Made by a program: the position numbers and the translations under genes
NCBI RefSeq assembly: GCF_023264895.1
Contig: NZ_JAHFUY010000016.1
Span: forward strand, 1-64,000
Direction: 5' to 3'
Length of the DNA: 64,000 nucleotides
DNA from: Herbiconiux sp.
GTDB taxonomy: Bacteria > Actinomycetota > Actinomycetes > Actinomycetales > Microbacteriaceae
Notes under the pieces: generated by a model
Databases searched by the model: none
Told to the model about the DNA's origin: nothing
Seen by the model: only the letters and a program-made list of their open reading frames with translations
Part shown: positions 1 to 64,000 of the stretch, in pieces
Layout: each line of letters opens with the position of its first letter
How positions within the stretch are numbered: the stretch's first letter is position 1

Positions 1-42
1 CCCGCCGTTCCCGGATGCGCCCGGCCGGCCGCCCGCCCCCGC

Positions 43-672
43 CTACCCGCGGAGGATGCGGGTACGGCTGAGCGCCACGACGACGACGGCCATGAGCCCG
101 ATGAACCCCGCGACCGCCACGATGTAGACCGCGACCGCGCCGTAGCCACCCGGCTGCGCCGGGTTGAGGAACGGGTACGGGTACCAGCCGACGAGCGGCC
201 CGCGGATCATCGTGTAGACCGACCACACGAGCGGGAACGCGACGATGGCCCCGATGGCCGACCACTTCAGCGGCGACTTGCCCGGCGTGAGGATCCACAC
301 GACGACGACGTAGATCGGCGCGATGAGGTGCAGCACCTCGTTCGACCACGGCACCGTGCTGCCCTGGTCGAGGGAGATCGAGCGCAGGAGCAGGTTGTAG
401 ACCACCCCGGTGGTGGCCATGTAGGTCACGACGGCCGCGAGCGAGAGGTTGTACCAGGCCGGATCGCGCCGCACCGTGAACGAGTAGTAGGCGCCGATGA
501 GCAGGGCGAGAGCCGCCAGGGCGTTGGAGAGGATGGTGAAGTAGCTGAAGAAGTTCACCAGGAAGTGCGGCACGTCGGGCACGAGCTCGATGCTGTGCAC
601 GAGCTGCGCCACGATCGCCGCGATGATGACACCGGCCGCGACGATGCGGATGACCCCGAACACTCTGCGCAT
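43..672 (-). CDS. Pr6Pr family integral membrane protein
   Basis: A 209-residue polytopic membrane protein with about six hydrophobic segments. The conserved N-terminal stretch (motifs NFFSYFTILSN near residue 40 and the basic N-terminus) and the later YPYPFLNP motif are typical of the Pr6Pr/FAR-17a-like family. Its molecular function is unknown. I choose the ATG at 672 rather than the GTG six bases upstream, because TAGAGT (684-679) ends exactly 6 nt before this ATG, the leaderless pattern seen across this window. That hexamer also supplies the TAG stop codon of the sigma factor gene just upstream, so the gene can be transcribed alone as well as by read-through. Confidence 0.85.
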   Translation of the reverse strand: MRRVFGVIRIVAAGVIIAAIVAQLVHSIELVPDVPHFLVNFFSYFTILSNALAALALLIGAYYSFTVRRDPAWYNLSLAAVVTYMATTGVVYNLLLRSISLDQGSTVPWSNEVLHLIAPIYVVVVWILTPGKSPLKWSAIGAIVAFPLVWSVYTMIRGPLVGWYPYPFLNPAQPGGYGAVAVYIVAVAGFIGLMAVVVVALSRTRILRG

Positions 673-678
673 GGCCAC

Positions 679-684
679 ACTCTA
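679..684 (-). promoter_or_regulatory. Leaderless -10 hexamer of the Pr6Pr gene
   Basis: TAGAGT on the minus strand, 6 nt before the ATG at 672, overlapping the sigma factor stop codon. Inferred from position and the recurring pattern; no -35 is obvious. Confidence 0.5.
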
Positions 685-2037
685 GCGGCGGGCCTCGCCG
701 CCTCCGGCAGGCTTCCCGACGGCGGCCGCCTTCTCCCGCAGCACCGACCGCTCGCGCTCGTTGCGGGCGAGCGCGGCCGCGGCCTCGAACTCCGTGCGGG
801 CCTCCTCGTGGCGCCCGAGGCGCGCGAGCAGCTCTCCACGCACGCTCGGCAGCAGGTGCGACCCGGCAAGCGCGCCACCCTCCCGCAGCCCGTCGACGAT
901 CGGCAGAGCGGATGCCGGTCCCATCGCCATCGAGACCGCCACCGCCCGGTTGAGGTCGACGAACGGATTCGGCGCGATCCGCCCGAGGGCCTCGTAGAGC
1001 AGCACGATCCGCGCCCAGTCGGTGGCCTCGACGCTCGGCGCCACGGCATGGCACTCCGCGATCGCGGCCTGCAGCGCATAGCTGCCGCGGCTGCGGCCGA
1101 GCCGCCGGGAGAGGTCGTCGGCGCGCGCGAGCACGGTGCGCCCGCGGCCGATCTGCGAGCGGTCCCACAGGGTGCGGTCCTGGTCGTCGAGCAGCACGGG
1201 CGTGCCGTCCGGTCGCTCCCGCGCACGGAACCTCGACGCCTGGAACTCCATCAGGGCCACGAGCCCGTGCACCTCGGGTTCTCGCGGCAGGAGGCCGTCG
1301 AGCACCCGGCCGAGCCGGAGCGCCTCCGCGGCGAGCTCGGTGCGGATCCAGCGGTCGCCCGCCGTGGCCGCGTAGCCCTCGGTGAACACGAGGTACACGA
1401 CGCCGAGCACGGGCCCGAGCCGGGCGCGCCACTCGGCGGGCTCCGGCACCTCGAACGGCACCTTGGCGGCCGCGAGCGTCTTCTTCGCCCGCACGATCCG
1501 CTGCTGCACCGTCGAGACGGGCAGGAGGAACAGCCGCGCGATCTCCTCCGTCGTGAGACCGCCCACGACCTTGAGGGTGAGCGCGACCTGCGCCTCCCGG
1601 GAGAGCACCGGGTGGCAGGCGGTGAACACGAGCCGCAGCACGTCGTCCGGGATCGGCTGCCACGCGTCGCCCGCACCGGAGACCGACTCCTCGAGCTCGT
1701 GGGCCATCGCCCGGTGCCGCTCGTCGAGGCGCTCCCGGCGGCGCCACACGTCGATCGCCTTCCGCTTCGCGACGGCGGTGAGCCAGGCGGCCGGGTTCTC
1801 CGGCACGCCCGACTCCTGCCACTGGCGGAGGGCGTCGAGCACGGCCTCCTGCGCGAGGTCCTCGGCGAGCCCGAGGTCTCCCGTGAGGCGGGCGAGGGTG
1901 GCGACCACGTGCGATCCGTCGATGCGCCAGACGGCGTCGACCCGTCGCCGCAGGGCGTCGACGACACGCTCGCCGGCCTGGCTCTCGCCGGCCCGACCCT
2001 CGCCGGCCCGACCCTCGCCGGCCTGGCCCGCGGTCAC
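682..2037 (-). CDS. ECF42-type RNA polymerase sigma factor with C-terminal TPR-like extension
   Basis: A 451-residue ECF sigma factor, far longer than the usual 180-200 residues. Region 2 (DLAQEAVLDAL, then NPAAWLTAVAKRKAIDVWRRR) and region 4 (LTTEEIARLFLLPVSTVQQRIVRAKK, split here as LTTEEIARLF and VSTVQQRIVRAKK) are clear. About 250 residues follow with the helical DUF6596/TPR-like extension (GPVLGVVYLVFTEGY, LLYEALGRIAPNPFVDLNRA). Sigma factors of this build with an adjacent DGPF/YCII gene are the ECF42 group. The GTG start at 2037 overlaps the YCII stop by 4 nt (GTGA), so the two are translationally coupled. The first residues are encoded by four 15-bp repeats, so a start slightly downstream is possible. 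Confidence 0.9.
   Translation of the reverse strand: MTAGQAGEGRAGEGRAGESQAGERVVDALRRRVDAVWRIDGSHVVATLARLTGDLGLAEDLAQEAVLDALRQWQESGVPENPAAWLTAVAKRKAIDVWRRRERLDERHRAMAHELEESVSGAGDAWQPIPDDVLRLVFTACHPVLSREAQVALTLKVVGGLTTEEIARLFLLPVSTVQQRIVRAKKTLAAAKVPFEVPEPAEWRARLGPVLGVVYLVFTEGYAATAGDRWIRTELAAEALRLGRVLDGLLPREPEVHGLVALMEFQASRFRARERPDGTPVLLDDQDRTLWDRSQIGRGRTVLARADDLSRRLGRSRGSYALQAAIAECHAVAPSVEATDWARIVLLYEALGRIAPNPFVDLNRAVAVSMAMGPASALPIVDGLREGGALAGSHLLPSVRGELLARLGRHEEARTEFEAAAALARNERERSVLREKAAAVGKPAGGGEARR
1971..2030. repeat. 15-bp tandem repeat (4 copies) in the 5' end of the sigma factor gene
   Basis: Four units of the type CGCCGGCCCGACCCT (1971-1985, 1986-2000, 2001-2015, 2016-2030), the inner two identical. 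In the sigma frame they encode repeated Ala-Gly-Glu-(Gly/Ser)-(Arg/Gln), a low-complexity N-terminal tail. Confidence 0.85.
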
Positions 2038-2459
2038 CGCGCGGCCTGCTCCTCGCGCCAGCCCTCCTCCTTCTTCAGGAACTCGTTGTCCTGGAAGCCC
2101 TCGAAGTCGCTCATCTCGGTGACCCGGCGCACCTCGAGCTTCGAGCCCGCACCGAGGGGTGCTCGCGACGCCCACTCGACCGCCTCCTCCTTGGAGGAGA
2201 CCTCGAGCATCCAGAAGCCGCTGAACAGCTCGTGGGTCTCGCCGTAGGGGCCGTCGGTCACGATCGGGGCCTCGCCGCCGAACTCCACCACGAAGTTCTT
2301 CGACATGTCGTCCGCCAGGCCCTCGCCCGCGAGGAGCACGCCCGCGTTCATCATGGCCTCGTTGTAGGCGCCCATCGCGTTGATGATCTCCTCGAAGTCG
2401 GCCGCCTCGTACTCGGTCTTCGCCGCGTCGGTCGATCGCATGATCAGCATGTACTTCAT
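2034..2459 (-). CDS. YCII-related / DGPF domain protein, sigma factor partner
   Basis: A 141-residue protein of the YCII-related (DGPF) family. It begins MKYMLIMRS, has the conserved GEGL segment near residue 45, a DGPY motif (TDGPYGETHE) and the WMLEVSSKEEAVEWA region. The biochemical role of this dimeric alpha/beta family is not established. The ATG at 2459 is chosen because the protein aligns from that methionine and GAGGAG lies 7-12 nt upstream; the frame is open for another 34 codons before it. It is the first gene of an operon with the ECF42-like sigma factor, which starts inside its stop codon. The upstream promoter matches the ECF42 consensus, implying positive autoregulation. Confidence 0.9.
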   Translation of the reverse strand: MKYMLIMRSTDAAKTEYEAADFEEIINAMGAYNEAMMNAGVLLAGEGLADDMSKNFVVEFGGEAPIVTDGPYGETHELFSGFWMLEVSSKEEAVEWASRAPLGAGSKLEVRRVTEMSDFEGFQDNEFLKKEEGWREEQAAR

Positions 2460-2507
2460 CGTCTTCTCCTCATCTCGGAGCGGCCCTCTGCGCGCTCCTA
2501 CTCTGAC

Positions 2508-2534
2508 GTCGAACGGCGGATGCGCGGATCGACA
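2508..2534 (-). promoter_or_regulatory. Candidate ECF42 sigma-dependent promoter
   Basis: On the minus strand TGTCGA (2534-2529) is followed after 17 nt by CGAC (2511-2508), about 50 nt before the YCII/DGPF start. As I recall the literature, ECF42 promoters have TGTCGA at -35 and CG(A/T)C at -10 in front of DGPF genes, so both the boxes and the target agree. Activity is inferred. Confidence 0.65.
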
Positions 2535-2560
2535 CGATCGGGAAAGAAATCTCCGGCCCA

Positions 2561-2566
2561 TACGAT
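2561..2566 (+). promoter_or_regulatory. Leaderless -10 hexamer of apt
   Basis: TACGAT ends 6 nt before the apt GTG, placing the transcription start at or next to the start codon. No Shine-Dalgarno sequence is present. Confidence 0.6.
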
Positions 2567-2572
2567 TGAACC

Positions 2573-3112
2573 GTGCCTGACACCCAGATCTCCACCCTCA
2601 TCCGTTCCCGCCTGACCGAGACGCCGGACTTCCCGAGCCCCGGGATCCTCTTCCGCGACCTCTCCGGACTCTTCGCCGACGGGCCGGCTCTCCGCGCCGT
2701 GGCCGAGGAGCTCATCGAGGGCTTCGGTCCGATCGACGCCGTGGTGGGCGTCGAGGCGCGCGGCTTCGTGCTGGGCGCCGCTGCCGCGGTGGCCGGCGGC
2801 CTCGGGATGCTCGCGGTGCGGAAGGCGGGCAAGCTCCCGGGCGAGGTGCTCGCCGAGAGCTACGAGCTCGAGTACGGCACCGCGACCCTCGAGGTGCACC
2901 CCGACACCCTTCCGCGCGGCGCCCGCGTGGTGATCGTCGACGACGTGCTCGCGACCGGCGGCACCCTCACCGCCACGCTGCGGCTGATGGAGCGCGCCGG
3001 CTGGGAGGTCGCGGGCGTCGCGGTCGTGATCGAGCTGTCGAGCGAGTTCGACGGCCGAGGCGTGCTCGCGGCGTCGACGGATGCGCCGGTGAAGGCCCTC
3101 GTGTCGTTCTAG
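2573..3112 (+). CDS. apt: Adenine phosphoribosyltransferase
   Basis: A 179-residue cytosolic enzyme that converts adenine and PRPP to AMP and pyrophosphate (purine salvage). The PRPP-binding signature VVIVDDVLATGGT lies at residues 119-131. The N-terminal PDFPSPGILFRDL motif and the GVEARGF segment (59-65) are typical of bacterial Apt, and the length is normal. The GTG at 2573 follows TACGAT by 6 nt and is probably leaderless. It diverges from the YCII/sigma operon. Salvage of free adenine fits the nucleoside uptake and hydrolysis operon two genes downstream, though they are separate transcripts. Confidence 0.97.
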   Translation: MPDTQISTLIRSRLTETPDFPSPGILFRDLSGLFADGPALRAVAEELIEGFGPIDAVVGVEARGFVLGAAAAVAGGLGMLAVRKAGKLPGEVLAESYELEYGTATLEVHPDTLPRGARVVIVDDVLATGGTLTATLRLMERAGWEVAGVAVVIELSSEFDGRGVLAASTDAPVKALVSF

Positions 3113-3124
3113 TCGCGCGCGCGT

Positions 3125-3193
3125 GGAGAAACGCGAGCCTGGCGGTGACCTCGGCGCCCTGGGCGATGGTCAGCACGAGGCTCGCGTTTCTCC
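3125..3193. repeat. Long inverted repeat between convergent apt and ispE
   Basis: Perfect 16-bp arms (3125-3140 and 3178-3193, beginning GGAGAAACGCGAGCCT) flank a 37-nt centre. The element sits in the 138-bp gap between two convergent genes and can fold as a stem from either strand, so it may act as a bidirectional terminator without a U-tract or be a dispersed repeat. The centre shares the 10-mer TCGGCGCCCT with the inverted repeat at 31616-31682. Confidence 0.8.
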
Positions 3194-3250
3194 GCGTGGC
3201 CGGCCGGGACCGGGGCCTGTGCCGGCGACTGCTGAAGCGGCAAGGCCTGG

Positions 3251-4186
3251 CTAGTCGCCGACGACGCGCGCGCCGGCCACCGGGCCGGTGACGCGCACGA
3301 CGTGGTGGCGTGCCGCGCTCAGCGCGATCTGCAACTCGAGCGCACCGTCGAGGTCGGCGGCGAGGAAGGCGATCGTGGGGCCCGATCCGGAGACGATGCC
3401 GGCGAGGGCGCCGTTGGCCTCCCCCACCTCGAGCACGGCGCCGAGCCCCGGATGCAGGTGCAGCGAGGGCGCCTGGAGGTCATTGTGCAGCGACTCGGCG
3501 AGCATGTGCGGGTCGCCGGCCCGGAGCGCCTGCAGCACGTCGGCCTCGACCTGCGGCTGGCCCTGGGCGGGGAAGATGTCCTGGGCGTGGCGCTCGCGGT
3601 GCCGGTCGAGCTCGCGGTAGACCTCGGGGGTCGAGAGCCCGCGCTCCGGCAGCACGAGCACCCACTGGAAGTTCCCCTTCGCGAGCGCGGGGCTGAGCTG
3701 GTCGCCGCGCCCCGTGCCGATTGCCGTGCCCCCGGTGAAGGCGAACGGCACGTCGGCGCCGAGCTCGGAGGCGAGCGTGAGCAGCTCGTCGCGGCCGAGC
3801 TCCGTGCCCCAGAGCGTGTCGCAGGCGAGCAGGGTGGCTGCGGCGTCGGCCGATCCGCCGCCCATGCCGCCCGCGATCGGCACGTTCTTCTCGATCCGGA
3901 GGTGGGCGCCGCCGCGGAACCCCGTGGTGCGTGCGAGCAGCCGGGCTGCGCGGATGGCGAGGTTCGAGCCGTCGGTCTCGAGCCCCGAGGTGTCGATGTG
4001 CCCGCCGAACTCCACCGAGAAGTCGTCGGCCGCGCTCGCGAAGACGTCCTCGTAGAGCGAGACGGCCTGGTAGGCGGTGGCGACGTCGTGGTAGCCGTCC
4101 TCCATCACCGCGCCCACCTTGAGGAACACGTTGATCTTGCCGGGGGCCCGCACGTGCACGGTCTTCAGCTGGCCCCTGGTGGTCAT
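3251..4186 (-). CDS. ispE: 4-diphosphocytidyl-2-C-methyl-D-erythritol kinase
   Basis: A 311-residue GHMP kinase of the MEP isoprenoid pathway that phosphorylates CDP-methylerythritol. Substrate motif [12 protein letters not shown] is at residues 14-25, the GHMP ATP loop ([15 protein letters not shown]) lies near residue 108, and the C-terminal GSGPTIAFL glycine motif is present. The ATG at 4186 is preceded by TAAGTT with a 6-nt gap, so it is likely transcribed leaderless from its own promoter inside the 35-nt gap after the nucleoside hydrolase. It is separated from rsmA, next to which ispE often sits in other actinobacteria. Confidence 0.97.
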
Positions 4187-4192
4187 GGATCC

Positions 4193-4198
4193 AACTTA
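4193..4198 (-). promoter_or_regulatory. Leaderless -10 hexamer of ispE
   Basis: TAAGTT on the minus strand, 6 nt before the ispE ATG, with no ribosome binding site between them. Confidence 0.55.
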
Positions 4199-4221
4199 TC
4201 CCACCGGGCCAGCCCCTCCGT

Positions 4222-5256
4222 TCAGCGCCCGGAGAGCACCCGCACGAAGTCGGCGAGGAAGGCCTCGCGGTCGACGTCGAGCACCACGAAGGTGTCGGGC
4301 GCCGCCTCGGTGGGCCAGCTCACGGGGAGTCCCTCGGCGGTCTGCATGAGGTGCGCGCGGGTGAAGAAGCCGTCGCTCGTGATGTTGACCGGGCCCTCGA
4401 CCGACTTCGTGATCCACTCCGGCTGCACGAGCAGCGCGGCGGCGAGGCCGTCGTGGGCGGGCGAGACGCGGCGGCCCCAGGAGACCTGGTAGAAGTCCAT
4501 GTAGGCCTCGAGCACCTGGGCCGAGAAGGTGCCCCACTCGGTGCCGGCGCGGTGCAGCGCCTGCACGGCCTGCTCGTCGACGATCGTGCCGGCGGTGACG
4601 TTGACGCCCACCATGACGAGCTTGTTGCGCGGCGCGGCGAACACGCGCGCGGAGGCCTCGGCGTCGTTGTGGATGTTGGCGTCGACCATCTGCACGGTCC
4701 CGAGCGGCGGGAAGGGGCCTGAGCCTCCCATGATGACGACCGAGCGGTAGAGGGTGAGCAGTTCGGGCTCGATCTCGAGCGCGAGCCCGAGGTTCGTCAG
4801 CGGGCCGATCGGCAGCAGGTCGTAGTAGCCGGGGCGTGAACGGCCGAGCTCCACGAGCAGCTCGGCGGAGCTCAGCGGCGAGAGGTTCTTGGGGGTGAGC
4901 CGCTCGGGCCAGAGGTCGCCGAGGCCGTCGGCGCCGTGCACGTGCGCCGCGATCCGGGCCTCGCCGTCGATGGGGCCGGGAGCACCCTTGGCCACGAGGG
5001 TGTCCTCGAGGCCGGCGACCTTCAGCACGCGCGCGATGTTCTCCAGCGCCGACTCGACGGGGGTGTTGCCATAGACGCTCGTGATGGCCGAGATCTCGGC
5101 GTCGTCGCGGCCCGCGAGGTAGAGCAGGGCGAGGGCGTCGTCGATGCCCGTGTCGGTGTCGAGCACGATGTGCCGGACGCCGCCGCCGTCGATCGTGCCG
5201 TCTTGGAGCGCGGCGACGGCGGGGGTGGTGGCGGATGCGGGGTTCTGGCCGGTCAT
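4222..5256 (-). CDS. Nucleoside hydrolase (inosine-uridine preferring family)
   Basis: A 344-residue cytosolic N-ribohydrolase that splits nucleosides into base and ribose. The calcium-binding signature DTDTGIDDA is at residues 33-41, and later NVTAGTIV and the C-terminal AHDGLAAA histidine motif complete the active site. About 25 poorly conserved residues precede the core. The ATG at 5256 overlaps the upstream permease stop as ATGA. As the last gene of a BMP-type nucleoside ABC operon, it should process the imported substrate, with the released base going to Apt-type salvage. Substrate range (purine versus pyrimidine) cannot be read from sequence alone. Confidence 0.95.
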   Translation of the reverse strand: MTGQNPASATTPAVAALQDGTIDGGGVRHIVLDTDTGIDDALALLYLAGRDDAEISAITSVYGNTPVESALENIARVLKVAGLEDTLVAKGAPGPIDGEARIAAHVHGADGLGDLWPERLTPKNLSPLSSAELLVELGRSRPGYYDLLPIGPLTNLGLALEIEPELLTLYRSVVIMGGSGPFPPLGTVQMVDANIHNDAEASARVFAAPRNKLVMVGVNVTAGTIVDEQAVQALHRAGTEWGTFSAQVLEAYMDFYQVSWGRRVSPAHDGLAAALLVQPEWITKSVEGPVNITSDGFFTRAHLMQTAEGLPVSWPTEAAPDTFVVLDVDREAFLADFVRVLSGR

Positions 5257-6152
5257 ACCGAGACCTTTCTGGAGCGGGCGAAGCGGATGCGCGTGAGGAC
5301 GAGCACGACGAGGGTGATGGCGTAGGGCGCGGCATCCGTGAGCTGCTGGGGGGCTCCGATGCCCTGCAGCCGGAAGCCGAGGGCCTCGGCCGCGCCGAAG
5401 CCCAGGCAGGCGAGCGGCAGCCAGAGCGGCCGTCCCGCCACGAGCATGACCGCGGCCACCGCGATCCAGCCACGGCCCGCCGTCATGTTCTCGGTGAAGA
5501 CCGTGACGTTGCCGAGGGCGAGCTGCGCGCCGGCGATGCCGCAGAGGGCGCCGCCCACGATCGTGGCCCACATCTGGAACGACGGCACGTTCACGCCGAG
5601 GCTCGCAGCGGCCTCCGGATGCTCGCCCACGCCGCGCAGGCGCAGGCCGGCCGGCGTCGCCTTCAGCCACAGGCCCACGGCCACGATCACGACGAAGGCG
5701 AGGGGCACGAGCAGGGTCTGGCCGGCGAAGATCGGGCCGATGACGGGGACGTCGGCGAGGAACGCCATCTTGGGCAGCCCCTCGAGGCCGCGCGGCGAGA
5801 ACGATCCGGAGACGTCGAACAGCACGCGCAGGAGGAAGCCCGTGAGACCGAGGGCGAGGAGGTTCGTGCCGATCGCGATGATGATCGGATCGGCCTTCCA
5901 GCGCGCCGACCCGACCGCGAGGATCACGGCGAACAGGGCGGTGCTGAGGAGCGCGACGAGCACGCCGCCCCAGGCGCTGCCGGTGTAGTAGCTGCCGGCC
6001 ACGGCGGCGAAGGCGCCCCACAGCATCTGCCCCTCGAGCGCGATGTTGAAGACGCCCACCTGGGCGGAGATCGCACCGGCGAGGGCGGCGTAGAGGATGG
6101 GCGTGGCCGCGAGGAGCACGGCGGCCACGAAGCTCAGTTCGAAGATCTGCAT
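5253..6152 (-). CDS. Nucleoside ABC transporter permease 2 (NupQ/YufQ type)
   Basis: A 299-residue membrane permease with about eight to nine hydrophobic helices. It has the family start QIFELSFVAAVLLAATPILYA (residues 2-21 region), the NIALEGQML motif and the GVGEHPEAAASLGVNV coupling loop that contacts the ATPase. It begins with ATG at 6152, overlapping the stop of permease 1 by one base (TGATG), and its stop overlaps the nucleoside hydrolase start. Together with permease 1 it forms the heterodimeric transmembrane channel of the importer. Confidence 0.95.
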   Translation of the reverse strand: MQIFELSFVAAVLLAATPILYAALAGAISAQVGVFNIALEGQMLWGAFAAVAGSYYTGSAWGGVLVALLSTALFAVILAVGSARWKADPIIIAIGTNLLALGLTGFLLRVLFDVSGSFSPRGLEGLPKMAFLADVPVIGPIFAGQTLLVPLAFVVIVAVGLWLKATPAGLRLRGVGEHPEAAASLGVNVPSFQMWATIVGGALCGIAGAQLALGNVTVFTENMTAGRGWIAVAAVMLVAGRPLWLPLACLGFGAAEALGFRLQGIGAPQQLTDAAPYAITLVVLVLTRIRFARSRKVSV

Positions 6153-7227
6153 CAGGCGGAGCTCCGCTCGGTGCGGCGCTGGTCGAGCACGGTGCGGAGG
6201 GCGAGCACCACGATGACGACTCCCTGGAGCACGTCGGAGAGCTGGCGCGGAACGTCGGCCGAGCGCTCCATCGACGCCCCGCCCACCTGCAGGATGGTGA
6301 AGAGGATCGCGGTGACGGGGATGAGCGCCGGGCGACCGCCGGCGAGCAGCGCCGCCGCGAGACCGGCGAAGGTGTAGCCGGGCGAGATGAGCGCCCCGTC
6401 GATGAGGCGGTAGGGCGAGGACATGACGATGATCGCGCCGACGATGCCGGCGGCGGCCCCGGCGGCGGCCATCGCACCGAAGGCGAGGCGCCCCACCCGC
6501 ACGCCGCCGTAGGCGCCGAAGCGCCGGTTCGCCCCCACCACGCGGAGTTCGAAGCCGACGGCGCTGCGGGAGTCGACCACGTAGAACGCGACCATCATGG
6601 CGATGATGACGAGGAGGCCGGTGTTGGAGTAGGAGAGGTCGCCGAGCGCCCACATCCGCCCCTCGTCGGGCAGGCGTGGGGTCTGGGCCACCGCGGAGCC
6701 GGCCTCGCCGATCTGGAACCGGAGGAGGTAGGAGACCACGGCCACCGCGATCGGCGACAGCAGGAGCGTGGAGATGATGATGGGGATGCCGAAGCGCGTG
6801 GCGAGCGGGGCCGACAGCGCACCGAAGCCGCCCGACACGATCGCGGCGGCGAGCACGGCGAGCGGCACGAGCAGGATGCCGGGAAGCGGCACGTTGAGCG
6901 CGACCCAGGCCGCCGTGAGGCCGCCGAGCACCATCTGGCCGTTGCCGCCGAGGTTGAACTCGCCCATCCGGAGCGGGATCGCCGCCGCGAGGGCCATGCC
7001 GCAGATGAAGCCCCAGACCGAGAAGGTGTAGTCGAGCTGGCGCGGATCGAGGCTGCCCTCGAGCACGGCGGCGTAGGCGGTGAGGGGATCGAGCCCGGCC
7101 GCGGCGATGATGACGGCGCCGATGAGGAGGGCGAGGACGACGGCGCCGAGGGGCACGACCGCGGGGTGGCGGAGGGCCGTGGCGAGCAGGCGCCGGGCGC
7201 GGGGCTGCGGCTTGGTGGGGGTGGAGG

Positions 7228-7231
<4 letters not shown>
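6152..7231 (-). CDS. Nucleoside ABC transporter permease 1 (NupP/YufP type)
   Basis: A 359-residue membrane permease with a short basic cytosolic N-terminus (KPQPRARRLLATALRHP) and about eight to ten transmembrane helices. MGEFNLGGNGQM and the GANRRFGAYGGVRVGR cytosolic loop are typical of BPL_transp_2 permeases of the purine/nucleoside family. The ATG at 7231 overlaps the ATPase stop as ATGA. It pairs with the shorter permease encoded immediately downstream. Confidence 0.95.
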
Positions 7232-8870
<1,639 letters not shown>

Positions 8871-8874
<4 letters not shown>

Positions 8875-9917
8875 CCGGCGGTGAGCGGGTCTGCCACGAC
8901 GATCTCGCCCGAGATGATCTGGTCGCGGATGGCCGCGACCTGCTCGATGACCTCGGGGTGGTCGGCGATGAGGCACTCCGACTCCGCGACGCCCTCCTCG
9001 AGACCGGTGAGGCCGACGCCGCCCTCGGCGAGGCCGTAGGCGGTGAAGCCGCCCGTGGTGCCGTCGAGGATGTCACCGACCGAGTTCACGAGGGCGATGT
9101 CGACGCGCTTGATGGCGTTGTCGACGACGTTGCCGGGCGAGTCGAGGCACTGGTTGGTGTCGACGCCGAAGGCCTTGAATCCGGTCTCGGCCGCGGCCTC
9201 GAACACACCCAGGTTTCCGCCGGACGCGGCGGCCTGCACGTAGTCGGCCCCGCCGTCGGCGAGGATCTGGGCCTGCGCCTTGGAGCGGGCCTGGTCGCCG
9301 AACGGGTTGTCGCCGCCCACGTACTGCACGGCGGTGGCCACGTCGGGCTTGACGCTCTTGGCGCCCTCGAAGAACGGGTCGACCCAGCGGTGCAGGAACG
9401 GGGTGTCGAGCGAGGCGACCACACCGATGTTGTTCGTCTGGGTGAGCAGGCCCGCCTCGACGCCGGTGAGGTAGGTGGCCTCGTACTCCTTGAAGACGGC
9501 GGAGGTGAGGTTGTCGGTGGGCTCCTCGGCCGAGGTGTCGATCAGCAGGAACTGCTGGTCGGGGTAGTCGGCGGCGGCCTGCGTGATCTGGTCGAGCACG
9601 CTGAAGCTCACACCGATGATGATGCTCGGCTCCTCGCGCACGGCGGCGTCGATGTTCTGCTGGATGCTCGTGGGGTCTTCGCTCTCGTACACGTCGACCG
9701 AGGCGTCGAACTCCTCGCCGGCCTGCACGGCGCCGTCGGCGGCGAGCTGCAGGAAGTTGTTGGAGCCGATGGGCGTCGGCGTGATGAGGATGATCGAGTT
9801 CTCGGCGTCGGCCGAGGCGTCGCCGCCCTCGCCGCCCGAGCTCGAGCACGCGGCCACGGACACGAGGAGCCCGGCCGCCAGTGCGGCGGCGCTGGCTCGG
9901 CGCGCGATTTTCGACAT
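8871..9917 (-). CDS. BMP family nucleoside-binding lipoprotein
   Basis: A 348-residue substrate-binding protein of the BMP (PnrA/Med) family. The signal peptide ends in a lipobox with Cys24 (VSVAAC), so it is anchored outside the membrane. Characteristic blocks are NNFLQLAADGA, IIGVSFSVLDQITQAA, GVEAGLLTQTNNIGVV and GADYVQAAASGGNLGVFEAA. ATG at 9917 has GGGGA 7-11 nt upstream. It is the first of five overlapping genes, so the whole importer plus nucleoside hydrolase is probably a single mRNA starting upstream of here. Confidence 0.96.
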
Positions 9918-10125
9918 GGAAGTCCCCTTACGGAAGGTCTGCTGTGAAGGCGTCCCGGCGGAGATGTGGCGCCCGCCTGATCGGACCCTCCATTCTATCG
10001 AGACTCGCAGTCCCATCGTGCCGGGGGTCGGTGGGGCGTGGCACATGGCGTCACAGACGCCTTCGCCGTCGCAGTCGCAGTCGCAGTCAGGGCCCTTCCG
10101 GCAGTGACGGTGGTGATGGTCGTGG
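9918..10125. other. Intergenic region upstream of the nucleoside operon
   Basis: About 208 bp between the alpha/beta hydrolase stop and the BMP lipoprotein start, expected to hold the promoter of the nucleoside operon. It contains a short run of 6-bp GTCGCA repeats around 10069-10088; I see no clear operator or terminator. Confidence 0.5.
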
Positions 10126-10923
10126 TCACGGTCGCACCAAGGCCAGCGCTGCCGCCACCACGGCGGCGGGATCGTCGCGGTGCACGGAGTGGCCGGCGCC
10201 CACGACCGTCTGCACGATGGCATCCGCCTTGGCCTCGGTGAGGGCTGCACCCTGCTCCGGCGAGAAGATGGCGCCGCACGCGGGGTCGGCGGCGAGCACG
10301 TGCACGCGGGGTGCCAGTTCGGCGAGGGTCGGCTCCAGCTGCCAGCGCCTCGACGACCCGCCGGTGGTGTTGGCACGGATGGTGCGCTCCACCACGAACG
10401 GGCTGACGACGCGAGCGGCCAGGACCTTCTGCACGGCGTCTTCGACGTGCCAGCGCGGGTGCCGACTCAGGAGCTCGGCCGGATCGAGGTCGTCGAGATC
10501 GCCCAGGATGTCGGCGACGAGGTCGTCGGCCTCCTCGTGATCGACCGCGATGACGGGATCGAGCAGGAGGAGCGTGCGGGCCCACCGCGGCTCCGCAGCG
10601 GCGGCCACCACCGAGACCGCTCCGCCGAGGGAGTGCCCGACCACGAGGTCCCACGGCCGATCATCCCCGGTCGGGCTGAGGCGCACCACATCAGCCGCGT
10701 AGCCGTCGAGCGAGTAATCGGTCGTCCGCGGCGAGGCGCCGTGACCGCGGAGGTCGGCCGCGGTCACCGCCCACCCCTGCTCGGCGAGCAGGCTCGCCAC
10801 CTGCCACCATGTGCCCGCGGCCGAGGGCAGTCCGTGCAGGAGCAGCACCGACGGCGCTCGGGAGGTGTGCTCGCCCCACCGCAGTGTGGCGAGCTCGACG
10901 GCGAACGGCACGGATCCACTCAT
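10126..10923 (-). CDS. Alpha/beta fold hydrolase
   Basis: A 265-residue cytosolic hydrolase of the alpha/beta superfamily. The oxyanion motif LLLHGLP is at residues 27-33, the DLRGHGAS segment at 57-64, the nucleophile elbow GHSLGG at 96-101 (Ser98) and the catalytic histidine at about His245 (VGAGHSVH). An acid residue after strand 6 or 7 completes the triad. The substrate is unknown; similar proteins are annotated as esterases or as MhpC/MenH-like hydrolases without firm support. GGGAGG lies about 9 nt before the ATG. It follows the CWB2 gene on the same strand after 122 bp that includes an 18-bp tandem repeat. Confidence 0.85.
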   Translation of the reverse strand: MSGSVPFAVELATLRWGEHTSRAPSVLLLHGLPSAAGTWWQVASLLAEQGWAVTAADLRGHGASPRTTDYSLDGYAADVVRLSPTGDDRPWDLVVGHSLGGAVSVVAAAAEPRWARTLLLLDPVIAVDHEEADDLVADILGDLDDLDPAELLSRHPRWHVEDAVQKVLAARVVSPFVVERTIRANTTGGSSRRWQLEPTLAELAPRVHVLAADPACGAIFSPEQGAALTEAKADAIVQTVVGAGHSVHRDDPAAVVAAALALVRP

Positions 10924-10987
10924 CCCGGAATCCTCCCACCCCCGCGCCCACCTGGCACGCCGCCGCGACGACCTGTCGCGGACGGCG

Positions 10988-11041
10988 GGGGTCGGTGACC
11001 AGCCCGGGGTCGATGACCAGCCCAGGGCCGGTGATCAATCG
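10988..11041. repeat. 18-bp tandem repeat, three copies
   Basis: Units of the form GGGGTCGRTGACCAGCCC at 10988-11005 and 11006-11023 (one mismatch), with a diverged third copy to 11041. Non-coding, directly after the CWB2 gene stop at 11046 on the minus strand. Confidence 0.75.
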
Positions 11042-11045
11042 AGAG

Positions 11046-12059
11046 TCAGCGGTCGGCCCGCACATAAGGCAGCAGTTCGGCCATGACCGAGTCGCTGATG
11101 GTGGAAGGGCCACCGAGCACGATGATGTGCTTCGGTCGGAGCCGGCCCAGCTCTGTGGCCGCCGCCCCCGGGAGGGAGTCGGGTCGGACGAGCAGCACCG
11201 GCGCACCGTCGACGATCGCCGCCGCCGACCCGGAGAGCGCGTCGGGGAACACGAGGCCGGAAGCGACGTACACCGTCTGGATGTCGGTGCGGAAGCCGGC
11301 GGCGGTCGCAGCCGAGACCTCGTAGCGGTCGGCGCCGGTGGTGCGGCTGACGGGCGCGATCTCACCGAGCTGCCGCGCGACCTCCGCCGAGACGGTGCTC
11401 TCCCCGCCCATCAGGACGATCCTCCCTGGCCGCAGACGCAGCAGTTCCTCCTCCACCACGCCGGGAACGAAATCCTTCGTCGTGAGCAGCACGGGTGCCT
11501 GCAGCGAGCCGGCGGCGGCCGACCCGGACAGTGCGTCAGGGAACACCGCGCCCGAGGCGACGTAGACCACGGGTCGGCCCGGCCGGAACGCGTCTCCGGA
11601 GAGCAGCGTCGAGACCTCGTACCGGTTCGCGCCGTCGAGGCGGTCGACGACCCCCGCGAAGTCGTGGAGCAGCCGGAAGGTCTCGTCGCTCACGCTCGCA
11701 GCCCCACCCGCCACCACGATGCGATCCGGAGAGAGTCGCCTGAGCTCCGTCGCCACGGCCTCGGGGATGCCCCGGTGCGGAACCAGGAGCACAGGTGCGT
11801 TGAAGGTGCCGGCGACGGCCGACGCCGACAGAGCGTCGGCGAAGCCGACCCCCGAGGTGATGTAGACGACGGGTCCATCCGGCGCGAAGGTCTTCTCCGA
11901 CACCAGCGCCGACACCGCGTAGCGGTCGGCCCCGCCATAGCGCTCGACGGCCGGGTAGGCCTGGGCGGCGGGCGCGAGCACGGTCTGAGCGGCCAGCACA
12001 GCGGCAGCGACGGCCACCACGGAGACGAAGGAACGGGTACGGGATCGGGAACGGGTCAT
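11046..12059 (-). CDS. Secreted cell-wall-binding repeat 2 (CWB2) protein A
   Basis: A 337-residue secreted protein with a signal peptide cleaved near residue 34 (APAAQA). The mature part is three CWB2 (cell wall binding repeat 2) domains of about 95 residues, each starting with the RYGGADRYAVS-type motif and holding FADALSASAVAG or FPDALSGSAAAG and IVVAGG/IVLMGG. In clostridia such triplets anchor proteins to the wall through an anionic polymer; here nothing else is attached, so it is a bare wall-binding module. The ATG at 12059 has GGAGAG upstream; an ATG 16 codons earlier is less likely because it precedes the basic signal sequence. A paralogue lies immediately upstream. Confidence 0.92.
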   Translation of the reverse strand: MTRSRSRTRSFVSVVAVAAAVLAAQTVLAPAAQAYPAVERYGGADRYAVSALVSEKTFAPDGPVVYITSGVGFADALSASAVAGTFNAPVLLVPHRGIPEAVATELRRLSPDRIVVAGGAASVSDETFRLLHDFAGVVDRLDGANRYEVSTLLSGDAFRPGRPVVYVASGAVFPDALSGSAAAGSLQAPVLLTTKDFVPGVVEEELLRLRPGRIVLMGGESTVSAEVARQLGEIAPVSRTTGADRYEVSAATAAGFRTDIQTVYVASGLVFPDALSGSAAAIVDGAPVLLVRPDSLPGAAATELGRLRPKHIIVLGGPSTISDSVMAELLPYVRADR

Positions 12060-12077
12060 GAGAATCTCTCCTCGTCG

Positions 12078-12142
12078 AGATGGAAGGGAACCTCCATCTA
12101 CCCGCACCCGACCCCGCCGGCGTTATGAGTACTTGCTACTCA
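12078..12142 (-). promoter_or_regulatory. Palindrome plus hairpin upstream of CWB2 gene A
   Basis: On the minus strand TGAGTAGCAAGTACTC (12142-12127, arms GAGTA/TACTC) is followed after 27 nt by an inverted repeat AGATGGA/TCCATCT (12099-12078) that ends 18 nt before the ATG. The same layout stands before gene B, suggesting an operator or promoter element and a 5' UTR hairpin. Confidence 0.6.
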
Positions 12143-12162
12143 ATCGCGGCTGCTCGGCCTCC

Positions 12163-13227
12163 TCAGGAGGGGACGATGTAGCCGGCCAGCTGCGCACGAA
12201 CGGACTCGGAGACGGTCCTATCGCCTCCGAGGACGACGATTCGCGTGGGGTTCAACCGGTCCAGCTCCAAGCCCACCAGGCCGGGAACGGAGTCCGCCGT
12301 GACGAGCAGCACGGGCCCGTGCGCCTTGATCGCAGCAGCCGACCCGGAAAGGGCGTCGGGGAACACCGAGCCGGACGCCACGAACACGGTCTTCGCGCCG
12401 ACGGGGAAGGCGCTGAGCGACGTCGCGGCCGAGACGGCATAGCGATCGGCACCGCCGACACGGGTGGTGTCGCGCACGATGCCCCGCAGCTGGGTGAGGA
12501 CGGTGTCGGAGATCGTGTTCTCCCCGCCGAGGACGATCAGCTTCGACGGAGCCAAACGGGCGAGCTCGAGTCCGATGGCGCCCGGGATGGCGTCCTTCTG
12601 CACGAGCAGGACCGGGCCGCCCAGCTGTCCCGCGGCCGCGGAGCCCGACAGGGCATCCGGGAACACCTGGCCGGACGCGATGTACGCGACAGGGTTCTTC
12701 GGCCACAGGGTCTGCTCGGAGAGCCTGGCGGACACCTCGTAGCGCGTATCGCCGACCACGCGTTCGACGTCATCGGCGAAGTCGCCCAGCGCCTTCTCGA
12801 CGTCGCTGCTGACGGACGCGGTGCCGCCCACGACGACGATGACGTCGGGATTCAGTTTCGTCAGCTGGGCGGCCACCAGGTCGGAGATGCCCGATCGCGA
12901 CACGAGCAGCACCGGTGCCTTCTGCGCACCGGCCACGGCCGAGGCGGAAAGGGCGTCGGCATACCCCTCGCCCGACGCCACGAACACGAGGGGCGAGGTG
13001 GTGAACTCGCTGGCTGCTACCCCGGCGGACACGGCGTAACGGTCCGCCCCGCCGATGCGCGTGACGCCGGCCGCGGCGAACTCCTCGCTCTGGACCGACT
13101 CGGTCGACGACGGCACAGGTGCCGTGTCGGCAACGGCGGCGGAGGGTACGGCGAACAGGGAGAGGGCCACGGCGACGGTGGCCGCAGCTCCCATCGCTCG
13201 AAGCGGAGGTCGGGTACGGGTGGTCAT
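12163..13227 (-). CDS. Secreted cell-wall-binding repeat 2 (CWB2) protein B
   Basis: A 354-residue secreted protein with a signal peptide ending near AVAD (residues 31-34), then about 20 Ser/Thr/Glu-rich residues and three CWB2 domains (IGGADRYAVS, VVGDTRYEVS, VGGADRYAVS, each with the YADALSASA or FPDALSGSA core). It is a paralogue of protein A with the same three-domain build and no extra catalytic domain. AAGGAG lies 7-12 nt before the ATG at 13227. The two genes are tandem with 103 bp between them and each has its own copy of the palindrome-hairpin leader, so they are probably coregulated but separately transcribed. Confidence 0.92.
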   Translation of the reverse strand: MTTRTRPPLRAMGAAATVAVALSLFAVPSAAVADTAPVPSSTESVQSEEFAAAGVTRIGGADRYAVSAGVAASEFTTSPLVFVASGEGYADALSASAVAGAQKAPVLLVSRSGISDLVAAQLTKLNPDVIVVVGGTASVSSDVEKALGDFADDVERVVGDTRYEVSARLSEQTLWPKNPVAYIASGQVFPDALSGSAAAGQLGGPVLLVQKDAIPGAIGLELARLAPSKLIVLGGENTISDTVLTQLRGIVRDTTRVGGADRYAVSAATSLSAFPVGAKTVFVASGSVFPDALSGSAAAIKAHGPVLLVTADSVPGLVGLELDRLNPTRIVVLGGDRTVSESVRAQLAGYIVPS

Positions 13228-13241
13228 GAAGAGCTCCTTGC

Positions 13242-13306
13242 GTCTGGAAATGATCTTCCAGACTTGCGCTCACAACCGATCGAGCGTGAGGAGTACTTGC
13301 TACTCA
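13242..13306 (-). promoter_or_regulatory. Palindrome plus hairpin upstream of CWB2 gene B
   Basis: On the minus strand TGAGTAGCAAGTACTC (13306-13291) is identical to the copy before gene A and is again followed after exactly 27 nt by a hairpin, here the 8-bp GTCTGGAA/TTCCAGAC (13263-13242), ending 14 nt before the ATG. The sequence between them is not conserved, which argues for function of the two blocks. Confidence 0.6.
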
Positions 13307-14181
13307 GCGGCAGGAGCCGCGGCCCCGAGGGAGGCTCGCGCCACCGCGAGGAAGTCGTGCACCGTGAGGGACTCGCCGCGGGCCGTGGGCGCGATGCCCG
13401 CCGCCTCGAGCACGGCGATCGCGGCCTGGGAGGAGCCGAAGAGCTCCGAGAGCGCCTGCCGGAGCATCTTGCGGCGCTGGCCGAAGGCGGCGTCGACGAT
13501 CTCGAAGGTGCGCACCCGCAGCTCCTCGGTGTCGAGCCCCGTGCCCACGCGCTCGAAGCCCACGAGCACCGAGTCAACGTTCGGCACCGGCCAGAACACC
13601 TGCCGCGACACCTGCCCGGCCGTCCGCCACTCGCCGTACCAGGCGGCCTTCACGCTCGGCGAGCCGTAGACCTTCGAGCCCGGGTCCGCCGCGAGCCGGT
13701 GGCCGACCTCCGCCTGCACCATGACGACCCCCGAGCGGATGCCCGGGAAGTGCTCGAGCAGGTGCAGCAGCACGGGCACCGAGACGTTGTAGGGCAGGTT
13801 CGCCACGAGCCGAGACGGCTCGTCCGGCAGCGACCGGATGCGCAGCGCGTCCTCCCGGATCACCGTGAGCTTCGCCGCCGGCGCCAGCTGCGACACCGTG
13901 AGCGGCAGCTGCTCCGCCAGCCGGTGGTCGATCTCCACCGCCACCACCGAGGCACCGGCCTCGAGGAGGCCGAGCGTGAGCGAGCCGAGCCCCGGGCCCA
14001 CCTCGACGACCACGTCGCCCGCCTCGACCTTGGCGACCCGCACGATCTTCCGCACCGTGTTGGCGTCGATCACGAAGTTCTGGCCGAGCTTCTTCGTGGG
14101 CGTCAGGTCGAGCATGCCGGCCAGATCCCGGATCTCGGCCGGCCCCAGCAGGGAGACCCCGGTCGACGCGGAGTCGGTCAC
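13300..14181 (-). CDS. rsmA: 16S rRNA (adenine1518-N6/adenine1519-N6)-dimethyltransferase
   Basis: A 293-residue SAM-dependent methyltransferase that dimethylates two adjacent adenines of the 3' hairpin of 16S rRNA. The entry motif KKLGQNFVID is at residues 30-39, the SAM loop VVEVGPGLGSLT at about 58-69, and the catalytic NLPYNVSVP motif (N-L-P-Y) near residue 129. WPVPNVDSVLV marks the C-terminal domain. The GTG start overlaps the tatD stop (GTGA). It is the last gene of the metG-tatD-rsmA operon. Confidence 0.97.
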   Translation of the reverse strand: MTDSASTGVSLLGPAEIRDLAGMLDLTPTKKLGQNFVIDANTVRKIVRVAKVEAGDVVVEVGPGLGSLTLGLLEAGASVVAVEIDHRLAEQLPLTVSQLAPAAKLTVIREDALRIRSLPDEPSRLVANLPYNVSVPVLLHLLEHFPGIRSGVVMVQAEVGHRLAADPGSKVYGSPSVKAAWYGEWRTAGQVSRQVFWPVPNVDSVLVGFERVGTGLDTEELRVRTFEIVDAAFGQRRKMLRQALSELFGSSQAAIAVLEAAGIAPTARGESLTVHDFLAVARASLGAAAPAAE

Positions 14182-15089
14182 GAGGCCTGCACCGGCTCGT
14201 CGTCCCAGCGGCCGTAGACGAGCTCCGAGTTCGACGAGATCTGCGCCGCGAGCATCGACACGTCGGTGCCGAGGTGCGCGGCCATGGCCCGCAGCGTGTG
14301 CGGCACCAGGTACGGGGCGTTCGGCCGGCCCCGGAACGGCATCGGCGTGAGGTAGGGCGCATCCGTCTCGACCAGCAGCAGCGCCCGCGGTGCCACCTCG
14401 AGCGCCTCGCGCAGGTTGCCCGCGTTCTTGAAGGTCACGTTGCCGGCGAACGACATGTACCAGCCGTTCTCCGCGCAGATCGCGGCGAGCTCGGCGTCGC
14501 CCGAGAAGCAGTGGAAGACCGTGCGCTCAGGCGCGCCCACCCGGTGCAGCGTGGCGATGACCTCCGCGTGCGCATCCCGGTCGTGGATCTGCAGCGCGAT
14601 GCCGTTCTCCTTGGCGATCTCGATGTGCGCCTCGAACGAGCGGTACTGCGCCGCGAGGCCGGCCTCACCCGTGCGGTAGAAGTCGAGCCCGGTCTCACCG
14701 ACGGCACGCACCCGCGGCCAGCTCGCGAGGTCGGCGATCTCGGCGAGCGCGTCGTCGAGCCCACCGGCCGCGTCGTACTCCGGCGCCTCGTTCGGGTGGA
14801 TGGCGACGGCGGCGAGCATGCGCGGCTCCCTGGCCGCCTGCTCGGCCGACCAGCGCGAGGTCTCGAGGTCGGTGCCCACCTGCACGACCCCGCGCACGCC
14901 GACGGCCGAGGCCCGGTCGAGCTGCTCGTGGTAGTCGATCGGATCGGCTCCGTGCGCGATCTCGAGGTGCGTGTGGTTGTCGTAGACGGGCACGACGAGC
15001 GCCTCGGGCAGCGGCGGGTAGGCCTGCTCGGTGCGGTCGGACGGCTCGCGCTCGCGGAGGAACGCCGGCTGCCCCTCGGGGATCGTCAC
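14178..15089 (-). CDS. TatD family metal-dependent hydrolase
   Basis: A 303-residue TIM-barrel metal hydrolase of the TatD DNase family. Metal ligands are visible: DNHTHLE near residue 37, AVGETGLDF near 130, IHDRDAH with the third histidine, HCFSGD, and the final ETDAPYL aspartate. E. coli TatD is a 3'-5' exonuclease, but for most homologues the substrate is unproven. The first 35 residues are longer than usual. The GTG start at 15089 overlaps the metG stop (GTGA). Its place between metG and rsmA is a common arrangement in actinobacteria. Confidence 0.94.
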   Translation of the reverse strand: MTIPEGQPAFLREREPSDRTEQAYPPLPEALVVPVYDNHTHLEIAHGADPIDYHEQLDRASAVGVRGVVQVGTDLETSRWSAEQAAREPRMLAAVAIHPNEAPEYDAAGGLDDALAEIADLASWPRVRAVGETGLDFYRTGEAGLAAQYRSFEAHIEIAKENGIALQIHDRDAHAEVIATLHRVGAPERTVFHCFSGDAELAAICAENGWYMSFAGNVTFKNAGNLREALEVAPRALLLVETDAPYLTPMPFRGRPNAPYLVPHTLRAMAAHLGTDVSMLAAQISSNSELVYGRWDDEPVQAS

Positions 15090-16654
15090 GCCGTGGCCTC
15101 CACCTCGATGCGCGGGAAGAGCGCCTCGAGGGGCTGCACGCGGTCACCGCCCGTCCACTCGAAGGCCGAGCGGATCGGCTGGTCGGCGACGGCGCCGTCT
15201 CCCGACAGGGCGGTCCAGAGCTTGGCCGAGGCCTCGGGCACGACGGGCGAGAGCAGCACGGCGAGCGTGCCGAGACCGCGGACGGCCGTGCCGAGCACGA
15301 CGGCGAGGCGCTCGGCGTTCGCCGGATCCTTCGACAGCGCCCAGGGCTCCTGCACGGTGATGTAGCCGTTGAGCTCGTCGACGAGCTCCCAGATGCGCGC
15401 GATCGCCTCGTGCACGGCGACGCGCTCGATGGCGGCGTCGGCGGCCTGGGTGACGCGGCGCTCGGTCTGCTGGATGGCGCGCTCCGCATCCGTCACGGCG
15501 CTCTCGACGACGGCGGGGATGACGCCGTCGAAGTAGCGGGTGACCATGGCGACGACGCGCGAGGCGAGGTTGCCGAAGCCGTTGGCGAGCTCCGCCTGGT
15601 AGCGGGCCGCGAGGTCCTCCCAGGAGAACGAGCCGTCCTGGCCGAAGCTGATGGCGCGCATGAAGTAGTAGCGGAACGCGTCCGACCCGAAGGTGTCGGT
15701 GATCTGCTCGGGCGCGATGCCGGTGAGCTTCGATTTCGACATCTTCTCGCCGCCGACGAGCAGCCAGCCGTGGCCGAAGACCTGCTTGGGCACCTCGAGG
15801 CCTGCGGCCATGAGCATGGCGGGCCAGATGACGGCGTGGAAGCGCGCGATGTCCTTGCCCACGATGTGGGTGGCGGGCCAGAGCCGCTCGAACTTCTCGT
15901 CGTCCGACCCGTAGCCCGCGGCGGTGGCGTAGTTGAGAAGGGCGTCGAACCACACGTAGACCACGTGCGACTCGTCCCACGGCACCTTGACGCCCCAGTC
16001 GAAGGTCTGCCGCGAGATCGACAGGTCGGTGAGCCCGCGCTGCACGAAGGCGACGATCTCGTTGCGCACGCTCGCGGGCTGCACGAACTCGGGGCGCTCC
16101 TCGTAGAGGTCGAGCAGGCGCTGGGTGAAGTCGCTCATGCGGAAGAAGTAGTTGCGCTCCTTCAGCAGCTCCACCGGCTTGGAGTGGATGGCGCAGACCA
16201 GCTGCCCCTCGTACTGCCCCGTGCCGTCGACGAGGTCGGAGAGCTGCTTGTACTCCTCGCAGCCCACGCAGTAGTAGCCCTCGTACTCGCCGGTGTAGAT
16301 GTAGCCGGCGTCGTAGAGGCGCTGCAGGAAGAGCTGCACGTTCTTCTCGTGCCGCTCCTCGGTGGTGCGGATGAAGTCGTCGTTGGAGATGTCGATGGTC
16401 TCGAGCAGCGGCTGCCACGACTCCGCCACGAGCTTGTCGGCCCACTCCTGGGGGCTCACGCCGTTGGCGGTAGCGGTGCGCAGGATCTTCTGGCCGTGCT
16501 CGTCGGTGCCGGTGAGGAACCACGTGTCGTCACCCGCCTGGCGGTGCCAGCGCGCGAGCACGTCGGCGGCGACCTCGGTGTAGGCGTGCCCGATGTGGGG
16601 CACGTCGTTCACGTAGAAGATCGGCGTGGTGATGTAGAACGAGCCGTCGGACAT
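15086..16654 (-). CDS. metG: Methionyl-tRNA synthetase
   Basis: A 522-residue class I aminoacyl-tRNA synthetase that charges tRNA-Met. HIGH box (HIGH) at residues 20-23, KMSKS at 304-308, and a single zinc site formed by Cys129, Cys132, Cys154 and His157. It lacks the C-terminal Arc1p-like dimerisation domain, as in the short MetG type. I choose the ATG at 16654 (MSDGSF) instead of the ATG three codons earlier, because TAGGAT ends 7 nt before it in the leaderless spacing and the family begins here. First gene of the metG-tatD-rsmA operon. Confidence 0.97.
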   Translation of the reverse strand: MSDGSFYITTPIFYVNDVPHIGHAYTEVAADVLARWHRQAGDDTWFLTGTDEHGQKILRTATANGVSPQEWADKLVAESWQPLLETIDISNDDFIRTTEERHEKNVQLFLQRLYDAGYIYTGEYEGYYCVGCEEYKQLSDLVDGTGQYEGQLVCAIHSKPVELLKERNYFFRMSDFTQRLLDLYEERPEFVQPASVRNEIVAFVQRGLTDLSISRQTFDWGVKVPWDESHVVYVWFDALLNYATAAGYGSDDEKFERLWPATHIVGKDIARFHAVIWPAMLMAAGLEVPKQVFGHGWLLVGGEKMSKSKLTGIAPEQITDTFGSDAFRYYFMRAISFGQDGSFSWEDLAARYQAELANGFGNLASRVVAMVTRYFDGVIPAVVESAVTDAERAIQQTERRVTQAADAAIERVAVHEAIARIWELVDELNGYITVQEPWALSKDPANAERLAVVLGTAVRGLGTLAVLLSPVVPEASAKLWTALSGDGAVADQPIRSAFEWTGGDRVQPLEALFPRIEVEATA

Positions 16655-16661
16655 GGTCTCC

Positions 16662-16667
16662 ATCCTA
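16662..16667 (-). promoter_or_regulatory. Leaderless -10 hexamer of metG
   Basis: TAGGAT on the minus strand with a 7-nt gap to the ATG at 16654; it overlaps the alternative upstream ATG. Confidence 0.5.
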
Positions 16668-16706
16668 AAGGCCGGGGCCTCGCGCCGACGCCGTGTGACG
16701 GGGGCT

Positions 16707-17528
16707 CTACGGGCGGCGGGCGGCCAGGGCGCCCTCGTAGAGCGTGCGCTTCGAGAGCCCGGTGGCCTCGGCGATCGCCGCCGCCGCATCCTTCAGCCGG
16801 TAGCCGTCGGAGACGAGCTCGAGCACCTGGGCGATGCCCGTCTCGTCCGAGACCTCGAGAGCGGTGGCGCCGGCGACCACGATGCAGATCTCGCCCCGCA
16901 CTCCCCCGGCGGCCCACTCGGCGAGCTCGGTGGCGGTGCCGCGCTTCGCCTCCTCGTAGAGCTTCGTGAGCTCGCGCACCACCACGACCCGGCGGTCGGC
17001 GCCGAGCTCGGCCGCGAGGTCGGTGAGCGACTCCGCGAGCCGGTTGGGCGACTCGAAGAACACCATCGTGCGCGCCTCCCGGGCGAGCGCCCGGTAGGCG
17101 GAGGCCCGCTCGCCGTGCTTGCGTGGCAGGAAGCCCTCGAAGGTGAAGCGGTCGGTCGGCAGGCCGGAGAGGGCGAGCGCGGTGACCACCGCGGAGGGCC
17201 CGGGGATGACGGTCACGTCGACCCCCGCCTCGATCGCGGCGGAGACCAGCTGGTAGCCCGGGTCCGAGACCGTCGGCATGCCGGCATCCGAGAGCAGCAC
17301 GAGGTCGCCCTCGCGCGCCATCTCGACGAGGGCGCCGGCGCGCTCGCGCTCGTTGTGCTCGTGCAGCGGCAGCAGCCGCGGGCGGTTCTCGACACCCAGG
17401 CCCCTGAGGAGCTTCGCGGTGACCCTGGTGTCCTCGGCGGCGACCACCTCGGCGGCCTCGAGCACCTCGACGAGCCGCACCGACGCATCCTTGAGGTTTC
17501 CGATGGGCGTGGCCGCGAGGATGAGCAT
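16707..17528 (-). CDS. rsmI: 16S rRNA (cytidine1402-2'-O)-methyltransferase
   Basis: A 273-residue tetrapyrrole-methylase-fold enzyme that 2'-O-methylates C1402 of 16S rRNA. It shows the family start LILAATPIGNLKDAS, then AAEDTRVTAKLL, LLSDAGMPTVSDPG and VIPGPSAVVTAL, and FEGFLPRK, all diagnostic for RsmI. I place the start at the ATG at 17528 where family similarity begins and GGGAG lies about 13 nt upstream. It diverges from the mannosyltransferase gene with 48 bp between starts and is followed by metG in the same direction. Confidence 0.96.
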   Translation of the reverse strand: MLILAATPIGNLKDASVRLVEVLEAAEVVAAEDTRVTAKLLRGLGVENRPRLLPLHEHNERERAGALVEMAREGDLVLLSDAGMPTVSDPGYQLVSAAIEAGVDVTVIPGPSAVVTALALSGLPTDRFTFEGFLPRKHGERASAYRALAREARTMVFFESPNRLAESLTDLAAELGADRRVVVVRELTKLYEEAKRGTATELAEWAAGGVRGEICIVVAGATALEVSDETGIAQVLELVSDGYRLKDAAAAIAEATGLSKRTLYEGALAARRP

Positions 17529-17564
17529 GCCGCCCAGTCTCCCACCTCGCCCGCGCTCGCCCGT

Positions 17565-17570
17565 TAGCAT
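17565..17570 (+). promoter_or_regulatory. Leaderless -10 hexamer of the mannosyltransferase gene
   Basis: TAGCAT ends 6 nt before the GTG at 17577, without a ribosome binding site. Confidence 0.55.
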
Positions 17571-17576
17571 TGCCCG

Positions 17577-19214
17577 GTGAGCACAGAGGTGACGACCGGC
17601 CAGCAGAAGACCGTGGCCGCCGACCCCACCGGCTCACGTCTCGACGACTGGTGGCTGCGCCTCATGAGCACCCCGGTGCGCGAGCGGCTGTGGCGCTGGG
17701 GCGGGCCGATCGCGGTCACCCTGCTCGCGGCCGTGCTGCGCCTCGTGAACCTCGGGCATCCGGGAACCCTCGTGTTCGACGAGACGTTCTACGTGAAAGA
17801 CGGCTGGACCACCTGGAACCTCGGCTACGAGGCCACCTGGCCGGGCGACGCCGACCTGCAGTTCAACGCGGGCGTCACCGACATCTTCCAGACCACCGGA
17901 TCGTTCGCCGTGCATCCGCCCCTCGGCAAGTGGATCATCGGGGCCGGGATGGCCCTGTTCGGCGCCGACGACCCGTTCGGCTGGCGCATCGCCGTGGCGC
18001 TCTGCGGCATCCTGCTCGTGCTCGTGACGGTGCTCATCGCCACGAAGCTCTTCCACTCCACGCTCCTGGGCGTGATCGCGGGGTTCCTGCTCGCCATCGA
18101 CGGGCACGCCATCGTGATGAGCCGCGTGGCCATCCTCGACGGCATCTCGGCGCTGTTCCTGCTGCTCGGCTTCGGGGCGGTGCTGCTGGATCGCGAGTGG
18201 CACGCCACCCGGCTGGCGGCGGCCGTCGCGGCGCGCACGCGGCAGCCGTCTGACCTCTCCGCCGATCCCGAGGCCGGGGCCGTTCCGCCCTCCTGGGGCC
18301 CCGTGCTGTGGAACCGCCCGTGGGTGCTCGCCGCCGCCGTGGCCTTCGGGCTCGCCTCGTCGGTGAAGTGGTCCGGCCTGTACTTCCTGGCCGCCTTCGG
18401 GCTCTACCTCGTGGTGGTCGACGCGCTCGCCCGCCGGCGGCTCGGCATCCCGTTCTGGTTCAGCGCCGCCATCCTCAAGCAGGCGCCCGCCACGTTCGTG
18501 CTGCTCGTGCCCGTCGCCGTGCTGACCTACCTCTCCACCTGGGCCGGCTGGTTCGCCACCACCGGCGGCATGTACCGCACCTGGGCCGAGGACACGGGGG
18601 GTCAGTGGACGGGGGCGCTCTCGTGGGTCCCGCTGCCGATCCAAAACTTCTGGCACCTCGAGGTGGCCGTCTACAACTACCACGTGGGTGAGAACTCGCC
18701 GCACCCCTACCAGTCGAACCCGTTCAGCTGGCTCTTCCTCGTGCGGCCCACCCAGATGTACGTGAACGAGGTCGACCCGAGCGCCTGCGGCAGCGCCATC
18801 TGCTACGAGAACATCACCTCGATCGCCAACCCGATCATCTGGTGGTGCGCCACCGCCGCGCTGTTCTACCTGGTCTATCGGCTGGTGCGGAAGCGCGAGT
18901 GGCAGGTGGGGCTCGTGCTCATGGGCATGGTGGCCGGCTACCTGCCGTGGCTGCTCTACCTCAACCGCACGATCTTCCAGTTCTACACGATCGCCTTCGA
19001 GCCCTACATGATCCTCGGGCTGACGTTCGTGATCGGGCTCGCGCTCGGCTCCCGGGATGATCCGCGGGCCGTGCGCACGCGTGCGCTCTGGATCGTGGGC
19101 GCGTTCCTCGTGGTGTGCCTCGCCGTGACCGCGTGGTTCTACCCCGTCTGGACGGCGATCCCCGTGCCGTCCTGGTTCCTGAGCCTGCACTACTGGCTGC
19201 CGAGCTGGCGATGA
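17577..19214 (+). CDS. Dolichyl-phosphate-mannose--protein mannosyltransferase (PMT family)
   Basis: A 545-residue polytopic GT-C glycosyltransferase (GT39) that transfers mannose from polyprenyl phosphate mannose to Ser/Thr of secreted proteins. The acidic DE motif of the first external loop is seen in LVFDETFYVKDGW (residues about 61-73), and VHPPLGKWIIG, AIVMSRVAILDG and the conserved NPFSWLFLVRP follow; about ten hydrophobic helices are predicted. Actinobacterial homologues glycosylate proteins during Sec export, and the Ser/Thr/Pro/Ala-rich lipoproteins in this window are plausible clients. The GTG at 17577 is leaderless (TAGCAT 6 nt before). Confidence 0.95.
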   Translation: MSTEVTTGQQKTVAADPTGSRLDDWWLRLMSTPVRERLWRWGGPIAVTLLAAVLRLVNLGHPGTLVFDETFYVKDGWTTWNLGYEATWPGDADLQFNAGVTDIFQTTGSFAVHPPLGKWIIGAGMALFGADDPFGWRIAVALCGILLVLVTVLIATKLFHSTLLGVIAGFLLAIDGHAIVMSRVAILDGISALFLLLGFGAVLLDREWHATRLAAAVAARTRQPSDLSADPEAGAVPPSWGPVLWNRPWVLAAAVAFGLASSVKWSGLYFLAAFGLYLVVVDALARRRLGIPFWFSAAILKQAPATFVLLVPVAVLTYLSTWAGWFATTGGMYRTWAEDTGGQWTGALSWVPLPIQNFWHLEVAVYNYHVGENSPHPYQSNPFSWLFLVRPTQMYVNEVDPSACGSAICYENITSIANPIIWWCATAALFYLVYRLVRKREWQVGLVLMGMVAGYLPWLLYLNRTIFQFYTIAFEPYMILGLTFVIGLALGSRDDPRAVRTRALWIVGAFLVVCLAVTAWFYPVWTAIPVPSWFLSLHYWLPSWR

Positions 19215-20263
19215 GGGCGCCCGGGGCGTGGGTTCCCGGGGTCCTCGTCGCCGGAGCGGCCGCGGTCGTCGCGTTCGCCGTGCATCTGGCGGCGCCGGCC
19301 GTGCCGATGCTCACGGCCGCCGTGGTGCTCGGCGTGGTGGTGGCGCAGATCCCGGCCCTCCGGCGGCACGTCGACGGCGTTCTGAAGCCCGGTCTCGCCC
19401 TCGCGGCGAGGCCGCTGCTCCGGGTCGGCATCGTGCTGCTCGGGCTGAAGCTGAGCCTCTCCGACATCGCCGGGCTGGGCTGGGCGACCATCGGGGTCAT
19501 CGTCGCGATCGTCGTGCTGACGTTCCTCGCCACGCTGGCGCTCGGCCGCCGGCTGCGGCTGCCCGGCACGCAGCCCATCCTCATCGCCGCCGGGTTCTCC
19601 ATCTGCGGAGCCTCCGCGATCGGTGCCGTGGGCGCCGTGACCCGCAGCAAGGACGAGGACGCGGCGACGGCGGTGGCCCTCGTGACCCTCTGCGGAACGC
19701 TCGCGATCGCCGTGCTGCCGGTGCTGGCCATCCCGCTCGGGATGTCGCCGGAGGAGTTCGGGCTGTGGGTGGGGCTGAGCGTGCACGACGTGGGGCAGGT
19801 CGTCGCGACGGCTCAGATCGCGGGGCCGGCCGCACTCGCCGCCGCCGTCGTGGTGAAGCTCACGCGGGTGCTGACCCTGGCGCCGATGGTGGCGACCGTC
19901 GGCCTCCTCCAGCGGCGCTCCGACCGCCGGTCGGCCGGTGCGGACGCTCCCGAGCCCGGGAAGCGGCCGGCGATCGTGCCGCTGTTCGTGCTGGGATTCG
20001 TGGCGGCCGTGCTGGTGCGCTCGTTCCTGCTGCCGCTCGTGGGCGGAGGCGCATCCGGCGTCGGGACGGGTGCCGCCAACGTCATCCTGGAGACGGCCGA
20101 CGTGCTGCAGACCGCGCTCTTCGGCCTCGCGCTCTTCGCGCTGGGCACGGGGATCCGTTTCGCCCAGCTCGCGCGCACCGGGTGGCGCGCCCTCGTGGTG
20201 GGACTGGCATCCTGGGCCCTCATCGCCGTGCTCTCGCTCGCCGCGGTCGAGCTGCTCTCGTGA
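19211..20263 (+). CDS. YeiH family putative sulfate exporter
   Basis: A 350-residue membrane protein with about ten hydrophobic helices from the conserved hypothetical 698 (YeiH/UPF0324) family. The signature LLRVGIVLLGLKLSL, the FSICGASAIGAV motif and GLSVHDVGQVVATA are clear. The family is often labelled a sulfate exporter, but direct evidence is thin. The ATG at 19211 sits inside the stop codon of the mannosyltransferase (ATGA), so the two are cotranscribed; the shared function is not obvious. Confidence 0.9.
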   Translation: MRAPGAWVPGVLVAGAAAVVAFAVHLAAPAVPMLTAAVVLGVVVAQIPALRRHVDGVLKPGLALAARPLLRVGIVLLGLKLSLSDIAGLGWATIGVIVAIVVLTFLATLALGRRLRLPGTQPILIAAGFSICGASAIGAVGAVTRSKDEDAATAVALVTLCGTLAIAVLPVLAIPLGMSPEEFGLWVGLSVHDVGQVVATAQIAGPAALAAAVVVKLTRVLTLAPMVATVGLLQRRSDRRSAGADAPEPGKRPAIVPLFVLGFVAAVLVRSFLLPLVGGGASGVGTGAANVILETADVLQTALFGLALFALGTGIRFAQLARTGWRALVVGLASWALIAVLSLAAVELLS

Positions 20264-20295
20264 GGCGGCCTGAGCCGGGGCTCCTCGGCGGTCAG

Positions 20296-20301
20296 TAGGC
20301 T
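20296..20301 (+). promoter_or_regulatory. Leaderless -10 hexamer of the SARP-type regulator
   Basis: TAGGCT ends 7 nt before the GTG at 20309, 33 nt after the YeiH stop. Confidence 0.5.
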
Positions 20302-20308
20302 CGGCAGG

Positions 20309-23300
20309 GTGAGTGGAGCGGTGGCCGCAGCGCCCGAGATGCGCGCCAGGCGCGTCGGCGTGCTCGGTCCCGTGGCCGTCTGGCGTGACGGCGTCTGGGT
20401 GGAGCCGTCGGGCGCGCGCGCCAAGGGTCTGATCGCCGCGCTCGCCCTCGCCGCACCGCGCGCCGTGTCGGGGGAGGCGCTCCGCGACGACATCTGGGGC
20501 GACGATCCTCCCGGCGACGCCCGCGGTGCACTCCAGGCGCTGGTGTCGCGCGCCCGCAGCGCCCACGGGAGCGAGCTGATCGAGTCGACGACCTCGGGCT
20601 ACCGGCTCGGGGTCCGCCCCGAGGAGACCGATCTGGGAGCGGCTTCGGAGGCCGCCGCCGCCGGTCGCGATGCCCTCGCGCGGGGCGACGTCGAGGAGGC
20701 CGACCGCGCCGCACGGTCAGCGCTCGCGCTGTGGCGCGGCGATCCCGGTGCCGACCTCGCGCCGGGGGCCGTCGCCGACGAGCTGGCAGAGCGGGCATCC
20801 AGGCTGCGGCGCTCGCTCGAGACGACGGCGGCCTCGGCGGCCCTTGCCAGAGGCGAGGCCGCGGAGGGCGAGGAGATCGCGCGCCGGCTGGTCGCCGGGT
20901 CGCCCTACGACGACAGCGCCCAGCTCCTGCTCATGCGGGCGCTCGACGCGCTCGGGCGGTCGACGGATGCGGTGGCCCAGTTCGCGGAGTTCCGCGCCCG
21001 GGTGCAGGACGCGTTCGGCACGAGTCCCTCCCCCGAGCTCCAGGCGCTGCATCTCGAGCTGCTCGACCGGGACGGCACTTCCGCACAGACGGAGGAGCGG
21101 GCGAGCGCGCCGGAGAACGAGCGGGCAGCAGAGCGGATGCGCGGGCGCCCCGGTGCTGGGCGCGACGCTCGGCGCGGCGTCGGGCGCGGCATCCGGGCGG
21201 CGCCGAACGCGTTGATCGGGCGGGAATCCGCCGTGGCCGCTGTGCTGCGGTCGCTCGACGAGGCGCGGGTGACCACGATCCTCGGCCCGGGCGGCCTCGG
21301 CAAGACGAGGCTGGCGCACGAGGTCGCCGAGCGGGCGCTCGAGCGCTTCCCGTTCGTGGTGGTGGTCGAGCTCGCGAGTGTGCGCGACGCCGACGACGTG
21401 GTGATCGCGCTGGCGACCGCTCTCGGCATCCGCGAGGGCGCGACGTCACGACGGATGGGCGATCAGGTCGTGCGCGCCGACCTGCGCACGCGCATCCTCG
21501 ATCGACTCGCCGAGCAGCCCACGCTGCTCGTGGTCGACAACTGCGAGCACCTCGTCGACGCCGCGGCGGAGTGGATCGCCGCCCTCACCGCCGAGCTGCC
21601 GCAGCTGAGCGTGCTCGCCACGAGCCGCACCGCGCTGGCGCTCTCGAGCGAGCGGGTCTACGCCCTGCAGCCGCTCGGCAGCTCCCGTGCCGAGGTGCCG
21701 GATGGGGCCGGGGGCGACGACGACGCGGACGATCCTGCCGTGCAGCTCTTCGTCGACCGCGCGACCGCAGCTCGACCCGGCGCCGCCCTTCCCCGCGACG
21801 TCGTGGCGCGGCTCTGCGAGCGCCTCGACGGCCTGCCGCTGGCCATCGAGCTCGCCGCGGCACGCATCCGGTCGATGTCGCTCGACGAGGTCGAGCGCCG
21901 CCTCGGCAACCGGTTCTCGCTGCTCACCGGGGGTGACCGCAGCGCTCCCGAGCGGCATCGCACGCTGCTGGCCGTGATCGAGTGGAGCTGGAACCTGCTC
22001 GACTCCGACGAGCAGCGCGCGCTCGCGGTGCTCTCCGAGTTCGCCGACGGCTTCAGCGCCGAGGCGGCCCGTGCCGTCGTGCGGAGCGCAGCGGCGGCCA
22101 CCGGCAGGCGGGCGGGAACCGGCGCAGGGGAAGCGATACCGGCCGACACGATCGACTATGCCGTCGACGACGCCGTCGACGACGCCCTCGACTCGCTCGT
22201 CGCCCAGTCGCTCGTGACCGTCTCCGAGCTGCCCGCATCCTCGGGTGGCGGCGTCCGGTTCCGGATGCTCGAGACGGTGCGCGAGTTCGGTCGGCTGCAG
22301 CTCGAGCGCCGTGCGGAGAGCGCTGCCGCGCAGGACGCCCTCTTCGCCTGGGCCGACGAGACGGGACGGGCATTGCAGCCGCAGCTCACGGGTCCCCGCC
22401 AGGTGGACGTGTTCGCGGTGGTGGGACTCGAGGAGGACAACCTCATCGACCAGCTGCGCCGCGCGATCGCCGCCGAGCACCCCGACATCGTCTCCGGTGT
22501 CTTCCCGCTGCTCGCCAACCACTGGATCCTGCGGAGCACACCGACCGAGGTGGTGGCGTTCGCCCTGCCCGTGCTCGACACCGTGCGGCGGTACCGCCCG
22601 GATCCGGACCGGCTCGAGGCGCTCGCCTGGACTCTCGTCTTCGCGGGGATCGGCCTGCTCTCGGCGGGCGACCGTCGGTTCGCCGTGGTGCTGTCGCAGC
22701 TGCGGAAGACGCTCGCGGCGCGCGCCGGCAGCGACAGGACCAGTGGCGTGGGCGACGAGACCACGGCGAACCCCGATACCCCGCGCCTGCTCGCGATGAG
22801 CTCCCTCCTGCTCGCGCTGGGCGCCATGGACCGCGTGCTCGCAGTGATCGACCGGTTGCAGTCCTACCGCGACCCCCAGGCGGCACTGCTCGGCTGCCTC
22901 GCCGGCGCAGCCGCGGCCGAGAACGCGGGCCGCCCGCGCGATGCCGAGGCCCTGGCCCGGCGTGCGGTGACGATCGCCGAATCGGTGGGCGACACGTGGG
23001 GCACCGCCTCGGCCGCCCAGCTGCTCGCCCAGCTGCACAGCCAGAGCGCCGAGCCCGCCGAGGCCCTCCGCTGGGCGAGGCGGAGCCGCGAGGGGATGGA
23101 GCGCATCGCCGCCCTCGAGGACCTGCGCCAGCTCGACTGGATGATCGCGGTGAACGAGCTCGCCCTCGGGCACCTCGACGAGGCGAGCCGCGTGTTCGAG
23201 GAGCTGGCGACGACCCCGGGCCAGGCGGACGGCGTGGACATCGTCTCGATCGGCCTCGCCGGTCGCGCCGAGGTGCTGCGAGCCCGAGGCCTCGCGGCCG

Positions 23301-23806
23301 AGGCGGCAGAGGCGAACCGCCTCGTGCTCTCGTCGTTCCGGGTGCCGAGGACCAAGGGCTCCCCGTGGTACCAGATGATCCTCTCGAGCGTCCTCGCCAC
23401 GCTCGTCGTCGACGGCACGGACGCACCAGGCGAGACCCGGGCCCTCGCTCGGCGGCTCCGGTCCCGCGTGCTGGCGGGCCTCCGTCTCGCCGCGGGCTTC
23501 ACCGACAACCCGGTCCTCGGCTCCTCGGTCATCGGCCTCGCCACCTGGGCGGCCGAGAGCACGGAGCCCGGCCTCCGGGCCGCCGCGCCCGAGCTCCTCG
23601 CGCTGGCCGAGCTGATGGGCGCCCGCCAGGACAATCCGGGGCTCCACCTCGCCCCGCTGCGCGCCCGCTTCGCCGACTCGCTCGGAGAGCCCGCCGTGCT
23701 CTCGGCCCGCGCATCCGCCGCCCTCGTGCCCCACCCCGAGCGGCCCGAGCGTGTCGCAGCTCTGCTGCGCACACCCGGGCCGTGGTCGTGGGGCTGGAGG
23801 GACTAG
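20309..23806 (+). CDS. SARP-type regulator: BTAD wHTH + NB-ARC ATPase + TPR-like helical repeats
   Basis: A 1165-residue STAND regulator. Residues about 12-103 form an OmpR-like winged helix, 105-255 the bacterial transcriptional activation domain (BTAD), and a variable linker leads to an NB-ARC-type NTPase with Walker A GPGGLGKT (326-333) and Walker B LLVVDNCEHL, followed by the PLAIELAAARI GLPL-type motif. The last 500 residues are Ala/Leu-rich helices of TPR character. Such AfsR/SARP proteins bind direct repeats and often switch on specialised metabolism; no biosynthetic cluster is seen here, so the target is unknown. The nearest candidate is the convergent DrrAB exporter, whose gene end overlaps by 4 bp. 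Confidence 0.92.
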   Translation: MSGAVAAAPEMRARRVGVLGPVAVWRDGVWVEPSGARAKGLIAALALAAPRAVSGEALRDDIWGDDPPGDARGALQALVSRARSAHGSELIESTTSGYRLGVRPEETDLGAASEAAAAGRDALARGDVEEADRAARSALALWRGDPGADLAPGAVADELAERASRLRRSLETTAASAALARGEAAEGEEIARRLVAGSPYDDSAQLLLMRALDALGRSTDAVAQFAEFRARVQDAFGTSPSPELQALHLELLDRDGTSAQTEERASAPENERAAERMRGRPGAGRDARRGVGRGIRAAPNALIGRESAVAAVLRSLDEARVTTILGPGGLGKTRLAHEVAERALERFPFVVVVELASVRDADDVVIALATALGIREGATSRRMGDQVVRADLRTRILDRLAEQPTLLVVDNCEHLVDAAAEWIAALTAELPQLSVLATSRTALALSSERVYALQPLGSSRAEVPDGAGGDDDADDPAVQLFVDRATAARPGAALPRDVVARLCERLDGLPLAIELAAARIRSMSLDEVERRLGNRFSLLTGGDRSAPERHRTLLAVIEWSWNLLDSDEQRALAVLSEFADGFSAEAARAVVRSAAAATGRRAGTGAGEAIPADTIDYAVDDAVDDALDSLVAQSLVTVSELPASSGGGVRFRMLETVREFGRLQLERRAESAAAQDALFAWADETGRALQPQLTGPRQVDVFAVVGLEEDNLIDQLRRAIAAEHPDIVSGVFPLLANHWILRSTPTEVVAFALPVLDTVRRYRPDPDRLEALAWTLVFAGIGLLSAGDRRFAVVLSQLRKTLAARAGSDRTSGVGDETTANPDTPRLLAMSSLLLALGAMDRVLAVIDRLQSYRDPQAALLGCLAGAAAAENAGRPRDAEALARRAVTIAESVGDTWGTASAAQLLAQLHSQSAEPAEALRWARRSREGMERIAALEDLRQLDWMIAVNELALGHLDEASRVFEELATTPGQADGVDIVSIGLAGRAEVLRARGLAAEAAEANRLVLSSFRVPRTKGSPWYQMILSSVLATLVVDGTDAPGETRALARRLRSRVLAGLRLAAGFTDNPVLGSSVIGLATWAAESTEPGLRAAAPELLALAELMGARQDNPGLHLAPLRARFADSLGEPAVLSARASAALVPHPERPERVAALLRTPGPWSWGWRD

Positions 23807-24614
23807 GCCTTCTTCATGTAGGCCCGCACCGTCAGCGGGGCGAAGACCGCCACGATGATCGCCGCGCCGAGGAGCGAGATCCAGGCGTCGCCGCCGAAGG
23901 TCGCCGTGTTCGCCAGATCGCGGACGGCGGTGACGAGGTGCGACACCGGGTTGACGTTCACGAACCACTGCAGGAAGGGCGGCAGCGTGTCGACCGGCAC
24001 GAAGGCGTTCGAGAGGAACGTCAGCGGGAAGAGCACGAGGAAAGAGATGCCCTGCACGCTCGCGGCACTCCGGGCGATGACGCCGAAGAACGCGAAGATC
24101 CAGCTGATCGCCCAGGAGCAGACGATCACGAGGAGGCCGGCGAGCACCACCGCGCCGAGCCCGCCCTCGGGGCGGTAGCCCAGTGCGAAGCCCATCGCGA
24201 AGGTGAGCGTGGTGGCGATGGCGTAGCGCACAGTGTCGGCCAGCAGGGCTCCGGCCAGCGGGGCGATGCGGGCGATCGGCAGCGACTTGAAGCGGTCGAA
24301 GACCCCCTTGTCCATGTCCTCCCGCAGCTGCACGCCCGTGACGACGCTCGTGGTGACGACCGTCTGCACGAGGATCCCGGGGATCAGAAGCGGCAGGTAG
24401 TCCGCCACGCTCCCCGCGATCGCGCCGCCGAAGATGTAGGTGAACATGAGCGTGAAGATGATCGGCTGCACCGTCACGTCGATCAGCTGCTCGGGGGTGC
24501 GACGCATCTTGATGAGCCCGCGACCGGCCATGCTGAACGAGTTCCGCACGGTCTGAGCGAGGCCCACGTGGTTCTTGAGGGTGCGTGAGGCACCGGGGGT
24601 GATGGTCAGTGCGG

Positions 24615-24618
<4 letters not shown>
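23803..24618 (-). CDS. DrrB-type ABC-2 exporter permease
   Basis: A 271-residue ABC-2 membrane protein with six hydrophobic segments, similar to daunorubicin resistance DrrB. Typical features are the N-terminal cytosolic part, RRTPEQLIDVTVQPIIF leading into helix 1, FVPVDTLPPFLQWFVNVNPVSH before the last helices, and VTAVRDL. Its ATG at 24618 overlaps the ATPase stop (ATGA) and its 3' end overlaps the convergent SARP gene by 4 bp. It would export a hydrophobic compound or lipid; the substrate is unknown. Confidence 0.93.
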
Positions 24619-25682
<1,064 letters not shown>

Positions 25683-25756
25683 GGAGGACGTCCTTTCATC
25701 GTGGATGTCCCCACTCTGCGCGGGGGCGCAGACACGACGCCGACGTCACGCTGACG

Positions 25757-25792
25757 CACCGCTGACACGGTCCGGGAACCGTGTCAGCGGTG
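25757..25792 (-). terminator. Stem-loop terminator after rtcB
   Basis: A perfect 15-bp inverted repeat (25757-25771 and 25778-25792, CACCGCTGACACGGT and its complement) with a 6-nt loop starts 4 nt after the rtcB stop codon. There is no U-run, which is common for actinobacterial terminators. As it also lies 75 nt upstream of the drrA start, an operator role for a dimeric repressor is an alternative. Confidence 0.7.
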
Positions 25793-25795
25793 TGG

Positions 25796-26983
25796 TCAGT
25801 CGCCCTTCACGTTGACGAGCTGACGCAGCGTGTGCCGGATGCGCACGAGGTCGCGCGCATCCTCCATCACGCGGTCGATCGGCTTGTAGGCCTGCGGGAT
25901 CTCGTCGATGAAGGCGTCGGTGTCGCGGAACTCGATCCCCGTCATCGCCTCCCTCAGCTGGTCGTGCGTGAAGGTCTTGCGGGCCCGCGACCGCGAGTAC
26001 TCCCGCCCCGCACCGTGCGGAGAGGAGTTCAGCGCCATCGGGTTGCCCGCGCCCTCCACGACGTACGAGGCCGTGCCCATCGACCCCGGGATGAGGCCAG
26101 GGGCGCCGTCGGTGGCGATGATGGCGCCCTTCCGGGAGACCCACACCTCCTTGCCGAAGTGCTTCTCCTGCTCCGTGAAGTTGTGGTGGCAGTTGATCCG
26201 CTCGCGCTCGGCGACCGGCTCCCCCATCCACTCCGACACCTGGCGCACGACCCGGTCCATCATCTCCTCGCGGTTCAGCAGGGCGTAGTGCTGGGCCCAG
26301 CGCAGCTCGGCGATGTAGGCGTCGAACTCCGGCGTCTCCTCCACGAGGTAGGCGAGGTCGGGGTCCGGCAGCTCGATCCAGTTCTTCTTCGCGTGGGCGC
26401 GGGCGATCTCGATGTGGTGCTGCGCGATCCGGTTGCCCACGCCCCGGCTGCCCGAGTGCAGGAACAGCCAGATGGCGTCGGTCTCGTCGGCCGACACCTC
26501 GATGAAGTGGTTGCCGGAGCCGAGCGAGCCCAGCTGCAGCCGCCACCGCTTGGCACGGGCATCCGGATCGAACCCGGCCGCCTCGGCGAGCTCCTCGAGC
26601 TCGCGGATGCGCGGCTCGGCCGTCTCGACGACCTTGCGGTTCACCCCTCCCGCCGAGAGCGGGATGGCGCGCTCGATCTGCTCGCGGAGCTCCGCGAGCC
26701 CCTTCGGGTCGGTGGCGGCGCGCTTCGCGAGGTCTGCGCGCGTGTACTGCGTCTTCACTGCGATCATGCCGCAGCCGATGTCGACTCCCACCGCCGCCGG
26801 GATGATGGCTCCCAGCGTGGGGATGACCGAGCCGACGGTCGCGCCGAGTCCGAGGTGCGCATCCGGCATGAGGGCCAGGTGCGGGAACACGAACGGCATG
26901 GTGGAGGTGGTGACGGCCTGCGCGCGCGCGTTCTCGTCGAGGATGCTCGCCCAGGAGTACAGGCGATCGGTGATCTTCTCCAT
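25796..26983 (-). CDS. rtcB: RNA-splicing ligase RtcB
   Basis: A 395-residue GTP- and Mn2+-dependent RNA ligase that joins 2',3'-cyclic phosphate and 5'-OH ends. Metal-site residues are present in VDIGCGM (Asp68, Cys71), SGNHFIEV (His159) and HSGSRGVG (His176), the NCHHNF motif near 265, and the guanylated histidine His323 in SSPHGAGREYSR. It is shorter than the 408-residue E. coli enzyme, in line with the actinobacterial type. AAAGGA precedes the ATG. No rtcA, rtcR or archease gene is nearby, so it stands alone behind an unusual 328-bp leader. Confidence 0.96.
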   Translation of the reverse strand: MEKITDRLYSWASILDENARAQAVTTSTMPFVFPHLALMPDAHLGLGATVGSVIPTLGAIIPAAVGVDIGCGMIAVKTQYTRADLAKRAATDPKGLAELREQIERAIPLSAGGVNRKVVETAEPRIRELEELAEAAGFDPDARAKRWRLQLGSLGSGNHFIEVSADETDAIWLFLHSGSRGVGNRIAQHHIEIARAHAKKNWIELPDPDLAYLVEETPEFDAYIAELRWAQHYALLNREEMMDRVVRQVSEWMGEPVAERERINCHHNFTEQEKHFGKEVWVSRKGAIIATDGAPGLIPGSMGTASYVVEGAGNPMALNSSPHGAGREYSRSRARKTFTHDQLREAMTGIEFRDTDAFIDEIPQAYKPIDRVMEDARDLVRIRHTLRQLVNVKGD

Positions 26984-27311
26984 GATCCTTTCTCTCTGTG
27001 TGCTTGTTCTTCACGGGCCCTCGTCCGGGGCGCCCTGACCGCGCGGGCAGGAGGCGGTGGGCCCGTCGCGGACGACGAAGAAGCCCCGGACCTCGACGGG
27101 TGCGGGGCTGGGCTGCCGGGCCGGAAGGGCCGGGCGATCAGGCCAGGTGCACCGCGTCGATGATCGTGTTGCGCTCGAGAAGGAGGCGCTGCTGTCGGTC
27201 GTTGCGATACGTCACGATGCGTCCTCTCACTGCTCTGGCTGGTCTGACTGGTCTGGCTGGTGCGCTGCACGCGATGCGCGCGGGCGGGCTCCGCGGATTC
27301 GCGGGGCCGGA
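26984..27311 (-). other. Long leader between the SMR gene and rtcB with possible attenuator
   Basis: A 328-bp stretch without a standard gene. In minus-strand order it holds approximate tandem repeats of the GACCAG(T/C)CA type (about 27260-27225), a possible 25-codon ORF (27215-27138), and a GC-rich stem GCCCCG/CGGGGC with inner ACC/GGT followed by TTCTTCG around 27110-27078, which has the look of an intrinsic terminator or attenuator, then the rtcB ribosome binding site. The layout suggests leader-peptide control, but this is inference. Confidence 0.4.
27138..27215 (-). CDS. Possible 25-aa leader peptide upstream of rtcB
   Basis: A GTG-started reading frame of 25 codons (begins MTYRNDRQQ, ends DAVHLA) preceded by GAGAGGA at 7-13 nt. 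The peptide has many Arg, Gln and Leu codons (QQRLLLER). A terminator-like stem lies downstream before rtcB. I do not recognise the peptide, and a random ORF of this length is possible. Confidence 0.3.
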   Translation of the reverse strand: MTYRNDRQQRLLLERNTIIDAVHLA

Positions 27312-27626
27312 TCAGTGTAGGAGCTTCAGGCCCACGACACAAGCGACGATGCCGAGCACGAGCAGCATCTTGACGATCGAGAACGACTCCCCGCCGAAGG
27401 CCATGCCGTAGCCCACGGTGAGCGCGGCCCCGATCCCGACCCAGACGGCGTAGCCCGTGCCGACCGGGATGGTGCGGAGGGCGAAGGCGAGACCGGCCAT
27501 GCTCGCCAGGAGGCCGCCGGCGAAGATCACGGTCGGCCAGAGCTTGGTGAAGCCCTCCGAGCGGCCGAGGGCGGTGGCCCAGACGGCTTCGAGAACACCG
27601 GATGCGATCAGGATGATCCAGGACAT
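27312..27626 (-). CDS. Small multidrug resistance (SMR) protein, probable guanidinium exporter Gdx/SugE
   Basis: A 104-residue four-helix SMR transporter working as a dual-topology homodimer that exchanges protons for a cationic substrate. The essential glutamate is Glu13 in SGVLEAVWA, and GFTKLWPT after helix 1 matches the SugE/Gdx subgroup, as do TGYAVWVGIGAA and GESFSIVKM in helices 3 and 4. Gdx proteins export guanidinium, and a guanidine-III riboswitch directly upstream makes that assignment strong. AGGAG lies 7-11 nt before the ATG. Single gene, unlike the paired SMRs seen after some of these riboswitches. Confidence 0.93.
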   Translation of the reverse strand: MSWIILIASGVLEAVWATALGRSEGFTKLWPTVIFAGGLLASMAGLAFALRTIPVGTGYAVWVGIGAALTVGYGMAFGGESFSIVKMLLVLGIVACVVGLKLLH

Positions 27627-27649
27627 GACTGACTCCTACGTGGTCAGTC
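27627..27649 (-). promoter_or_regulatory. Ribosome-binding-site hairpin of the guanidine switch
   Basis: GACTGAC (27649-27643) can pair perfectly with GTCAGTC (27633-27627), which abuts the ATG. The loop carries AGGA and the stem its final G, so the hairpin would hide the ribosome binding site AGGAG. Its 5' strand overlaps the aptamer 3' strand, giving two exclusive folds. Confidence 0.6.
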
Positions 27650-27682
27650 TTGTCGCTCTCCGGGTACTGCGCCCTCGTCCGG
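27643..27682 (-). ncRNA. Guanidine-III (ykkC-III) riboswitch
   Basis: On the minus strand, in order, CCGGACGAGG (27682-27673), GTACCCGG (27667-27660) and GACAAGAC (27654-27647) match the invariant blocks of the guanidine-III aptamer as I remember it from the Thermobifida fusca crystal-structure RNA. The two CCGG blocks can form P1. The pseudoknot between CAGT (27669-27666) and ACTG (27648-27645) has only four contiguous pairs here, shorter than in that RNA. It lies directly before the ribosome binding site of an SMR gene of the Gdx type, the standard target. Confidence 0.85.
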
Positions 27683-27683
27683 A

Positions 27684-27698
27684 GGCCGCTCTGCGGCC
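27684..27698. other. Short GC hairpin next to the riboswitch
   Basis: GGCCGC-TCT-GCGGCC: a 6-bp perfect stem, one base from the aptamer 5' end on the minus strand. It may insulate the aptamer fold or end read-through from the YyaL gene. Confidence 0.45.
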
Positions 27699-27775
27699 TT
27701 GACTCCATTCTGGCAGAGCTGCCTGATCAAGGCCCGTGCACGAGCGGGTCAGCCTGCTCAGTCGGGTCAGCCGGC

Positions 27776-29722
27776 TCAGCCGGCGAGGCCGTCGGCGGTG
27801 GTGGTGGGGAGGCGGCAGACGAAGTCGTGGCAGAGGTAGGCGGTGGGGCGGGCGTCGCGGGTGGAGCGGTCGGCGAAGAGGGCGAAGCCGGCGTCGGCGA
27901 GCAGGCGCGCCTGGGAGTCGGTGGCGACGGCGACGAGCGCGCCCGTGCGGCGGCGGACGGCGGCGCGGAGCTCGACGGCCTCGGGGCCTGCGGCGGCCTC
28001 GGCCTCGCCGGCGGCATCGGCCTTGCCGGCGGGATCGGCGGGCCCCGGGTCGACGGCGGCGACGGGATCCGGCTCGAGGAGCACGAGCTGCTCCTCGGGG
28101 CGCCCGAACGAGGCGATGAGCTGCAGCGTGCGGCCGAACGAGATGGGCTGCGCGAGGGCCTGGGCCGCGAGCGGGGCGAGGAGCTCGCGGGCGGCCTCGC
28201 GGTGGCGGCCCTCGCCCGTGAGGCCGTGCAGCAGCAGGAGCGCCGAGGCCGTGGCGCTCGTGGCCGAGGGGTAGGCGGCCTCGGAGGGGTCGAGCTCGAC
28301 GAGGAGGCCCTGGGCCGCGAGCACCGGATCGCCGCCGCCCGGGGCCCGGAAGCCGGAGTCGACGAGCGCCTGCACGAGCGTCCGGCCCGCTTCGGCGTAG
28401 CGTGCCGAGCCCGTGACGGCCGCGAGCCGCAGGAGTCCCTCGGCGAGCAGGCCGTAGTCCTCGGGGGTGGAGGCGGCCGACGAGAGGCGGCCGGCGATCG
28501 AGGCCCGCACCAGGCGGGTCGAGCCGTCGCCGGCGGAGACGACGTGCAGGGCGAGGAGGTGGTCGGCGGCGTGCCGGGCCGCGAGCATCCACTCGGGGTG
28601 GTCGAGGGCGAAGGAGGCGTGGGCGAGGGCGCCGATGGCGAGGCCGTTCCAGCCGGCGAGCACCTTCTCGTCGAGTGCGGGCGGGGTCTGGCGTGCCCGG
28701 GCGGCGGCGTCGAGGCGGTAGTAGCCGCCCTCGGTGCGGGCTCCGTCGACGGTGCTCTCGGAGTCCTGCGCCGACGCGAAGCCGCCGGAAGGGAGCTGGA
28801 GGCCCTCCACGAGGTAGCGGGCGATGCCCTCGGCCGTCTCGCGCAGCAGCTCGTCGCCCGTCTGCGCCCACGCCGTCGTGTACGCATCCAGGAGCAGGGA
28901 GTTGTCGTAGAGCATCCGCTCGTAGTGGGGCTCGCTCCAGTCGCGGCGGGTGCCGTAGCGGAAGAAGCCGCCCTCGACCGGATCGCGGAGCTCGGAGCGC
29001 GCCATCGCGGTGAGGGCGCGGTGCGCGACGGAGCGGGCTGCACCAGGCAGCTCGAGCAGCAGGCCGAGCACCGGGGCCATGGGGAACTTGGGGGCGTCGC
29101 CGAAGCCGCCGTATTCGCGGTCCTCGTGCGCGAGCAGGCCGTCGACCGCGGTGGAGATCGTCGCGGCGTCGGGCAGCGTATCCGCTCCCCCGTCTGATCC
29201 AGACCGGGCGGCCCCCGACCCCACGGCCCCCGCGATCGCCGCCGCGAGCCGCTCGGCGGTGTCGACGACCTCCTCGTGCCGGGCCGTCCACGCCTCGTCG
29301 ACCGCGTCGAGCACCTGCGAGAACGCCGGATGCCCGTCGACCGGCACCGGCGGCCAGTACGTCCCCGCGTAGAAGGGCCGGCCCTCCGGTGTCACGAACA
29401 CGTTGAGCGGCCAGCCGAGGTTGGGCGTGAAGGCCCCCGCGGCGGTGAGGTAGACCGAGTCGACCTCCGGATGCTCCTCCCGGTCGACCTTGATCGCCAC
29501 GAACCGCGCGTTGAGGCGCTCGGCGAGCACCGGATCGGCGAAGCTCTCGCGCGCCATCACGTGGCACCAGTGGCAGGTGGAGTAGCCGATCGAGACGAGC
29601 AGGGGGACGTTGCGGCGGCGCGCCTCGGCGAAGGCCTCCTCGCCCCACGGGTACCAGTCGACGGGGTTCGAGGCGTGCGAGCGGAGGTAGGGGCTGACGG
29701 CGTCGGCGAGGCGGTTGGTCAT
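27776..29722 (-). CDS. YyaL/Spata20-type thioredoxin domain-containing protein (DUF255)
   Basis: A 648-residue two-domain protein. Residues about 1-160 are a thioredoxin-like domain with the family start [24 protein letters not shown] (conserved core [12 protein letters not shown]) and the CHWCHVM active site near residue 50, then DREEHPEVD. The rest is an (alpha/alpha)6-barrel with [21 protein letters not shown]-type blocks (core [12 protein letters not shown]) and [13 protein letters not shown], resembling N-acylglucosamine 2-epimerase. The catalytic role of this widespread family is unknown. Its ATG overlaps the stop of the DUF1684 gene upstream (ATGA), so the two are coupled. Confidence 0.94.
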
Positions 29723-30534
29723 CGGGCGGGCTCCTCCGGCAGGCGGTCGACGGTCTTCTCACCGGCCCGCACCGCCACCGGGAGGCGGTTCTGCGGGGCG
29801 GGCATGGGGCAGAGGTAGAAGTCGGCGAAGGCGCAGGGCGGCAGGTAGGCGCGGTTGAAGTCGACCTCGATCGGCTGCGAGCCGTCTCCGTCACCGTCGC
29901 GGTCTCCATCACCGGCGCCGTCACCGGCACCGTCCTGGGCCTTCAGCCGCAGGAAGCGAAAGCGGTAGGTCTCGCCGCCGCTCGTGCTGTCGCTGAAGAC
30001 GACCTGCATCCCGGATCGGGCGCCGGTCGCGAGCAGGGCGACCTCCTCGCCGCCGAGCCGCAGGTGCACGGTTCCGGCGAGCGCGTAGCTCTCGACGTAG
30101 CCGTCGATCTCGTGGATGTCGACGCTCGATCCGTCGGCGGCCGGTTCGAAGCGACCGGTCAGCACCCAGGCGGGGTCGGGCGGGAAGGCGTCGATGCCGG
30201 CCACGGCGGCACGGTCCGGCGCGTCGGCGTCGAGCACCCGCAGCGCCACCTCGTCGTCGCGCCGGTGGTGGCGGAGGAGCAGCCGACCGAGCTCGAGCTC
30301 ACCGCCCTCCGCGAGGTGGATGTCGGCGGACCCCGGTAGCCCCTCGCCCACGATCTCGCCCTCCTCGAGCCGCCACGTGCCGGGCAGCCCTTCGAGTCGC
30401 TGCGGCGCGGGCGAGAGCCAGTTCGTCGCCACGAGGGAGGCGAGGCCGTAGGGCGCCGTCGCCGCGCGGAGCCGCGCGGTCTGCCAGCTCGCCCAGGCCT
30501 CGCCGAAGGTGCGGGTCGTCTCACTCGTCGTCAC
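29719..30534 (-). CDS. DUF1684 domain protein
   Basis: A 271-residue protein of the DUF1684 family. Its hallmark C-terminal motif [20 protein letters not shown]-type (core [26 protein letters not shown]) is intact. Function is unknown. A run of about 20 Asp/Gly residues (around residues 201-220, 29880-29940) is inserted between [12 protein letters not shown] and IEVDFNRAY; it is encoded by imperfect 6/9-bp repeats. The GTG start at 30534 is preceded by TATCGT with a 7-nt gap (leaderless). First gene of an operon with the YyaL protein. Confidence 0.9.
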
Positions 30535-30541
30535 CCCGCTG

Positions 30542-30547
30542 ACGATA
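30542..30547 (-). promoter_or_regulatory. Leaderless -10 hexamer of the DUF1684 gene
   Basis: TATCGT on the minus strand, 7 nt before the GTG at 30534. Confidence 0.5.
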
Positions 30548-30609
30548 CGCCTGCCTCCGGCCCGGCGCCCCGGCCTCGACTATCGGCCTGCGCTCGACTA
30601 TGCGCCTGC

Positions 30610-30721
30610 TCCTCGACCCGATCGGCCCTCGACCTCACCGACCCTCGACCCGACCGGCCCTCGACCTCACCGACCCTCGACCCGACCGACCCTCGACCTC
30701 ACCGGCCCTCGACGCGATCGG
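30610..30721. repeat. 16-bp minisatellite, seven copies
   Basis: Exactly 112 bp made of seven 16-bp units of the form CCCTCGACCYSACCGR, with versions CCTCACCGA and CCCGACCGG alternating in the middle units. It fills most of the divergent promoter region between the DUF1684 gene and the hydrolase at 30745 and ends 10 bp before that gene's -10 hexamer. Non-coding; the unit is not a multiple of three. Confidence 0.9.
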
Positions 30722-30731
30722 AGGGCGCGGC

Positions 30732-30737
30732 TACATT
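30732..30737 (+). promoter_or_regulatory. Leaderless -10 hexamer of the hydrolase at 30745
   Basis: TACATT ends 7 nt before the ATG; the 16-bp repeat array occupies the place of the -35 region. Confidence 0.5.
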
Positions 30738-30744
30738 CGGTGGC

Positions 30745-31554
30745 ATGACCGAGTTCACCACCACCGCCCGCGGCGACCGCCTCGCCTTCGACCGCTACGG
30801 GGAGGGCCCCGCCCTAGTCTTCATCGCCGGTGCCGGGCCGTTCCGCGCGGGCGACCCCATCACCACCGAGACCGCCGAGCTCGCCGCCCGCGAGGGCCTC
30901 ACCACCCTCGTGTTCGACCGCCTCGGCCGGGGCGAGAGCGAGGCGGACGGCCTGCTCGATCTCGACCGCGAGCTCGCCGCCATCCGTGCCGCCATCGAGG
31001 CCGCCACCGGCAACGCGAGCACCCCCGCCGTGCTCTGCGGCCACTCCTCGGGCTGCTCCCTGGCCGTGGCCGCCGCGGCGGCGGGGCTGCCCGTGAACGG
31101 GCTCGCGCTGTGGGAGTTCCCGCTCACCGACGACGCCGACGACACGGCAGCCTGGATCGCGGAGTTCGAGCGGCTGCTCGACGCGGGAGACCTCGAGTCC
31201 GCCCAGCGCCAGTACATGCGCGACATGCCGCCGGAGTTCCTGGCCCAGGCCAGCGGGTCACCCGCGTGGCCGGCCATCGTGCAGGCGGCCCGCACCCTCC
31301 GGGCCGACGGCCAGTCGCTCGTCTGGGCCACGCGGGCGCTCGCCCAGGGCGACCTCGCGCGCATCCGGGTGCCGGTCCTCACGATGTACGGCACCGAGAC
31401 CTTCCCCGTGATGCGCACGGCCGCCTCGCTCGTCGTGGGCGCCATGCCCCAGGCGGTCGAGAAGGAGGTCGCCGGCGCCTGGCACTCCTGGGAGCCGGCC
31501 CCCATGGCCGCCGAGCTCGCGGCCTTCACCCTCTCCTGCCCCCTCCCCGCCTGA
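30745..31554 (+). CDS. Alpha/beta fold hydrolase
   Basis: A 269-residue alpha/beta hydrolase. It shows VFIAGAGPF at the oxyanion position, DRLGRGESE, the nucleophile elbow GHSSGC near residue 99 (Ser100 region), VPVLTMYGTET before the acid strand, and AWHSWEPAP with the candidate catalytic histidine. Related proteins are labelled alpha/beta hydrolase without known substrate. It is a single gene with its own leaderless promoter (TACATT 7 nt before the ATG). The upstream minisatellite may influence expression. Confidence 0.85.
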   Translation: MTEFTTTARGDRLAFDRYGEGPALVFIAGAGPFRAGDPITTETAELAAREGLTTLVFDRLGRGESEADGLLDLDRELAAIRAAIEAATGNASTPAVLCGHSSGCSLAVAAAAAGLPVNGLALWEFPLTDDADDTAAWIAEFERLLDAGDLESAQRQYMRDMPPEFLAQASGSPAWPAIVQAARTLRADGQSLVWATRALAQGDLARIRVPVLTMYGTETFPVMRTAASLVVGAMPQAVEKEVAGAWHSWEPAPMAAELAAFTLSCPLPA

Positions 31555-31615
31555 CCCTCCCGCTTCCCCGCTCCACCCCACCCCGCCCCACCACCCCACC
31601 CCGCCCACCTTCTGC

Positions 31616-31682
31616 TGAGTCGCGTCCAAGTGCTCCCATTCCGGGCCGTCGGCGCCCTATGACGACACTTCGGCGCGACTCA
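31616..31682. repeat. Long imperfect inverted repeat before hrpA
   Basis: Arms of 17 nt (31616-31632, TGAGTCGCGTCCAAGTG; 31666-31682) with two mismatches around a 33-nt centre containing GTCGGCGCCCT. It lies in the 208-bp gap between two genes on the plus strand and may end transcription of the hydrolase gene. Its layout and core resemble the repeat at 3125-3193. Confidence 0.7.
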
Positions 31683-31747
31683 CGAGCGGGTGGGGGTGGT
31701 GGGGGTGAAAGGGGGCGAGGGGCGCCCGCAGGGTGCGGTGATCGTCG

Positions 31748-31753
31748 TACGAT
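31748..31753 (+). promoter_or_regulatory. -10 hexamer of hrpA
   Basis: TACGAT ends 9 nt before the hrpA ATG, so the mRNA would have a leader of at most a few bases. GGAGGG overlaps this gap but is too close to the 5' end to be a normal ribosome binding site. Confidence 0.45.
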
Positions 31754-31762
31754 GGAGGGCTC

Positions 31763-34700
31763 ATGTCCGAGACCTCCCCGCTGCGCATCGTCTTCCCTCC
31801 CGAGCTGCCCGTCAGCCAGAGGAAGGACGACATCGCCGACGCCATCCGCGACCACCAGGTCGTGATCGTGGCCGGTGCCACAGGTTCGGGCAAGACCACG
31901 CAGCTGCCGAAGATCTGCCTCGAGCTCGGCCGCGAGAACATCGGGCACACCCAGCCCCGCCGACTCGCCGCCCGCACGATCGCGGAGCGCATCGCCGAGG
32001 AGCTCGGCCAGGAGGTCGGCGGTCTCGTCGGCTACCAGGTGCGGTTCACCGACCGCGCGAGCGCCGCCACCCGCATCAAGCTGATGACCGATGGCATCCT
32101 GCTCAATGAGATGAACCACGACCGGATGCTCAGCCGGTACGACACGATCATCATCGACGAGGCCCACGAGCGCAGCCTCAACATCGACTTCCTGCTCGGC
32201 TACCTCAAGCAGCTGCTGCCGAGGCGCCCCGACCTCAAGCTCATCATCACGAGCGCCACGATCGACCCCGAGAGCTTCGCGCGGCACTTCGCCGCGGCCG
32301 ATGGGACTCCGGCACCGATCGTGGAGGTCTCGGGGCGCACGTTCCCGGTCGAGATCCGGTACCGGCCCCTGGCTCCGGATGCGGACGGCGACGACGGCGA
32401 CGAGGACGTCGACGCGCGTCCGGCCGGCAGGCCGCGATCCGGGGGCTCCGGCTCCGGCGAGCGCGAGCCCAAGGACCTCTTCGAAGGCATTGGCGAGGCG
32501 CTCGACGAGCTCGAGCGCGAGGCTCCGGGCGACGTGCTCGTCTTCCTCTCCGGTGAGAACGAGATCCGGGACGCCGAGGACGCCCTGCGCGGCAAGTACG
32601 CCTCCCGCAGCGCGTCGACCGGCAACGGCGTGGAGGTGCTGCCGCTCTACGGCCGGCTCAGCGCCGCCGACCAGCACCGGGTCTTCCAGCGCTCGTCGAC
32701 CCCGGGCATCCGGCGTCGCGTCATCCTCGCCACCAACGTGGCCGAGACGAGCCTCACGGTGCCCGGTATCAAGTACGTGATCGACTCCGGCACGGCGCGC
32801 ATCAGCCGGTACTCGGTGCGCTCGAAGGTGCAGCGACTGCCGATCGAGCCGATCTCGCAGGCGAGCGCCAATCAGCGCTCCGGCCGGTCTGGCCGCACGA
32901 GCGACGGCATCGCCATCCGCCTCTACTCGGAGGAGGACTACACGCGGCGCCCCGAGTTCACCGACCCCGAGATCCTGCGCACGAACCTCGCAGCCGTCAT
33001 CCTGCAGATGATCTCGCTCGGGCTCGGCGACGTCGCCGCGTTCCCGTTCCTGCAGCCGCCGGACTCGCGCGGCATCAAGGACGGCGTCGACCTCCTCACC
33101 GAGCTGAACGCCCTGCGCACCCCCGAGTCGAAGGATGCGCTGCCCCGGCTCACCGCCGTGGGCCGCGATCTCGCCCGTCTGCCGATCGAGCCGCGGTTCG
33201 CCCGCATGGTGGTCGAGTCCAAGCGCACGGGGACGAGCCGCGAGGTGCTCGCGATCGTGGCCGGCCTCACGATCCAGGATCCGCGGGAGCGCCCGCTCGA
33301 GAAGCGCGGCCGCGCCGACGAGCTGCACGCGCGGTTCGCCGACCAGTCGAGCGACTTCCTGACCCTGCTGAACCTCTGGAACTACCTGGAGGAGAAGCAG
33401 CGCGAGCTCTCGTCGAGCGCGTTCCGGCGGCTGTGCAAGGCCGAGTTCCTCAACTACCTGCGCATCCGCGAGTGGCAGGACGTCTACCGCCAGCTGCGCC
33501 AGCTCGCCAAGCCGCTCGGTCTCACCATCGGTGAGCCCGCGGTGAACCCGGATGGCATCCACAAGTCGATCCTGTCGGGCCTGCTCTCGCAGATCGGCCT
33601 GCGCGACCAGGCGAAGCGCGACTACGTGGGTGCCCGGCAGACGCGGTTCATGATCTTCCCGGGGTCGGCCCTCGCCAAGAAGCAGCCGGCGGCCGTCATG
33701 AGCGCCGAGCTCGTGGAGACGAGCCGCCTTTTCGCGCGCATGAACGCGGCGATCGACCCCACCTGGGCGGAGCCGCTCGCCGGTGACCTGCTGAAGCGCA
33801 GCTACTCCGAGCCGCACTGGGAGAAGAAGCAGGGCGCGGCCGTGGCCTACGAGCGGGTGACGCTCTTCGGGGTGCCGCTCGTGGCGCGGCGGCGGGTGCA
33901 GTTCGCGCGGATCGATCCCGAGTACGCGCGGGAGCTCTTCATCCGGCACGCGCTCGTGGAGGGCGAGTGGGAGTCGCAGCAGGCGTTCGACCGGGCCAAC
34001 CGGGAGTTCCGCCGCGATCTCGAGCAGCTCGAGGAGCGGTCGCGGCGGCGCGACATCCTGCTCGACGACGAGGCCGTGTTCGAGTTCTACCAGGCCCGCA
34101 TCCCGCGCGACGTGGTCTCGCAGCGGAGCTTCGAGGGGTGGTGGAAGAAGGCTCGGCACGACGACCCCGAGCTCCTCACGATGACCCTCGAGACGCTGCT
34201 GCCCGAGGGTGCGCCGGAGGTCGACGAGACCGAGTTCCCCGCGCAGTGGCAGCAGGGCGACCAGCGGCTGGCGCTGCGCTACCGCTTCGAGCCGGGGTCG
34301 GATGACGACGGTGTGACGGCGACCGTGCCGCTCGCACTGCTGCCGCGGCTCGAGGAGCGGGCGTTCGAGTCGCAGGTGCCGGGGTTCCGGCGGGAGCTCA
34401 CGACGGCGCTCATCCGCTCGCTGCCGAAGCGGCTGCGGGTGAACTTCGTGCCGGCCACCGACTGGGCGGAGCGGCTCGTCGACGCGCTCGGCGACGACGT
34501 CGGCGACGACTTCCTGGGCGAGCTCGCGGGGCTCATGAAGCAGCTCGCGCACGTGCCGGTGACCCGCGACGACTTCGACCGGGAGAAGCTGCCCGAGCAC
34601 CTGCGGGTGACGTTCCGGGTGATCGACGAGCGCGGGGCGACCGTGGGGGCCGGGAAGGATCTCGCGGCGCTGAAGGCGTCGCTCGCGGATGCGGCCCGGG

Positions 34701-35788
34701 CGAGCATCGCGCGCGCGTCCCGTGGTGAGGCGGGCGGGGCCGCGGGGGGTGGATCTGGCGGGTCTGGATCTGGTGGGTCTGGGTCTGGCGGGTCTGGGTC
34801 TGGCGGCTCTGCGGGATCCGGTGCCGCGCGCGGGAAGGCCGGGTCATCCGGGCCGGCGCCCACCGGTCCTGCGGTCGCGTCGCGCATCGCCACGGCGGGC
34901 GCTCGTCGTTCGGGTGGTTTCGCCGAGCGCTCTGGCATCACCACCTGGGACCTCGGTGAGCTGCCGCGCTTCGTCGACACCGAGCAGCACGGCGGAGTGA
35001 TCCGCGCCTATCCGGCGCTCGTCGACGAGAAGACATCGGTCTCGGTGCGCCTGATGGCGACGGCGGCGGAGCAGTCCGAGATTACGCCCACAGGTGTGCG
35101 GCGGCTGCTCCTGCTCGCGGTGCCGAGCCCGGCCTCGTATGTGCGGGAGCACCTCACCCAGAACGAGAAGCTCCTGCTCGCCACGAGCCCGTACCAGAAC
35201 GTTAACGCGCTCTTCGACGACGCCATGGCGGCGTGCGCCGACGAGGCGCTGTTCGCGCTGCATCCGGATGGCCTCGTCTGGACGGCGGCCGAGTTCGAGG
35301 CCGTGCGCGACCGGCTGTCGAAAGCGGTGCTGCCGCTGCTGGACCACACGATCGCGACGGTCCTGCGCATCCTGACCGCCGCTCGGGATGTCGACCGGGC
35401 CCTGAAGAAGACCTCGAGCATGGCGCTCCTGCCGGCCGTGAGCGATGCCCGGGAGCAGCTCGGTGCGCTCGTGCGCCCCCGCTTCATCAGCGAGACGGGT
35501 CTCGCCCGGCTCGAGCACCTGCCGCGGTACCTCGCGGCGATCGTCTACCGCCTCGAGAAGCTCCCCGACAACCCGGCTCGGGACCGCGCGTGGATGACCG
35601 AGGTGCAGACCGCCACGGCCCGCTACACCGACGCCGGCGGCCGCCTGCCCCTCGCCCCGCACTCCCCCGACGCGCTCGTCCGCGCCCGCTGGCTCCTCGA
35701 GGAGCTCCGCGTGAGCCTCTTCGCCCAGCCCCTCGGCACGGCGGAGCCGGCGTCGCTGCAGCGCCTGACGAAGCTGCTGGCTGGCTGA
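31763..35788 (+). CDS. hrpA: ATP-dependent RNA helicase HrpA
   Basis: A 1341-residue DEAH-box helicase. Walker A GATGSGKTT is at residues 38-46, DEAH at 132-135, TSATIDPESF as motif III, then the helicase C domain (LATNVAETSLTVPGI, QRSGRSGRT), HA2/OB-fold regions and the DUF3418 C-terminal domain. Length is typical (about 1300). E. coli HrpA acts on mRNA and stalled ribosomes. A Gly/Ser linker of about 40 residues (near 988-1030), coded by 15-bp repeats, splits the C-terminal region before GFAERSGITTWDLGELP. It stands alone, ending two bases before the convergent ABC ATPase. Confidence 0.95.
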   Translation: MSETSPLRIVFPPELPVSQRKDDIADAIRDHQVVIVAGATGSGKTTQLPKICLELGRENIGHTQPRRLAARTIAERIAEELGQEVGGLVGYQVRFTDRASAATRIKLMTDGILLNEMNHDRMLSRYDTIIIDEAHERSLNIDFLLGYLKQLLPRRPDLKLIITSATIDPESFARHFAAADGTPAPIVEVSGRTFPVEIRYRPLAPDADGDDGDEDVDARPAGRPRSGGSGSGEREPKDLFEGIGEALDELEREAPGDVLVFLSGENEIRDAEDALRGKYASRSASTGNGVEVLPLYGRLSAADQHRVFQRSSTPGIRRRVILATNVAETSLTVPGIKYVIDSGTARISRYSVRSKVQRLPIEPISQASANQRSGRSGRTSDGIAIRLYSEEDYTRRPEFTDPEILRTNLAAVILQMISLGLGDVAAFPFLQPPDSRGIKDGVDLLTELNALRTPESKDALPRLTAVGRDLARLPIEPRFARMVVESKRTGTSREVLAIVAGLTIQDPRERPLEKRGRADELHARFADQSSDFLTLLNLWNYLEEKQRELSSSAFRRLCKAEFLNYLRIREWQDVYRQLRQLAKPLGLTIGEPAVNPDGIHKSILSGLLSQIGLRDQAKRDYVGARQTRFMIFPGSALAKKQPAAVMSAELVETSRLFARMNAAIDPTWAEPLAGDLLKRSYSEPHWEKKQGAAVAYERVTLFGVPLVARRRVQFARIDPEYARELFIRHALVEGEWESQQAFDRANREFRRDLEQLEERSRRRDILLDDEAVFEFYQARIPRDVVSQRSFEGWWKKARHDDPELLTMTLETLLPEGAPEVDETEFPAQWQQGDQRLALRYRFEPGSDDDGVTATVPLALLPRLEERAFESQVPGFRRELTTALIRSLPKRLRVNFVPATDWAERLVDALGDDVGDDFLGELAGLMKQLAHVPVTRDDFDREKLPEHLRVTFRVIDERGATVGAGKDLAALKASLADAARASIARASRGEAGGAAGGGSGGSGSGGSGSGGSGSGGSAGSGAARGKAGSSGPAPTGPAVASRIATAGARRSGGFAERSGITTWDLGELPRFVDTEQHGGVIRAYPALVDEKTSVSVRLMATAAEQSEITPTGVRRLLLLAVPSPASYVREHLTQNEKLLLATSPYQNVNALFDDAMAACADEALFALHPDGLVWTAAEFEAVRDRLSKAVLPLLDHTIATVLRILTAARDVDRALKKTSSMALLPAVSDAREQLGALVRPRFISETGLARLEHLPRYLAAIVYRLEKLPDNPARDRAWMTEVQTATARYTDAGGRLPLAPHSPDALVRARWLLEELRVSLFAQPLGTAEPASLQRLTKLLAG
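34751..34810. repeat. 15-bp in-frame tandem repeat in hrpA
   Basis: Four units of GGRTCTGGYGGGTCT (34751-34765, 34766-34780, 34781-34795, 34796-34810) coding the Gly-Ser-Gly-Gly-Ser linker within HrpA. Confidence 0.9.
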
Positions 35789-35789
35789 A

Positions 35790-37358
35790 CTACTGGGAGC
35801 TGGCTGCCAGGAGGGCCTGCTCCGAGAGGCGGGCTCGGGGGATGTCGGCCAGCGTCGTGCCGTCGCCCAGGACCACGACTCGGTGGCAGATCTCGACGAG
35901 CTGCTCGTGGTCGCCCGAAATCACGAGCACCGCCGCTCCTGCTTCCGCCCGCGCGACGACCTGGTCGAGGAGCTCCTTCGCGGCTCCGGCGTCGACGCCC
36001 TGAGTGGGCTCGTGCAGCACGAGCACTCCGGGATCCAGCTGCAGCCACTTGGCGAAGACGACCTTCTGCTGATTGCCGCCACTGAAGCTCGACATCGGGC
36101 GCTCAGGGGCGAGCGGTCGCAGCCCCACCCCTTCGAGCGAGGCACGGGAGGCCGAGCGCTCCGCCCGAGAACGCAGGCCGAAAGCGCTCGAGAAGCGCCG
36201 CAGCACGGGCAGCGTCACGTTCTCCTCCGCCGTCGCGGCCACCCAGCAGCCGTCCCGCAGGCGATTGCCTGGCACCACGACGACGCCCGCCCCGATGGCA
36301 TCCTGGGGCTCACGGAGCTCGAGCACCCGCCCGTCGACCTCGATCCGGCCGGAGTCGGCGCGGTGGGCCCCCGAGAGGATCTCGGGCACCTCGTCCTGCC
36401 CCATCCCGGCCAGACCGGTGAGGCCCACGATCTCGCCCGCCCGCACCTCGAGGTCGAACCGGCGCAGCACGCCTCCGTCGAGTTCCCGCAGCCGCAGCCG
36501 CACCTCTCGAGGGTCGGCCGAGGGCGGCTCGGGGAAGAACTCATCGAGCTCACGGCCGAGCATGCTCGCGATGATGGCGTGCCGGTCGATGTCGGCGACG
36601 GCGCCGGTGAGCACGGTGGCTCCGTCGCGCAGGACGGTCAGCCGGTCGCAGGCCTCCTGCACCTCGTTCAGGCGATGGCTGATGAACACCACGGCGGCCC
36701 CCGTGTCGGCGACGGTGCGCATGAGTGCGAGCAGCCGCTCGGAGTCCTCCCGGCCGAGCGCGGCCGTCGGCTCGTCGAGGATGAACACATGGCGCCCGGG
36801 CCCACCCGATCCGTCGTGACCGAGCTGGGCCATGGCGCGCAGGATCCCCACCATGGCCCGCTCGGCGGGGCTGAGCTCGGCCACGAGGACATCGAGGGGC
36901 ACCACGAAGCCGATCGATTCCATCAGTCGCGTGAAGAGCGCCCGCTGCCGGCTGTTCCGTACCGGGCCGAGCAGTCGGGCTCCGTAGCCACCGGTCACGC
37001 CGAGGTTCTCGAGCACCGTCATCGTGTCGGCGAGGCCGATGTCCTGGTGGATGACGGCGATCCCGAAGCCGGCGGGATCGGTCACCGGCAGAGCGAGCTC
37101 CTCGCCGAAGAACGAAGCCGTGCCGGCATCCGGAGCGTGCACGCCCGTGAGGATCTTGACGAGCGTGCTCTTGCCGCACCCGTTCTGGCCGAGGAGCGCG
37201 TGCACCTCCCCGGCCCTCACCTCGAGGTCGACCCCGCGGAGCGCCCGCACGCCTCCGAACGATTTCTCGAGCCCCTCGACACGCAGCGCCACCGTGCCGC
37301 TCGGGGCCGCGAGCCCGCTCGATGCCCCTGACCCACCGAGGGCCGCGTCGCCGCTCAT
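35790..37358 (-). CDS. Sugar-type (CUT2) ABC importer, double ATP-binding protein
   Basis: A 522-residue ATPase with two ABC domains as in RbsA/MglA. Domain 1 has Walker A LGQNGCGKST, signature LSPAERAMVGILRA and Walker B VFILDEPTAAL. Domain 2 has the usual degenerate first loop (GLTGLAGMGQDE), FSGGNQQKVVFAKWL and VLVLHEPTQGVD. An N-terminal Gly/Ser/Ala stretch precedes the domain. The ATG at 37358 overlaps the permease stop (ATGA). Third gene of the binding protein-permease-ATPase operon that diverges from hyuAB. Despite the sugar-type family, cargo is probably related to the hydantoinase substrate. Confidence 0.94.
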   Translation of the reverse strand: MSGDAALGGSGASSGLAAPSGTVALRVEGLEKSFGGVRALRGVDLEVRAGEVHALLGQNGCGKSTLVKILTGVHAPDAGTASFFGEELALPVTDPAGFGIAVIHQDIGLADTMTVLENLGVTGGYGARLLGPVRNSRQRALFTRLMESIGFVVPLDVLVAELSPAERAMVGILRAMAQLGHDGSGGPGRHVFILDEPTAALGREDSERLLALMRTVADTGAAVVFISHRLNEVQEACDRLTVLRDGATVLTGAVADIDRHAIIASMLGRELDEFFPEPPSADPREVRLRLRELDGGVLRRFDLEVRAGEIVGLTGLAGMGQDEVPEILSGAHRADSGRIEVDGRVLELREPQDAIGAGVVVVPGNRLRDGCWVAATAEENVTLPVLRRFSSAFGLRSRAERSASRASLEGVGLRPLAPERPMSSFSGGNQQKVVFAKWLQLDPGVLVLHEPTQGVDAGAAKELLDQVVARAEAGAAVLVISGDHEQLVEICHRVVVLGDGTTLADIPRARLSEQALLAASSQ

Positions 37359-38317
37359 CGCAGCGCCCGCTTGCGCCCGGCGAGCTTCGACGCGGCCACC
37401 GCGACCATGAGGGCGACGCCGTAGAACACGTTCGTGACCCAGGTCTGCGCCCCGAGCACCTGGAGCCCGGTGATGCCCACGATGAGCAGGTACAGCGCCA
37501 CGACCGTGCCGATCGCGTTGAAGCGGCCGATCACGATCGCCGTGGTGCCGAGGAACGCCGCCGCGAGCGGCTGCAGCATGTACTGCCCGCCCACCCCGGG
37601 GTCGACGGCTCCGAAGTAGCCGAGGAAGATCAGGCCCACGAGCGCCGAGAGCACGCCGGAGGCGAGGTAGGCACCGAACCGGACAGCCTTCACGCGGACA
37701 CCGGCCAGGCGCGCCGCGTCCGGATTGCCGCCCACGAAGAGCATGTAGCGGCCGAGCGGGGTGCGCTGGTACACGAACCACAGCACGAGCGCGAGGATCC
37801 AGGCGTACCAGGTGACCAGCGGGATGCCCAGCACCTCGGAGCGCACCGCGTTGACGAGCTCGGGCGGCACGCCGGCCACGATGCTGGAGTTGGTGACGAG
37901 GTAGGCGAAGCCGGCGAGTGCCGAGTAGGAGCCGAGGGTCGTCACGAAGGAGTCGACGCCGATGCCCACGACGAGCAGGCCGTTCAGTGCTCCGACGGCG
38001 GCGCCGAGCACGATGGCGAGCGGGATGGCGACGGCGAGCGGCACGTCGGCCTTGATGAGCACGATCGTGAGCGCCGCACTGCCGACCATGGTCTGGGAGA
38101 TCGAGAGATCGAAGCCGCCCGTGCGCAGGACGATCGTGGCCACGAGGGCGAGCAGCAGGATGATCGACTGCGAGTTGATCATGCTCGCGATCAGCCGCCA
38201 GGAGCGGAACTCCGGGATGGCGATGAGGCACAGCAGCAGGATGAGCACCAGGATGCCGAGCAGCGCGAAACGCTGCGCACCCCCGGTGCCGAGGAAGTTC
38301 TTGAACGTCGAGCGCAT
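37355..38317 (-). CDS. Sugar-type (CUT2) ABC importer permease
   Basis: A 320-residue inner-membrane permease of the RbsC class with about ten hydrophobic segments. It has TGGFDLSISQTMVGSAAL (family GGxDLSVG-like motif), GLLVVGIGVDSFVTTLGS and the coupling-loop GGNPDAARLAGVRVKAV. Only one permease gene is present, so it would act as a homodimer. GGAGAG lies about 9-14 nt before the ATG. An 80-bp gap with a strong hairpin separates it from the binding protein gene upstream. Confidence 0.95.
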   Translation of the reverse strand: MRSTFKNFLGTGGAQRFALLGILVLILLLCLIAIPEFRSWRLIASMINSQSIILLLALVATIVLRTGGFDLSISQTMVGSAALTIVLIKADVPLAVAIPLAIVLGAAVGALNGLLVVGIGVDSFVTTLGSYSALAGFAYLVTNSSIVAGVPPELVNAVRSEVLGIPLVTWYAWILALVLWFVYQRTPLGRYMLFVGGNPDAARLAGVRVKAVRFGAYLASGVLSALVGLIFLGYFGAVDPGVGGQYMLQPLAAAFLGTTAIVIGRFNAIGTVVALYLLIVGITGLQVLGAQTWVTNVFYGVALMVAVAASKLAGRKRALR

Positions 38318-38347
38318 GAGCGGTCTCTCCTTGAGGAACGGGACGGT

Positions 38348-38385
38348 GCCCGGGCGGGCGGGAGCAGAGCTCCGCCCGCCCGGGC
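38348..38385 (-). terminator. Intra-operon stem-loop between binding protein and permease
   Basis: A 17-bp GC-rich stem with one bulged G (arms 38348-38365 and 38369-38385, GCCCGGGCGGGCGG and its complement) closed by the triloop AGA, with no U-tract. It lies between the lipoprotein stop and the permease start, the usual spot for a partial terminator or 3' stabiliser that keeps binding protein mRNA in excess. Confidence 0.75.
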
Positions 38386-38397
38386 TGCCGGGGGCGA

Positions 38398-39531
38398 TTA
38401 CTCCGACCAGGCCTTCGTGAAGGCGGCCTCGTAGTCGGTGTAGTTGGGCGAGACGTCGCCGACGGAGCCGTCTCCCACGTTCTCGGTGGTCACGAGCCGG
38501 GTGGGGATGACGTAGTCGGGGATCTCGGCACCGGTGACGGCACGCGCGACCTCGTCGAACGCGGCCCAGCCGATCCAGCCGGGCGGGGGCATCGCCACGG
38601 TGCCCTGCTGGTCCGTCCCGGCGGCGATCAGCTCGAGGCTGGCCGAGATGCCGTCGTGCGCGAGCACCTTGGCGCTCGTGCCGGAGCTCAGCACGGCCGG
38701 CGCGACGTAGGGCATCGCGCTGTCCCACACGGGCAGCACGTAGTTGACGTCGGGGTCGACCTGCAGCGCGGTCTGCAGCTGCGTGCCGGTGTCGGTCGCG
38801 ATCTTCGCGGGGTCGATGTCGAGCACCTTGACGGAGCAGTCGGAGCAGTCCGCGGTCACGGCCGACTCGATGCCCTGGGCGGCGAGGTCCCAGACGTGCA
38901 CGGGGCTCGACTGCACCACCACGACGTTCGCGGCGCATCCGGAGTCGTAGACGGCCCAGCGGCCCATGAGCTCGCCGTCGGCCGTGTAGTCGGCGGTGAG
39001 GTTGCCGAAGGTGCCGTCGGCCACCGGCTCGTCCGGGTCGCCGTTGAGGGTGCTGAGCACCTGGATGCCCGCGGCCTCGGCGGCAGCGAGATCCTCCTTG
39101 ACCACGGCGGGCTGCACGGCCATCAGGATGATGCCGTCGGCGTCCTGGGCGATCGCCTGGTTGATGCCCTCGCTGTATCGGCTGGTGGAGTTCTGGCCGT
39201 CGAACACGGTGATGTCGACCCCGGCCGCCTCGCCCGCCGCCTCGACGCCGTCCGACATCTCGGTGGAGAACTGGTTCTGGCTGTTGGTGATGTACCAGAT
39301 GCTCTTGCCTGCGAGGGCGGTCAGGTCGAGAGCCGCCTCGGGCGCCACGAGCTCGCTTGGCTCGAGGGCCGCCTCGACCTCGGGGGCGACCGCGGCCACG
39401 CAGTCGGCGTTCGCACCGTCGACGGGGGCGGCGGAGCTGTCGCCGCCCGTGGAGCTGACGGCGGGCGTGCAGCCGGCCAGGGCGAACACGAGCACCCCCA
39501 TCCCCACGACGGCTGCTGTGGACTTCCTCAT
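38398..39531 (-). CDS. Substrate-binding lipoprotein of the CUT2-type importer
   Basis: A 377-residue periplasmic-binding-protein-like lipoprotein. The signal peptide ends in the lipobox LAGC with Cys21. The type I fold (Peripla_BP_4) shows IWYITNSQNQFSTEMSDGVEAA-type strand/helix (core NSQNQFSTEM), AIAQDADGIILMAV, and VLAHDGISASLELIA. The conserved tail TDYEAAFTKAWSE is present. Four cysteines in the middle (SGCAAN, DCSDCS) may form disulfides. GGAGGA lies before the ATG at 39531. First gene of the importer operon, divergent from hyuA with 244 bp between starts. Confidence 0.93.
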   Translation of the reverse strand: MRKSTAAVVGMGVLVFALAGCTPAVSSTGGDSSAAPVDGANADCVAAVAPEVEAALEPSELVAPEAALDLTALAGKSIWYITNSQNQFSTEMSDGVEAAGEAAGVDITVFDGQNSTSRYSEGINQAIAQDADGIILMAVQPAVVKEDLAAAEAAGIQVLSTLNGDPDEPVADGTFGNLTADYTADGELMGRWAVYDSGCAANVVVVQSSPVHVWDLAAQGIESAVTADCSDCSVKVLDIDPAKIATDTGTQLQTALQVDPDVNYVLPVWDSAMPYVAPAVLSSGTSAKVLAHDGISASLELIAAGTDQQGTVAMPPPGWIGWAAFDEVARAVTGAEIPDYVIPTRLVTTENVGDGSVGDVSPNYTDYEAAFTKAWSE

Positions 39532-39775
39532 GATTCCTCCTGCTGTTCGGGCGAGCTGGTGATGGGCTCGAAACGTAGCCGAGCCGGAACGGCGGATGAG
39601 GGGCGGAAACATGGTGTTTACGGCCGGGGCCCGGAACAGGGCGGAAATCATCCGTTCGGCAGAGACCGATCTCGACCTTTCGGCTACCCGATAGGCCGAT
39701 GTGCCGGGCGGGGCCCGATCCGCACACTGGGGGTTCGCCCATCAGCACGCACAGCCAGCACGAATCGGAGAACAG
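39532..39775. promoter_or_regulatory. Divergent control region between importer and hyuAB
   Basis: 244 bp that must hold both promoters. Visible items are AAACA-TGG-TGTTT (39607-39619), an operator-like palindrome, and two GGGCGGAAA blocks (39601-39609 and 39649-39657). A GGAG ribosome binding site precedes hyuA. I cannot assign -10/-35 boxes with confidence. The response regulator encoded downstream is a candidate binder. Confidence 0.4.
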
Positions 39776-41899
39776 ATGGCTTTCAGGATCTCGGTCGACA
39801 CCGGCGGTACCTTCACCGATGTCGTCATCACCGACGCCGACGGTGGAATCCACATCGGCAAGGCCCTCACCACGTACCAGCGCGCCTTCGACGGCGTCTC
39901 CACCGCGGTCGAGCAGGTCGCCGGCCGACTCGGCCTCACGGTGCGGGAGCTGCTCGCCGACACCTCGCACTTCGCCTACGGCACCACGCGCTCGACGAAC
40001 GCGATCGTGGAGAAGAAGACGGCCGTCACGGCCCTGTTCACCACGGCCGGATTCCCCGACACGCTGCTGCTGCGTGAGGGCGGCCGGCTCGGCGGGGCGT
40101 TCTCGCCCCGGGAGTTCGAGCCGCCGTACGTGCCGCGCTACCTCACGTTCGAGATCACCGAGCGCATCGACAGCGACGGCGAGGTGCACGTCGAGCTCGA
40201 CGAGTCCAGCGTGCTCGCCGCCATCGAGAGCTGCAAGGAGCACGGCGTCGAGGCGATCGGCGTGAGCCTGCTCTGGTCGACGGTCAATGCGGCGCACGAG
40301 CTCTCCGTCGAGCGGTTGCTGGCCGAGCACCTCCCGGAGATCCCGCGCACCCTCAGCCACCAGCTGAACCCGGTGCTCCGCGAGTACCGGCGCACCTCGT
40401 CGACCGTGATCGACGCCTCCTTGAAGCCGCTCATGCAGGCCTTCCTCGGCACGCTCTCCGACGACCTGGTGGCGGCGGGCTTCGACGGCAAGCTGCTGAT
40501 CTCGACGAGCTACGGCGGATCGTGGCCGGTCGCGCGAATGGCCGACCGCCCCATCTACAGCGTCGGCTCCGGCCCCTCGATGGCCCCGATCGCGGCCCTG
40601 CACACCGGGCGCACGACCCTCGGCCAGGCCGACCCGAACGTGCTCGTCTGCGACACCGGCGGCACGACCTTCGACGTAGGCCTGATCAGCGACGGCACCA
40701 TCCACTTCAGCGCCGACACCTGGCTCGGGCAGAAGTGGACCGGCCACATCACCGGAACGAAGTCGGTCGACGTGCGCTCGATCGGCGCCGGCGGCGGATC
40801 CATCATCAGCGTCGACTCGTCGGGCCTCGTGCGCGTGGGTCCGGAGAGCGCGGGAGCCGATCCGGGACCGGCCTGCTACGGCCGCGGCGGCACCCTCCCC
40901 ACCATCACCGACGCCGCCCTCGTGCTCGGCTACTTCGACCCGATCGGCTTCATCGGCGGCACCCTCAGCCTCGACGTCGAGGCGGCGCGCGGTGCCCTGG
41001 GCCCCATCGCGGAGGCCCTCGGCACCTCGGTCGAGCACGCCGCCCGCGGCGCTCTCGTGATCGCCACGCAGAACATCGTGTCGGCCGTGCGGGAGATGAC
41101 CATCTCGCAGGGCATCGATCCGCGCGACCTCTCGATCATCGCCGGCGGTGGAGCCAGCGGAGTCAACATCGTGCAGATCGCCCGGGAGCTCGGAGTCACC
41201 ACCGTGGTGCTGCCGAAGACCGCCGGCGCCCTCTCGGCCGCGGGTGCGCTGAACGCCGACCTGATCTCGGACTTCACGGCGAGCGCCTTCACCACCACCC
41301 GTTCGTTCGACGACGTCTCCGCGGCGGCGGCCATCGCGCAGCTGGCCGAGCAGGCCGAGCAGTTCTCCGCCGAGATCGAGTCGCTCTCCCCCGTCTCCGT
41401 CACGACCCAGCTCTCGGTCGATGCCCGCTACCCCGGGCAGGTCTGGGAGCTCGAGACGCCCGTGTCGCTCCGGCCGGACGGCACGGTCGACACGGGTGCG
41501 CTCGAAGCGGCCTTCCACGCCCACCACCAGAGGGTCTTCCAGGTCAACGACCCCACGCAGCACGTGGAGTGCCTGATCTGGAAGCTGCGGGTGACCGCGG
41601 CCCTCGACAAGCCCGCCGTGAAGTCGGCACCCGTCGCCACCGAGGCACCCGAACCGGTGCGCACCCGCCCGGTGCTGTTCGCCTTCGAGGACGCCCCGGA
41701 GACCCCGGTCTACGACGGCGGCGCCCTCGGCGCCGGCAGCACGATCCACGGCCCCGCGATCATCCTCGAGGCCACGACGACCCTCGTCGTGGACCCCGGA
41801 GCGACGGTCGTCGTCGCCCCCACCTCCGACTACGTCATCAGCACCGGCTCGAACGACTCCCTGGGAGCATTCGCCGCACACGAAGGAGCACTCGTATGA
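39776..41899 (+). CDS. hyuA: Hydantoinase/oxoprolinase A subunit
   Basis: A 707-residue protein of the HyuA/oxoprolinase family, which hydrolyses cyclic amides with ATP together with HyuB. The N-terminal ATPase-like phosphate loop VDTGGTFTDVV is at residues 7-17, then FAYGTTRSTNAI, NPVLREYRRTSSTVIDAS, and the actin-like core VCDTGGTTFDVGLI and SIGAGGGSI; the C-terminal domain ends near VVVAPTSDYV. The ATG at 39776 has GGAG 8-11 nt upstream. Related two-subunit enzymes act on hydantoins, 5-oxoproline, caprolactam, or carboxylate acetone/acetophenone, so the substrate is open. Its stop overlaps the hyuB start (ATGA). Confidence 0.94.
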   Translation: MAFRISVDTGGTFTDVVITDADGGIHIGKALTTYQRAFDGVSTAVEQVAGRLGLTVRELLADTSHFAYGTTRSTNAIVEKKTAVTALFTTAGFPDTLLLREGGRLGGAFSPREFEPPYVPRYLTFEITERIDSDGEVHVELDESSVLAAIESCKEHGVEAIGVSLLWSTVNAAHELSVERLLAEHLPEIPRTLSHQLNPVLREYRRTSSTVIDASLKPLMQAFLGTLSDDLVAAGFDGKLLISTSYGGSWPVARMADRPIYSVGSGPSMAPIAALHTGRTTLGQADPNVLVCDTGGTTFDVGLISDGTIHFSADTWLGQKWTGHITGTKSVDVRSIGAGGGSIISVDSSGLVRVGPESAGADPGPACYGRGGTLPTITDAALVLGYFDPIGFIGGTLSLDVEAARGALGPIAEALGTSVEHAARGALVIATQNIVSAVREMTISQGIDPRDLSIIAGGGASGVNIVQIARELGVTTVVLPKTAGALSAAGALNADLISDFTASAFTTTRSFDDVSAAAAIAQLAEQAEQFSAEIESLSPVSVTTQLSVDARYPGQVWELETPVSLRPDGTVDTGALEAAFHAHHQRVFQVNDPTQHVECLIWKLRVTAALDKPAVKSAPVATEAPEPVRTRPVLFAFEDAPETPVYDGGALGAGSTIHGPAIILEATTTLVVDPGATVVVAPTSDYVISTGSNDSLGAFAAHEGALV

Positions 41900-43707
41900 C
41901 CGCGCCCCGAGCGACCGACGCCACCGTTGCGACCGCACTCCCCGAGAAGACCGACCCGATCCTGCTCGCGGTCATCTCGAACCGTCTCGACTCGATCGTG
42001 CGCGAGATGGAGAACACGCTGCTGCGCACCGGCCGCAGCGGGGTGCTCAACATGGCGCGCGACTTCTCGTGCGCCATCACGACGGGGCAGAACGAGCTGC
42101 TCTCCTCGGCCGAGGGCCTGCCGTGCCACATCTTCGGCGCCCACCTGATGACCGAGGCGATGACCGAGCTGCAGCCGGACCTGGCCGAGGGCGACGCGTT
42201 CCTGCACAACGACCCGTACCGGGGGAACTCGCACGCGGCCGACCACACCATCCTCATCCCGGTGTTCTTCGAGGGCGAGCACATGTTCACCACCCTCGCG
42301 AAGGCCCACCAGGCCGACATCGGCAACTCCGAGCCATCCACCTACATGCCCTTCGCCAAGGACGTCTACCAGGAGGGCGCGCTGATCTTCCCCTGCGTGC
42401 GCGTGCAGAAGGAGAATCGGGATGTCGAGGACATCATCCGGATGTGCCGGGCCCGCATCCGCGTGCCTGAGCAGTGGTACGGCGACTACCTCTCCATGGT
42501 CGGTGCAGCCCGCGTGGCCGAGGCTCGGCTCAAGGAGCTCTGCGACCGGTACGGCCGGGCGGCGCTGAAGGCGTTCATCCGGGACTGGATGGACTATTCG
42601 GAGGACCGGATGGCCCAGGCCATCGAGAAGCTCCCGGGCGGGAGCACCGTCGGGACCGGGCGCCACGACCCCATCCCCGGTGTGCTGCCCGATGGCATCG
42701 AGATCACGGTCAAGCTCGACGTCGACACCGCCGAACGACGGATCACGGTCGACCTCAGGGACAACATCGACTGCATCCCGGCCGGGGTCAACGAGTCGGA
42801 GGCCTGCACCGTCAGCAACGTGATGGCCGGCATCTTCAACTCGCTCGAGACCGGGATCCCCGCGAACTCCGGCTCCTTCCGGCGGATCGAGCTGCTGCTG
42901 CGGGAGAACTGCATCGTGGGCAAGCCGCGGTTCCCGCACTCCACGTCGGTGGCCACCACGAACGTGGGCGACCGACTCACGGTCACGACGCAGAAGGCGG
43001 TGGCGGATGCCTGGGCCGGCTTCGGAGCGGCCGAGGGCGCCACGGGCCTCGGCCCGGGCTTCTCGGTGGTCTCGGGCACCGATCGACGCAACGGCGACGA
43101 GCCGTACGTGAACCAGGTCTTCCTCGGCTCCCAGGGCGGCCCCGCCCACCCCGACATCGACGGCTGGGTCACCTACGGGCTCGCGGTGGCCGCGGGCCTG
43201 ATGTTCCGCGACAGCATCGAGCTCTCCGAGCTGAAGTACCCGTTCCGGGTGGAGGAGCTGCGTATCCGCACAGACTCCGAGGGCGCAGGCCGCCGCCGGG
43301 GCGCACCCGGCGCCACAGTCGCCTTCGGCCCGAAGTGGGACCCGATGGAGGCCGCCTACGTCACCGACTGCGTGTCGTTCCCGCCGCGAGGCACCCAGGG
43401 CGGACTGTCCGCCGCGCGCAACGTCGCCTTCGCCCGCGATGAGTCCGGCGAGCGCGAGATCGAGTCCCTCGGCGCGATCACGCTGCAGCCGGGCGAGCGG
43501 ATCGGGCAGCACTCGACCGGCGGCGGTGGCTACGGCCACCCGTTCGAGCGGGAGCCCGAGCGCGTGATCGAGGACATCCGGCTCGGATTCGTCTCCATCG
43601 AGCGCGCCCGCTCGGTGTACGGCGTCGCGGTGTCGGGTGACCGGCCCTCTGCGGCGCTGCGGATCGACGAGCAGGCCACCGCGGAGCTCCGCGCGGGCGC
43701 TCACTAG
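41896..43707 (+). CDS. hyuB: Hydantoinase/oxoprolinase B subunit
   Basis: A 603-residue HyuB family protein, partner of HyuA. Typical blocks are DPILLAVISNRLDSIVREME at the N-terminus (core AVISNRLDSIVREM), DFSCAITTGQNELL, FLHNDPYRGNSHAADH with the conserved metal-site-like His/Asp residues, and the C-terminal STGGGGYGHPFEREPERV. ATG at 41896 lies in the hyuA stop (ATGA). The reading frame stays open upstream antisense-free through hyuA in another frame, but similarity begins here. Seventeen bases separate it from the sensor kinase gene, so all four genes may form one operon. Confidence 0.94.
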   Translation: MTAPRATDATVATALPEKTDPILLAVISNRLDSIVREMENTLLRTGRSGVLNMARDFSCAITTGQNELLSSAEGLPCHIFGAHLMTEAMTELQPDLAEGDAFLHNDPYRGNSHAADHTILIPVFFEGEHMFTTLAKAHQADIGNSEPSTYMPFAKDVYQEGALIFPCVRVQKENRDVEDIIRMCRARIRVPEQWYGDYLSMVGAARVAEARLKELCDRYGRAALKAFIRDWMDYSEDRMAQAIEKLPGGSTVGTGRHDPIPGVLPDGIEITVKLDVDTAERRITVDLRDNIDCIPAGVNESEACTVSNVMAGIFNSLETGIPANSGSFRRIELLLRENCIVGKPRFPHSTSVATTNVGDRLTVTTQKAVADAWAGFGAAEGATGLGPGFSVVSGTDRRNGDEPYVNQVFLGSQGGPAHPDIDGWVTYGLAVAAGLMFRDSIELSELKYPFRVEELRIRTDSEGAGRRRGAPGATVAFGPKWDPMEAAYVTDCVSFPPRGTQGGLSAARNVAFARDESGEREIESLGAITLQPGERIGQHSTGGGGYGHPFEREPERVIEDIRLGFVSIERARSVYGVAVSGDRPSAALRIDEQATAELRAGAH

Positions 43708-43724
43708 CCGGCCGGGAGGAACCC

Positions 43725-45686
43725 GTGATCGTCGCCGGGCGCGTGCGTCTCGACGCGTGGAATGATGTGGCGATGACCGACGGCACCCGCGCGAGCGTCC
43801 CCGACCTCGCGGTGTTCGAGGCCCTCCCCGCTGCCTGCGCGCTGTTCGCGTGGCGGAGCGGGGAGGCATCGGGCACGGGTCGGCGCGAGGTCGTGCTGCT
43901 CGCCACGAACGCGGCGTTCGAGCGCCACGTCGACGTGGACCTCGCCTTCCTCGTCGACGAGGAGGACCTCTCCGCCCGGCTGTCGGCCGTGGTGGAGGCC
44001 GCCCTCGTCGACGGGCAGTGGCGGAACATCACCCTGCCCGGCTACAGCGGCAGACTGAGAGCCAACACCCTCCCCGCCTCGGCGGCCGGGGCCGTCGTGG
44101 TGGAGTTCGCCGAACGGCATCAGTTCGACGAGGTGGCTCTGCGCTCTCGGGTCGACCAGCTGCAGGACCTCGTCGACAACTCGACGGCGCTCATGTACGT
44201 CAAGGATCTCGACGGCCGCTACCTCATCGTCAACGACTACTTCGCGCGCCGCTTCGGTGTGCAGCCCTCCGAGATCGTCGGCAAGAGCGACCACGACCTC
44301 TTTCCGCAGTCGAGCGCGGCGGTCTACAGCGACCACGACCGCGACGTGGTCTCGCTGGGGGTCTCCGTCGAGGTGGAGGAGCCGTTCGCGCCGATCGGGG
44401 GCGAGACCGACGTCGACGACGATCGCCGCTGGCTCTCGATCAAGTTTCCGCTGCTCGACGCCGCGGGCAAGCCCTACGCCCTCGGTGCGATCTCGACCGA
44501 CATCACCGACCGCAAGCGCGCCGAATCGGCCGCCCGCATCGCGATGCACGAGGCCGAACGGGCCAACCAGTCCAAGAGCGAGTTCCTCTCCCGCATCAGC
44601 CACGAGCTGCGAACACCGCTGAACGCGATCATCGGCTTCGCCCAGCTCATGCACGACGGCTCCGTCACCCCCTCGCAGCTCGAGGGGTCCCAGCACATCC
44701 TCGACGCCGGTCGTCACCTGCTCTCCCTCGTGAACGACGTGCTCGACATCACCTGGATCGATGCCGGAGCCCCGGGCCTCGTGCTGCAGAACATCTCGGC
44801 CGTCGAACCCATCCACGAGGCCCTGCAGCTCATCCGCCCGATCGCCCGCGCCGACGACATCGAGGTGGCGAGCGACCTGCACGACGCCCTCTTCCGCACG
44901 GTGGTCGGCGACGGCCAGCGGCTCCGCCAGGTGTTCCTCAACCTCCTCAGCAACGCGATCAAGTTCAACAGCCGTAACGGGGCCATCCGGGTCACCTGCA
45001 AGGCCGGGGACGAGCGGCTCCGCTACCTCGTGACCGACACCGGACGCGGCATCCGCGACGACGAACGCGAGCTGCTCTTCACGCCCTTCGGACGGCTTCC
45101 CTCGTCGGCGGGCATCGAGGGCACGGGCCTCGGGCTGGCGCTCTCGAAGCGGCTGGTCGAGGAGATGGGGGGCGAGCTCGGGATCGAGCACAGTGCGCTC
45201 GGCGAGGGCACGACCTTCTACGTGGAGCTGACGCTCGCCGAGGAGCCCGTCGCCGCCATCGTGCCGGAGTCGCCCGCCCCGGTGGATCCTCCGGACGACG
45301 GCCTCGCGGCGACCGTGCTGCACATCGAGGACACGCACGCGAACCTGCGGCTGGTCGAGCACATCCTGAGCCGCTATGAGAAGCTGGACCTCATTCCGGC
45401 CACGAGCGGCTCGGCCGGGATCACCGCCGCCCGTGCCCTCGGGAGCGACCTCGACCTCGTGCTGCTCGACCTGAACCTGTCCGACATGACCGGAGCCGAT
45501 GTGATCTCCGCGCTGCGAGCCGATCCCGTGCTGCACGACGTCCCGGTGATCGTGCTGTCGGCGGATGCCACGCCGGCACACATCGCGCACCTGCTCTCGA
45601 TGGACATCGCCGAGTACCTCACCAAGCCGCTCGACCTGCACCGGTTCCTCGAAGCGGTCCGCTCGGCACTGGTGGCACGCCGATGA
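43725..45686 (+). CDS. Hybrid sensor histidine kinase (PAS-HisKA-HATPase-receiver)
   Basis: A 653-residue soluble kinase without transmembrane helices. A PAS-like N-terminal region (about 27-135) is followed by a PAS domain (about 143-265, DLDGRYLIVNDYF), a HisKA domain with the phosphoacceptor His293 in SRISHELRTPLN, an HATPase (N-box NLLSNAIKF, VTDTGRGI, GTGLGLAL) and a C-terminal receiver with Asp582 (LLDLNL) and Lys634. The GTG at 43725 has GGGAGGA 5 nt upstream; ATG at 43773 is an alternative. It starts 17 nt after hyuB and overlaps the response regulator gene. A cytosolic sensor suits detection of an imported compound or redox state. Confidence 0.93.
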   Translation: MIVAGRVRLDAWNDVAMTDGTRASVPDLAVFEALPAACALFAWRSGEASGTGRREVVLLATNAAFERHVDVDLAFLVDEEDLSARLSAVVEAALVDGQWRNITLPGYSGRLRANTLPASAAGAVVVEFAERHQFDEVALRSRVDQLQDLVDNSTALMYVKDLDGRYLIVNDYFARRFGVQPSEIVGKSDHDLFPQSSAAVYSDHDRDVVSLGVSVEVEEPFAPIGGETDVDDDRRWLSIKFPLLDAAGKPYALGAISTDITDRKRAESAARIAMHEAERANQSKSEFLSRISHELRTPLNAIIGFAQLMHDGSVTPSQLEGSQHILDAGRHLLSLVNDVLDITWIDAGAPGLVLQNISAVEPIHEALQLIRPIARADDIEVASDLHDALFRTVVGDGQRLRQVFLNLLSNAIKFNSRNGAIRVTCKAGDERLRYLVTDTGRGIRDDERELLFTPFGRLPSSAGIEGTGLGLALSKRLVEEMGGELGIEHSALGEGTTFYVELTLAEEPVAAIVPESPAPVDPPDDGLAATVLHIEDTHANLRLVEHILSRYEKLDLIPATSGSAGITAARALGSDLDLVLLDLNLSDMTGADVISALRADPVLHDVPVIVLSADATPAHIAHLLSMDIAEYLTKPLDLHRFLEAVRSALVARR

Positions 45687-46321
45687 GGAGCGTGCGGGTC
45701 GTCATCGCCGACGACCACCCGGTCTACCGCGAGGGTCTCGCGCGCAACTGGGAGGGCGACCCGCGAATCCACGTGATCGGGGTCGCAGCCGACGGCGTGG
45801 CGGCGCTCACCTCCATCCGCGAGGAACGGCCCGAGGTGGCCGTGGTCGACCTCCGGCTGCCGGAGATCGACGGGATGCAGGTGATCGAGGTGCTGACGGC
45901 CGAGAAGGCGCCCACGAGCATCCTCATCCTCACCGCCTACATGGACTCGGCGACGGTGTACCGGGCCTTCGCGAAGGGCGCCAAGGGCTTCCTGGAGAAG
46001 TCGGCGTCGTTCGCCGAGATCACGGCGGCAGTGCTGAAGATCGGGGCGGGTGGCACGGTCATCTCACCGTTCGCGCAGGAGGTGCTCGCCGATGAGATCC
46101 GGGCCAGGCAGATCAACGAGGAGAAGCCCGCCCTCACGGCGCGCGAGCTCGAGATCCTCCGCCTCGCGGCCGACGGCTACCCGGCCCAGCGCATCGCCAC
46201 CGAGCTCCATGTCTCCCTCGCCACCGTCAAGAGCCACCTCCAGCACATCTACGACAAGCTCGACGTCTCCGACCGAGCCTCCGCGGTCGCCCAGGCCATC
46301 CGCCGAGGTCTCCTCGCCTGA
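45683..46321 (+). CDS. NarL/FixJ-type response regulator
   Basis: A 212-residue response regulator. The receiver has the acidic pair Asp10/Asp11 (IADDHPVYREG), phosphoacceptor Asp56 (VVDLRLPEIDG) and Lys106 (FLEKSAS). The LuxR-type helix-turn-helix (LTARELEILRLAADG, then ELHVSLATVKSHLQHIYDKL) ends the protein. ATG at 45683 overlaps the kinase stop (ATGA). It is the cognate partner of the hybrid kinase and a candidate regulator of the hyu/importer divergent promoter. Confidence 0.95.
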   Translation: MRSVRVVIADDHPVYREGLARNWEGDPRIHVIGVAADGVAALTSIREERPEVAVVDLRLPEIDGMQVIEVLTAEKAPTSILILTAYMDSATVYRAFAKGAKGFLEKSASFAEITAAVLKIGAGGTVISPFAQEVLADEIRARQINEEKPALTARELEILRLAADGYPAQRIATELHVSLATVKSHLQHIYDKLDVSDRASAVAQAIRRGLLA

Positions 46322-46344
46322 GGGCGGATCCTGGGCAAGCCGCA

Positions 46345-46439
46345 GGGGCTTCCCACCCGCGCCCGATCCCGAACGCGACAGGGCCCTCCCACCCGCGCCC
46401 GAATCCGAACGCGACAGGGCCCTCCCACCCGACCCAAGG
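46345..46439. repeat. 36-bp tandem repeat, about 2.6 copies
   Basis: Units at 46345-46380 and 46381-46416 (shared core CCCACCCGCGCCCGAWYCCG and GAACGCGACA) and a partial third copy to about 46439. It lies in the 198-bp gap between the response regulator and the MFS gene and is not coding. Confidence 0.8.
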
Positions 46440-46507
46440 TGATACCGACGCCGCGCAGCGACGGCGGCATCACATGCCCCGCTGCGCCGCAGCAGCGGCG
46501 GCGCAGC

Positions 46508-46513
46508 TAAAAT
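46508..46513 (+). promoter_or_regulatory. Leaderless -10 hexamer of the MFS gene
   Basis: TAAAAT, the best -10 match in the window, ends 6 nt before the GTG at 46520. Confidence 0.65.
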
Positions 46514-46519
46514 AACTCA

Positions 46520-47725
46520 GTGAGCAGCTACACCGACCTCCTCAAGACCCGCGGGGTCGCCCGCATCATCGCTGCTCAGTTGACCGCGCGGTTCCCGTTC
46601 GGGATGCTGTCGCTGGCGTTCCTGCTGCACATCGAGCACACCTACCAGTCGTACGGCGTGGCCGGGCTCGTGCTCGCCGCCCTCAGCATCGGGCAGGCGA
46701 TCGCCGGGCCGCTGACCAGCCGGCTGATGGGTGTCTGGGGCATGCGCCCGGTCATCCTCATCACCATGATCATCTGCGCGGCCGCCATCTCGGTGATCGC
46801 CCTCGTGCCGCTGGGCATCGCCGCCGATATGGCCGTGGCGTTCGTGGCCGGCCTCACGATGCCGCCCATCCAGCCCGCGGTCCGCACCATCTATCCGAAG
46901 ATGGTCAACTCCAAGCAGCTCACGCCGCTGTTCTCGCTCGACGCCTCGGCGCAGGAGATCATCTGGGTGCTCGGGCCCGTCATCACGACGTTCGTCTCCG
47001 TGCAGATCGGCACCGTGTGGGGCATCCTGCTCGCGGTCGCGTTCCTCGTGGGCGGCGGCATCTGGTTCCTCACGAGCCCCGAGCTCGGGCGGGTGCGCAT
47101 CCCGCGCTCGAAGCGCAAGCTCGGAGCCGTGCTCAAGAAGCCGCCGGTGCTGCTGTCGACCATCGTCGGATTCCTGCTCGTCGCCACGTGCGCCGCCATC
47201 GAGGCTGGCGTCGTGTCCGCCTTCGGCGAGGGGGGCGCCGAGGCCGGCATCGTGCTCGCGATCTTCGCCGTGGGATCTCTCGTCGGCGGCCTCTCGCTCG
47301 GACACCGGCCGATCGGGCCCTGGGCCCTCGCCCGGCGCATGGCGATCGTGTTCGTCGGAACCGCCGTGGCCGCCGCCTCGCTCAACATCTGGTGGCTCTC
47401 GATCGTGCTGTTCATCGCCGGCGTGGGCATCGCGCCCGCCCTCGCCGTGATGTTCGCGATCGTCTCGTCGAGCGTGCGCTTCAGCGACACCGCCGAAGCC
47501 TACGGCTGGGTCGGCACGGGGCAGCTCATCGGTGCGGCGGTGGGATCGGCCCTCGCGGGCTTCCTGATCGACGGCATCGGGCCCACCGGGGCGTTCCTCG
47601 TCGCGGCCGGGCTCGCGTTCTTCGGGTTCCTCGTTCCGCTGTTCGGCAAGCGGTTCCACCCGGATCTCCGCGGCCGCGATGCGAGTCCGCTGCCCGACAC
47701 CGAGCCCGTGACGGTCGTCGGCTGA
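46520..47725 (+). CDS. MFS transporter
   Basis: A 401-residue major facilitator with twelve hydrophobic segments. The N-terminal half has ARFPFGMLSLAFLLHIE and the helix 2-3 loop SRLMGVWGMRPVI in place of the GxxxDRxGRR motif; helix 5 and the DASAQEIIWVLGP stretch match the DHA1-like exporters annotated as MFS in Microbacteriaceae. Substrate unknown. The GTG at 46520 is leaderless (TAAAAT 6 nt before). The aldo/keto reductase gene starts in its stop codon (TGATG), so the two are cotranscribed. Confidence 0.9.
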   Translation: MSSYTDLLKTRGVARIIAAQLTARFPFGMLSLAFLLHIEHTYQSYGVAGLVLAALSIGQAIAGPLTSRLMGVWGMRPVILITMIICAAAISVIALVPLGIAADMAVAFVAGLTMPPIQPAVRTIYPKMVNSKQLTPLFSLDASAQEIIWVLGPVITTFVSVQIGTVWGILLAVAFLVGGGIWFLTSPELGRVRIPRSKRKLGAVLKKPPVLLSTIVGFLLVATCAAIEAGVVSAFGEGGAEAGIVLAIFAVGSLVGGLSLGHRPIGPWALARRMAIVFVGTAVAAASLNIWWLSIVLFIAGVGIAPALAVMFAIVSSSVRFSDTAEAYGWVGTGQLIGAAVGSALAGFLIDGIGPTGAFLVAAGLAFFGFLVPLFGKRFHPDLRGRDASPLPDTEPVTVVG

Positions 47726-48567
47726 TGGTCAACGCTCTCTCGCCCCTGCTCACCCTGAACGACTCCCGCACCCTCCCCCAGCTCGGGCTCGGCGTCTACA
47801 AGACGACGGACGACGAGTCGGCCGAGGCCGTCTCATTCGCGCTGCAGCAGGGCTACCGTCTCGTCGACACGGCCGCGATGTACCTCAACGAGAAGGGCGT
47901 GGGCGAGGGACTGCGGCGAAGCGGCCTCCCCCGCGCGGACGTGACGCTGGCCACGAAGGTCTGGTTCACCGACAACGGATTCGACTCCACCCTGCGCTCG
48001 TTCGACGAGAGCCTCGAGCGGCTCGGCACCGACTACGTCGACCTGTACCTGATCCACTGGCCGGCGCCGGCGAACGACCTCTACGTGGAGACCTGGCGAG
48101 CTCTCGTGCGGCTGCGCGAGGAGGGGCGGGCGCGGTCGATCGGGGTCGCGAACTTCCACCCGAAGCACGTCACGCGGCTGATCGACGAGACCGGCGAGGT
48201 GCCGTCGGTGAACCAGGTCGAGCTGCACCCGTGGCTGCCGCAGGCGGCGCTCCGGCAGTTCGACGGCGAGCTCGGGATCGTGACGCAGGCGTGGTCGCCG
48301 CTCGCTCGCGGGCACGTGTTCGACGCCTCCCACGGCGGCGACGCTCTCGACGCGGTCGCCCGGAAGCACGGCAAGTCGCCGGCGCAGGTCGTCATCCGCT
48401 GGCACCTGCAGCTAGGCAACGCGGTCATCCCGAAGTCGGTCACGCCCTCGCGCATCCGCGAGAACATCGACGTCTTCGACTTCGCCCTCGACGCCGACGA
48501 CCTGGCGGCCATCGCCGCCCTCGAAACGGGCGAGCGCACGGGCGTCGACCCCGACGACCGCAACTAG
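47725..48567 (+). CDS. Aldo/keto reductase (AKR, 2,5-diketo-D-gluconate reductase-like)
   Basis: A 280-residue NADPH-dependent TIM-barrel oxidoreductase. The catalytic tetrad is visible as Asp48, Tyr53, Lys78 and His111 (VDTAAMY, ATKVW, LIHWP). NQVELHPWL and the C-terminal IPKSVTPSRIRENIDVFDF nicotinamide-phosphate motif (core IPKSVTPSRI) are complete. Size and motifs fit the AKR5 group. The physiological carbonyl substrate is unknown. ATG at 47725 shares one base with the MFS stop codon; the pair may detoxify and export an aldehyde, which is inference. Confidence 0.94.
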   Translation: MVNALSPLLTLNDSRTLPQLGLGVYKTTDDESAEAVSFALQQGYRLVDTAAMYLNEKGVGEGLRRSGLPRADVTLATKVWFTDNGFDSTLRSFDESLERLGTDYVDLYLIHWPAPANDLYVETWRALVRLREEGRARSIGVANFHPKHVTRLIDETGEVPSVNQVELHPWLPQAALRQFDGELGIVTQAWSPLARGHVFDASHGGDALDAVARKHGKSPAQVVIRWHLQLGNAVIPKSVTPSRIRENIDVFDFALDADDLAAIAALETGERTGVDPDDRN

Positions 48568-49047
48568 CCCGGCCCCTGCCGCCGCGCCCCGCGTCCCGCG
48601 TCCCGCGTCCCGCGTCCGATCCGTCCCGCGCCCGCGCCGACCACGACCGCGACCGCGCCGGTAGTCGAGCCGCGACAGCCGACTTGACACAAGAGGTGCC
48701 AAGTCGGCGCCTATTCGCGCATCTAGTGTCAAGTCGACGTTCCCAGGTGGCGTCGGGCTTACCTCACGACCCCGCGACCGCGCGACTTGACAGAAGTTGG
48801 GCCTAAGAGCGCCGACTTGGCACAAGATGTGTCAAGTCAGCAGCTTCAAGCGCAGTTTGTGTCAAGTCGACGTACCCGGGGAGTTCTCGACGCGAGCCGC
48901 GGCGTCAGGTCCGCGCGCGACTTGACAGAAGTTGGGCCTAAGAGCGCCGACTTGGCACAAGATGTGTCAAGTCGGCGGCTCCGGGCACAGGGTCACCCGG
49001 ACGCGGGAGGGCGGGCTGGAGGCTGTGGCGGCTACCAGCGGTGGCGG
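48568..49047. repeat. Array of palindromic REP-like repeats between convergent AKR genes
   Basis: The 480-bp convergent gap carries ten copies of the 11-mer CGACTTGRCAS in both orientations: forward at 48680, 48783, 48813, 48918, 48948; reverse at 48696, 48726, 48829, 48859, 48964. Pairs form stems such as GACTTGRCAC/GTGYCAAGTC. A 64-bp block (48781-48844 and 48916-48979) is duplicated with two mismatches at 135 bp distance. Both genes end here, so the stems can terminate transcription from either side. No open frame in it looks like a gene. Confidence 0.85.
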
Positions 49048-50028
49048 CTACCAGCGGGGGTGGATGGCGGCGCGGAAGGTGCGGTCGTAGAGGTCACGAA
49101 CGGCGGCGTCGAGGCCCGCGGGCAGCTCGAGCGAGCCCGCAGCCGCGTTCGACTCTGCCTGGGCGCGGTTGCGCGCGCCCGGGATGACCGTCGAGACACC
49201 GGGCTGCGCGACCACCCAGGCGATCGCGGCCGCCGCGGGCGTGACTCCCTCGGGCAGCTGCGCCGCGAACTCCTGGGCGGCGGCCACTCCGGCCTCGTAG
49301 TCGACACCGGAGAAGGTCTCCCCGACGTCGAAGGCGCTGCCGTCGCGGTTGTAGTTGCGGTGGTCGTCCGGCGAGAAGGTCGTGTCGGCGGTGTAGCGGC
49401 CGCTCAGCAGTCCCGACGCGAGCGGCACCCGCGCGATGATGCCGACCCCGGCCTCACGCGCGGCGGGCAGCACCTCGTCGAGCGGCTTGAGCCGGAACGC
49501 GTTGAGGATGATCTGTACGGTGGCGGTGCCCGCGCGCGCGATGGCGGCGAGCGCCTCGTCGCAGGTCTCGACGCTCACGCCGTAGGCCGCGACGGCGCCG
49601 TCGGCCACGAGGGTGTCGAGGGCGTCGTAGACCTCGTCGCTCGAGAACACCGGCGTGGGCGGGCAGTGCAGCTGCACGAGGTCGAGGGTGTCGACGCCGA
49701 GGTTCTTGCGCGAGCGGTCGGTCCACGCCCGGAAGTTCGACAGCGTGAACTCCCCCGGCTCCTGCGGTCCGCGCCGCCCCATCTTGGTGGCGACCGTGAT
49801 CCCCGATCCGGGGTTCTCAGCAAGGAAGCGGCCGATCACCTGCTCGCTGCGGCCGTCGCCGTAGACGTCGGCGGTGTCGAAGAAGGTGACCCCTGCGTCG
49901 GCGGATGCGCGGAGCACGTCGAGTGCGGCATCCTCGTCGACGTCGCCCCAGTCGGCGCCGAGCTGCCACGTGCCGAGTCCGACGGAGGAGATGGTGCGGC
50001 CGGTGCGGCCGAGAGTGCGATGGTCCAT
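49048..50028 (-). CDS. Aldo/keto reductase (YajO/GCY-like AKR)
   Basis: A 326-residue aldo/keto reductase. It has the typical start RTLGRTGRTISSVGLGTWQLG (core VGLGTWQLG), FFDTADVYGDGRSEQ (Asp and Tyr of the tetrad), ATKMGRRG (Lys), and VQLHCPP with a histidine; IPGARNRAQAESN is the NADP-phosphate motif. The substrate is unknown. ATG at 50028 is preceded by TAGAGT with a 7-nt gap, so it is probably leaderless; a longer upstream frame shows no similarity. It runs convergent to the first AKR and divergent from the DUF4349 gene. Confidence 0.93.
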   Translation of the reverse strand: MDHRTLGRTGRTISSVGLGTWQLGADWGDVDEDAALDVLRASADAGVTFFDTADVYGDGRSEQVIGRFLAENPGSGITVATKMGRRGPQEPGEFTLSNFRAWTDRSRKNLGVDTLDLVQLHCPPTPVFSSDEVYDALDTLVADGAVAAYGVSVETCDEALAAIARAGTATVQIILNAFRLKPLDEVLPAAREAGVGIIARVPLASGLLSGRYTADTTFSPDDHRNYNRDGSAFDVGETFSGVDYEAGVAAAQEFAAQLPEGVTPAAAAIAWVVAQPGVSTVIPGARNRAQAESNAAAGSLELPAGLDAAVRDLYDRTFRAAIHPRW

Positions 50029-50035
50029 GCCTTCG

Positions 50036-50041
50036 ACTCTA
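50036..50041 (-). promoter_or_regulatory. Leaderless -10 hexamer of the second AKR gene
   Basis: TAGAGT on the minus strand, 7 nt before the ATG at 50028. Confidence 0.5.
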
Positions 50042-50123
50042 GGCTCCCGGTGCCCCGCCCGCTCGCGGGTAACGACCGGATAACCATCGACCGCATCCCA
50101 GCCGCGTCCCAGCCTCGCGTCTT

Positions 50124-50129
50124 TAGTGT
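50124..50129 (+). promoter_or_regulatory. Leaderless -10 hexamer of the DUF4349 gene
   Basis: TAGTGT ends 6 nt before the ATG at 50136. Confidence 0.5.
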
Positions 50130-50135
50130 GGCGGC

Positions 50136-51554
50136 ATGAAACGAACGATCCTCGCTTCCGCAGCCGTCCTCGCCGTCGTCCTGCTCGCGGGGTGCTCGGC
50201 ATCCCAGGGCTCCTCCTCGAGCGGCCCCGCCATTGACCAGTCCGCGCCCGACCTCGGCCCGCAGAGCGCCGAGGGTGCCGAGGGCGGCGACAGCAGCGCT
50301 CTCGCCGAGGGCTCGTCCGAGGCGGAGGCCAGGGCCGATCAGAGCATCATCACCACCGGCTGGATCAGCATCACGGTCGACGATGCCATCGCCGCGACCG
50401 ACGAGGCGATCGCACTGGTCGACTCGTTCGAGGGCCGCATCGACTCCCGCTCGCAGCAGGTGGGAAGCGACGACAGCCGGGCGAGCGCCCAGCTCACGGT
50501 GCGCATCCCCGCCGACGAGCTCGACGAGGCCATCGAGGGCCTGCGCGAACTCGGGACCGTCGACTCCGTCTCGCTCGACGCGAGCGACGTCACGCTGCAG
50601 GTGCGGGATCTCGACGCTCAGATCAAGGCCCTGCAGGCATCCGTCGACCGGCTGCTCGCCCTCGTCGACAGCGCCGCCACGACGGCCGACCTCGTGGAGC
50701 TCGAGACCGCCATCTCCGACCGCCAGGGTCAGCTCGACAGCCTGAAGTCGCAGAAGCAGTACCTCTCGGACCAGATCTCGTACTCCACCATCACCCTCGA
50801 CCTGCAGGAGGAGGGGGCCATCCCCTCGAGCGTTCCGGGCGACTTCTGGAGCGGCCTGGCCGCCGGGTGGGCCTCCCTCACCGCAGCGCTCTCGGGTCTC
50901 GTCGTCGTGATCGGCGTGCTCATCCCGTGGCTGCTGCCGTTCGCGGTGATCGCCGCGGTGGTCGTGCTGATCGTCGCACTCACCCGCCGCAGCTCGCGCC
51001 GCTCGACGCCCGCCCGCGCCGCGCAGGGCGGGGCCGGGGGTGGCGCCGCCGGTCGTCCGGCAGGTGCACACACTTCGGCAGGTGGATCCGCTTCGGCAGG
51101 TGGATCCGCTCCGGCAGGCGGAGCAGCTCCGGCAGGTGGATCCGCTTCGGCCGGTGGAGCACCTCCGGCAGATGGAGCAGCTCCGGCCGGTTTCGCAGCT
51201 CCGGCCGGTGGCGCAGCTGCGGCAGGTGGAGCCGCTCAGGCAGGTGGCGGTGATCAGGCAGCAGTCGATCCGACTGGTGGCGCAGCCGTGGCGGGTGGTG
51301 CCGGTCCGACTGGTGGCGCAGCTGCGGCAGGTGGCGCCGGTCCGACCGGTGACGCAGCGCCGGCTGGTGGCGCACCCACGGCAGGTGCCGTCGGGGGCGC
51401 CGGGAGTGTTGGTGCGACTCAGGTTTCCGCCCCGCTCGCCTCCACGGCGGCGGAGTCGGAGTCGGATGCGCCGTCGGCGCCGACGTCACCCCAGCAGTCC
51501 GGGCCGTCGCAGGAGCAGCCGCCGCAGAACCCGCAGACCCCGCCTGCGGTGTGA
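50136..51554 (+). CDS. DUF4349 lipoprotein with repeat-built C-terminal tail
   Basis: A 472-residue protein with a lipoprotein signal (LLAGC, Cys20). A Ser/Glu-rich spacer leads to the DUF4349 domain (about 68-230) that has a beta part (TTGWISITVDDA, LTVRIPADELDEAI) and a long coiled-coil (about 155-215, VRDLDAQIKAL to LDSLKSQKQYL). One or two transmembrane segments follow (about 245-287), so both ends may be membrane-bound. The last 180 residues are Ala/Gly/Pro-rich hexapeptide repeats, probably cytosolic, encoded by an 18-bp minisatellite. Function unknown. ATG at 50136 is leaderless. Confidence 0.9.
   Translation: MKRTILASAAVLAVVLLAGCSASQGSSSSGPAIDQSAPDLGPQSAEGAEGGDSSALAEGSSEAEARADQSIITTGWISITVDDAIAATDEAIALVDSFEGRIDSRSQQVGSDDSRASAQLTVRIPADELDEAIEGLRELGTVDSVSLDASDVTLQVRDLDAQIKALQASVDRLLALVDSAATTADLVELETAISDRQGQLDSLKSQKQYLSDQISYSTITLDLQEEGAIPSSVPGDFWSGLAAGWASLTAALSGLVVVIGVLIPWLLPFAVIAAVVVLIVALTRRSSRRSTPARAAQGGAGGGAAGRPAGAHTSAGGSASAGGSAPAGGAAPAGGSASAGGAPPADGAAPAGFAAPAGGAAAAGGAAQAGGGDQAAVDPTGGAAVAGGAGPTGGAAAAGGAGPTGDAAPAGGAPTAGAVGGAGSVGATQVSAPLASTAAESESDAPSAPTSPQQSGPSQEQPPQNPQTPPAV
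51059..51256. repeat. 18-bp in-frame minisatellite, eleven copies
   Basis: Eleven 18-bp units of the form GGCAGGTGGATCCGCTTC from 51059 to 51256 coding Ala-Gly-Gly-(Ser/Ala)-Ala-(Ser/Pro) hexapeptides in the DUF4349 tail. Related but less regular repeats continue to about 51400. A second plus-strand frame is also open through the array. Confidence 0.9.
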
Positions 51555-51609
51555 CCCGCGACCGGCAGCAACGGCGTGACGCGCGGATGGCGGCCAGCGT
51601 GACGCAACG

Positions 51610-53070
51610 CTAGCTCGCGGCCACCGGGTTCTGCTCGAGCCACAGCTCGCGGCGGAGCTCGAGGGTGCGGAGGGCGGCCTCGTCGACGGTCTCGGCCGGG
51701 AGCTGCCCCGCCCGCACCGCTCCAGCGACCGAGGCGACGAGCTGCGGCACGTCGACGGTCGTGTTGTAGAGCAGGATGTCGTTGCCGGCGCCGATCGCCG
51801 CGATCGCGTTGGCCGTGCGGTCGGCATAGGCCGGCACACCGGAGGCCTCGAGCATGAGGAGGTCGTCGGTCACGGCCACCCCCTCGAAGCCGAGCTCGTC
51901 GCGCAGGATGTCGTGCCACGGCCGCGAGAGCGACGCCGGCGCGGCGTCGACCGAGGAGTAGACGAGGTGTCCGAACATCACTAGCTCCGCGCCCGCGTCG
52001 ATGCCCGCCGCGAAGGGCGGGGCGTCCTCAGCCCGCCAGGTGTCGAGCGGCAGATCGGTCGTCGGCACCGAGCTGTGCGAGTCTCCCGACGCGGCGCCAT
52101 GTCCCGGGAAGTGCTTCAGCGTGCTGAACACCGCGCCCTGCTCCGCCTCCACCGCCGCCGCCACGCGCTCGCTCGCCGACCCGGCGTCGGTGCCGAGCGC
52201 CCGCTCGTAGATGAACGAGGACGGATCGCCCGTGACATCGGCGACCACACCGATGTTGACGCTCATGCCGGTGGCGTCCAGGAGCGCCGCGCGCTGGCGG
52301 AACGCGTCGGTGGTCGCGGCGACGGGCTCGGTCTTGAGGGTCTCGGCCGAGGGATAGGTGTCGGCCTGCAGCCGGGCCACGATGCCGCCCTCCTCGTCGA
52401 TCGCCACGAGGGTGCCGAGCCCGTCCGAGCCGCCGCTGCCCGGAGTGCCCGCGCGGAGCGCCTCCGTGTAGGCCGCCGTCTGATCGGTGCCGCCCGGCAC
52501 GTTGTCGCCGAGCAGCAGCACGCCCGCGATGCCGTTCGCCGCGAGGTAGGCGCGCGTGGCCGCCGGATCGGGCCCACCCACATGCACCATGAACAGCGAC
52601 GCGATCTTCTGCTCGAGCGTCATGCCCGCGAGCCGCACCTCGGCGTAGAGGCGGTTCTGCTGCTCCTGCGTGACGACCGGGAACTCAGCCCGGTGGCGCG
52701 TGGCCGCGGAGGCCGTCGGCGTGGCCGTCGAGGTGGAGGGCGTGGGAGCCGGCGACGAGCTGGCGGTCGGGCGCGCCGACGATGTGGAGGTGGGAGTAAC
52801 GGCCGAGGAAGAGGTGGGAGTCACGGCCGAGGCAGAGGTGGGAATGACGGCCGAGGCAGAGGTGGGAGTGACCGCCGAGGCAGGGGTGGGAGTGACGGCC
52901 GAGGCAGGGGTGGGAGCAGCGGCACGGACGGAGTCAGCAGAAGCGGTGGCGTGACCGGCGGAGCCGCCAGACACAGCAGCAGCCCCCGCCGCGCCCGCGC
53001 CGCAGCCGCCGAGACCGGCCGTGACGAGCACGACGAGTCCGGCCGCGAGGACCCGCGCCCGCCCGTTCAC
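51610..53070 (-). CDS. Glycoside hydrolase family 3 lipoprotein (NagZ-like beta-N-acetylhexosaminidase)
   Basis: A 486-residue surface lipoprotein: signal peptide with LGGC lipobox (Cys23), a Ser/Thr/Pro/Ala-rich stalk (about 45-145) made by 24-bp repeats, then a GH3 N-terminal barrel. KHFPGHG followed by GDSHSSVP (NagZ His-Asp type loop) and the nucleophile region GVAVTDDLLM (Asp) are present, as is VAIDEEGG. NagZ enzymes remove N-acetylglucosamine from peptidoglycan fragments. The stalk is a probable target for O-mannosylation. The GTG start at 53070 overlaps the stop of the upstream flavoprotein gene (GTGA). Confidence 0.93.
   Translation of the reverse strand: MNGRARVLAAGLVVLVTAGLGGCGAGAAGAAAVSGGSAGHATASADSVRAAAPTPASAVTPTPASAVTPTSASAVIPTSASAVTPTSSSAVTPTSTSSARPTASSSPAPTPSTSTATPTASAATRHRAEFPVVTQEQQNRLYAEVRLAGMTLEQKIASLFMVHVGGPDPAATRAYLAANGIAGVLLLGDNVPGGTDQTAAYTEALRAGTPGSGGSDGLGTLVAIDEEGGIVARLQADTYPSAETLKTEPVAATTDAFRQRAALLDATGMSVNIGVVADVTGDPSSFIYERALGTDAGSASERVAAAVEAEQGAVFSTLKHFPGHGAASGDSHSSVPTTDLPLDTWRAEDAPPFAAGIDAGAELVMFGHLVYSSVDAAPASLSRPWHDILRDELGFEGVAVTDDLLMLEASGVPAYADRTANAIAAIGAGNDILLYNTTVDVPQLVASVAGAVRAGQLPAETVDEAALRTLELRRELWLEQNPVAAS
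52805..52924. repeat. 24-bp in-frame tandem repeat in the NagZ-like stalk
   Basis: Five 24-bp units (52805-52828, 52829-52852, 52853-52876, 52877-52900, 52901-52924) of GAGGCAGAGGTGGGAGTGAC plus GGCC, with flanking partial copies. They encode the octapeptide-like Ala-Val-Thr-Pro-Thr-Ser-Ala-Ser stalk. Confidence 0.9.
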
Positions 53071-54236
53071 TCGGGGATCGGCCCCAGCAGCGCGCTGGCC
53101 ACCGTCGAGTGCGCAGACTCGCCGTCGGAGGGGTGGAACAGGCCCGCCACGACGTCGCGGTAGAGCCGCCCGAGCTCGCTCGACGAGGCGATCGCCGAGC
53201 CGCCGGACACCCGCAGCGCCTGGTCGACTACGACCCGCGCGGTCTCGGTGGCGCGCACCTTGAGCCCCACGAGCTTCGGGAACCACGCCGCCCCGTGCGC
53301 CACGAGCCCGTCGACGTCGGATGCGAGCGCCGCGATCTGCGGCGGGATGCCGTCGTGCGCGATCCCCGCCTCGGCCACCTTCCAGCGGATGTCGGGGTCG
53401 TGCGCGTAGGGCCGCCCGCCGTTCTTCATCGAGGTGCGCCGGTGGGCCGCCTCGACGGCGAGCTCGAGCGCCCGCTGCGCGAGCCCCGTGTAGACGGCGG
53501 CCACGAGGATCTCGAAGTTCGAGAAGATGGCGAAGATCAGCGGATCGGGGTTCGGCCCGGGTGCGAGCCTGCGGAACACCCGCGACGCCGGTGCCACAGC
53601 ACCGTCGAGCACGGTGGTGCGGCTCTGGGAGGCCCGCATGGCGAGCGTGTCCCAGTCGTCGAGCGTGGTGACACCGGCGGTCTCGCGGTCGAGGAACGCG
53701 TGCACGAGCAGCGGATGCGATGGGTCGCTGTCATCGCGCCCGAAGACCCCCAGCCTCGTCCAGACCGGCGAGAGCGACGTGAAGATCTTGCGGCCCGTGA
53801 AGGCGTACGAGCCGTCGGGGCCCGGGACGGCGGCCGTGCGCGAGTCGAACAGCACGAGGTCGTTGCCGGCCTCGCTGTTGCCGAAGGCGTAGACCTCGCC
53901 GGCCACCGCATCCTGCAGCACCCCGCGGAGCGAGTCGTCACCCCGGTCGAGCAGCACCTTGGCCACACCCGTCCAGACCAGGTGCATGTTGATCGCGAGC
54001 GCCGTGGCGGGCGCCGCGGTCGCTAGGCGGGTCTGCTCCCGCGCCACGCGCTCGAGGCCGAAGCCGAGCCCGCCGTCGGCGACGGGCGCGAACATGCGCA
54101 GGTAGCCGACCTCGGCGAGCTCGCGCAGGTCGTCGTGCGGGAACGTGTTCTCGCGATCGTGAGTGGCCGCCCGCGAGCGGATGCGGGCCAGCAGCCCGTC
54201 GTCGATCAGCGAGTCGGCAGGGGTCGTCTCTGCCAT
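53067..54236 (-). CDS. Acyl-CoA dehydrogenase-fold flavoprotein (DszC/SfnB-like)
   Basis: A 389-residue protein of the acyl-CoA dehydrogenase superfamily. It has the N-terminal helical domain (FPHDDLRELAEVGYLRMFAPV; core LRELAEVGYLRM), AFGNSEAGND and FTGRKIFTSLSPV in the beta domain, and a C-terminal four-helix domain (KLVGLKVRATETARVVVDQALRVSGG core). The usual catalytic glutamate is not evident, and it groups by look with DszC/SfnB-type flavin monooxygenases rather than true dehydrogenases. ATG at 54236 is leaderless (TATCCT 6 nt before). It lies next to a luciferase-like monooxygenase, which hints at organosulfur use. Confidence 0.85.
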   Translation of the reverse strand: MAETTPADSLIDDGLLARIRSRAATHDRENTFPHDDLRELAEVGYLRMFAPVADGGLGFGLERVAREQTRLATAAPATALAINMHLVWTGVAKVLLDRGDDSLRGVLQDAVAGEVYAFGNSEAGNDLVLFDSRTAAVPGPDGSYAFTGRKIFTSLSPVWTRLGVFGRDDSDPSHPLLVHAFLDRETAGVTTLDDWDTLAMRASQSRTTVLDGAVAPASRVFRRLAPGPNPDPLIFAIFSNFEILVAAVYTGLAQRALELAVEAAHRRTSMKNGGRPYAHDPDIRWKVAEAGIAHDGIPPQIAALASDVDGLVAHGAAWFPKLVGLKVRATETARVVVDQALRVSGGSAIASSSELGRLYRDVVAGLFHPSDGESAHSTVASALLGPIPE

Positions 54237-54242
54237 GCGGCC

Positions 54243-54248
54243 AGGATA
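54243..54248 (-). promoter_or_regulatory. Leaderless -10 hexamer of the flavoprotein gene
   Basis: TATCCT on the minus strand, 6 nt before the ATG at 54236. Confidence 0.55.
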
Positions 54249-54340
54249 CCGACCGCCCCTGACAGTGGGATCAGCACCCGAGCCCTCAGCACCCGGTCGA
54301 TCCTCCGCGCCCAGCACCATCAGCGCCGAGCACCCCGCCC

Positions 54341-55390
54341 TCAGCGCCCCTCGAGCTCCCGCACCCGCGGAATGACCTGCTCCGCGAACCGCCGCATCTC
54401 GCGGAGGTGCGGCGAGAACTGCAGCAGCAGCAGGTCGACGCCGGCGTCGGAGAACTCCACGATCCGCCGCGCCACCTGGTCGGGCGTGCCCACGAGATCG
54501 GGGCGCAGCCCTCGGTTCGACACCGAGTAGTCGCGGAGGTCGACGGTGGTCTCGAGCTGCGACTTCGACACGAAGTCCTGGTACGACTCGTACGCGGCCC
54601 CGCCCCGCACATCCGTGATGCGCTCGAGCTCGGCCTGCGCCTCCTCCTCGGTGTCGCGCACGATCGCGTAGGCGGCCATGCCGAACGAGGAGAACGGCGT
54701 CTCGGAGACGGCCGCGCGGCGAGCGGTCAGGTCGGCGATCTTGGTGCGCAGCTCCGCGGGCGTGCCGCCGTGCGTGACGTAGGCGTCGGCGAACCGGGAG
54801 ATCGCGTTCTTGCCGCCCTCGCTCTCACCGCCGGCGTAGATCACCGGTGCCACCTGGGGCTTCGGCGACAGGTAGGTGTTCTCGAGCTCGTAGTACTCGC
54901 CCTTGAAGCTGTAGGGCGTCTCGCTCCACAGCCCCTTGAGGATCTCGACGAACTCGAGGCTCCGCTTGTAGCGGTCGTCGTGCTCCGAGAAGATGCCGCC
55001 GTACTGCCGCGCCTCCTCGGCCCACCACGCCGAGACCACGTTGAGCGTGAACCGCCCGCCGCTGATGTCGTCGATCGTGGCGGCGCGCTTCGCGGCGACC
55101 GCGGGCAGGTGGTAGCCGGGGCGGATGGCGGTGAGGATCTCGATCCGCGAGGTCACGGCGGCGACGGCTGCGGCGAGCTCCCACGCGTCGAGGCTCGGCG
55201 CCTCCTGGCCCTTGACGTCGTTGAGGTTGAGCTCGGCGATGAGCGTCACGTCGAATCCGGAGGTCTCGGCCGTCTGCGCGATCTCCTTGACGTGCTCGAA
55301 GGTCGTCGGCGTCTGTTCGTCGTCGACGTTGCGGAGCCAGCCGCCGAAGATCGGGGTCCAGTAGCCGAAGCGCATCGGTGAAGCCGCCAT
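54341..55390 (-). CDS. LLM class flavin-dependent monooxygenase (SsuD/SfnG-like)
   Basis: A 349-residue luciferase-like TIM-barrel monooxygenase using reduced FMN. MRFGYWTPIFGGWLRN at the N-terminus, TLIAELNLNDVKG, TAIRPGYHLPAVAAKRAATID and the SGGRFTLNVVSAWW block place it with alkanesulfonate (SsuD) and dimethylsulfone (SfnG) monooxygenases; IYAGGESEGGKN is the phosphate-binding loop. Substrate not proven. The ATG at 55390 shares one base with the ATP-grasp stop (TGATG), so these two are cotranscribed. With the neighbouring DszC/SfnB-like protein a role in releasing sulfite from an organosulfur compound is plausible. Confidence 0.9.
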   Translation of the reverse strand: MAASPMRFGYWTPIFGGWLRNVDDEQTPTTFEHVKEIAQTAETSGFDVTLIAELNLNDVKGQEAPSLDAWELAAAVAAVTSRIEILTAIRPGYHLPAVAAKRAATIDDISGGRFTLNVVSAWWAEEARQYGGIFSEHDDRYKRSLEFVEILKGLWSETPYSFKGEYYELENTYLSPKPQVAPVIYAGGESEGGKNAISRFADAYVTHGGTPAELRTKIADLTARRAAVSETPFSSFGMAAYAIVRDTEEEAQAELERITDVRGGAAYESYQDFVSKSQLETTVDLRDYSVSNRGLRPDLVGTPDQVARRIVEFSDAGVDLLLLQFSPHLREMRRFAEQVIPRVRELEGR

Positions 55391-56325
55391 CAGAGCAGTC
55401 CTCCCAGGAAGCGCGCGATCGAGCGCGGGCCCGAGACCGGGCTCGACGCTTCGACGTCCGGGTTGTAGTTCGTGTTGGTGTTGATGTCGTAGGTCACGCG
55501 GCGGCCGTCGGCGGTCTCGATGAACTCGATCCCGGCGATCTCGATGCCGTTCGTGGCCAGGAACTCCTCGTAGCGGGCGATCAGCGGATCGCCGTCGAAG
55601 CCCTCCCGCAGCGAGAACAGCGGCGGAGGCGTCGAGCCGTCGGCCCCGGGCACGGCGCACGCGTCGGCGGGGCACAGCTCGAAGCTTCCGGCCGAGGTGT
55701 CGACGCGCACGGCGTAGACGAAGCGACCGCCCACGAACTCGGCGCGCGTGACGAAGGGCTCCGCGGCCACGAGGAACTCCTGCAGCAGCGTGATTCCGTC
55801 GACGGGCTCCTCGAAGTCCGAGCCGCCGACATAGGCGTCGAACTCCTCGTAGCTGTCGAAGCGGCGCACCCCGAGGCCCTTGCCGCCCTGGTTGTGCTTC
55901 GAGATGAAGGGGAGGCCGAAGTCGCGGGCGGCTGCGCTGAGACCCGCACGCCCGAAGACCGCCACGGTGCGCGGCACGTCGAAGCCGGCGCGGCCGAGCC
56001 GGAGGTGCTGATCGACCTTGCTCACCTCGAGGTCGATCACGCCGCGGCCGTTCACCACACGGGCACCCGAGTTCTCGAGCCACGACAGCAGGGCGCGCGT
56101 GTAGTCCTTCGAGTGCGGGTTGCCGCGGGTGTGCGCCGAGGCGCTCATGCGCGACCAGTAGACGCCCGGCTCGGGCGCCGCCGAGAGGTCGATGCCGCCG
56201 TGCACGGCATCCTCGGTGAGCAGGATCTCGGTGAACGGCACGCCCTCCGCCTCGAACGCCGCGGCGAGCGGCGGCAGCCACTCGGGGTTCTCGTGGATGA
56301 CGTGCACGCGTGGTTCTGAAGCCAT
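55390..56325 (-). CDS. ATP-grasp ligase (RimK/glutathione synthetase-like)
   Basis: A 311-residue ATP-grasp enzyme. The central domain has PFISKHNQGGKGLGVRRF (lysine and glycine-rich ATP loop), TLLQEFLV, and the metal/phosphate motif TYDINTNTNYNP with Asp and two Asn, as in carboxylate-amine ligases. The N-terminal domain starts RVHVIHENPEWLPPL. Substrates cannot be read off; homologues are called alpha-L-glutamate ligase-like. The ATG at 56325 is leaderless (TAGACT 6 nt before). It heads an operon with the luciferase-like monooxygenase, an unusual pairing. Confidence 0.87.
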   Translation of the reverse strand: MASEPRVHVIHENPEWLPPLAAAFEAEGVPFTEILLTEDAVHGGIDLSAAPEPGVYWSRMSASAHTRGNPHSKDYTRALLSWLENSGARVVNGRGVIDLEVSKVDQHLRLGRAGFDVPRTVAVFGRAGLSAAARDFGLPFISKHNQGGKGLGVRRFDSYEEFDAYVGGSDFEEPVDGITLLQEFLVAAEPFVTRAEFVGGRFVYAVRVDTSAGSFELCPADACAVPGADGSTPPPLFSLREGFDGDPLIARYEEFLATNGIEIAGIEFIETADGRRVTYDINTNTNYNPDVEASSPVSGPRSIARFLGGLL

Positions 56326-56331
56326 GCTCCG

Positions 56332-56337
56332 AGTCTA
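56332..56337 (-). promoter_or_regulatory. Leaderless -10 hexamer of the ATP-grasp gene
   Basis: TAGACT on the minus strand, 6 nt before the ATG at 56325. Confidence 0.55.
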
Positions 56338-56345
56338 GGAGCGGC

Positions 56346-56858
56346 TCAGGAGGTCGCTTCCCGATGGGCGCTCGAGAGGCCCAGATATGTCGCCGCGTTA
56401 CGCCGGATGCCCTCGCGCTCCTCCTGCACGAGCTCGCGACGCACCTTCGCGGGCACACCGGCCACGAGCGATCCGGGCGGCACGACCGTGCCCTCGAGCA
56501 CGAGCGCGCCCGCCGCCACGAGGGAGCCCGTGCCGATGACCGCACCGTTCAGCACGGTGGCGTTCATGCCGATGAGGCAGTCGTCCTCCACCGTGCAGCC
56601 GTGCAGCACGGCGCCGTGGCCGACGCTCACCCCGCGGCCGATCGTGGCGGGCTTGCCGAGGTCGGTGTGCACGACCACGTTGTCCTGCAGGTTCGAGCCC
56701 TCGCCCACGACGATCGGATCGTTGTCGCCGCGGAGCACGGCGCCGTAGAACACGCTCGCGGAGGCCGCGAGGTGCACGCGCCCGATCACGGTGGCGGTCG
56801 GCGCGACCCACGCCGTGGGGTCGATCTCGGGGGTCTGGCCCTCGTACGTGATGAGCAT
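56346..56858 (-). CDS. Gamma carbonic anhydrase family protein
   Basis: A 170-residue left-handed beta-helix protein with hexapeptide repeats (VLRGDNDPIVVGEGSNLQDN, cut here as GDNDPIVVG and SNLQDNVVVHTD). The zinc histidines are seen in VVVHTD and VSVGHGAVLHG. It lacks the acidic loop of the prototype Cam, like YrdA/PaaY-type members whose anhydrase activity is variable. AGGAG lies before the ATG at 56858. It sits 33 bp downstream of the Na+/H+ antiporter gene and may share its transcript, fitting a pH or bicarbonate role. Confidence 0.93.
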   Translation of the reverse strand: MLITYEGQTPEIDPTAWVAPTATVIGRVHLAASASVFYGAVLRGDNDPIVVGEGSNLQDNVVVHTDLGKPATIGRGVSVGHGAVLHGCTVEDDCLIGMNATVLNGAVIGTGSLVAAGALVLEGTVVPPGSLVAGVPAKVRRELVQEEREGIRRNAATYLGLSSAHREATS

Positions 56859-56891
56859 CGTCGTCTCCTGGTCGTGTGTGTGGCGCCCGAC

Positions 56892-58574
56892 TCAGAGCCG
56901 GTCGCCGAGCTGCGAGACGATGGCCGCCTCCTGGTAGTCGAGCCGCTCGAGGAACTCCCGCGTGGCGTCGTCGTCGAGCCGGTCGGCGTCGCGCTCGCGC
57001 ACGACCGCGACCCGCTGCGCGTGCAGCACCCGCCGGTAGAGGGCTCCGAACTCGGCCCCCAGGCCCTCCCCCGGCCCGGGCGCGCGCTCCGCGTCGTCCG
57101 ACTGCCGCGCCACCGTCTCGGCGATCCGCTCGAGCATCTCGGGCGGCACACCGGCGGGAGGCGACTGCAGGAACTCGGCGAACACGCCGGCCGACGCCGC
57201 GCGCGCGACCTCGCGGGCGTGCTCGGACTGCGCGAGGTCGTACTCGTCCTGCTCCGGATCGCTGAGCCCCAGCGACCGGATCAGCAGCGGCAGCGTGAGT
57301 CCCTGCACGAGCAGCGTGCCGACGGCCACGATGAACGCGATCGCCTGGATCTCCGCCCGCCCCGGGAACGGCTCCCCGTTGGCGAGCACGAGCGGCACAC
57401 CGGCCGCCGCCGCGAGCGTCACGACTCCGCGCATGCCGGTCCACGACACCACGAGGCTCTCGCGCCAGTTGAGGAACACCGGGTACTGCTTCGGCTTCCG
57501 CCCGCGCGCCACGCGCTGCTCGTTGGCCACGCGCATCCGCTCGCGGAGCCGCTCGTCGCTCGCGATCTTGCGCCGCATGACCTTGTCGGTCAGGAAGTTG
57601 CGGCCGAAGGAGACGAACACCCAGATGGGCCGGATGAAGAGCACCACGAGCAGCACGAGCGCACCGAGCCCGAAGACGGCCCAGACCGAGTCGCCGGCGT
57701 CGCTGATGTCCTGGATGACGAAGCGCAGCTGCAGCCCCATGTAGGCGAACACGAACGCCTCGAGCAGCACGTCGAGCGACGACCAGACCTGCCGCTCCTG
57801 CAGCCGCGTCTCGTAGCCCGTGCGCGCCGACGAGGTGCCCACCGCGAACCCGGCGGCCACCACGGCGAGCACGCCCGAGGCCTCGAACTGCTCCGCGAGG
57901 AGGTAGGCCGCGAACGGCACGATCAGCCCGAGCACCGTCTCGAGCCCCGAGTCCTGCAGCAGGCGCCGGATGGCGACGGCCACGACCGCGAGCACGACCC
58001 CCACCGCGATCCCCACCACCGATCCGTAGCCGAACAGCAGCAGCGGGTTCTCGAGGAAGGTGTGGGTGCCGGCGACGGCCGCCACCGTGATGCTGAAGAG
58101 CGTGAGCGCCGCGGCGTCGTTGACGAGGCTCTCGCCCGTGAGGATCGACATGACCCGCTTGGGGAGGCCGAGCTTGCGGCCGATGGCCACGGCCGTGACG
58201 GCATCCGGTGGCGCCACGATGGCGCCGAGCACGAGCGCGGCCCCGAGGGTCAGGGCCGGCACGACCCACGCCGAGAACACCCCCACCACGAGCGCGGTGA
58301 CCACCACGAGCCCCACACCGAGGCCGAGGATGGGGCGGAGGTTGCGCACGAAGGAGCCGAAGGAGAACTGCAGGGCCGCCGAATAGAGCAGGGGCGGCAG
58401 CACGACGCCGAGGATGATCTCGGAGTCGAGCTCGAGCCGGGTGAAGCCCGGGATGAAGGAGGCGGCGAAGCCCACCAGGGTGATGACGAGGGCGGGCTGG
58501 AGGCCGCGGCGCTGGGCGAGCCCGGTGACCGCGATGGCCCCGACGATCACGAGGAGGAGCTGCACGCCGTTCAC
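56892..58574 (-). CDS. Na+/H+ antiporter (CPA1 family)
   Basis: A 560-residue cation/proton antiporter with twelve or so hydrophobic helices (about 1-400) and a 150-residue cytosolic C-terminal tail. The ion-site motifs APPDAVTAVAIGRK and LTGESLVNDAAAL (Asn-Asp pair) and the SWTGMRGVVTLAAA arginine motif are complete. I choose the GTG at 58574 (VNGVQLLL) because TAGGCT ends 7 nt before it and the first helix follows directly; the longer frame upstream runs through the divergent gene. The start is only 28 bp from the divergent DUF3592 start. Confidence 0.95.
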   Translation of the reverse strand: MNGVQLLLVIVGAIAVTGLAQRRGLQPALVITLVGFAASFIPGFTRLELDSEIILGVVLPPLLYSAALQFSFGSFVRNLRPILGLGVGLVVVTALVVGVFSAWVVPALTLGAALVLGAIVAPPDAVTAVAIGRKLGLPKRVMSILTGESLVNDAAALTLFSITVAAVAGTHTFLENPLLLFGYGSVVGIAVGVVLAVVAVAIRRLLQDSGLETVLGLIVPFAAYLLAEQFEASGVLAVVAAGFAVGTSSARTGYETRLQERQVWSSLDVLLEAFVFAYMGLQLRFVIQDISDAGDSVWAVFGLGALVLLVVLFIRPIWVFVSFGRNFLTDKVMRRKIASDERLRERMRVANEQRVARGRKPKQYPVFLNWRESLVVSWTGMRGVVTLAAAAGVPLVLANGEPFPGRAEIQAIAFIVAVGTLLVQGLTLPLLIRSLGLSDPEQDEYDLAQSEHAREVARAASAGVFAEFLQSPPAGVPPEMLERIAETVARQSDDAERAPGPGEGLGAEFGALYRRVLHAQRVAVVRERDADRLDDDATREFLERLDYQEAAIVSQLGDRL

Positions 58575-58581
58575 GCCGCCC

Positions 58582-58595
58582 AGCCTAGCTAGAGT
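58582..58595. promoter_or_regulatory. Back-to-back leaderless -10 hexamers
   Basis: TAGGCT on the minus strand (58587-58582, 7 nt before the antiporter GTG) and TAGAGT on the plus strand (58590-58595, 7 nt before the DUF3592 ATG) lie 2 bp apart. The two start codons are separated by 28 bp, so the promoters must overlap and may exclude each other. Confidence 0.6.
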
Positions 58596-58602
58596 TCTCA
58601 TC

Positions 58603-59058
58603 ATGGAGCAGGTGACCGGCACAGTGCAGGCGACCGGCACAGTGCAGGCGACCGGCACCGTGGAGTCGATGGACGCCCTCATGCTCATCACCGAGCTCTT
58701 CGGCTGGATCGGCATCGGCGCCGGCGTGCTCATGCTCGTGGTGGGCTACGTGCGGGGCGCGTTCTTCCGCGGCTGGCGCGAGACCCTCGGCGTGGTCGTG
58801 CTCGACGACGCCGGCCACCGTGCCTACCGCTGGCTCGGCGACGACAACGTGCTCTACCAGGCGCCCGCCCACGAGGACGAGACGCAGTCGCTCGAGCCGG
58901 GCGACGAGCTCACGGTCTACGTGAACCCCCGCGACCCCGCGGTGGGCCGCGCCGACGAGCCCACCCACGAGGGCCGCGCCTTCCGCACCACGGGCTGGAT
59001 CCTCCTCGGCGCCGGCCTCCTGGCGATCGTGCTGCAGATCGTGCTGCTGTTCCTATGA
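58603..59058 (+). CDS. DUF3592-like membrane protein
   Basis: A 151-residue protein with two hydrophobic segments (about 24-50 and 130-150) around an external or cytosolic beta domain (VLDDAGHRAYRW, LEPGDELTVYVNPRDP), as in DUF3592 proteins. Function unknown. The first 22 residues are Thr-Gly-Thr-Val repeats from an 18-bp tandem repeat; ATG at 58669 (MDALMLI) would remove them, but the leaderless hexamer favours 58603. The LtrA gene starts in its stop codon (ATGA). Confidence 0.8.
   Translation: MEQVTGTVQATGTVQATGTVESMDALMLITELFGWIGIGAGVLMLVVGYVRGAFFRGWRETLGVVVLDDAGHRAYRWLGDDNVLYQAPAHEDETQSLEPGDELTVYVNPRDPAVGRADEPTHEGRAFRTTGWILLGAGLLAIVLQIVLLFL
58614..58665. repeat. 18-bp in-frame tandem repeat at the DUF3592 N-terminus
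   Basis: Two identical units GACCGGCACAGTGCAGGC (58614-58631, 58632-58649) and a partial third copy. Confidence 0.8.
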
Positions 59059-60260
59059 CGCGGCAGCTGATCCCGTTCGTGCGCATGCGCGGCCGCGACG
59101 TCGACGAGCCCGGCCGGGTGTCGAGCCCGCTCGAGCTGCTCTTCGACCTCACCTTCGTGGTGGCGATCGCCTCGATCGTCACCCAGCTCGCCCACGCCAT
59201 CGCCGAGGACCACATCGCCACGGCGCTCCCGAACTTCCTGATGGTGTTCTTCGCCATCTGGTGGGCGTGGCTGAACTTCACCTGGTTCGCGTCGGCCTAC
59301 GACACCGACGACGTGCCCTACCGGCTCCTCACGATGCTGCAGATGGGCGGTGTGCTCGTGCTCGCGGCCGGAGTGCCGAGCGCGTTCGAGCACGGCGACT
59401 ACCTGCTCATCACCACGGGCTACTTCATCATGCGCATCGCCCTCGTCGTGCAGTGGCTCCGGGCGGCCGCCCAGGATCCGGAAGGCCGGTCGACGGCGCT
59501 CCGCTACGCGCTCGGCATCACAGTGGTGCAGGCGCTCTGGATCGTGCGGGTGTTCACCATCGGGGACTGGCCGTTCGCGGCCCAGGTGGCGGTGTTCGCT
59601 CTGCTCGCGGTGTGCGAGATGGCCGTGCCGATCTGGGCCGAGCGTCCGCGGACCACGGCGTGGCATCCGCACCACGTCGCCGAGCGCTACGCGCTGTTCA
59701 CGATCATCCTGCTCGGCGAATCGGTGCTCGCCGCCACCTCCGGCGTGCAGTCGATCATCTCGGCCGGCGCCTCGAGCGGGGAGTTCGTGCTGCTCGCGGC
59801 GGCCGGCCTCGCGCTGCTATTCGGGCTCTGGTGGGTGTACTTCCTCGAACCGGCGCACGAGGGGCTCGAGGACAACCGCCGCTGGTCGTACTACTGGGGC
59901 TACGGCCACTACCTGATCTTCGTGGCGCTCGCCGCCGTCGGGGCCGGCCTCGAGGTGAGCGTGGAGGCGCTCGCGCACCACGCCGAGACGCCCGTCGTGA
60001 CGATCGGCTACACGGTCGCCGTGCCGGTCGCGCTGTTCCTCGTGATGATGCGGGTGCTCTACCGGCCGCTGATCGGGCCCACCGTCGTGCCGCCCGCGCT
60101 GTCGCTCGGGGGTGCTGCGGTCGTGCTGCTCGTGCCGCTGATCGCGCCCGCCACCTCGCTCGCGGTCGTCGTGCTCGCGATCACGGTGGTGGTGGCCCTC
60201 GTCGTGGCGCTCACGATCGTGGTGCGGCGCCCGCGACCGGAGGCGGCGCGGGCCTCCTAG
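59055..60260 (+). CDS. Low temperature requirement protein A (LtrA) family
   Basis: A 401-residue membrane protein with about ten to twelve hydrophobic helices. The LtrA hallmark SPLELLFDLTFVVAIA (residues about 24-39), AIWWAWLNFTWFASAYDTDD (core WWAWLNFTWF) and HVAERYALFTIILLGES are clear. Listeria LtrA is needed for growth in the cold, but the biochemical role is unknown. ATG at 59055 overlaps the DUF3592 stop (ATGA). Confidence 0.92.
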   Translation: MTRQLIPFVRMRGRDVDEPGRVSSPLELLFDLTFVVAIASIVTQLAHAIAEDHIATALPNFLMVFFAIWWAWLNFTWFASAYDTDDVPYRLLTMLQMGGVLVLAAGVPSAFEHGDYLLITTGYFIMRIALVVQWLRAAAQDPEGRSTALRYALGITVVQALWIVRVFTIGDWPFAAQVAVFALLAVCEMAVPIWAERPRTTAWHPHHVAERYALFTIILLGESVLAATSGVQSIISAGASSGEFVLLAAAGLALLFGLWWVYFLEPAHEGLEDNRRWSYYWGYGHYLIFVALAAVGAGLEVSVEALAHHAETPVVTIGYTVAVPVALFLVMMRVLYRPLIGPTVVPPALSLGGAAVVLLVPLIAPATSLAVVVLAITVVVALVVALTIVVRRPRPEAARAS

Positions 60261-60290
60261 AGCTTCGGGCAGACACCCGGGCGGCCGCTT

Positions 60291-61967
60291 CTAGAGCAGG
60301 TCGCGCAGCTCCCGCCGCAGCACCTTGCCCACGTTCGACTTCGGCAGTTCGTCGCGGAACAGGATGCGGGTGGGCCGCTTGTAGCCGGCGAGCTCGGTCT
60401 TGAGGTAGGCGCGCAGCTCGTCCTCGCTGAGCGAGTCGTCGGCCTTCACCGCGAAGAGCACGACGGTCTCCCCGGAGCGGTCGTCGGGCACACCGATCAC
60501 GCCGGCATCCCGGATCTTGTCGTGGGCCATCGCGACCTCCTCGACCTCGCTCGGGTAGACGTTGAAGCCCGAGACCACCACCATGTCCTTCTTGCGGTCG
60601 ACGATCGTGATGTAGCCGTCGTCCGACATCGTCGCGACGTCGCCGGTGAGCAGCCAGCCGTCCTTCAGCACCTCGGCCGAGGTCTCGGGCTGGTTCCAGT
60701 AGCCCGACATCACCTGGGGGCCGCGCACGCAGAGCTCGCCTCGCTCGCCGAGCGCCACGGGCACGCCCTCCTCGTCGCGCAGCTCGATGTCGGTCGAGGG
60801 CAGCGGCAGGCCGATCGTGCCGACGCGGGGCGTGGTCCAGGTGGGGTTCACCGACACCACGGGCGAGGCCTCGGTGAGGCCGTAGCCCTCGAGCACGTCG
60901 TTGCCGGTCGCCTCGCGCCAGGCCTTGGCGGTCGCGCCGCGCACGGCCATCCCGCCCGCCACCGCGAGCTTGACGCCCGAGAAGTCGAGCGCACGGAAGC
61001 CGGGGTTCTCGAGCAGGGCGCCGGCGAGGGTGCTGACGAGGATGAGCACGCTCGGCTTCGTCTTGCCGAGGGTCTTCACGAGGTCGTCGGTCTCGCGCGG
61101 GTTCGTGATGAGCACGTTGTGCGAGCCGTAGGAGAAGAACGCGAGCGCATTCACCGTGAGACTGAAGATGTGGTACAGCGGCAGGGCCGCGATCACGGTC
61201 TCCTGCCCCTCGTGCAGCCGCAGGCGCATGGGCGCGAGCATCTGCGCCTGGTTGGCCACGAGGTTGTGGTGCGAGATGACCGCGGCCTTCGTGCCACCGG
61301 TGGTGCCGCCGGTGTACTGCAGCAGGGCGGTGTCGGATGCGGCCACGTCCGGACGCGCCAGGTCGGCGTGCCGGGCGCCGGCGGCGAGCGCCGCCCGGAA
61401 CGAGGTGGCGCCGGTGAGACCGTGCCGGGGCACGAGCTTCTTGACGTGCTTGACCACGAAGTTCGTGACGAGTCGCTGCGCCCCGGGGAGGAGGTCGCCG
61501 ACATCCGTGAGCACGACGTGCTTGATCGACGTCTCCTCGATCACGGCCGCGAGCTTGTCGGCGAAGTTCTGCAGCACCACGATCGCCGTGGCGCCCGAGT
61601 CGATGAACACCTTGCGCATCTCGTGCGCGGTGTAGAGCGGATTGGCGTTGACCACCACGAGACCGGCCTTGAGGGCCCCGTAGAGGGCCACCGGGTACTG
61701 CAGCAGATTGGGCATCTGCAGAACGATGCGGTCGCCCTTGCCGAGACCGAGCTCGCCGAGCAGGAAGCCGGCGAACCGGTCGGAGAGCTCGTCGATCTCC
61801 TGGAACGACAGCGTCGCCCCCATGTTGGAGAAGGCGGTGGACTCGGCGTGCTTCGCGCACGTCTTGGAGACCAGCTCACCGACCGACCGAAACGGCGGCT
61901 CCTCGACGGTGGGGGCCAGCTCGCTCGAGTAGCTCTGCAGCCACGGACGGCTCTCGTATGGATTCAT
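60291..61967 (-). CDS. fadD: Long-chain fatty acid--CoA ligase
   Basis: A 558-residue acyl-adenylate-forming enzyme. The P-loop-like motif YTGGTTGGTKAA is at residues 218-229 and the motifs GYGLTEASPVVS, GELCVRGPQVM, WLLTGDVATM, DRKKDMVVVSGFNVYPSEVE (core DRKKDMVVVSGFN) and the C-terminal catalytic lysine in LPKSNVGKVLRREL are all present. It activates fatty acids for degradation or lipid synthesis. The ATG at 61967 has only a weak GAAGAAG upstream. It is a single gene, convergent with ltrA. Confidence 0.94.
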   Translation of the reverse strand: MNPYESRPWLQSYSSELAPTVEEPPFRSVGELVSKTCAKHAESTAFSNMGATLSFQEIDELSDRFAGFLLGELGLGKGDRIVLQMPNLLQYPVALYGALKAGLVVVNANPLYTAHEMRKVFIDSGATAIVVLQNFADKLAAVIEETSIKHVVLTDVGDLLPGAQRLVTNFVVKHVKKLVPRHGLTGATSFRAALAAGARHADLARPDVAASDTALLQYTGGTTGGTKAAVISHHNLVANQAQMLAPMRLRLHEGQETVIAALPLYHIFSLTVNALAFFSYGSHNVLITNPRETDDLVKTLGKTKPSVLILVSTLAGALLENPGFRALDFSGVKLAVAGGMAVRGATAKAWREATGNDVLEGYGLTEASPVVSVNPTWTTPRVGTIGLPLPSTDIELRDEEGVPVALGERGELCVRGPQVMSGYWNQPETSAEVLKDGWLLTGDVATMSDDGYITIVDRKKDMVVVSGFNVYPSEVEEVAMAHDKIRDAGVIGVPDDRSGETVVLFAVKADDSLSEDELRAYLKTELAGYKRPTRILFRDELPKSNVGKVLRRELRDLL

Positions 61968-62015
61968 CGCTTCTTCGCTGTCGTACGGGGGTGGGCTGGC
62001 CCTTACGCTACCCGC

Positions 62016-62021
62016 TATCGT
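62016..62021 (+). promoter_or_regulatory. Leaderless -10 hexamer of the 49-aa gene
   Basis: TATCGT ends 6 nt before the ATG at 62028; supports a small gene that would be easy to miss. Confidence 0.55.
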
Positions 62022-62027
62022 CGACCC

Positions 62028-62177
62028 ATGATGAACGACGACGACTACGACGAGCGCCCGAGCGGATTCATCGGCCGGCTCGGCAAGGCGAGAGCGCTGA
62101 CCTGGATCGTGATCATCGGCCTGGTCGCCCTCAGCATCGGCGCGATCTCCGTGGTGATCGTGCTGCAGAACGCCTGA
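62028..62177 (+). CDS. Small single-span membrane protein, 49 aa
   Basis: Begins MMNDDDYDERPSGF, an acidic head, then a basic stretch (GRLGKARALT) and one hydrophobic helix (WIVIIGLVALSIGAISVVIV, residues 27-46) with a short tail. I do not recognise the family. The leaderless hexamer TATCGT with a 6-nt gap and coding-like third-position GC support a real gene. It diverges from fadD. Confidence 0.7.
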   Translation: MMNDDDYDERPSGFIGRLGKARALTWIVIIGLVALSIGAISVVIVLQNA

Positions 62178-62183
62178 AAGGCG

Positions 62184-62375
62184 CTACTGCACGCCGGGCT
62201 CGGCGTCGTCGATGAGTTCCTGGTCCCAGTCGCGCTGGGCCTGCTCGGCCTCCTCGCGGGTGGGGAAGGGGCCGAGGTTCGGAGCGTCCGGGAAATCGTC
62301 CGGGTTGAGGTCGGTGGTCACGTAGTAGGTGATCACGTCGTCCTGTTCGTGCTCCACGATGCGCAGATCTGACAT
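62184..62375 (-). CDS. Small conserved-looking acidic protein, 63 aa
   Basis: A 63-residue soluble protein (MSDLRIVEHEQDD to DDAEPGVQ). The part NLGPFPTREEAEQAQRDWDQEL looks like a SPOR-type or YcfA-like strand-helix (GPFPTREEAEQAQ), which is only a resemblance. ATG at 62375 is preceded by TAGAGT with a 7-nt gap (leaderless). It ends 7 bp from the convergent 49-aa gene. Function unknown. Confidence 0.75.
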   Translation of the reverse strand: MSDLRIVEHEQDDVITYYVTTDLNPDDFPDAPNLGPFPTREEAEQAQRDWDQELIDDAEPGVQ

Positions 62376-62382
62376 GCTGCCG

Positions 62383-62388
62383 ACTCTA
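62383..62388 (-). promoter_or_regulatory. Leaderless -10 hexamer of the 63-aa gene
   Basis: TAGAGT on the minus strand, 7 nt before the ATG at 62375. Confidence 0.5.
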
Positions 62389-62402
62389 CCGACACCCGCG
62401 GG

Positions 62403-63131
62403 TCAGAAGTCGAAGCCCCCGCCGAAGTCGCCTCCACCGAAGTCGCCTCCGCCGCCGAAGTCGCCGAACCCGCCGCCGTCGGCGTAGCCGCCGTCTGCGC
62501 TCACGTCGCCGGCACCCGCATCCGCACTGCCCGCATCCGCACTGCCCGCATCCGCGGCACCGGCGTCGCCGCCCGCGTCCGCTCCACCGTCACCGGAGTC
62601 GGCACCCGCCTCGTTGCCGCCCTCGGCACCCATCGGCGGCAGGAACGCGCTCACGAGCGCCGAGCCGATGACGTAGCCGGCCACGGTGCCGAGCAGCGAC
62701 GAGGCGACCATGCCGCCGAAGCCCATCCCGCCGCCCTGCCCGCCCTGTCCACCCTGGGCGCCGGCGCCGTTGAAGGCGCGTTCCATGGTGCCGGGGTTGC
62801 GGATCTCGGAGCGCGTCGCCGACTGCGCGAGCGAGTGCGGGTCGTCGCCGCGCGGGGCGTCGCCGGGCGCGGCATCCTGCGACAGCTGCGTGAAGAGGAT
62901 CTTGCGCTGCTCGGGCGTGAGCTTCATGAACGCCTCCTCGTGCACCTGCTCGATGGTCTCGGGCGGTGCTGTGCGGAGGAGGTAGCGGTAGCGCTCGACC
63001 GCGATCTCGTCGTCGGTGCGCTGCGGCGCCTTCTGCTGCGGCACGGTGTAGCGCGGGTCGTGCTGCTGGGGGCTCTGCGAGGTGCCCTCCTGCGGTTCTT
63101 CGCGGCCCAGAAGTCGGTCGAGGAATCCCAT
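62403..63131 (-). CDS. Membrane-associated protein with Gly/Asp/Phe-rich tail
   Basis: A 242-residue protein. The N-terminal part is polar (MGFLDRLLGREEPQE, then ERYRYLLRTAPPETIEQVHEEAF, cut as YRYLLRTAPPETIEQ, and LTPEQRKILFTQL). A hydrophobic glycine-rich segment (about 135-170, GFGGMVASSLLGTVAGYVIGSA core) looks like one transmembrane helix, and the last 55 residues are Ala-Gly-Asp then Gly-Gly-Asp-Phe repeats. Homologues in actinobacteria are sometimes labelled cation-transporting ATPase, which nothing here supports. The ATG at 63131 has GGAG upstream. Function unknown. Confidence 0.75.
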   Translation of the reverse strand: MGFLDRLLGREEPQEGTSQSPQQHDPRYTVPQQKAPQRTDDEIAVERYRYLLRTAPPETIEQVHEEAFMKLTPEQRKILFTQLSQDAAPGDAPRGDDPHSLAQSATRSEIRNPGTMERAFNGAGAQGGQGGQGGGMGFGGMVASSLLGTVAGYVIGSALVSAFLPPMGAEGGNEAGADSGDGGADAGGDAGAADAGSADAGSADAGAGDVSADGGYADGGGFGDFGGGGDFGGGDFGGGFDF

Positions 63132-63209
63132 GCTGATCGCTCCGATCTCAGGCGCCCTCTGCGCACTGGATCCCAGTCTGACCACCGGGACTGGAGAACG
63201 GCTGGATGC

Positions 63210-64000
63210 TCACCGCGAGCGCGCTATGACCTCGTCGATGCGCTCGGGCCGGAGCCCGTGGCCGATCACGCGCGGCCCGGCACCGCGCACGGCGGGCACG
63301 ATGAGGTTGAGGGCGGCGCGCTGCACGGCGGTGGGCGGATTCGACAGCAGCGGCCGGTCGAGCGGCCTTGCGATGGCGCGGTGCAGCTGCAGCTGGATCG
63401 CCTGCATCGCCTTCACGGCCGGCAGCCGGCGCCGCTGGATGGCCGCGAGGTCGCGGGGAGTCACCCCGAGCGCCGAGCCCGGTCCGCCGATGGCCCGGAG
63501 CAGCAGCGGCTCGGCGAGGCGGTTGGCCGTGGCGACGGCATCCTGGATCGCGTACTCGACCCCCACGCCGAACGCGGGCGACATGGCGTGCGCCGCGTCG
63601 CCGATGCAGAGCAGCCCCGGCCGGTGCCAGGTCTCCAGCCGCGACAGGCGCACCGAGAGCAGCTTCACGCTCTCCCAGTCGTCGAGCGCGTCCACGACGG
63701 GCGCGAGCGGCTTCGCAGCACGCGCGAGCGACTCCTTGAAGGCGCCGAGGCCCTCGGCCCGGATCTCGTCGAAGCGCCCCTTCGCGATGATGCAGCCCGT
63801 CTGCAGGCGGTCGCCCCGGTCGATCGTGACCACCGACACCCCGCGGTCGAGGTAGGCCAGGGTGGGCCGGACCACGGCGGGCGGCTTGGGCAGGTCGAAC
63901 CACAGCACGTCGACCCCCACCCCGAACTCGCGCGGTTCGAGCCCCGTGGCGGCCCGCACGGTGGAGGCGCGGCCGTCGGCGGCCACGGTGAGCCTGGCCA
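63210..64000 (-). CDS. FAD-dependent monooxygenase, partial (N-terminus outside window)
   Basis: The last 260 or so residues of a PHBH-fold FAD-dependent oxidoreductase; the frame runs off the window edge. ADGRAST near the edge is the DG motif (usually about residue 150), and LLCIGDAAHAMSPAFGVGVEYAIQDAVATA (core IGDAAHAMSPAFGVG) is the second FAD motif. Members hydroxylate aromatic substrates; similar proteins are annotated as FAD-dependent oxidoreductase with unknown substrate. It ends 78 bp upstream of the Gly-rich protein gene on the same strand. Confidence 0.9.
   Translation of the reverse strand, partial: ARLTVAADGRASTVRAATGLEPREFGVGVDVLWFDLPKPPAVVRPTLAYLDRGVSVVTIDRGDRLQTGCIIAKGRFDEIRAEGLGAFKESLARAAKPLAPVVDALDDWESVKLLSVRLSRLETWHRPGLLCIGDAAHAMSPAFGVGVEYAIQDAVATANRLAEPLLLRAIGGPGSALGVTPRDLAAIQRRRLPAVKAMQAIQLQLHRAIARPLDRPLLSNPPTAVQRAALNLIVPAVRGAGPRVIGHGLRPERIDEVIARSR

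Follow-up and report, generated by a model that had tools for sequence, protein, structure and literature searches.

A guanidine-III riboswitch on the minus strand of the window, by which we mean the whole 64,000-nucleotide stretch of DNA analyzed, very likely serves a guanidinium exporter gene as a translational ON switch. In the absence of guanidine, a toxic compound, the aptamer 3' end (GACAAGAC plus UGAC) would pair with GUCAGUC-A-UGUC, which would confine the Shine-Dalgarno sequence to a hairpin loop and its closing pairs, hold the start codon in a helix and make initiation poor. With guanidine, those bases would be engaged in the ligand-binding triplex and in the pseudoknot helix P2; the hairpin would open and the exporter would be made. 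The class, its ligand, its gene and ON switching by release of the Shine-Dalgarno sequence were already published: passages of PMC5696562 and PMC12186494 describe guanidine-III riboswitches as ON switches exposing the ribosome-binding site (RBS), an exposure that the former terms probable given the region's tendency to be structured. Added here are comparative support for translational control by guanidine-III and a specific expression platform that can be tested, in a class described as having a "less well established" functional mechanism at structure solution (in a passage of PMC5696562). Computation in this work established the identity of the aptamer, the kind of gene behind it, two mutually exclusive pairings and a match between the two strands across relatives.

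Identification of the aptamer

Infernal returned a match to RF01763 (Guanidine-III) at 27702-27640 of the minus strand with 53.8 bits (gathering score 36; E 2.5e-8), the significant covariance-model hit that the first-pass annotation had proposed as its test. The three invariant blocks from which that annotation had recognized the class were located in the order it gave, upstream of a Gdx-type SMR gene, as CCGGACGAGG at 27682-27673, GTACCCGG at 27667-27660 and GACAAGAC at 27654-27647 of the minus strand, and the conserved core ACGA, GUACCC and GACAAGAC follows the order expected of Guanidine-III members. RF01763 was the sole match in an Rfam scan of the 64-kb window at gathering scores, and the source genome (168 contigs searched; completeness 92.06) contains one Guanidine-III match. 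The whole aptamer (ykkC-III; 27640..27702) starts 20 bases upstream of the interval annotated earlier because the Rfam model includes a 5' hairpin preceding the core, with stem AGGCCGC/GCGGCCU and loop AGA, located at 27683..27699 of the minus strand from the Rfam consensus structure and with an energy of -12.0 kcal/mol when folded alone. The element is confirmed as a guanidine-III riboswitch aptamer, and this copy presumably binds guanidine.

Helix P1 (27660..27682, minus strand) was assigned by position in the Rfam consensus and in the T. fusca structure (from a passage of PMC5696562) as four pairs between CCGG at 27682-27679 and CCGG at 27663-27660, with ACGAGG and GUACC standing between the two strands; the minimum-energy fold of the isolated 27660..27682 stretch did not form it. 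The complementarities of both P1 and P2 are present in the window, as would suit an H-type pseudoknot, and 20 bases separate GACAAGAC from the start codon of the Gdx-type SMR open reading frame, which places the aptamer in a 5' UTR position. The element shares core, P1 and pseudoknot P2 with the T. fusca guanidine-III riboswitch (5NWQ), whose ligand has likewise been proposed to expose the RBS when it binds (passages of PMC5696562), and, as in other members of the class, stands directly 5' of an SMR gene. Guanidine-II (mini-ykkC) shares the ligand, is associated with similar genes and is a predicted translational ON switch according to passages of PMC12186494, but its fold differs from that of the window element, and RF01068 (Guanidine-II) had no match in the 64-kb window at its gathering score.

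Distribution and sampling

The element was found in 13 of 16 genomes of the window's genus, in all 13 before an SMR start, and in the wider samples RF01763 matched 125 of 249 family genomes and 144 of 297 order genomes (all counts at E 0.001 or better; the family and order samples passed stricter filters, which lose weak matches). For comparative analyses we assembled 204 loci, 118 among the matches listed in a collection scan and 86 best genome-search matches, which do not amount to a census and may overlap by more than the repeats removed. Four loci (L155, L170, L175 and L201) lacked the exact core pattern; from the 200 core hits, 10 without an assigned start codon and seven repeats were subtracted, giving 183 leaders. 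Folding tests used 163 of these, excluding 20 whose start codon follows the core by over 28 bases. The leaders are a non-random sample with common ancestry, for which the p values given below are uncorrected. The leader of L007, a locus of the same family, is identical from core through start codon to that of L056, a named Okibacterium locus, and Okibacterium belongs to Microbacteriaceae. The exact core pattern was also seen outside Actinomycetota before an SMR-like start (L033, L041, L057 and L062), the hosts being Corallococcus, a Phycisphaeraceae MAG, a Deltaproteobacteria MAG and Legionella norrlandica.

The pseudoknot helix P2

By complementarity, P2 (27645..27669, minus strand) joins CAGU at 27669-27666 with ACUG at 27648-27645. 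Its four contiguous pairs (U-A, G-C, A-U and C-G), followed by G.A and C.C, agree with the earlier count; the suggestion drawn from that count, namely that this may be a weaker or ion-dependent variant, found no support as a special trait of the window, as 12 of the 13 genus leaders have four contiguous pairs (the remaining one has five) and 45 of the 183 leaders have four or fewer. Three contiguous pairs were counted in 14 leaders, four in 31, five in 95, six in 2, seven in 18 and eight in 23. Judged from these counts, a short P2 is a habit of the clade and usual in the window's genus. Thirteen leaders of the GACT class extend P2 by three or five pairs past one bulged 3'-side base, an extension that pair counting did not find in the window. 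In T. fusca, by contrast, P2 has seven pairs (12-18 with 35-41), and the distance from the end of the riboswitch to the RBS is given as 16 nt (passages of PMC5696562), whereas the window's AGGAG starts 7 bases after P2 and its RBS hairpin reuses the core and the 3' strand of P2.

The downstream SMR gene

The gene following the aptamer (27312..27626, minus strand; ATG at 27626-27624) encodes a 104-residue Gdx (guanidinium exporter)-type SMR transporter, as judged from profile and structure matches and from residues. Among solved structures, 6wk5 matched best (69.8 bits), followed by 8vxu (67.9), with EmrE-type entries at 38.7 bits and lower. We take 6wk5 and 6wk8 to be Gdx-Clo, although the record itself names the SMR family only; on this assumption, the residues E13, W16, S42, Y59 and W62 are common to Gdx-Clo and the window protein. 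Counted in the translation, these five are the residues by which passages of PMC7695847 recognize Gdx proteins, and W16 is described there as conserved in Gdx and replaced by glycine or alanine in Qac. The best of the 21 NCBIfam families listed was the SugE equivalog NF008512, whose score of 84.7 bits lies below the cut-off of 126, and the protein is therefore called Gdx-type rather than SugE. We regard the product as Gdx-type and guanidinium export as its putative function. In a number of family genomes (L240-L254) the riboswitch precedes two adjacent SMR genes, an arrangement that suggests a heterodimeric exporter. The next gene downstream in the window (26983-25796) is RtcB-like, with scores under the NCBIfam cut-offs.

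Candidate transcript start and mRNA stability

Across the 183 leaders, TANNNT motifs peaked at -34 to -31 from CGGACGA (12, 11, 21 and 17 occurrences). From its position, we infer a candidate -10 element in the window, CAGAAT at 27707..27712 of the minus strand with TGC before it, which is not itself a TANNNT motif but lies at -31, inside the peak of its relatives. If CAGAAT is the -10 element, transcription would begin near 27700, where the 5' hairpin lies, and such a start would suit the role of RNase E reported for the class. Further 5', TGATCAGG (27740-27722) is exact in 10 of the 13 genus leaders; it contains the palindrome TGATCA, is preceded by a TGCNC element and has a spacing unlike that of a -35 element (by reading).

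The main control might lie in mRNA stability, with the bound aptamer near the 5' end keeping RNase E from scanning and the RBS hairpin making a secondary contribution, an account that we find possible but unlikely. RNase E protection by guanidine-III has been reported (PMC12186494, in a passage citing Richards and Belasco 2021), and the candidate -10 element would have the transcript begin with the aptamer. Such protection gives no reason, however, why the aptamer's 3' strand should match the start region, as described below; it can operate alongside a translational mechanism.

An RBS hairpin built on the aptamer 3' end

Translational control by the aptamer would act through a hairpin at 27627..27649 of the minus strand, in which GACUGAC (27649-27643) pairs with GUCAGUC (27633-27627). 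This pairing beside the start codon, noticed in the first-pass annotation, proved to be a stem of 7 bp without mismatch that encloses AGGAG and runs up to the ATG, and was supported by folding and strand tests. The Shine-Dalgarno sequence AGGAG (27633..27637, minus strand) lies six bases 5' of the start codon. The RBS hairpin and P2 both use ACUG, and the two folds are therefore mutually exclusive.

The segment from GAC to AUG of the window had an energy of -10.6 kcal/mol. With the 5' strand kept constant, a fold this stable arose in 1 of 200 linker shuffles (0.005), and shuffling of the 16-nt linker retained GTCAGTC in 196 of 200,000 cases. The excess for the whole leader was modest, with a stability 2.3 sd above that of dinucleotide shuffles. 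The exact 3' strand of the window hairpin was absent from the 12 other genus leaders, that of L008 being one base off, and at least seven genus leaders (L004, L012, L014, L017, L019, L021 and L022) have instead an inner CCAC/GUGG stem around the Shine-Dalgarno sequence (structures by reading); hairpin energies across the genus ranged from -5.5 to -14.2 kcal/mol. The theme of the genus, an RBS in a hairpin built on the aptamer 3' end, is thus retained while its pairs change.

Such a hairpin could also be incidental, if common GTC-ATG contexts and a G+C-rich leader supply the complementarity. Consistent with this, the hairpin matched or beat the best 5% of linker shuffles in only 60 of 163 leaders, and GTC at -3 to -1, present in 117 of 183 leaders with an aptamer compared with 10 of 258 background genes (starts set by an in-house Shine-Dalgarno rule, not by annotation), turned up likewise in 9 of the 23 SMR genes lacking an aptamer (p 0.025 against the 117 of 183). 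GTC is therefore partly a habit of these genes, and its enrichment, weakened by the aptamer-less control, was dropped as main evidence for the hairpin. The aptamer-less set comprised five first genes of SMR pairs and 20 further genes (initially 3 of 5 and 8 of 20 with GTC) minus L257 and L263, both with GTC, which were removed for a Guanidine-II match and a sub-threshold Guanidine-III match, respectively. L257 is an order SMR gene without a Guanidine-III hit, and its Guanidine-II match lies at 148-194 of the minus strand (33.3 bits, gathering 32). L242 and L249, first genes with weak aptamers, are not among the five, and at least G347, G416, G079, G094, G108, G123 contig 115, G165 and G178 are outside the set. 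Second genes of SMR pairs served poorly as a further control, most of them overlapping or adjoining the first gene's stop codon.

Matching of the aptamer 3' strand to its own start region

In the 163 short leaders, the 5' and 3' parts of the same leader paired with a mean of -7.40 kcal/mol, compared with -6.30 kcal/mol (sd 0.157) for swapped parts, and 0 of 2000 swapped-strand permutations reached the own-pair mean, in a folding model that represents neither pseudoknot, triplex nor ligand. An incidental hairpin would not account for the persistence of this matching once GAC and the last three bases were removed, with z -4.8 (0/5000 permutations) in 90 dissimilar leaders and z -2.8 (18/5000) in 26. 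Split by class, most of the signal came from GACG leaders; in the GACT class, that of the window, matching was clear and significant only with 82 or 73 leaders, borderline with 39 thinned leaders (311/3000 permutations for the whole segment and 85/3000 for the trimmed one), and showed no excess with 11 thinned leaders. Over all classes, the aptamer 3' end fits its own start region better in energy than those of other leaders, and this holds in the thinned sets too.

A possible start-codon lock by the invariant core

The 7-bp stem noted previously stands, but in predicted folds the helix probably runs further, over the start codon and into the invariant core. This extended lock (27622..27654, minus strand) pairs GACA at 27654-27651 with UGUC at 27625-27622, of which UG belongs to the start codon and UC to codon 2, and is continuous with the RBS hairpin across an A.A mismatch (27650/27626), with predicted energies of -15.5 and -15.2 kcal/mol when a wider stretch was folded. 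The start codon is paired with GACA in 11 of the 13 genus leaders, L009 and L010 having a shifted register (by reading).

Pairing between GACA and the start codon was predicted for 118 of the 163 leaders in their own context, compared with 417 of 1630 chimeras (26%) carrying start regions of aptamer-less SMR genes and 290 of 1630 (18%) carrying those of other genes; this excess also argues against an incidental hairpin. Start regions from other riboswitch leaders retained the pairing in 1008 of 1630 chimeras (62%), and much of it is therefore common to these regions. With 26 dissimilar leaders, the pairing was predicted in 17 of 26 own leaders and in 75, 38 and 95 of 260 chimeras with aptamer-less SMR genes, other genes and other riboswitch leaders, respectively. 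Any AUG supplies two of the four outer lock pairs, and the remaining two need UC in codon 2. Codon 2 starts with TC in 96 of 183 leaders with an aptamer compared with 1 of the 23 aptamer-less SMR genes (Fisher p 7e-6), in 18 of 258 background genes and in 3 of the 20 long-linker leaders. GTC and the codon-2 TC were not associated in the short leaders, both being present in 62 of 163, as the separate counts of 108 and 93 predict.

These data led us to a reading that we hold to be evenly balanced between true and false: in most actinobacterial guanidine-III riboswitches with short leaders, GACAAGAC would have a dual role, forming part of the guanidine-binding core and triplex region when bound and an anti-start strand on GUC-AUG-UC when unbound, and the genes would be adapted by GUC before the start and often by a serine (UCN) second codon, so that the start codon and first coding bases would be part of the riboswitch. 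If so, the base conservation of the core would reflect both ligand binding and start-codon locking, and the double use would affect how guanidine-III reporters and mutants are read. Neither comparative support of this kind nor a start-codon lock by the invariant core was found in the literature searched, a search that did not extend to the primary binding and RNase E papers, and we make no claim of priority.

Accessibility of the Shine-Dalgarno sequence and start codon

In the free window leader, the bases of AGGAG were unpaired with predicted probabilities of 1.0, 0.63, 0.43, 1.0 and 0.02, and the U and G of the start codon with 0.025 and 0.000; with much of AGGAG in the hairpin loop, the start codon is thus hidden better than the Shine-Dalgarno sequence. 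When the bound state was mimicked by holding the core unpaired in the folding model, the start codon opened (0.97, 0.59 and 0.60), and the values for AGGAG became 0.23, 0.11, 0.02, 0.09 and 0.96, the first four bases being less accessible because AGGA pairs with UCCU in codons 2-3 (about -4 kcal/mol), a pairing that the ribosome may open easily. The earlier proposal that guanidine takes up ACTG and thereby frees the RBS is supported: class, gene and direction of switching agree with the covariance model, the published statements on the class and the strand-swap tests, with the qualification that only the start codon, and not the Shine-Dalgarno sequence, became more open in the modeled bound state. 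How strongly and in which direction expression responds, and the order in which the RNA folds as it is transcribed, are inferred.

The modeled pairing of the Shine-Dalgarno sequence in the bound-state mimic would also fit an incidental hairpin, which we judge improbable given the strand matching and the chimera results above. Translational control remains the preferred reading. Control by a transcription terminator, known for Guanidine-I and -IV riboswitches (from a passage of PMC12186494), is scarcely credible here, as the stem covers the RBS and start codon and is followed by no U run (by reading).

A separate observation concerns SMR genes without an aptamer, 7 of 20 of which (L255, L256, L265, L267, L268, L272 and L273) carry GTAC...GTAC-like palindromes within 60 bases 5' of the start (by reading), possibly a repressor operator replacing the riboswitch.
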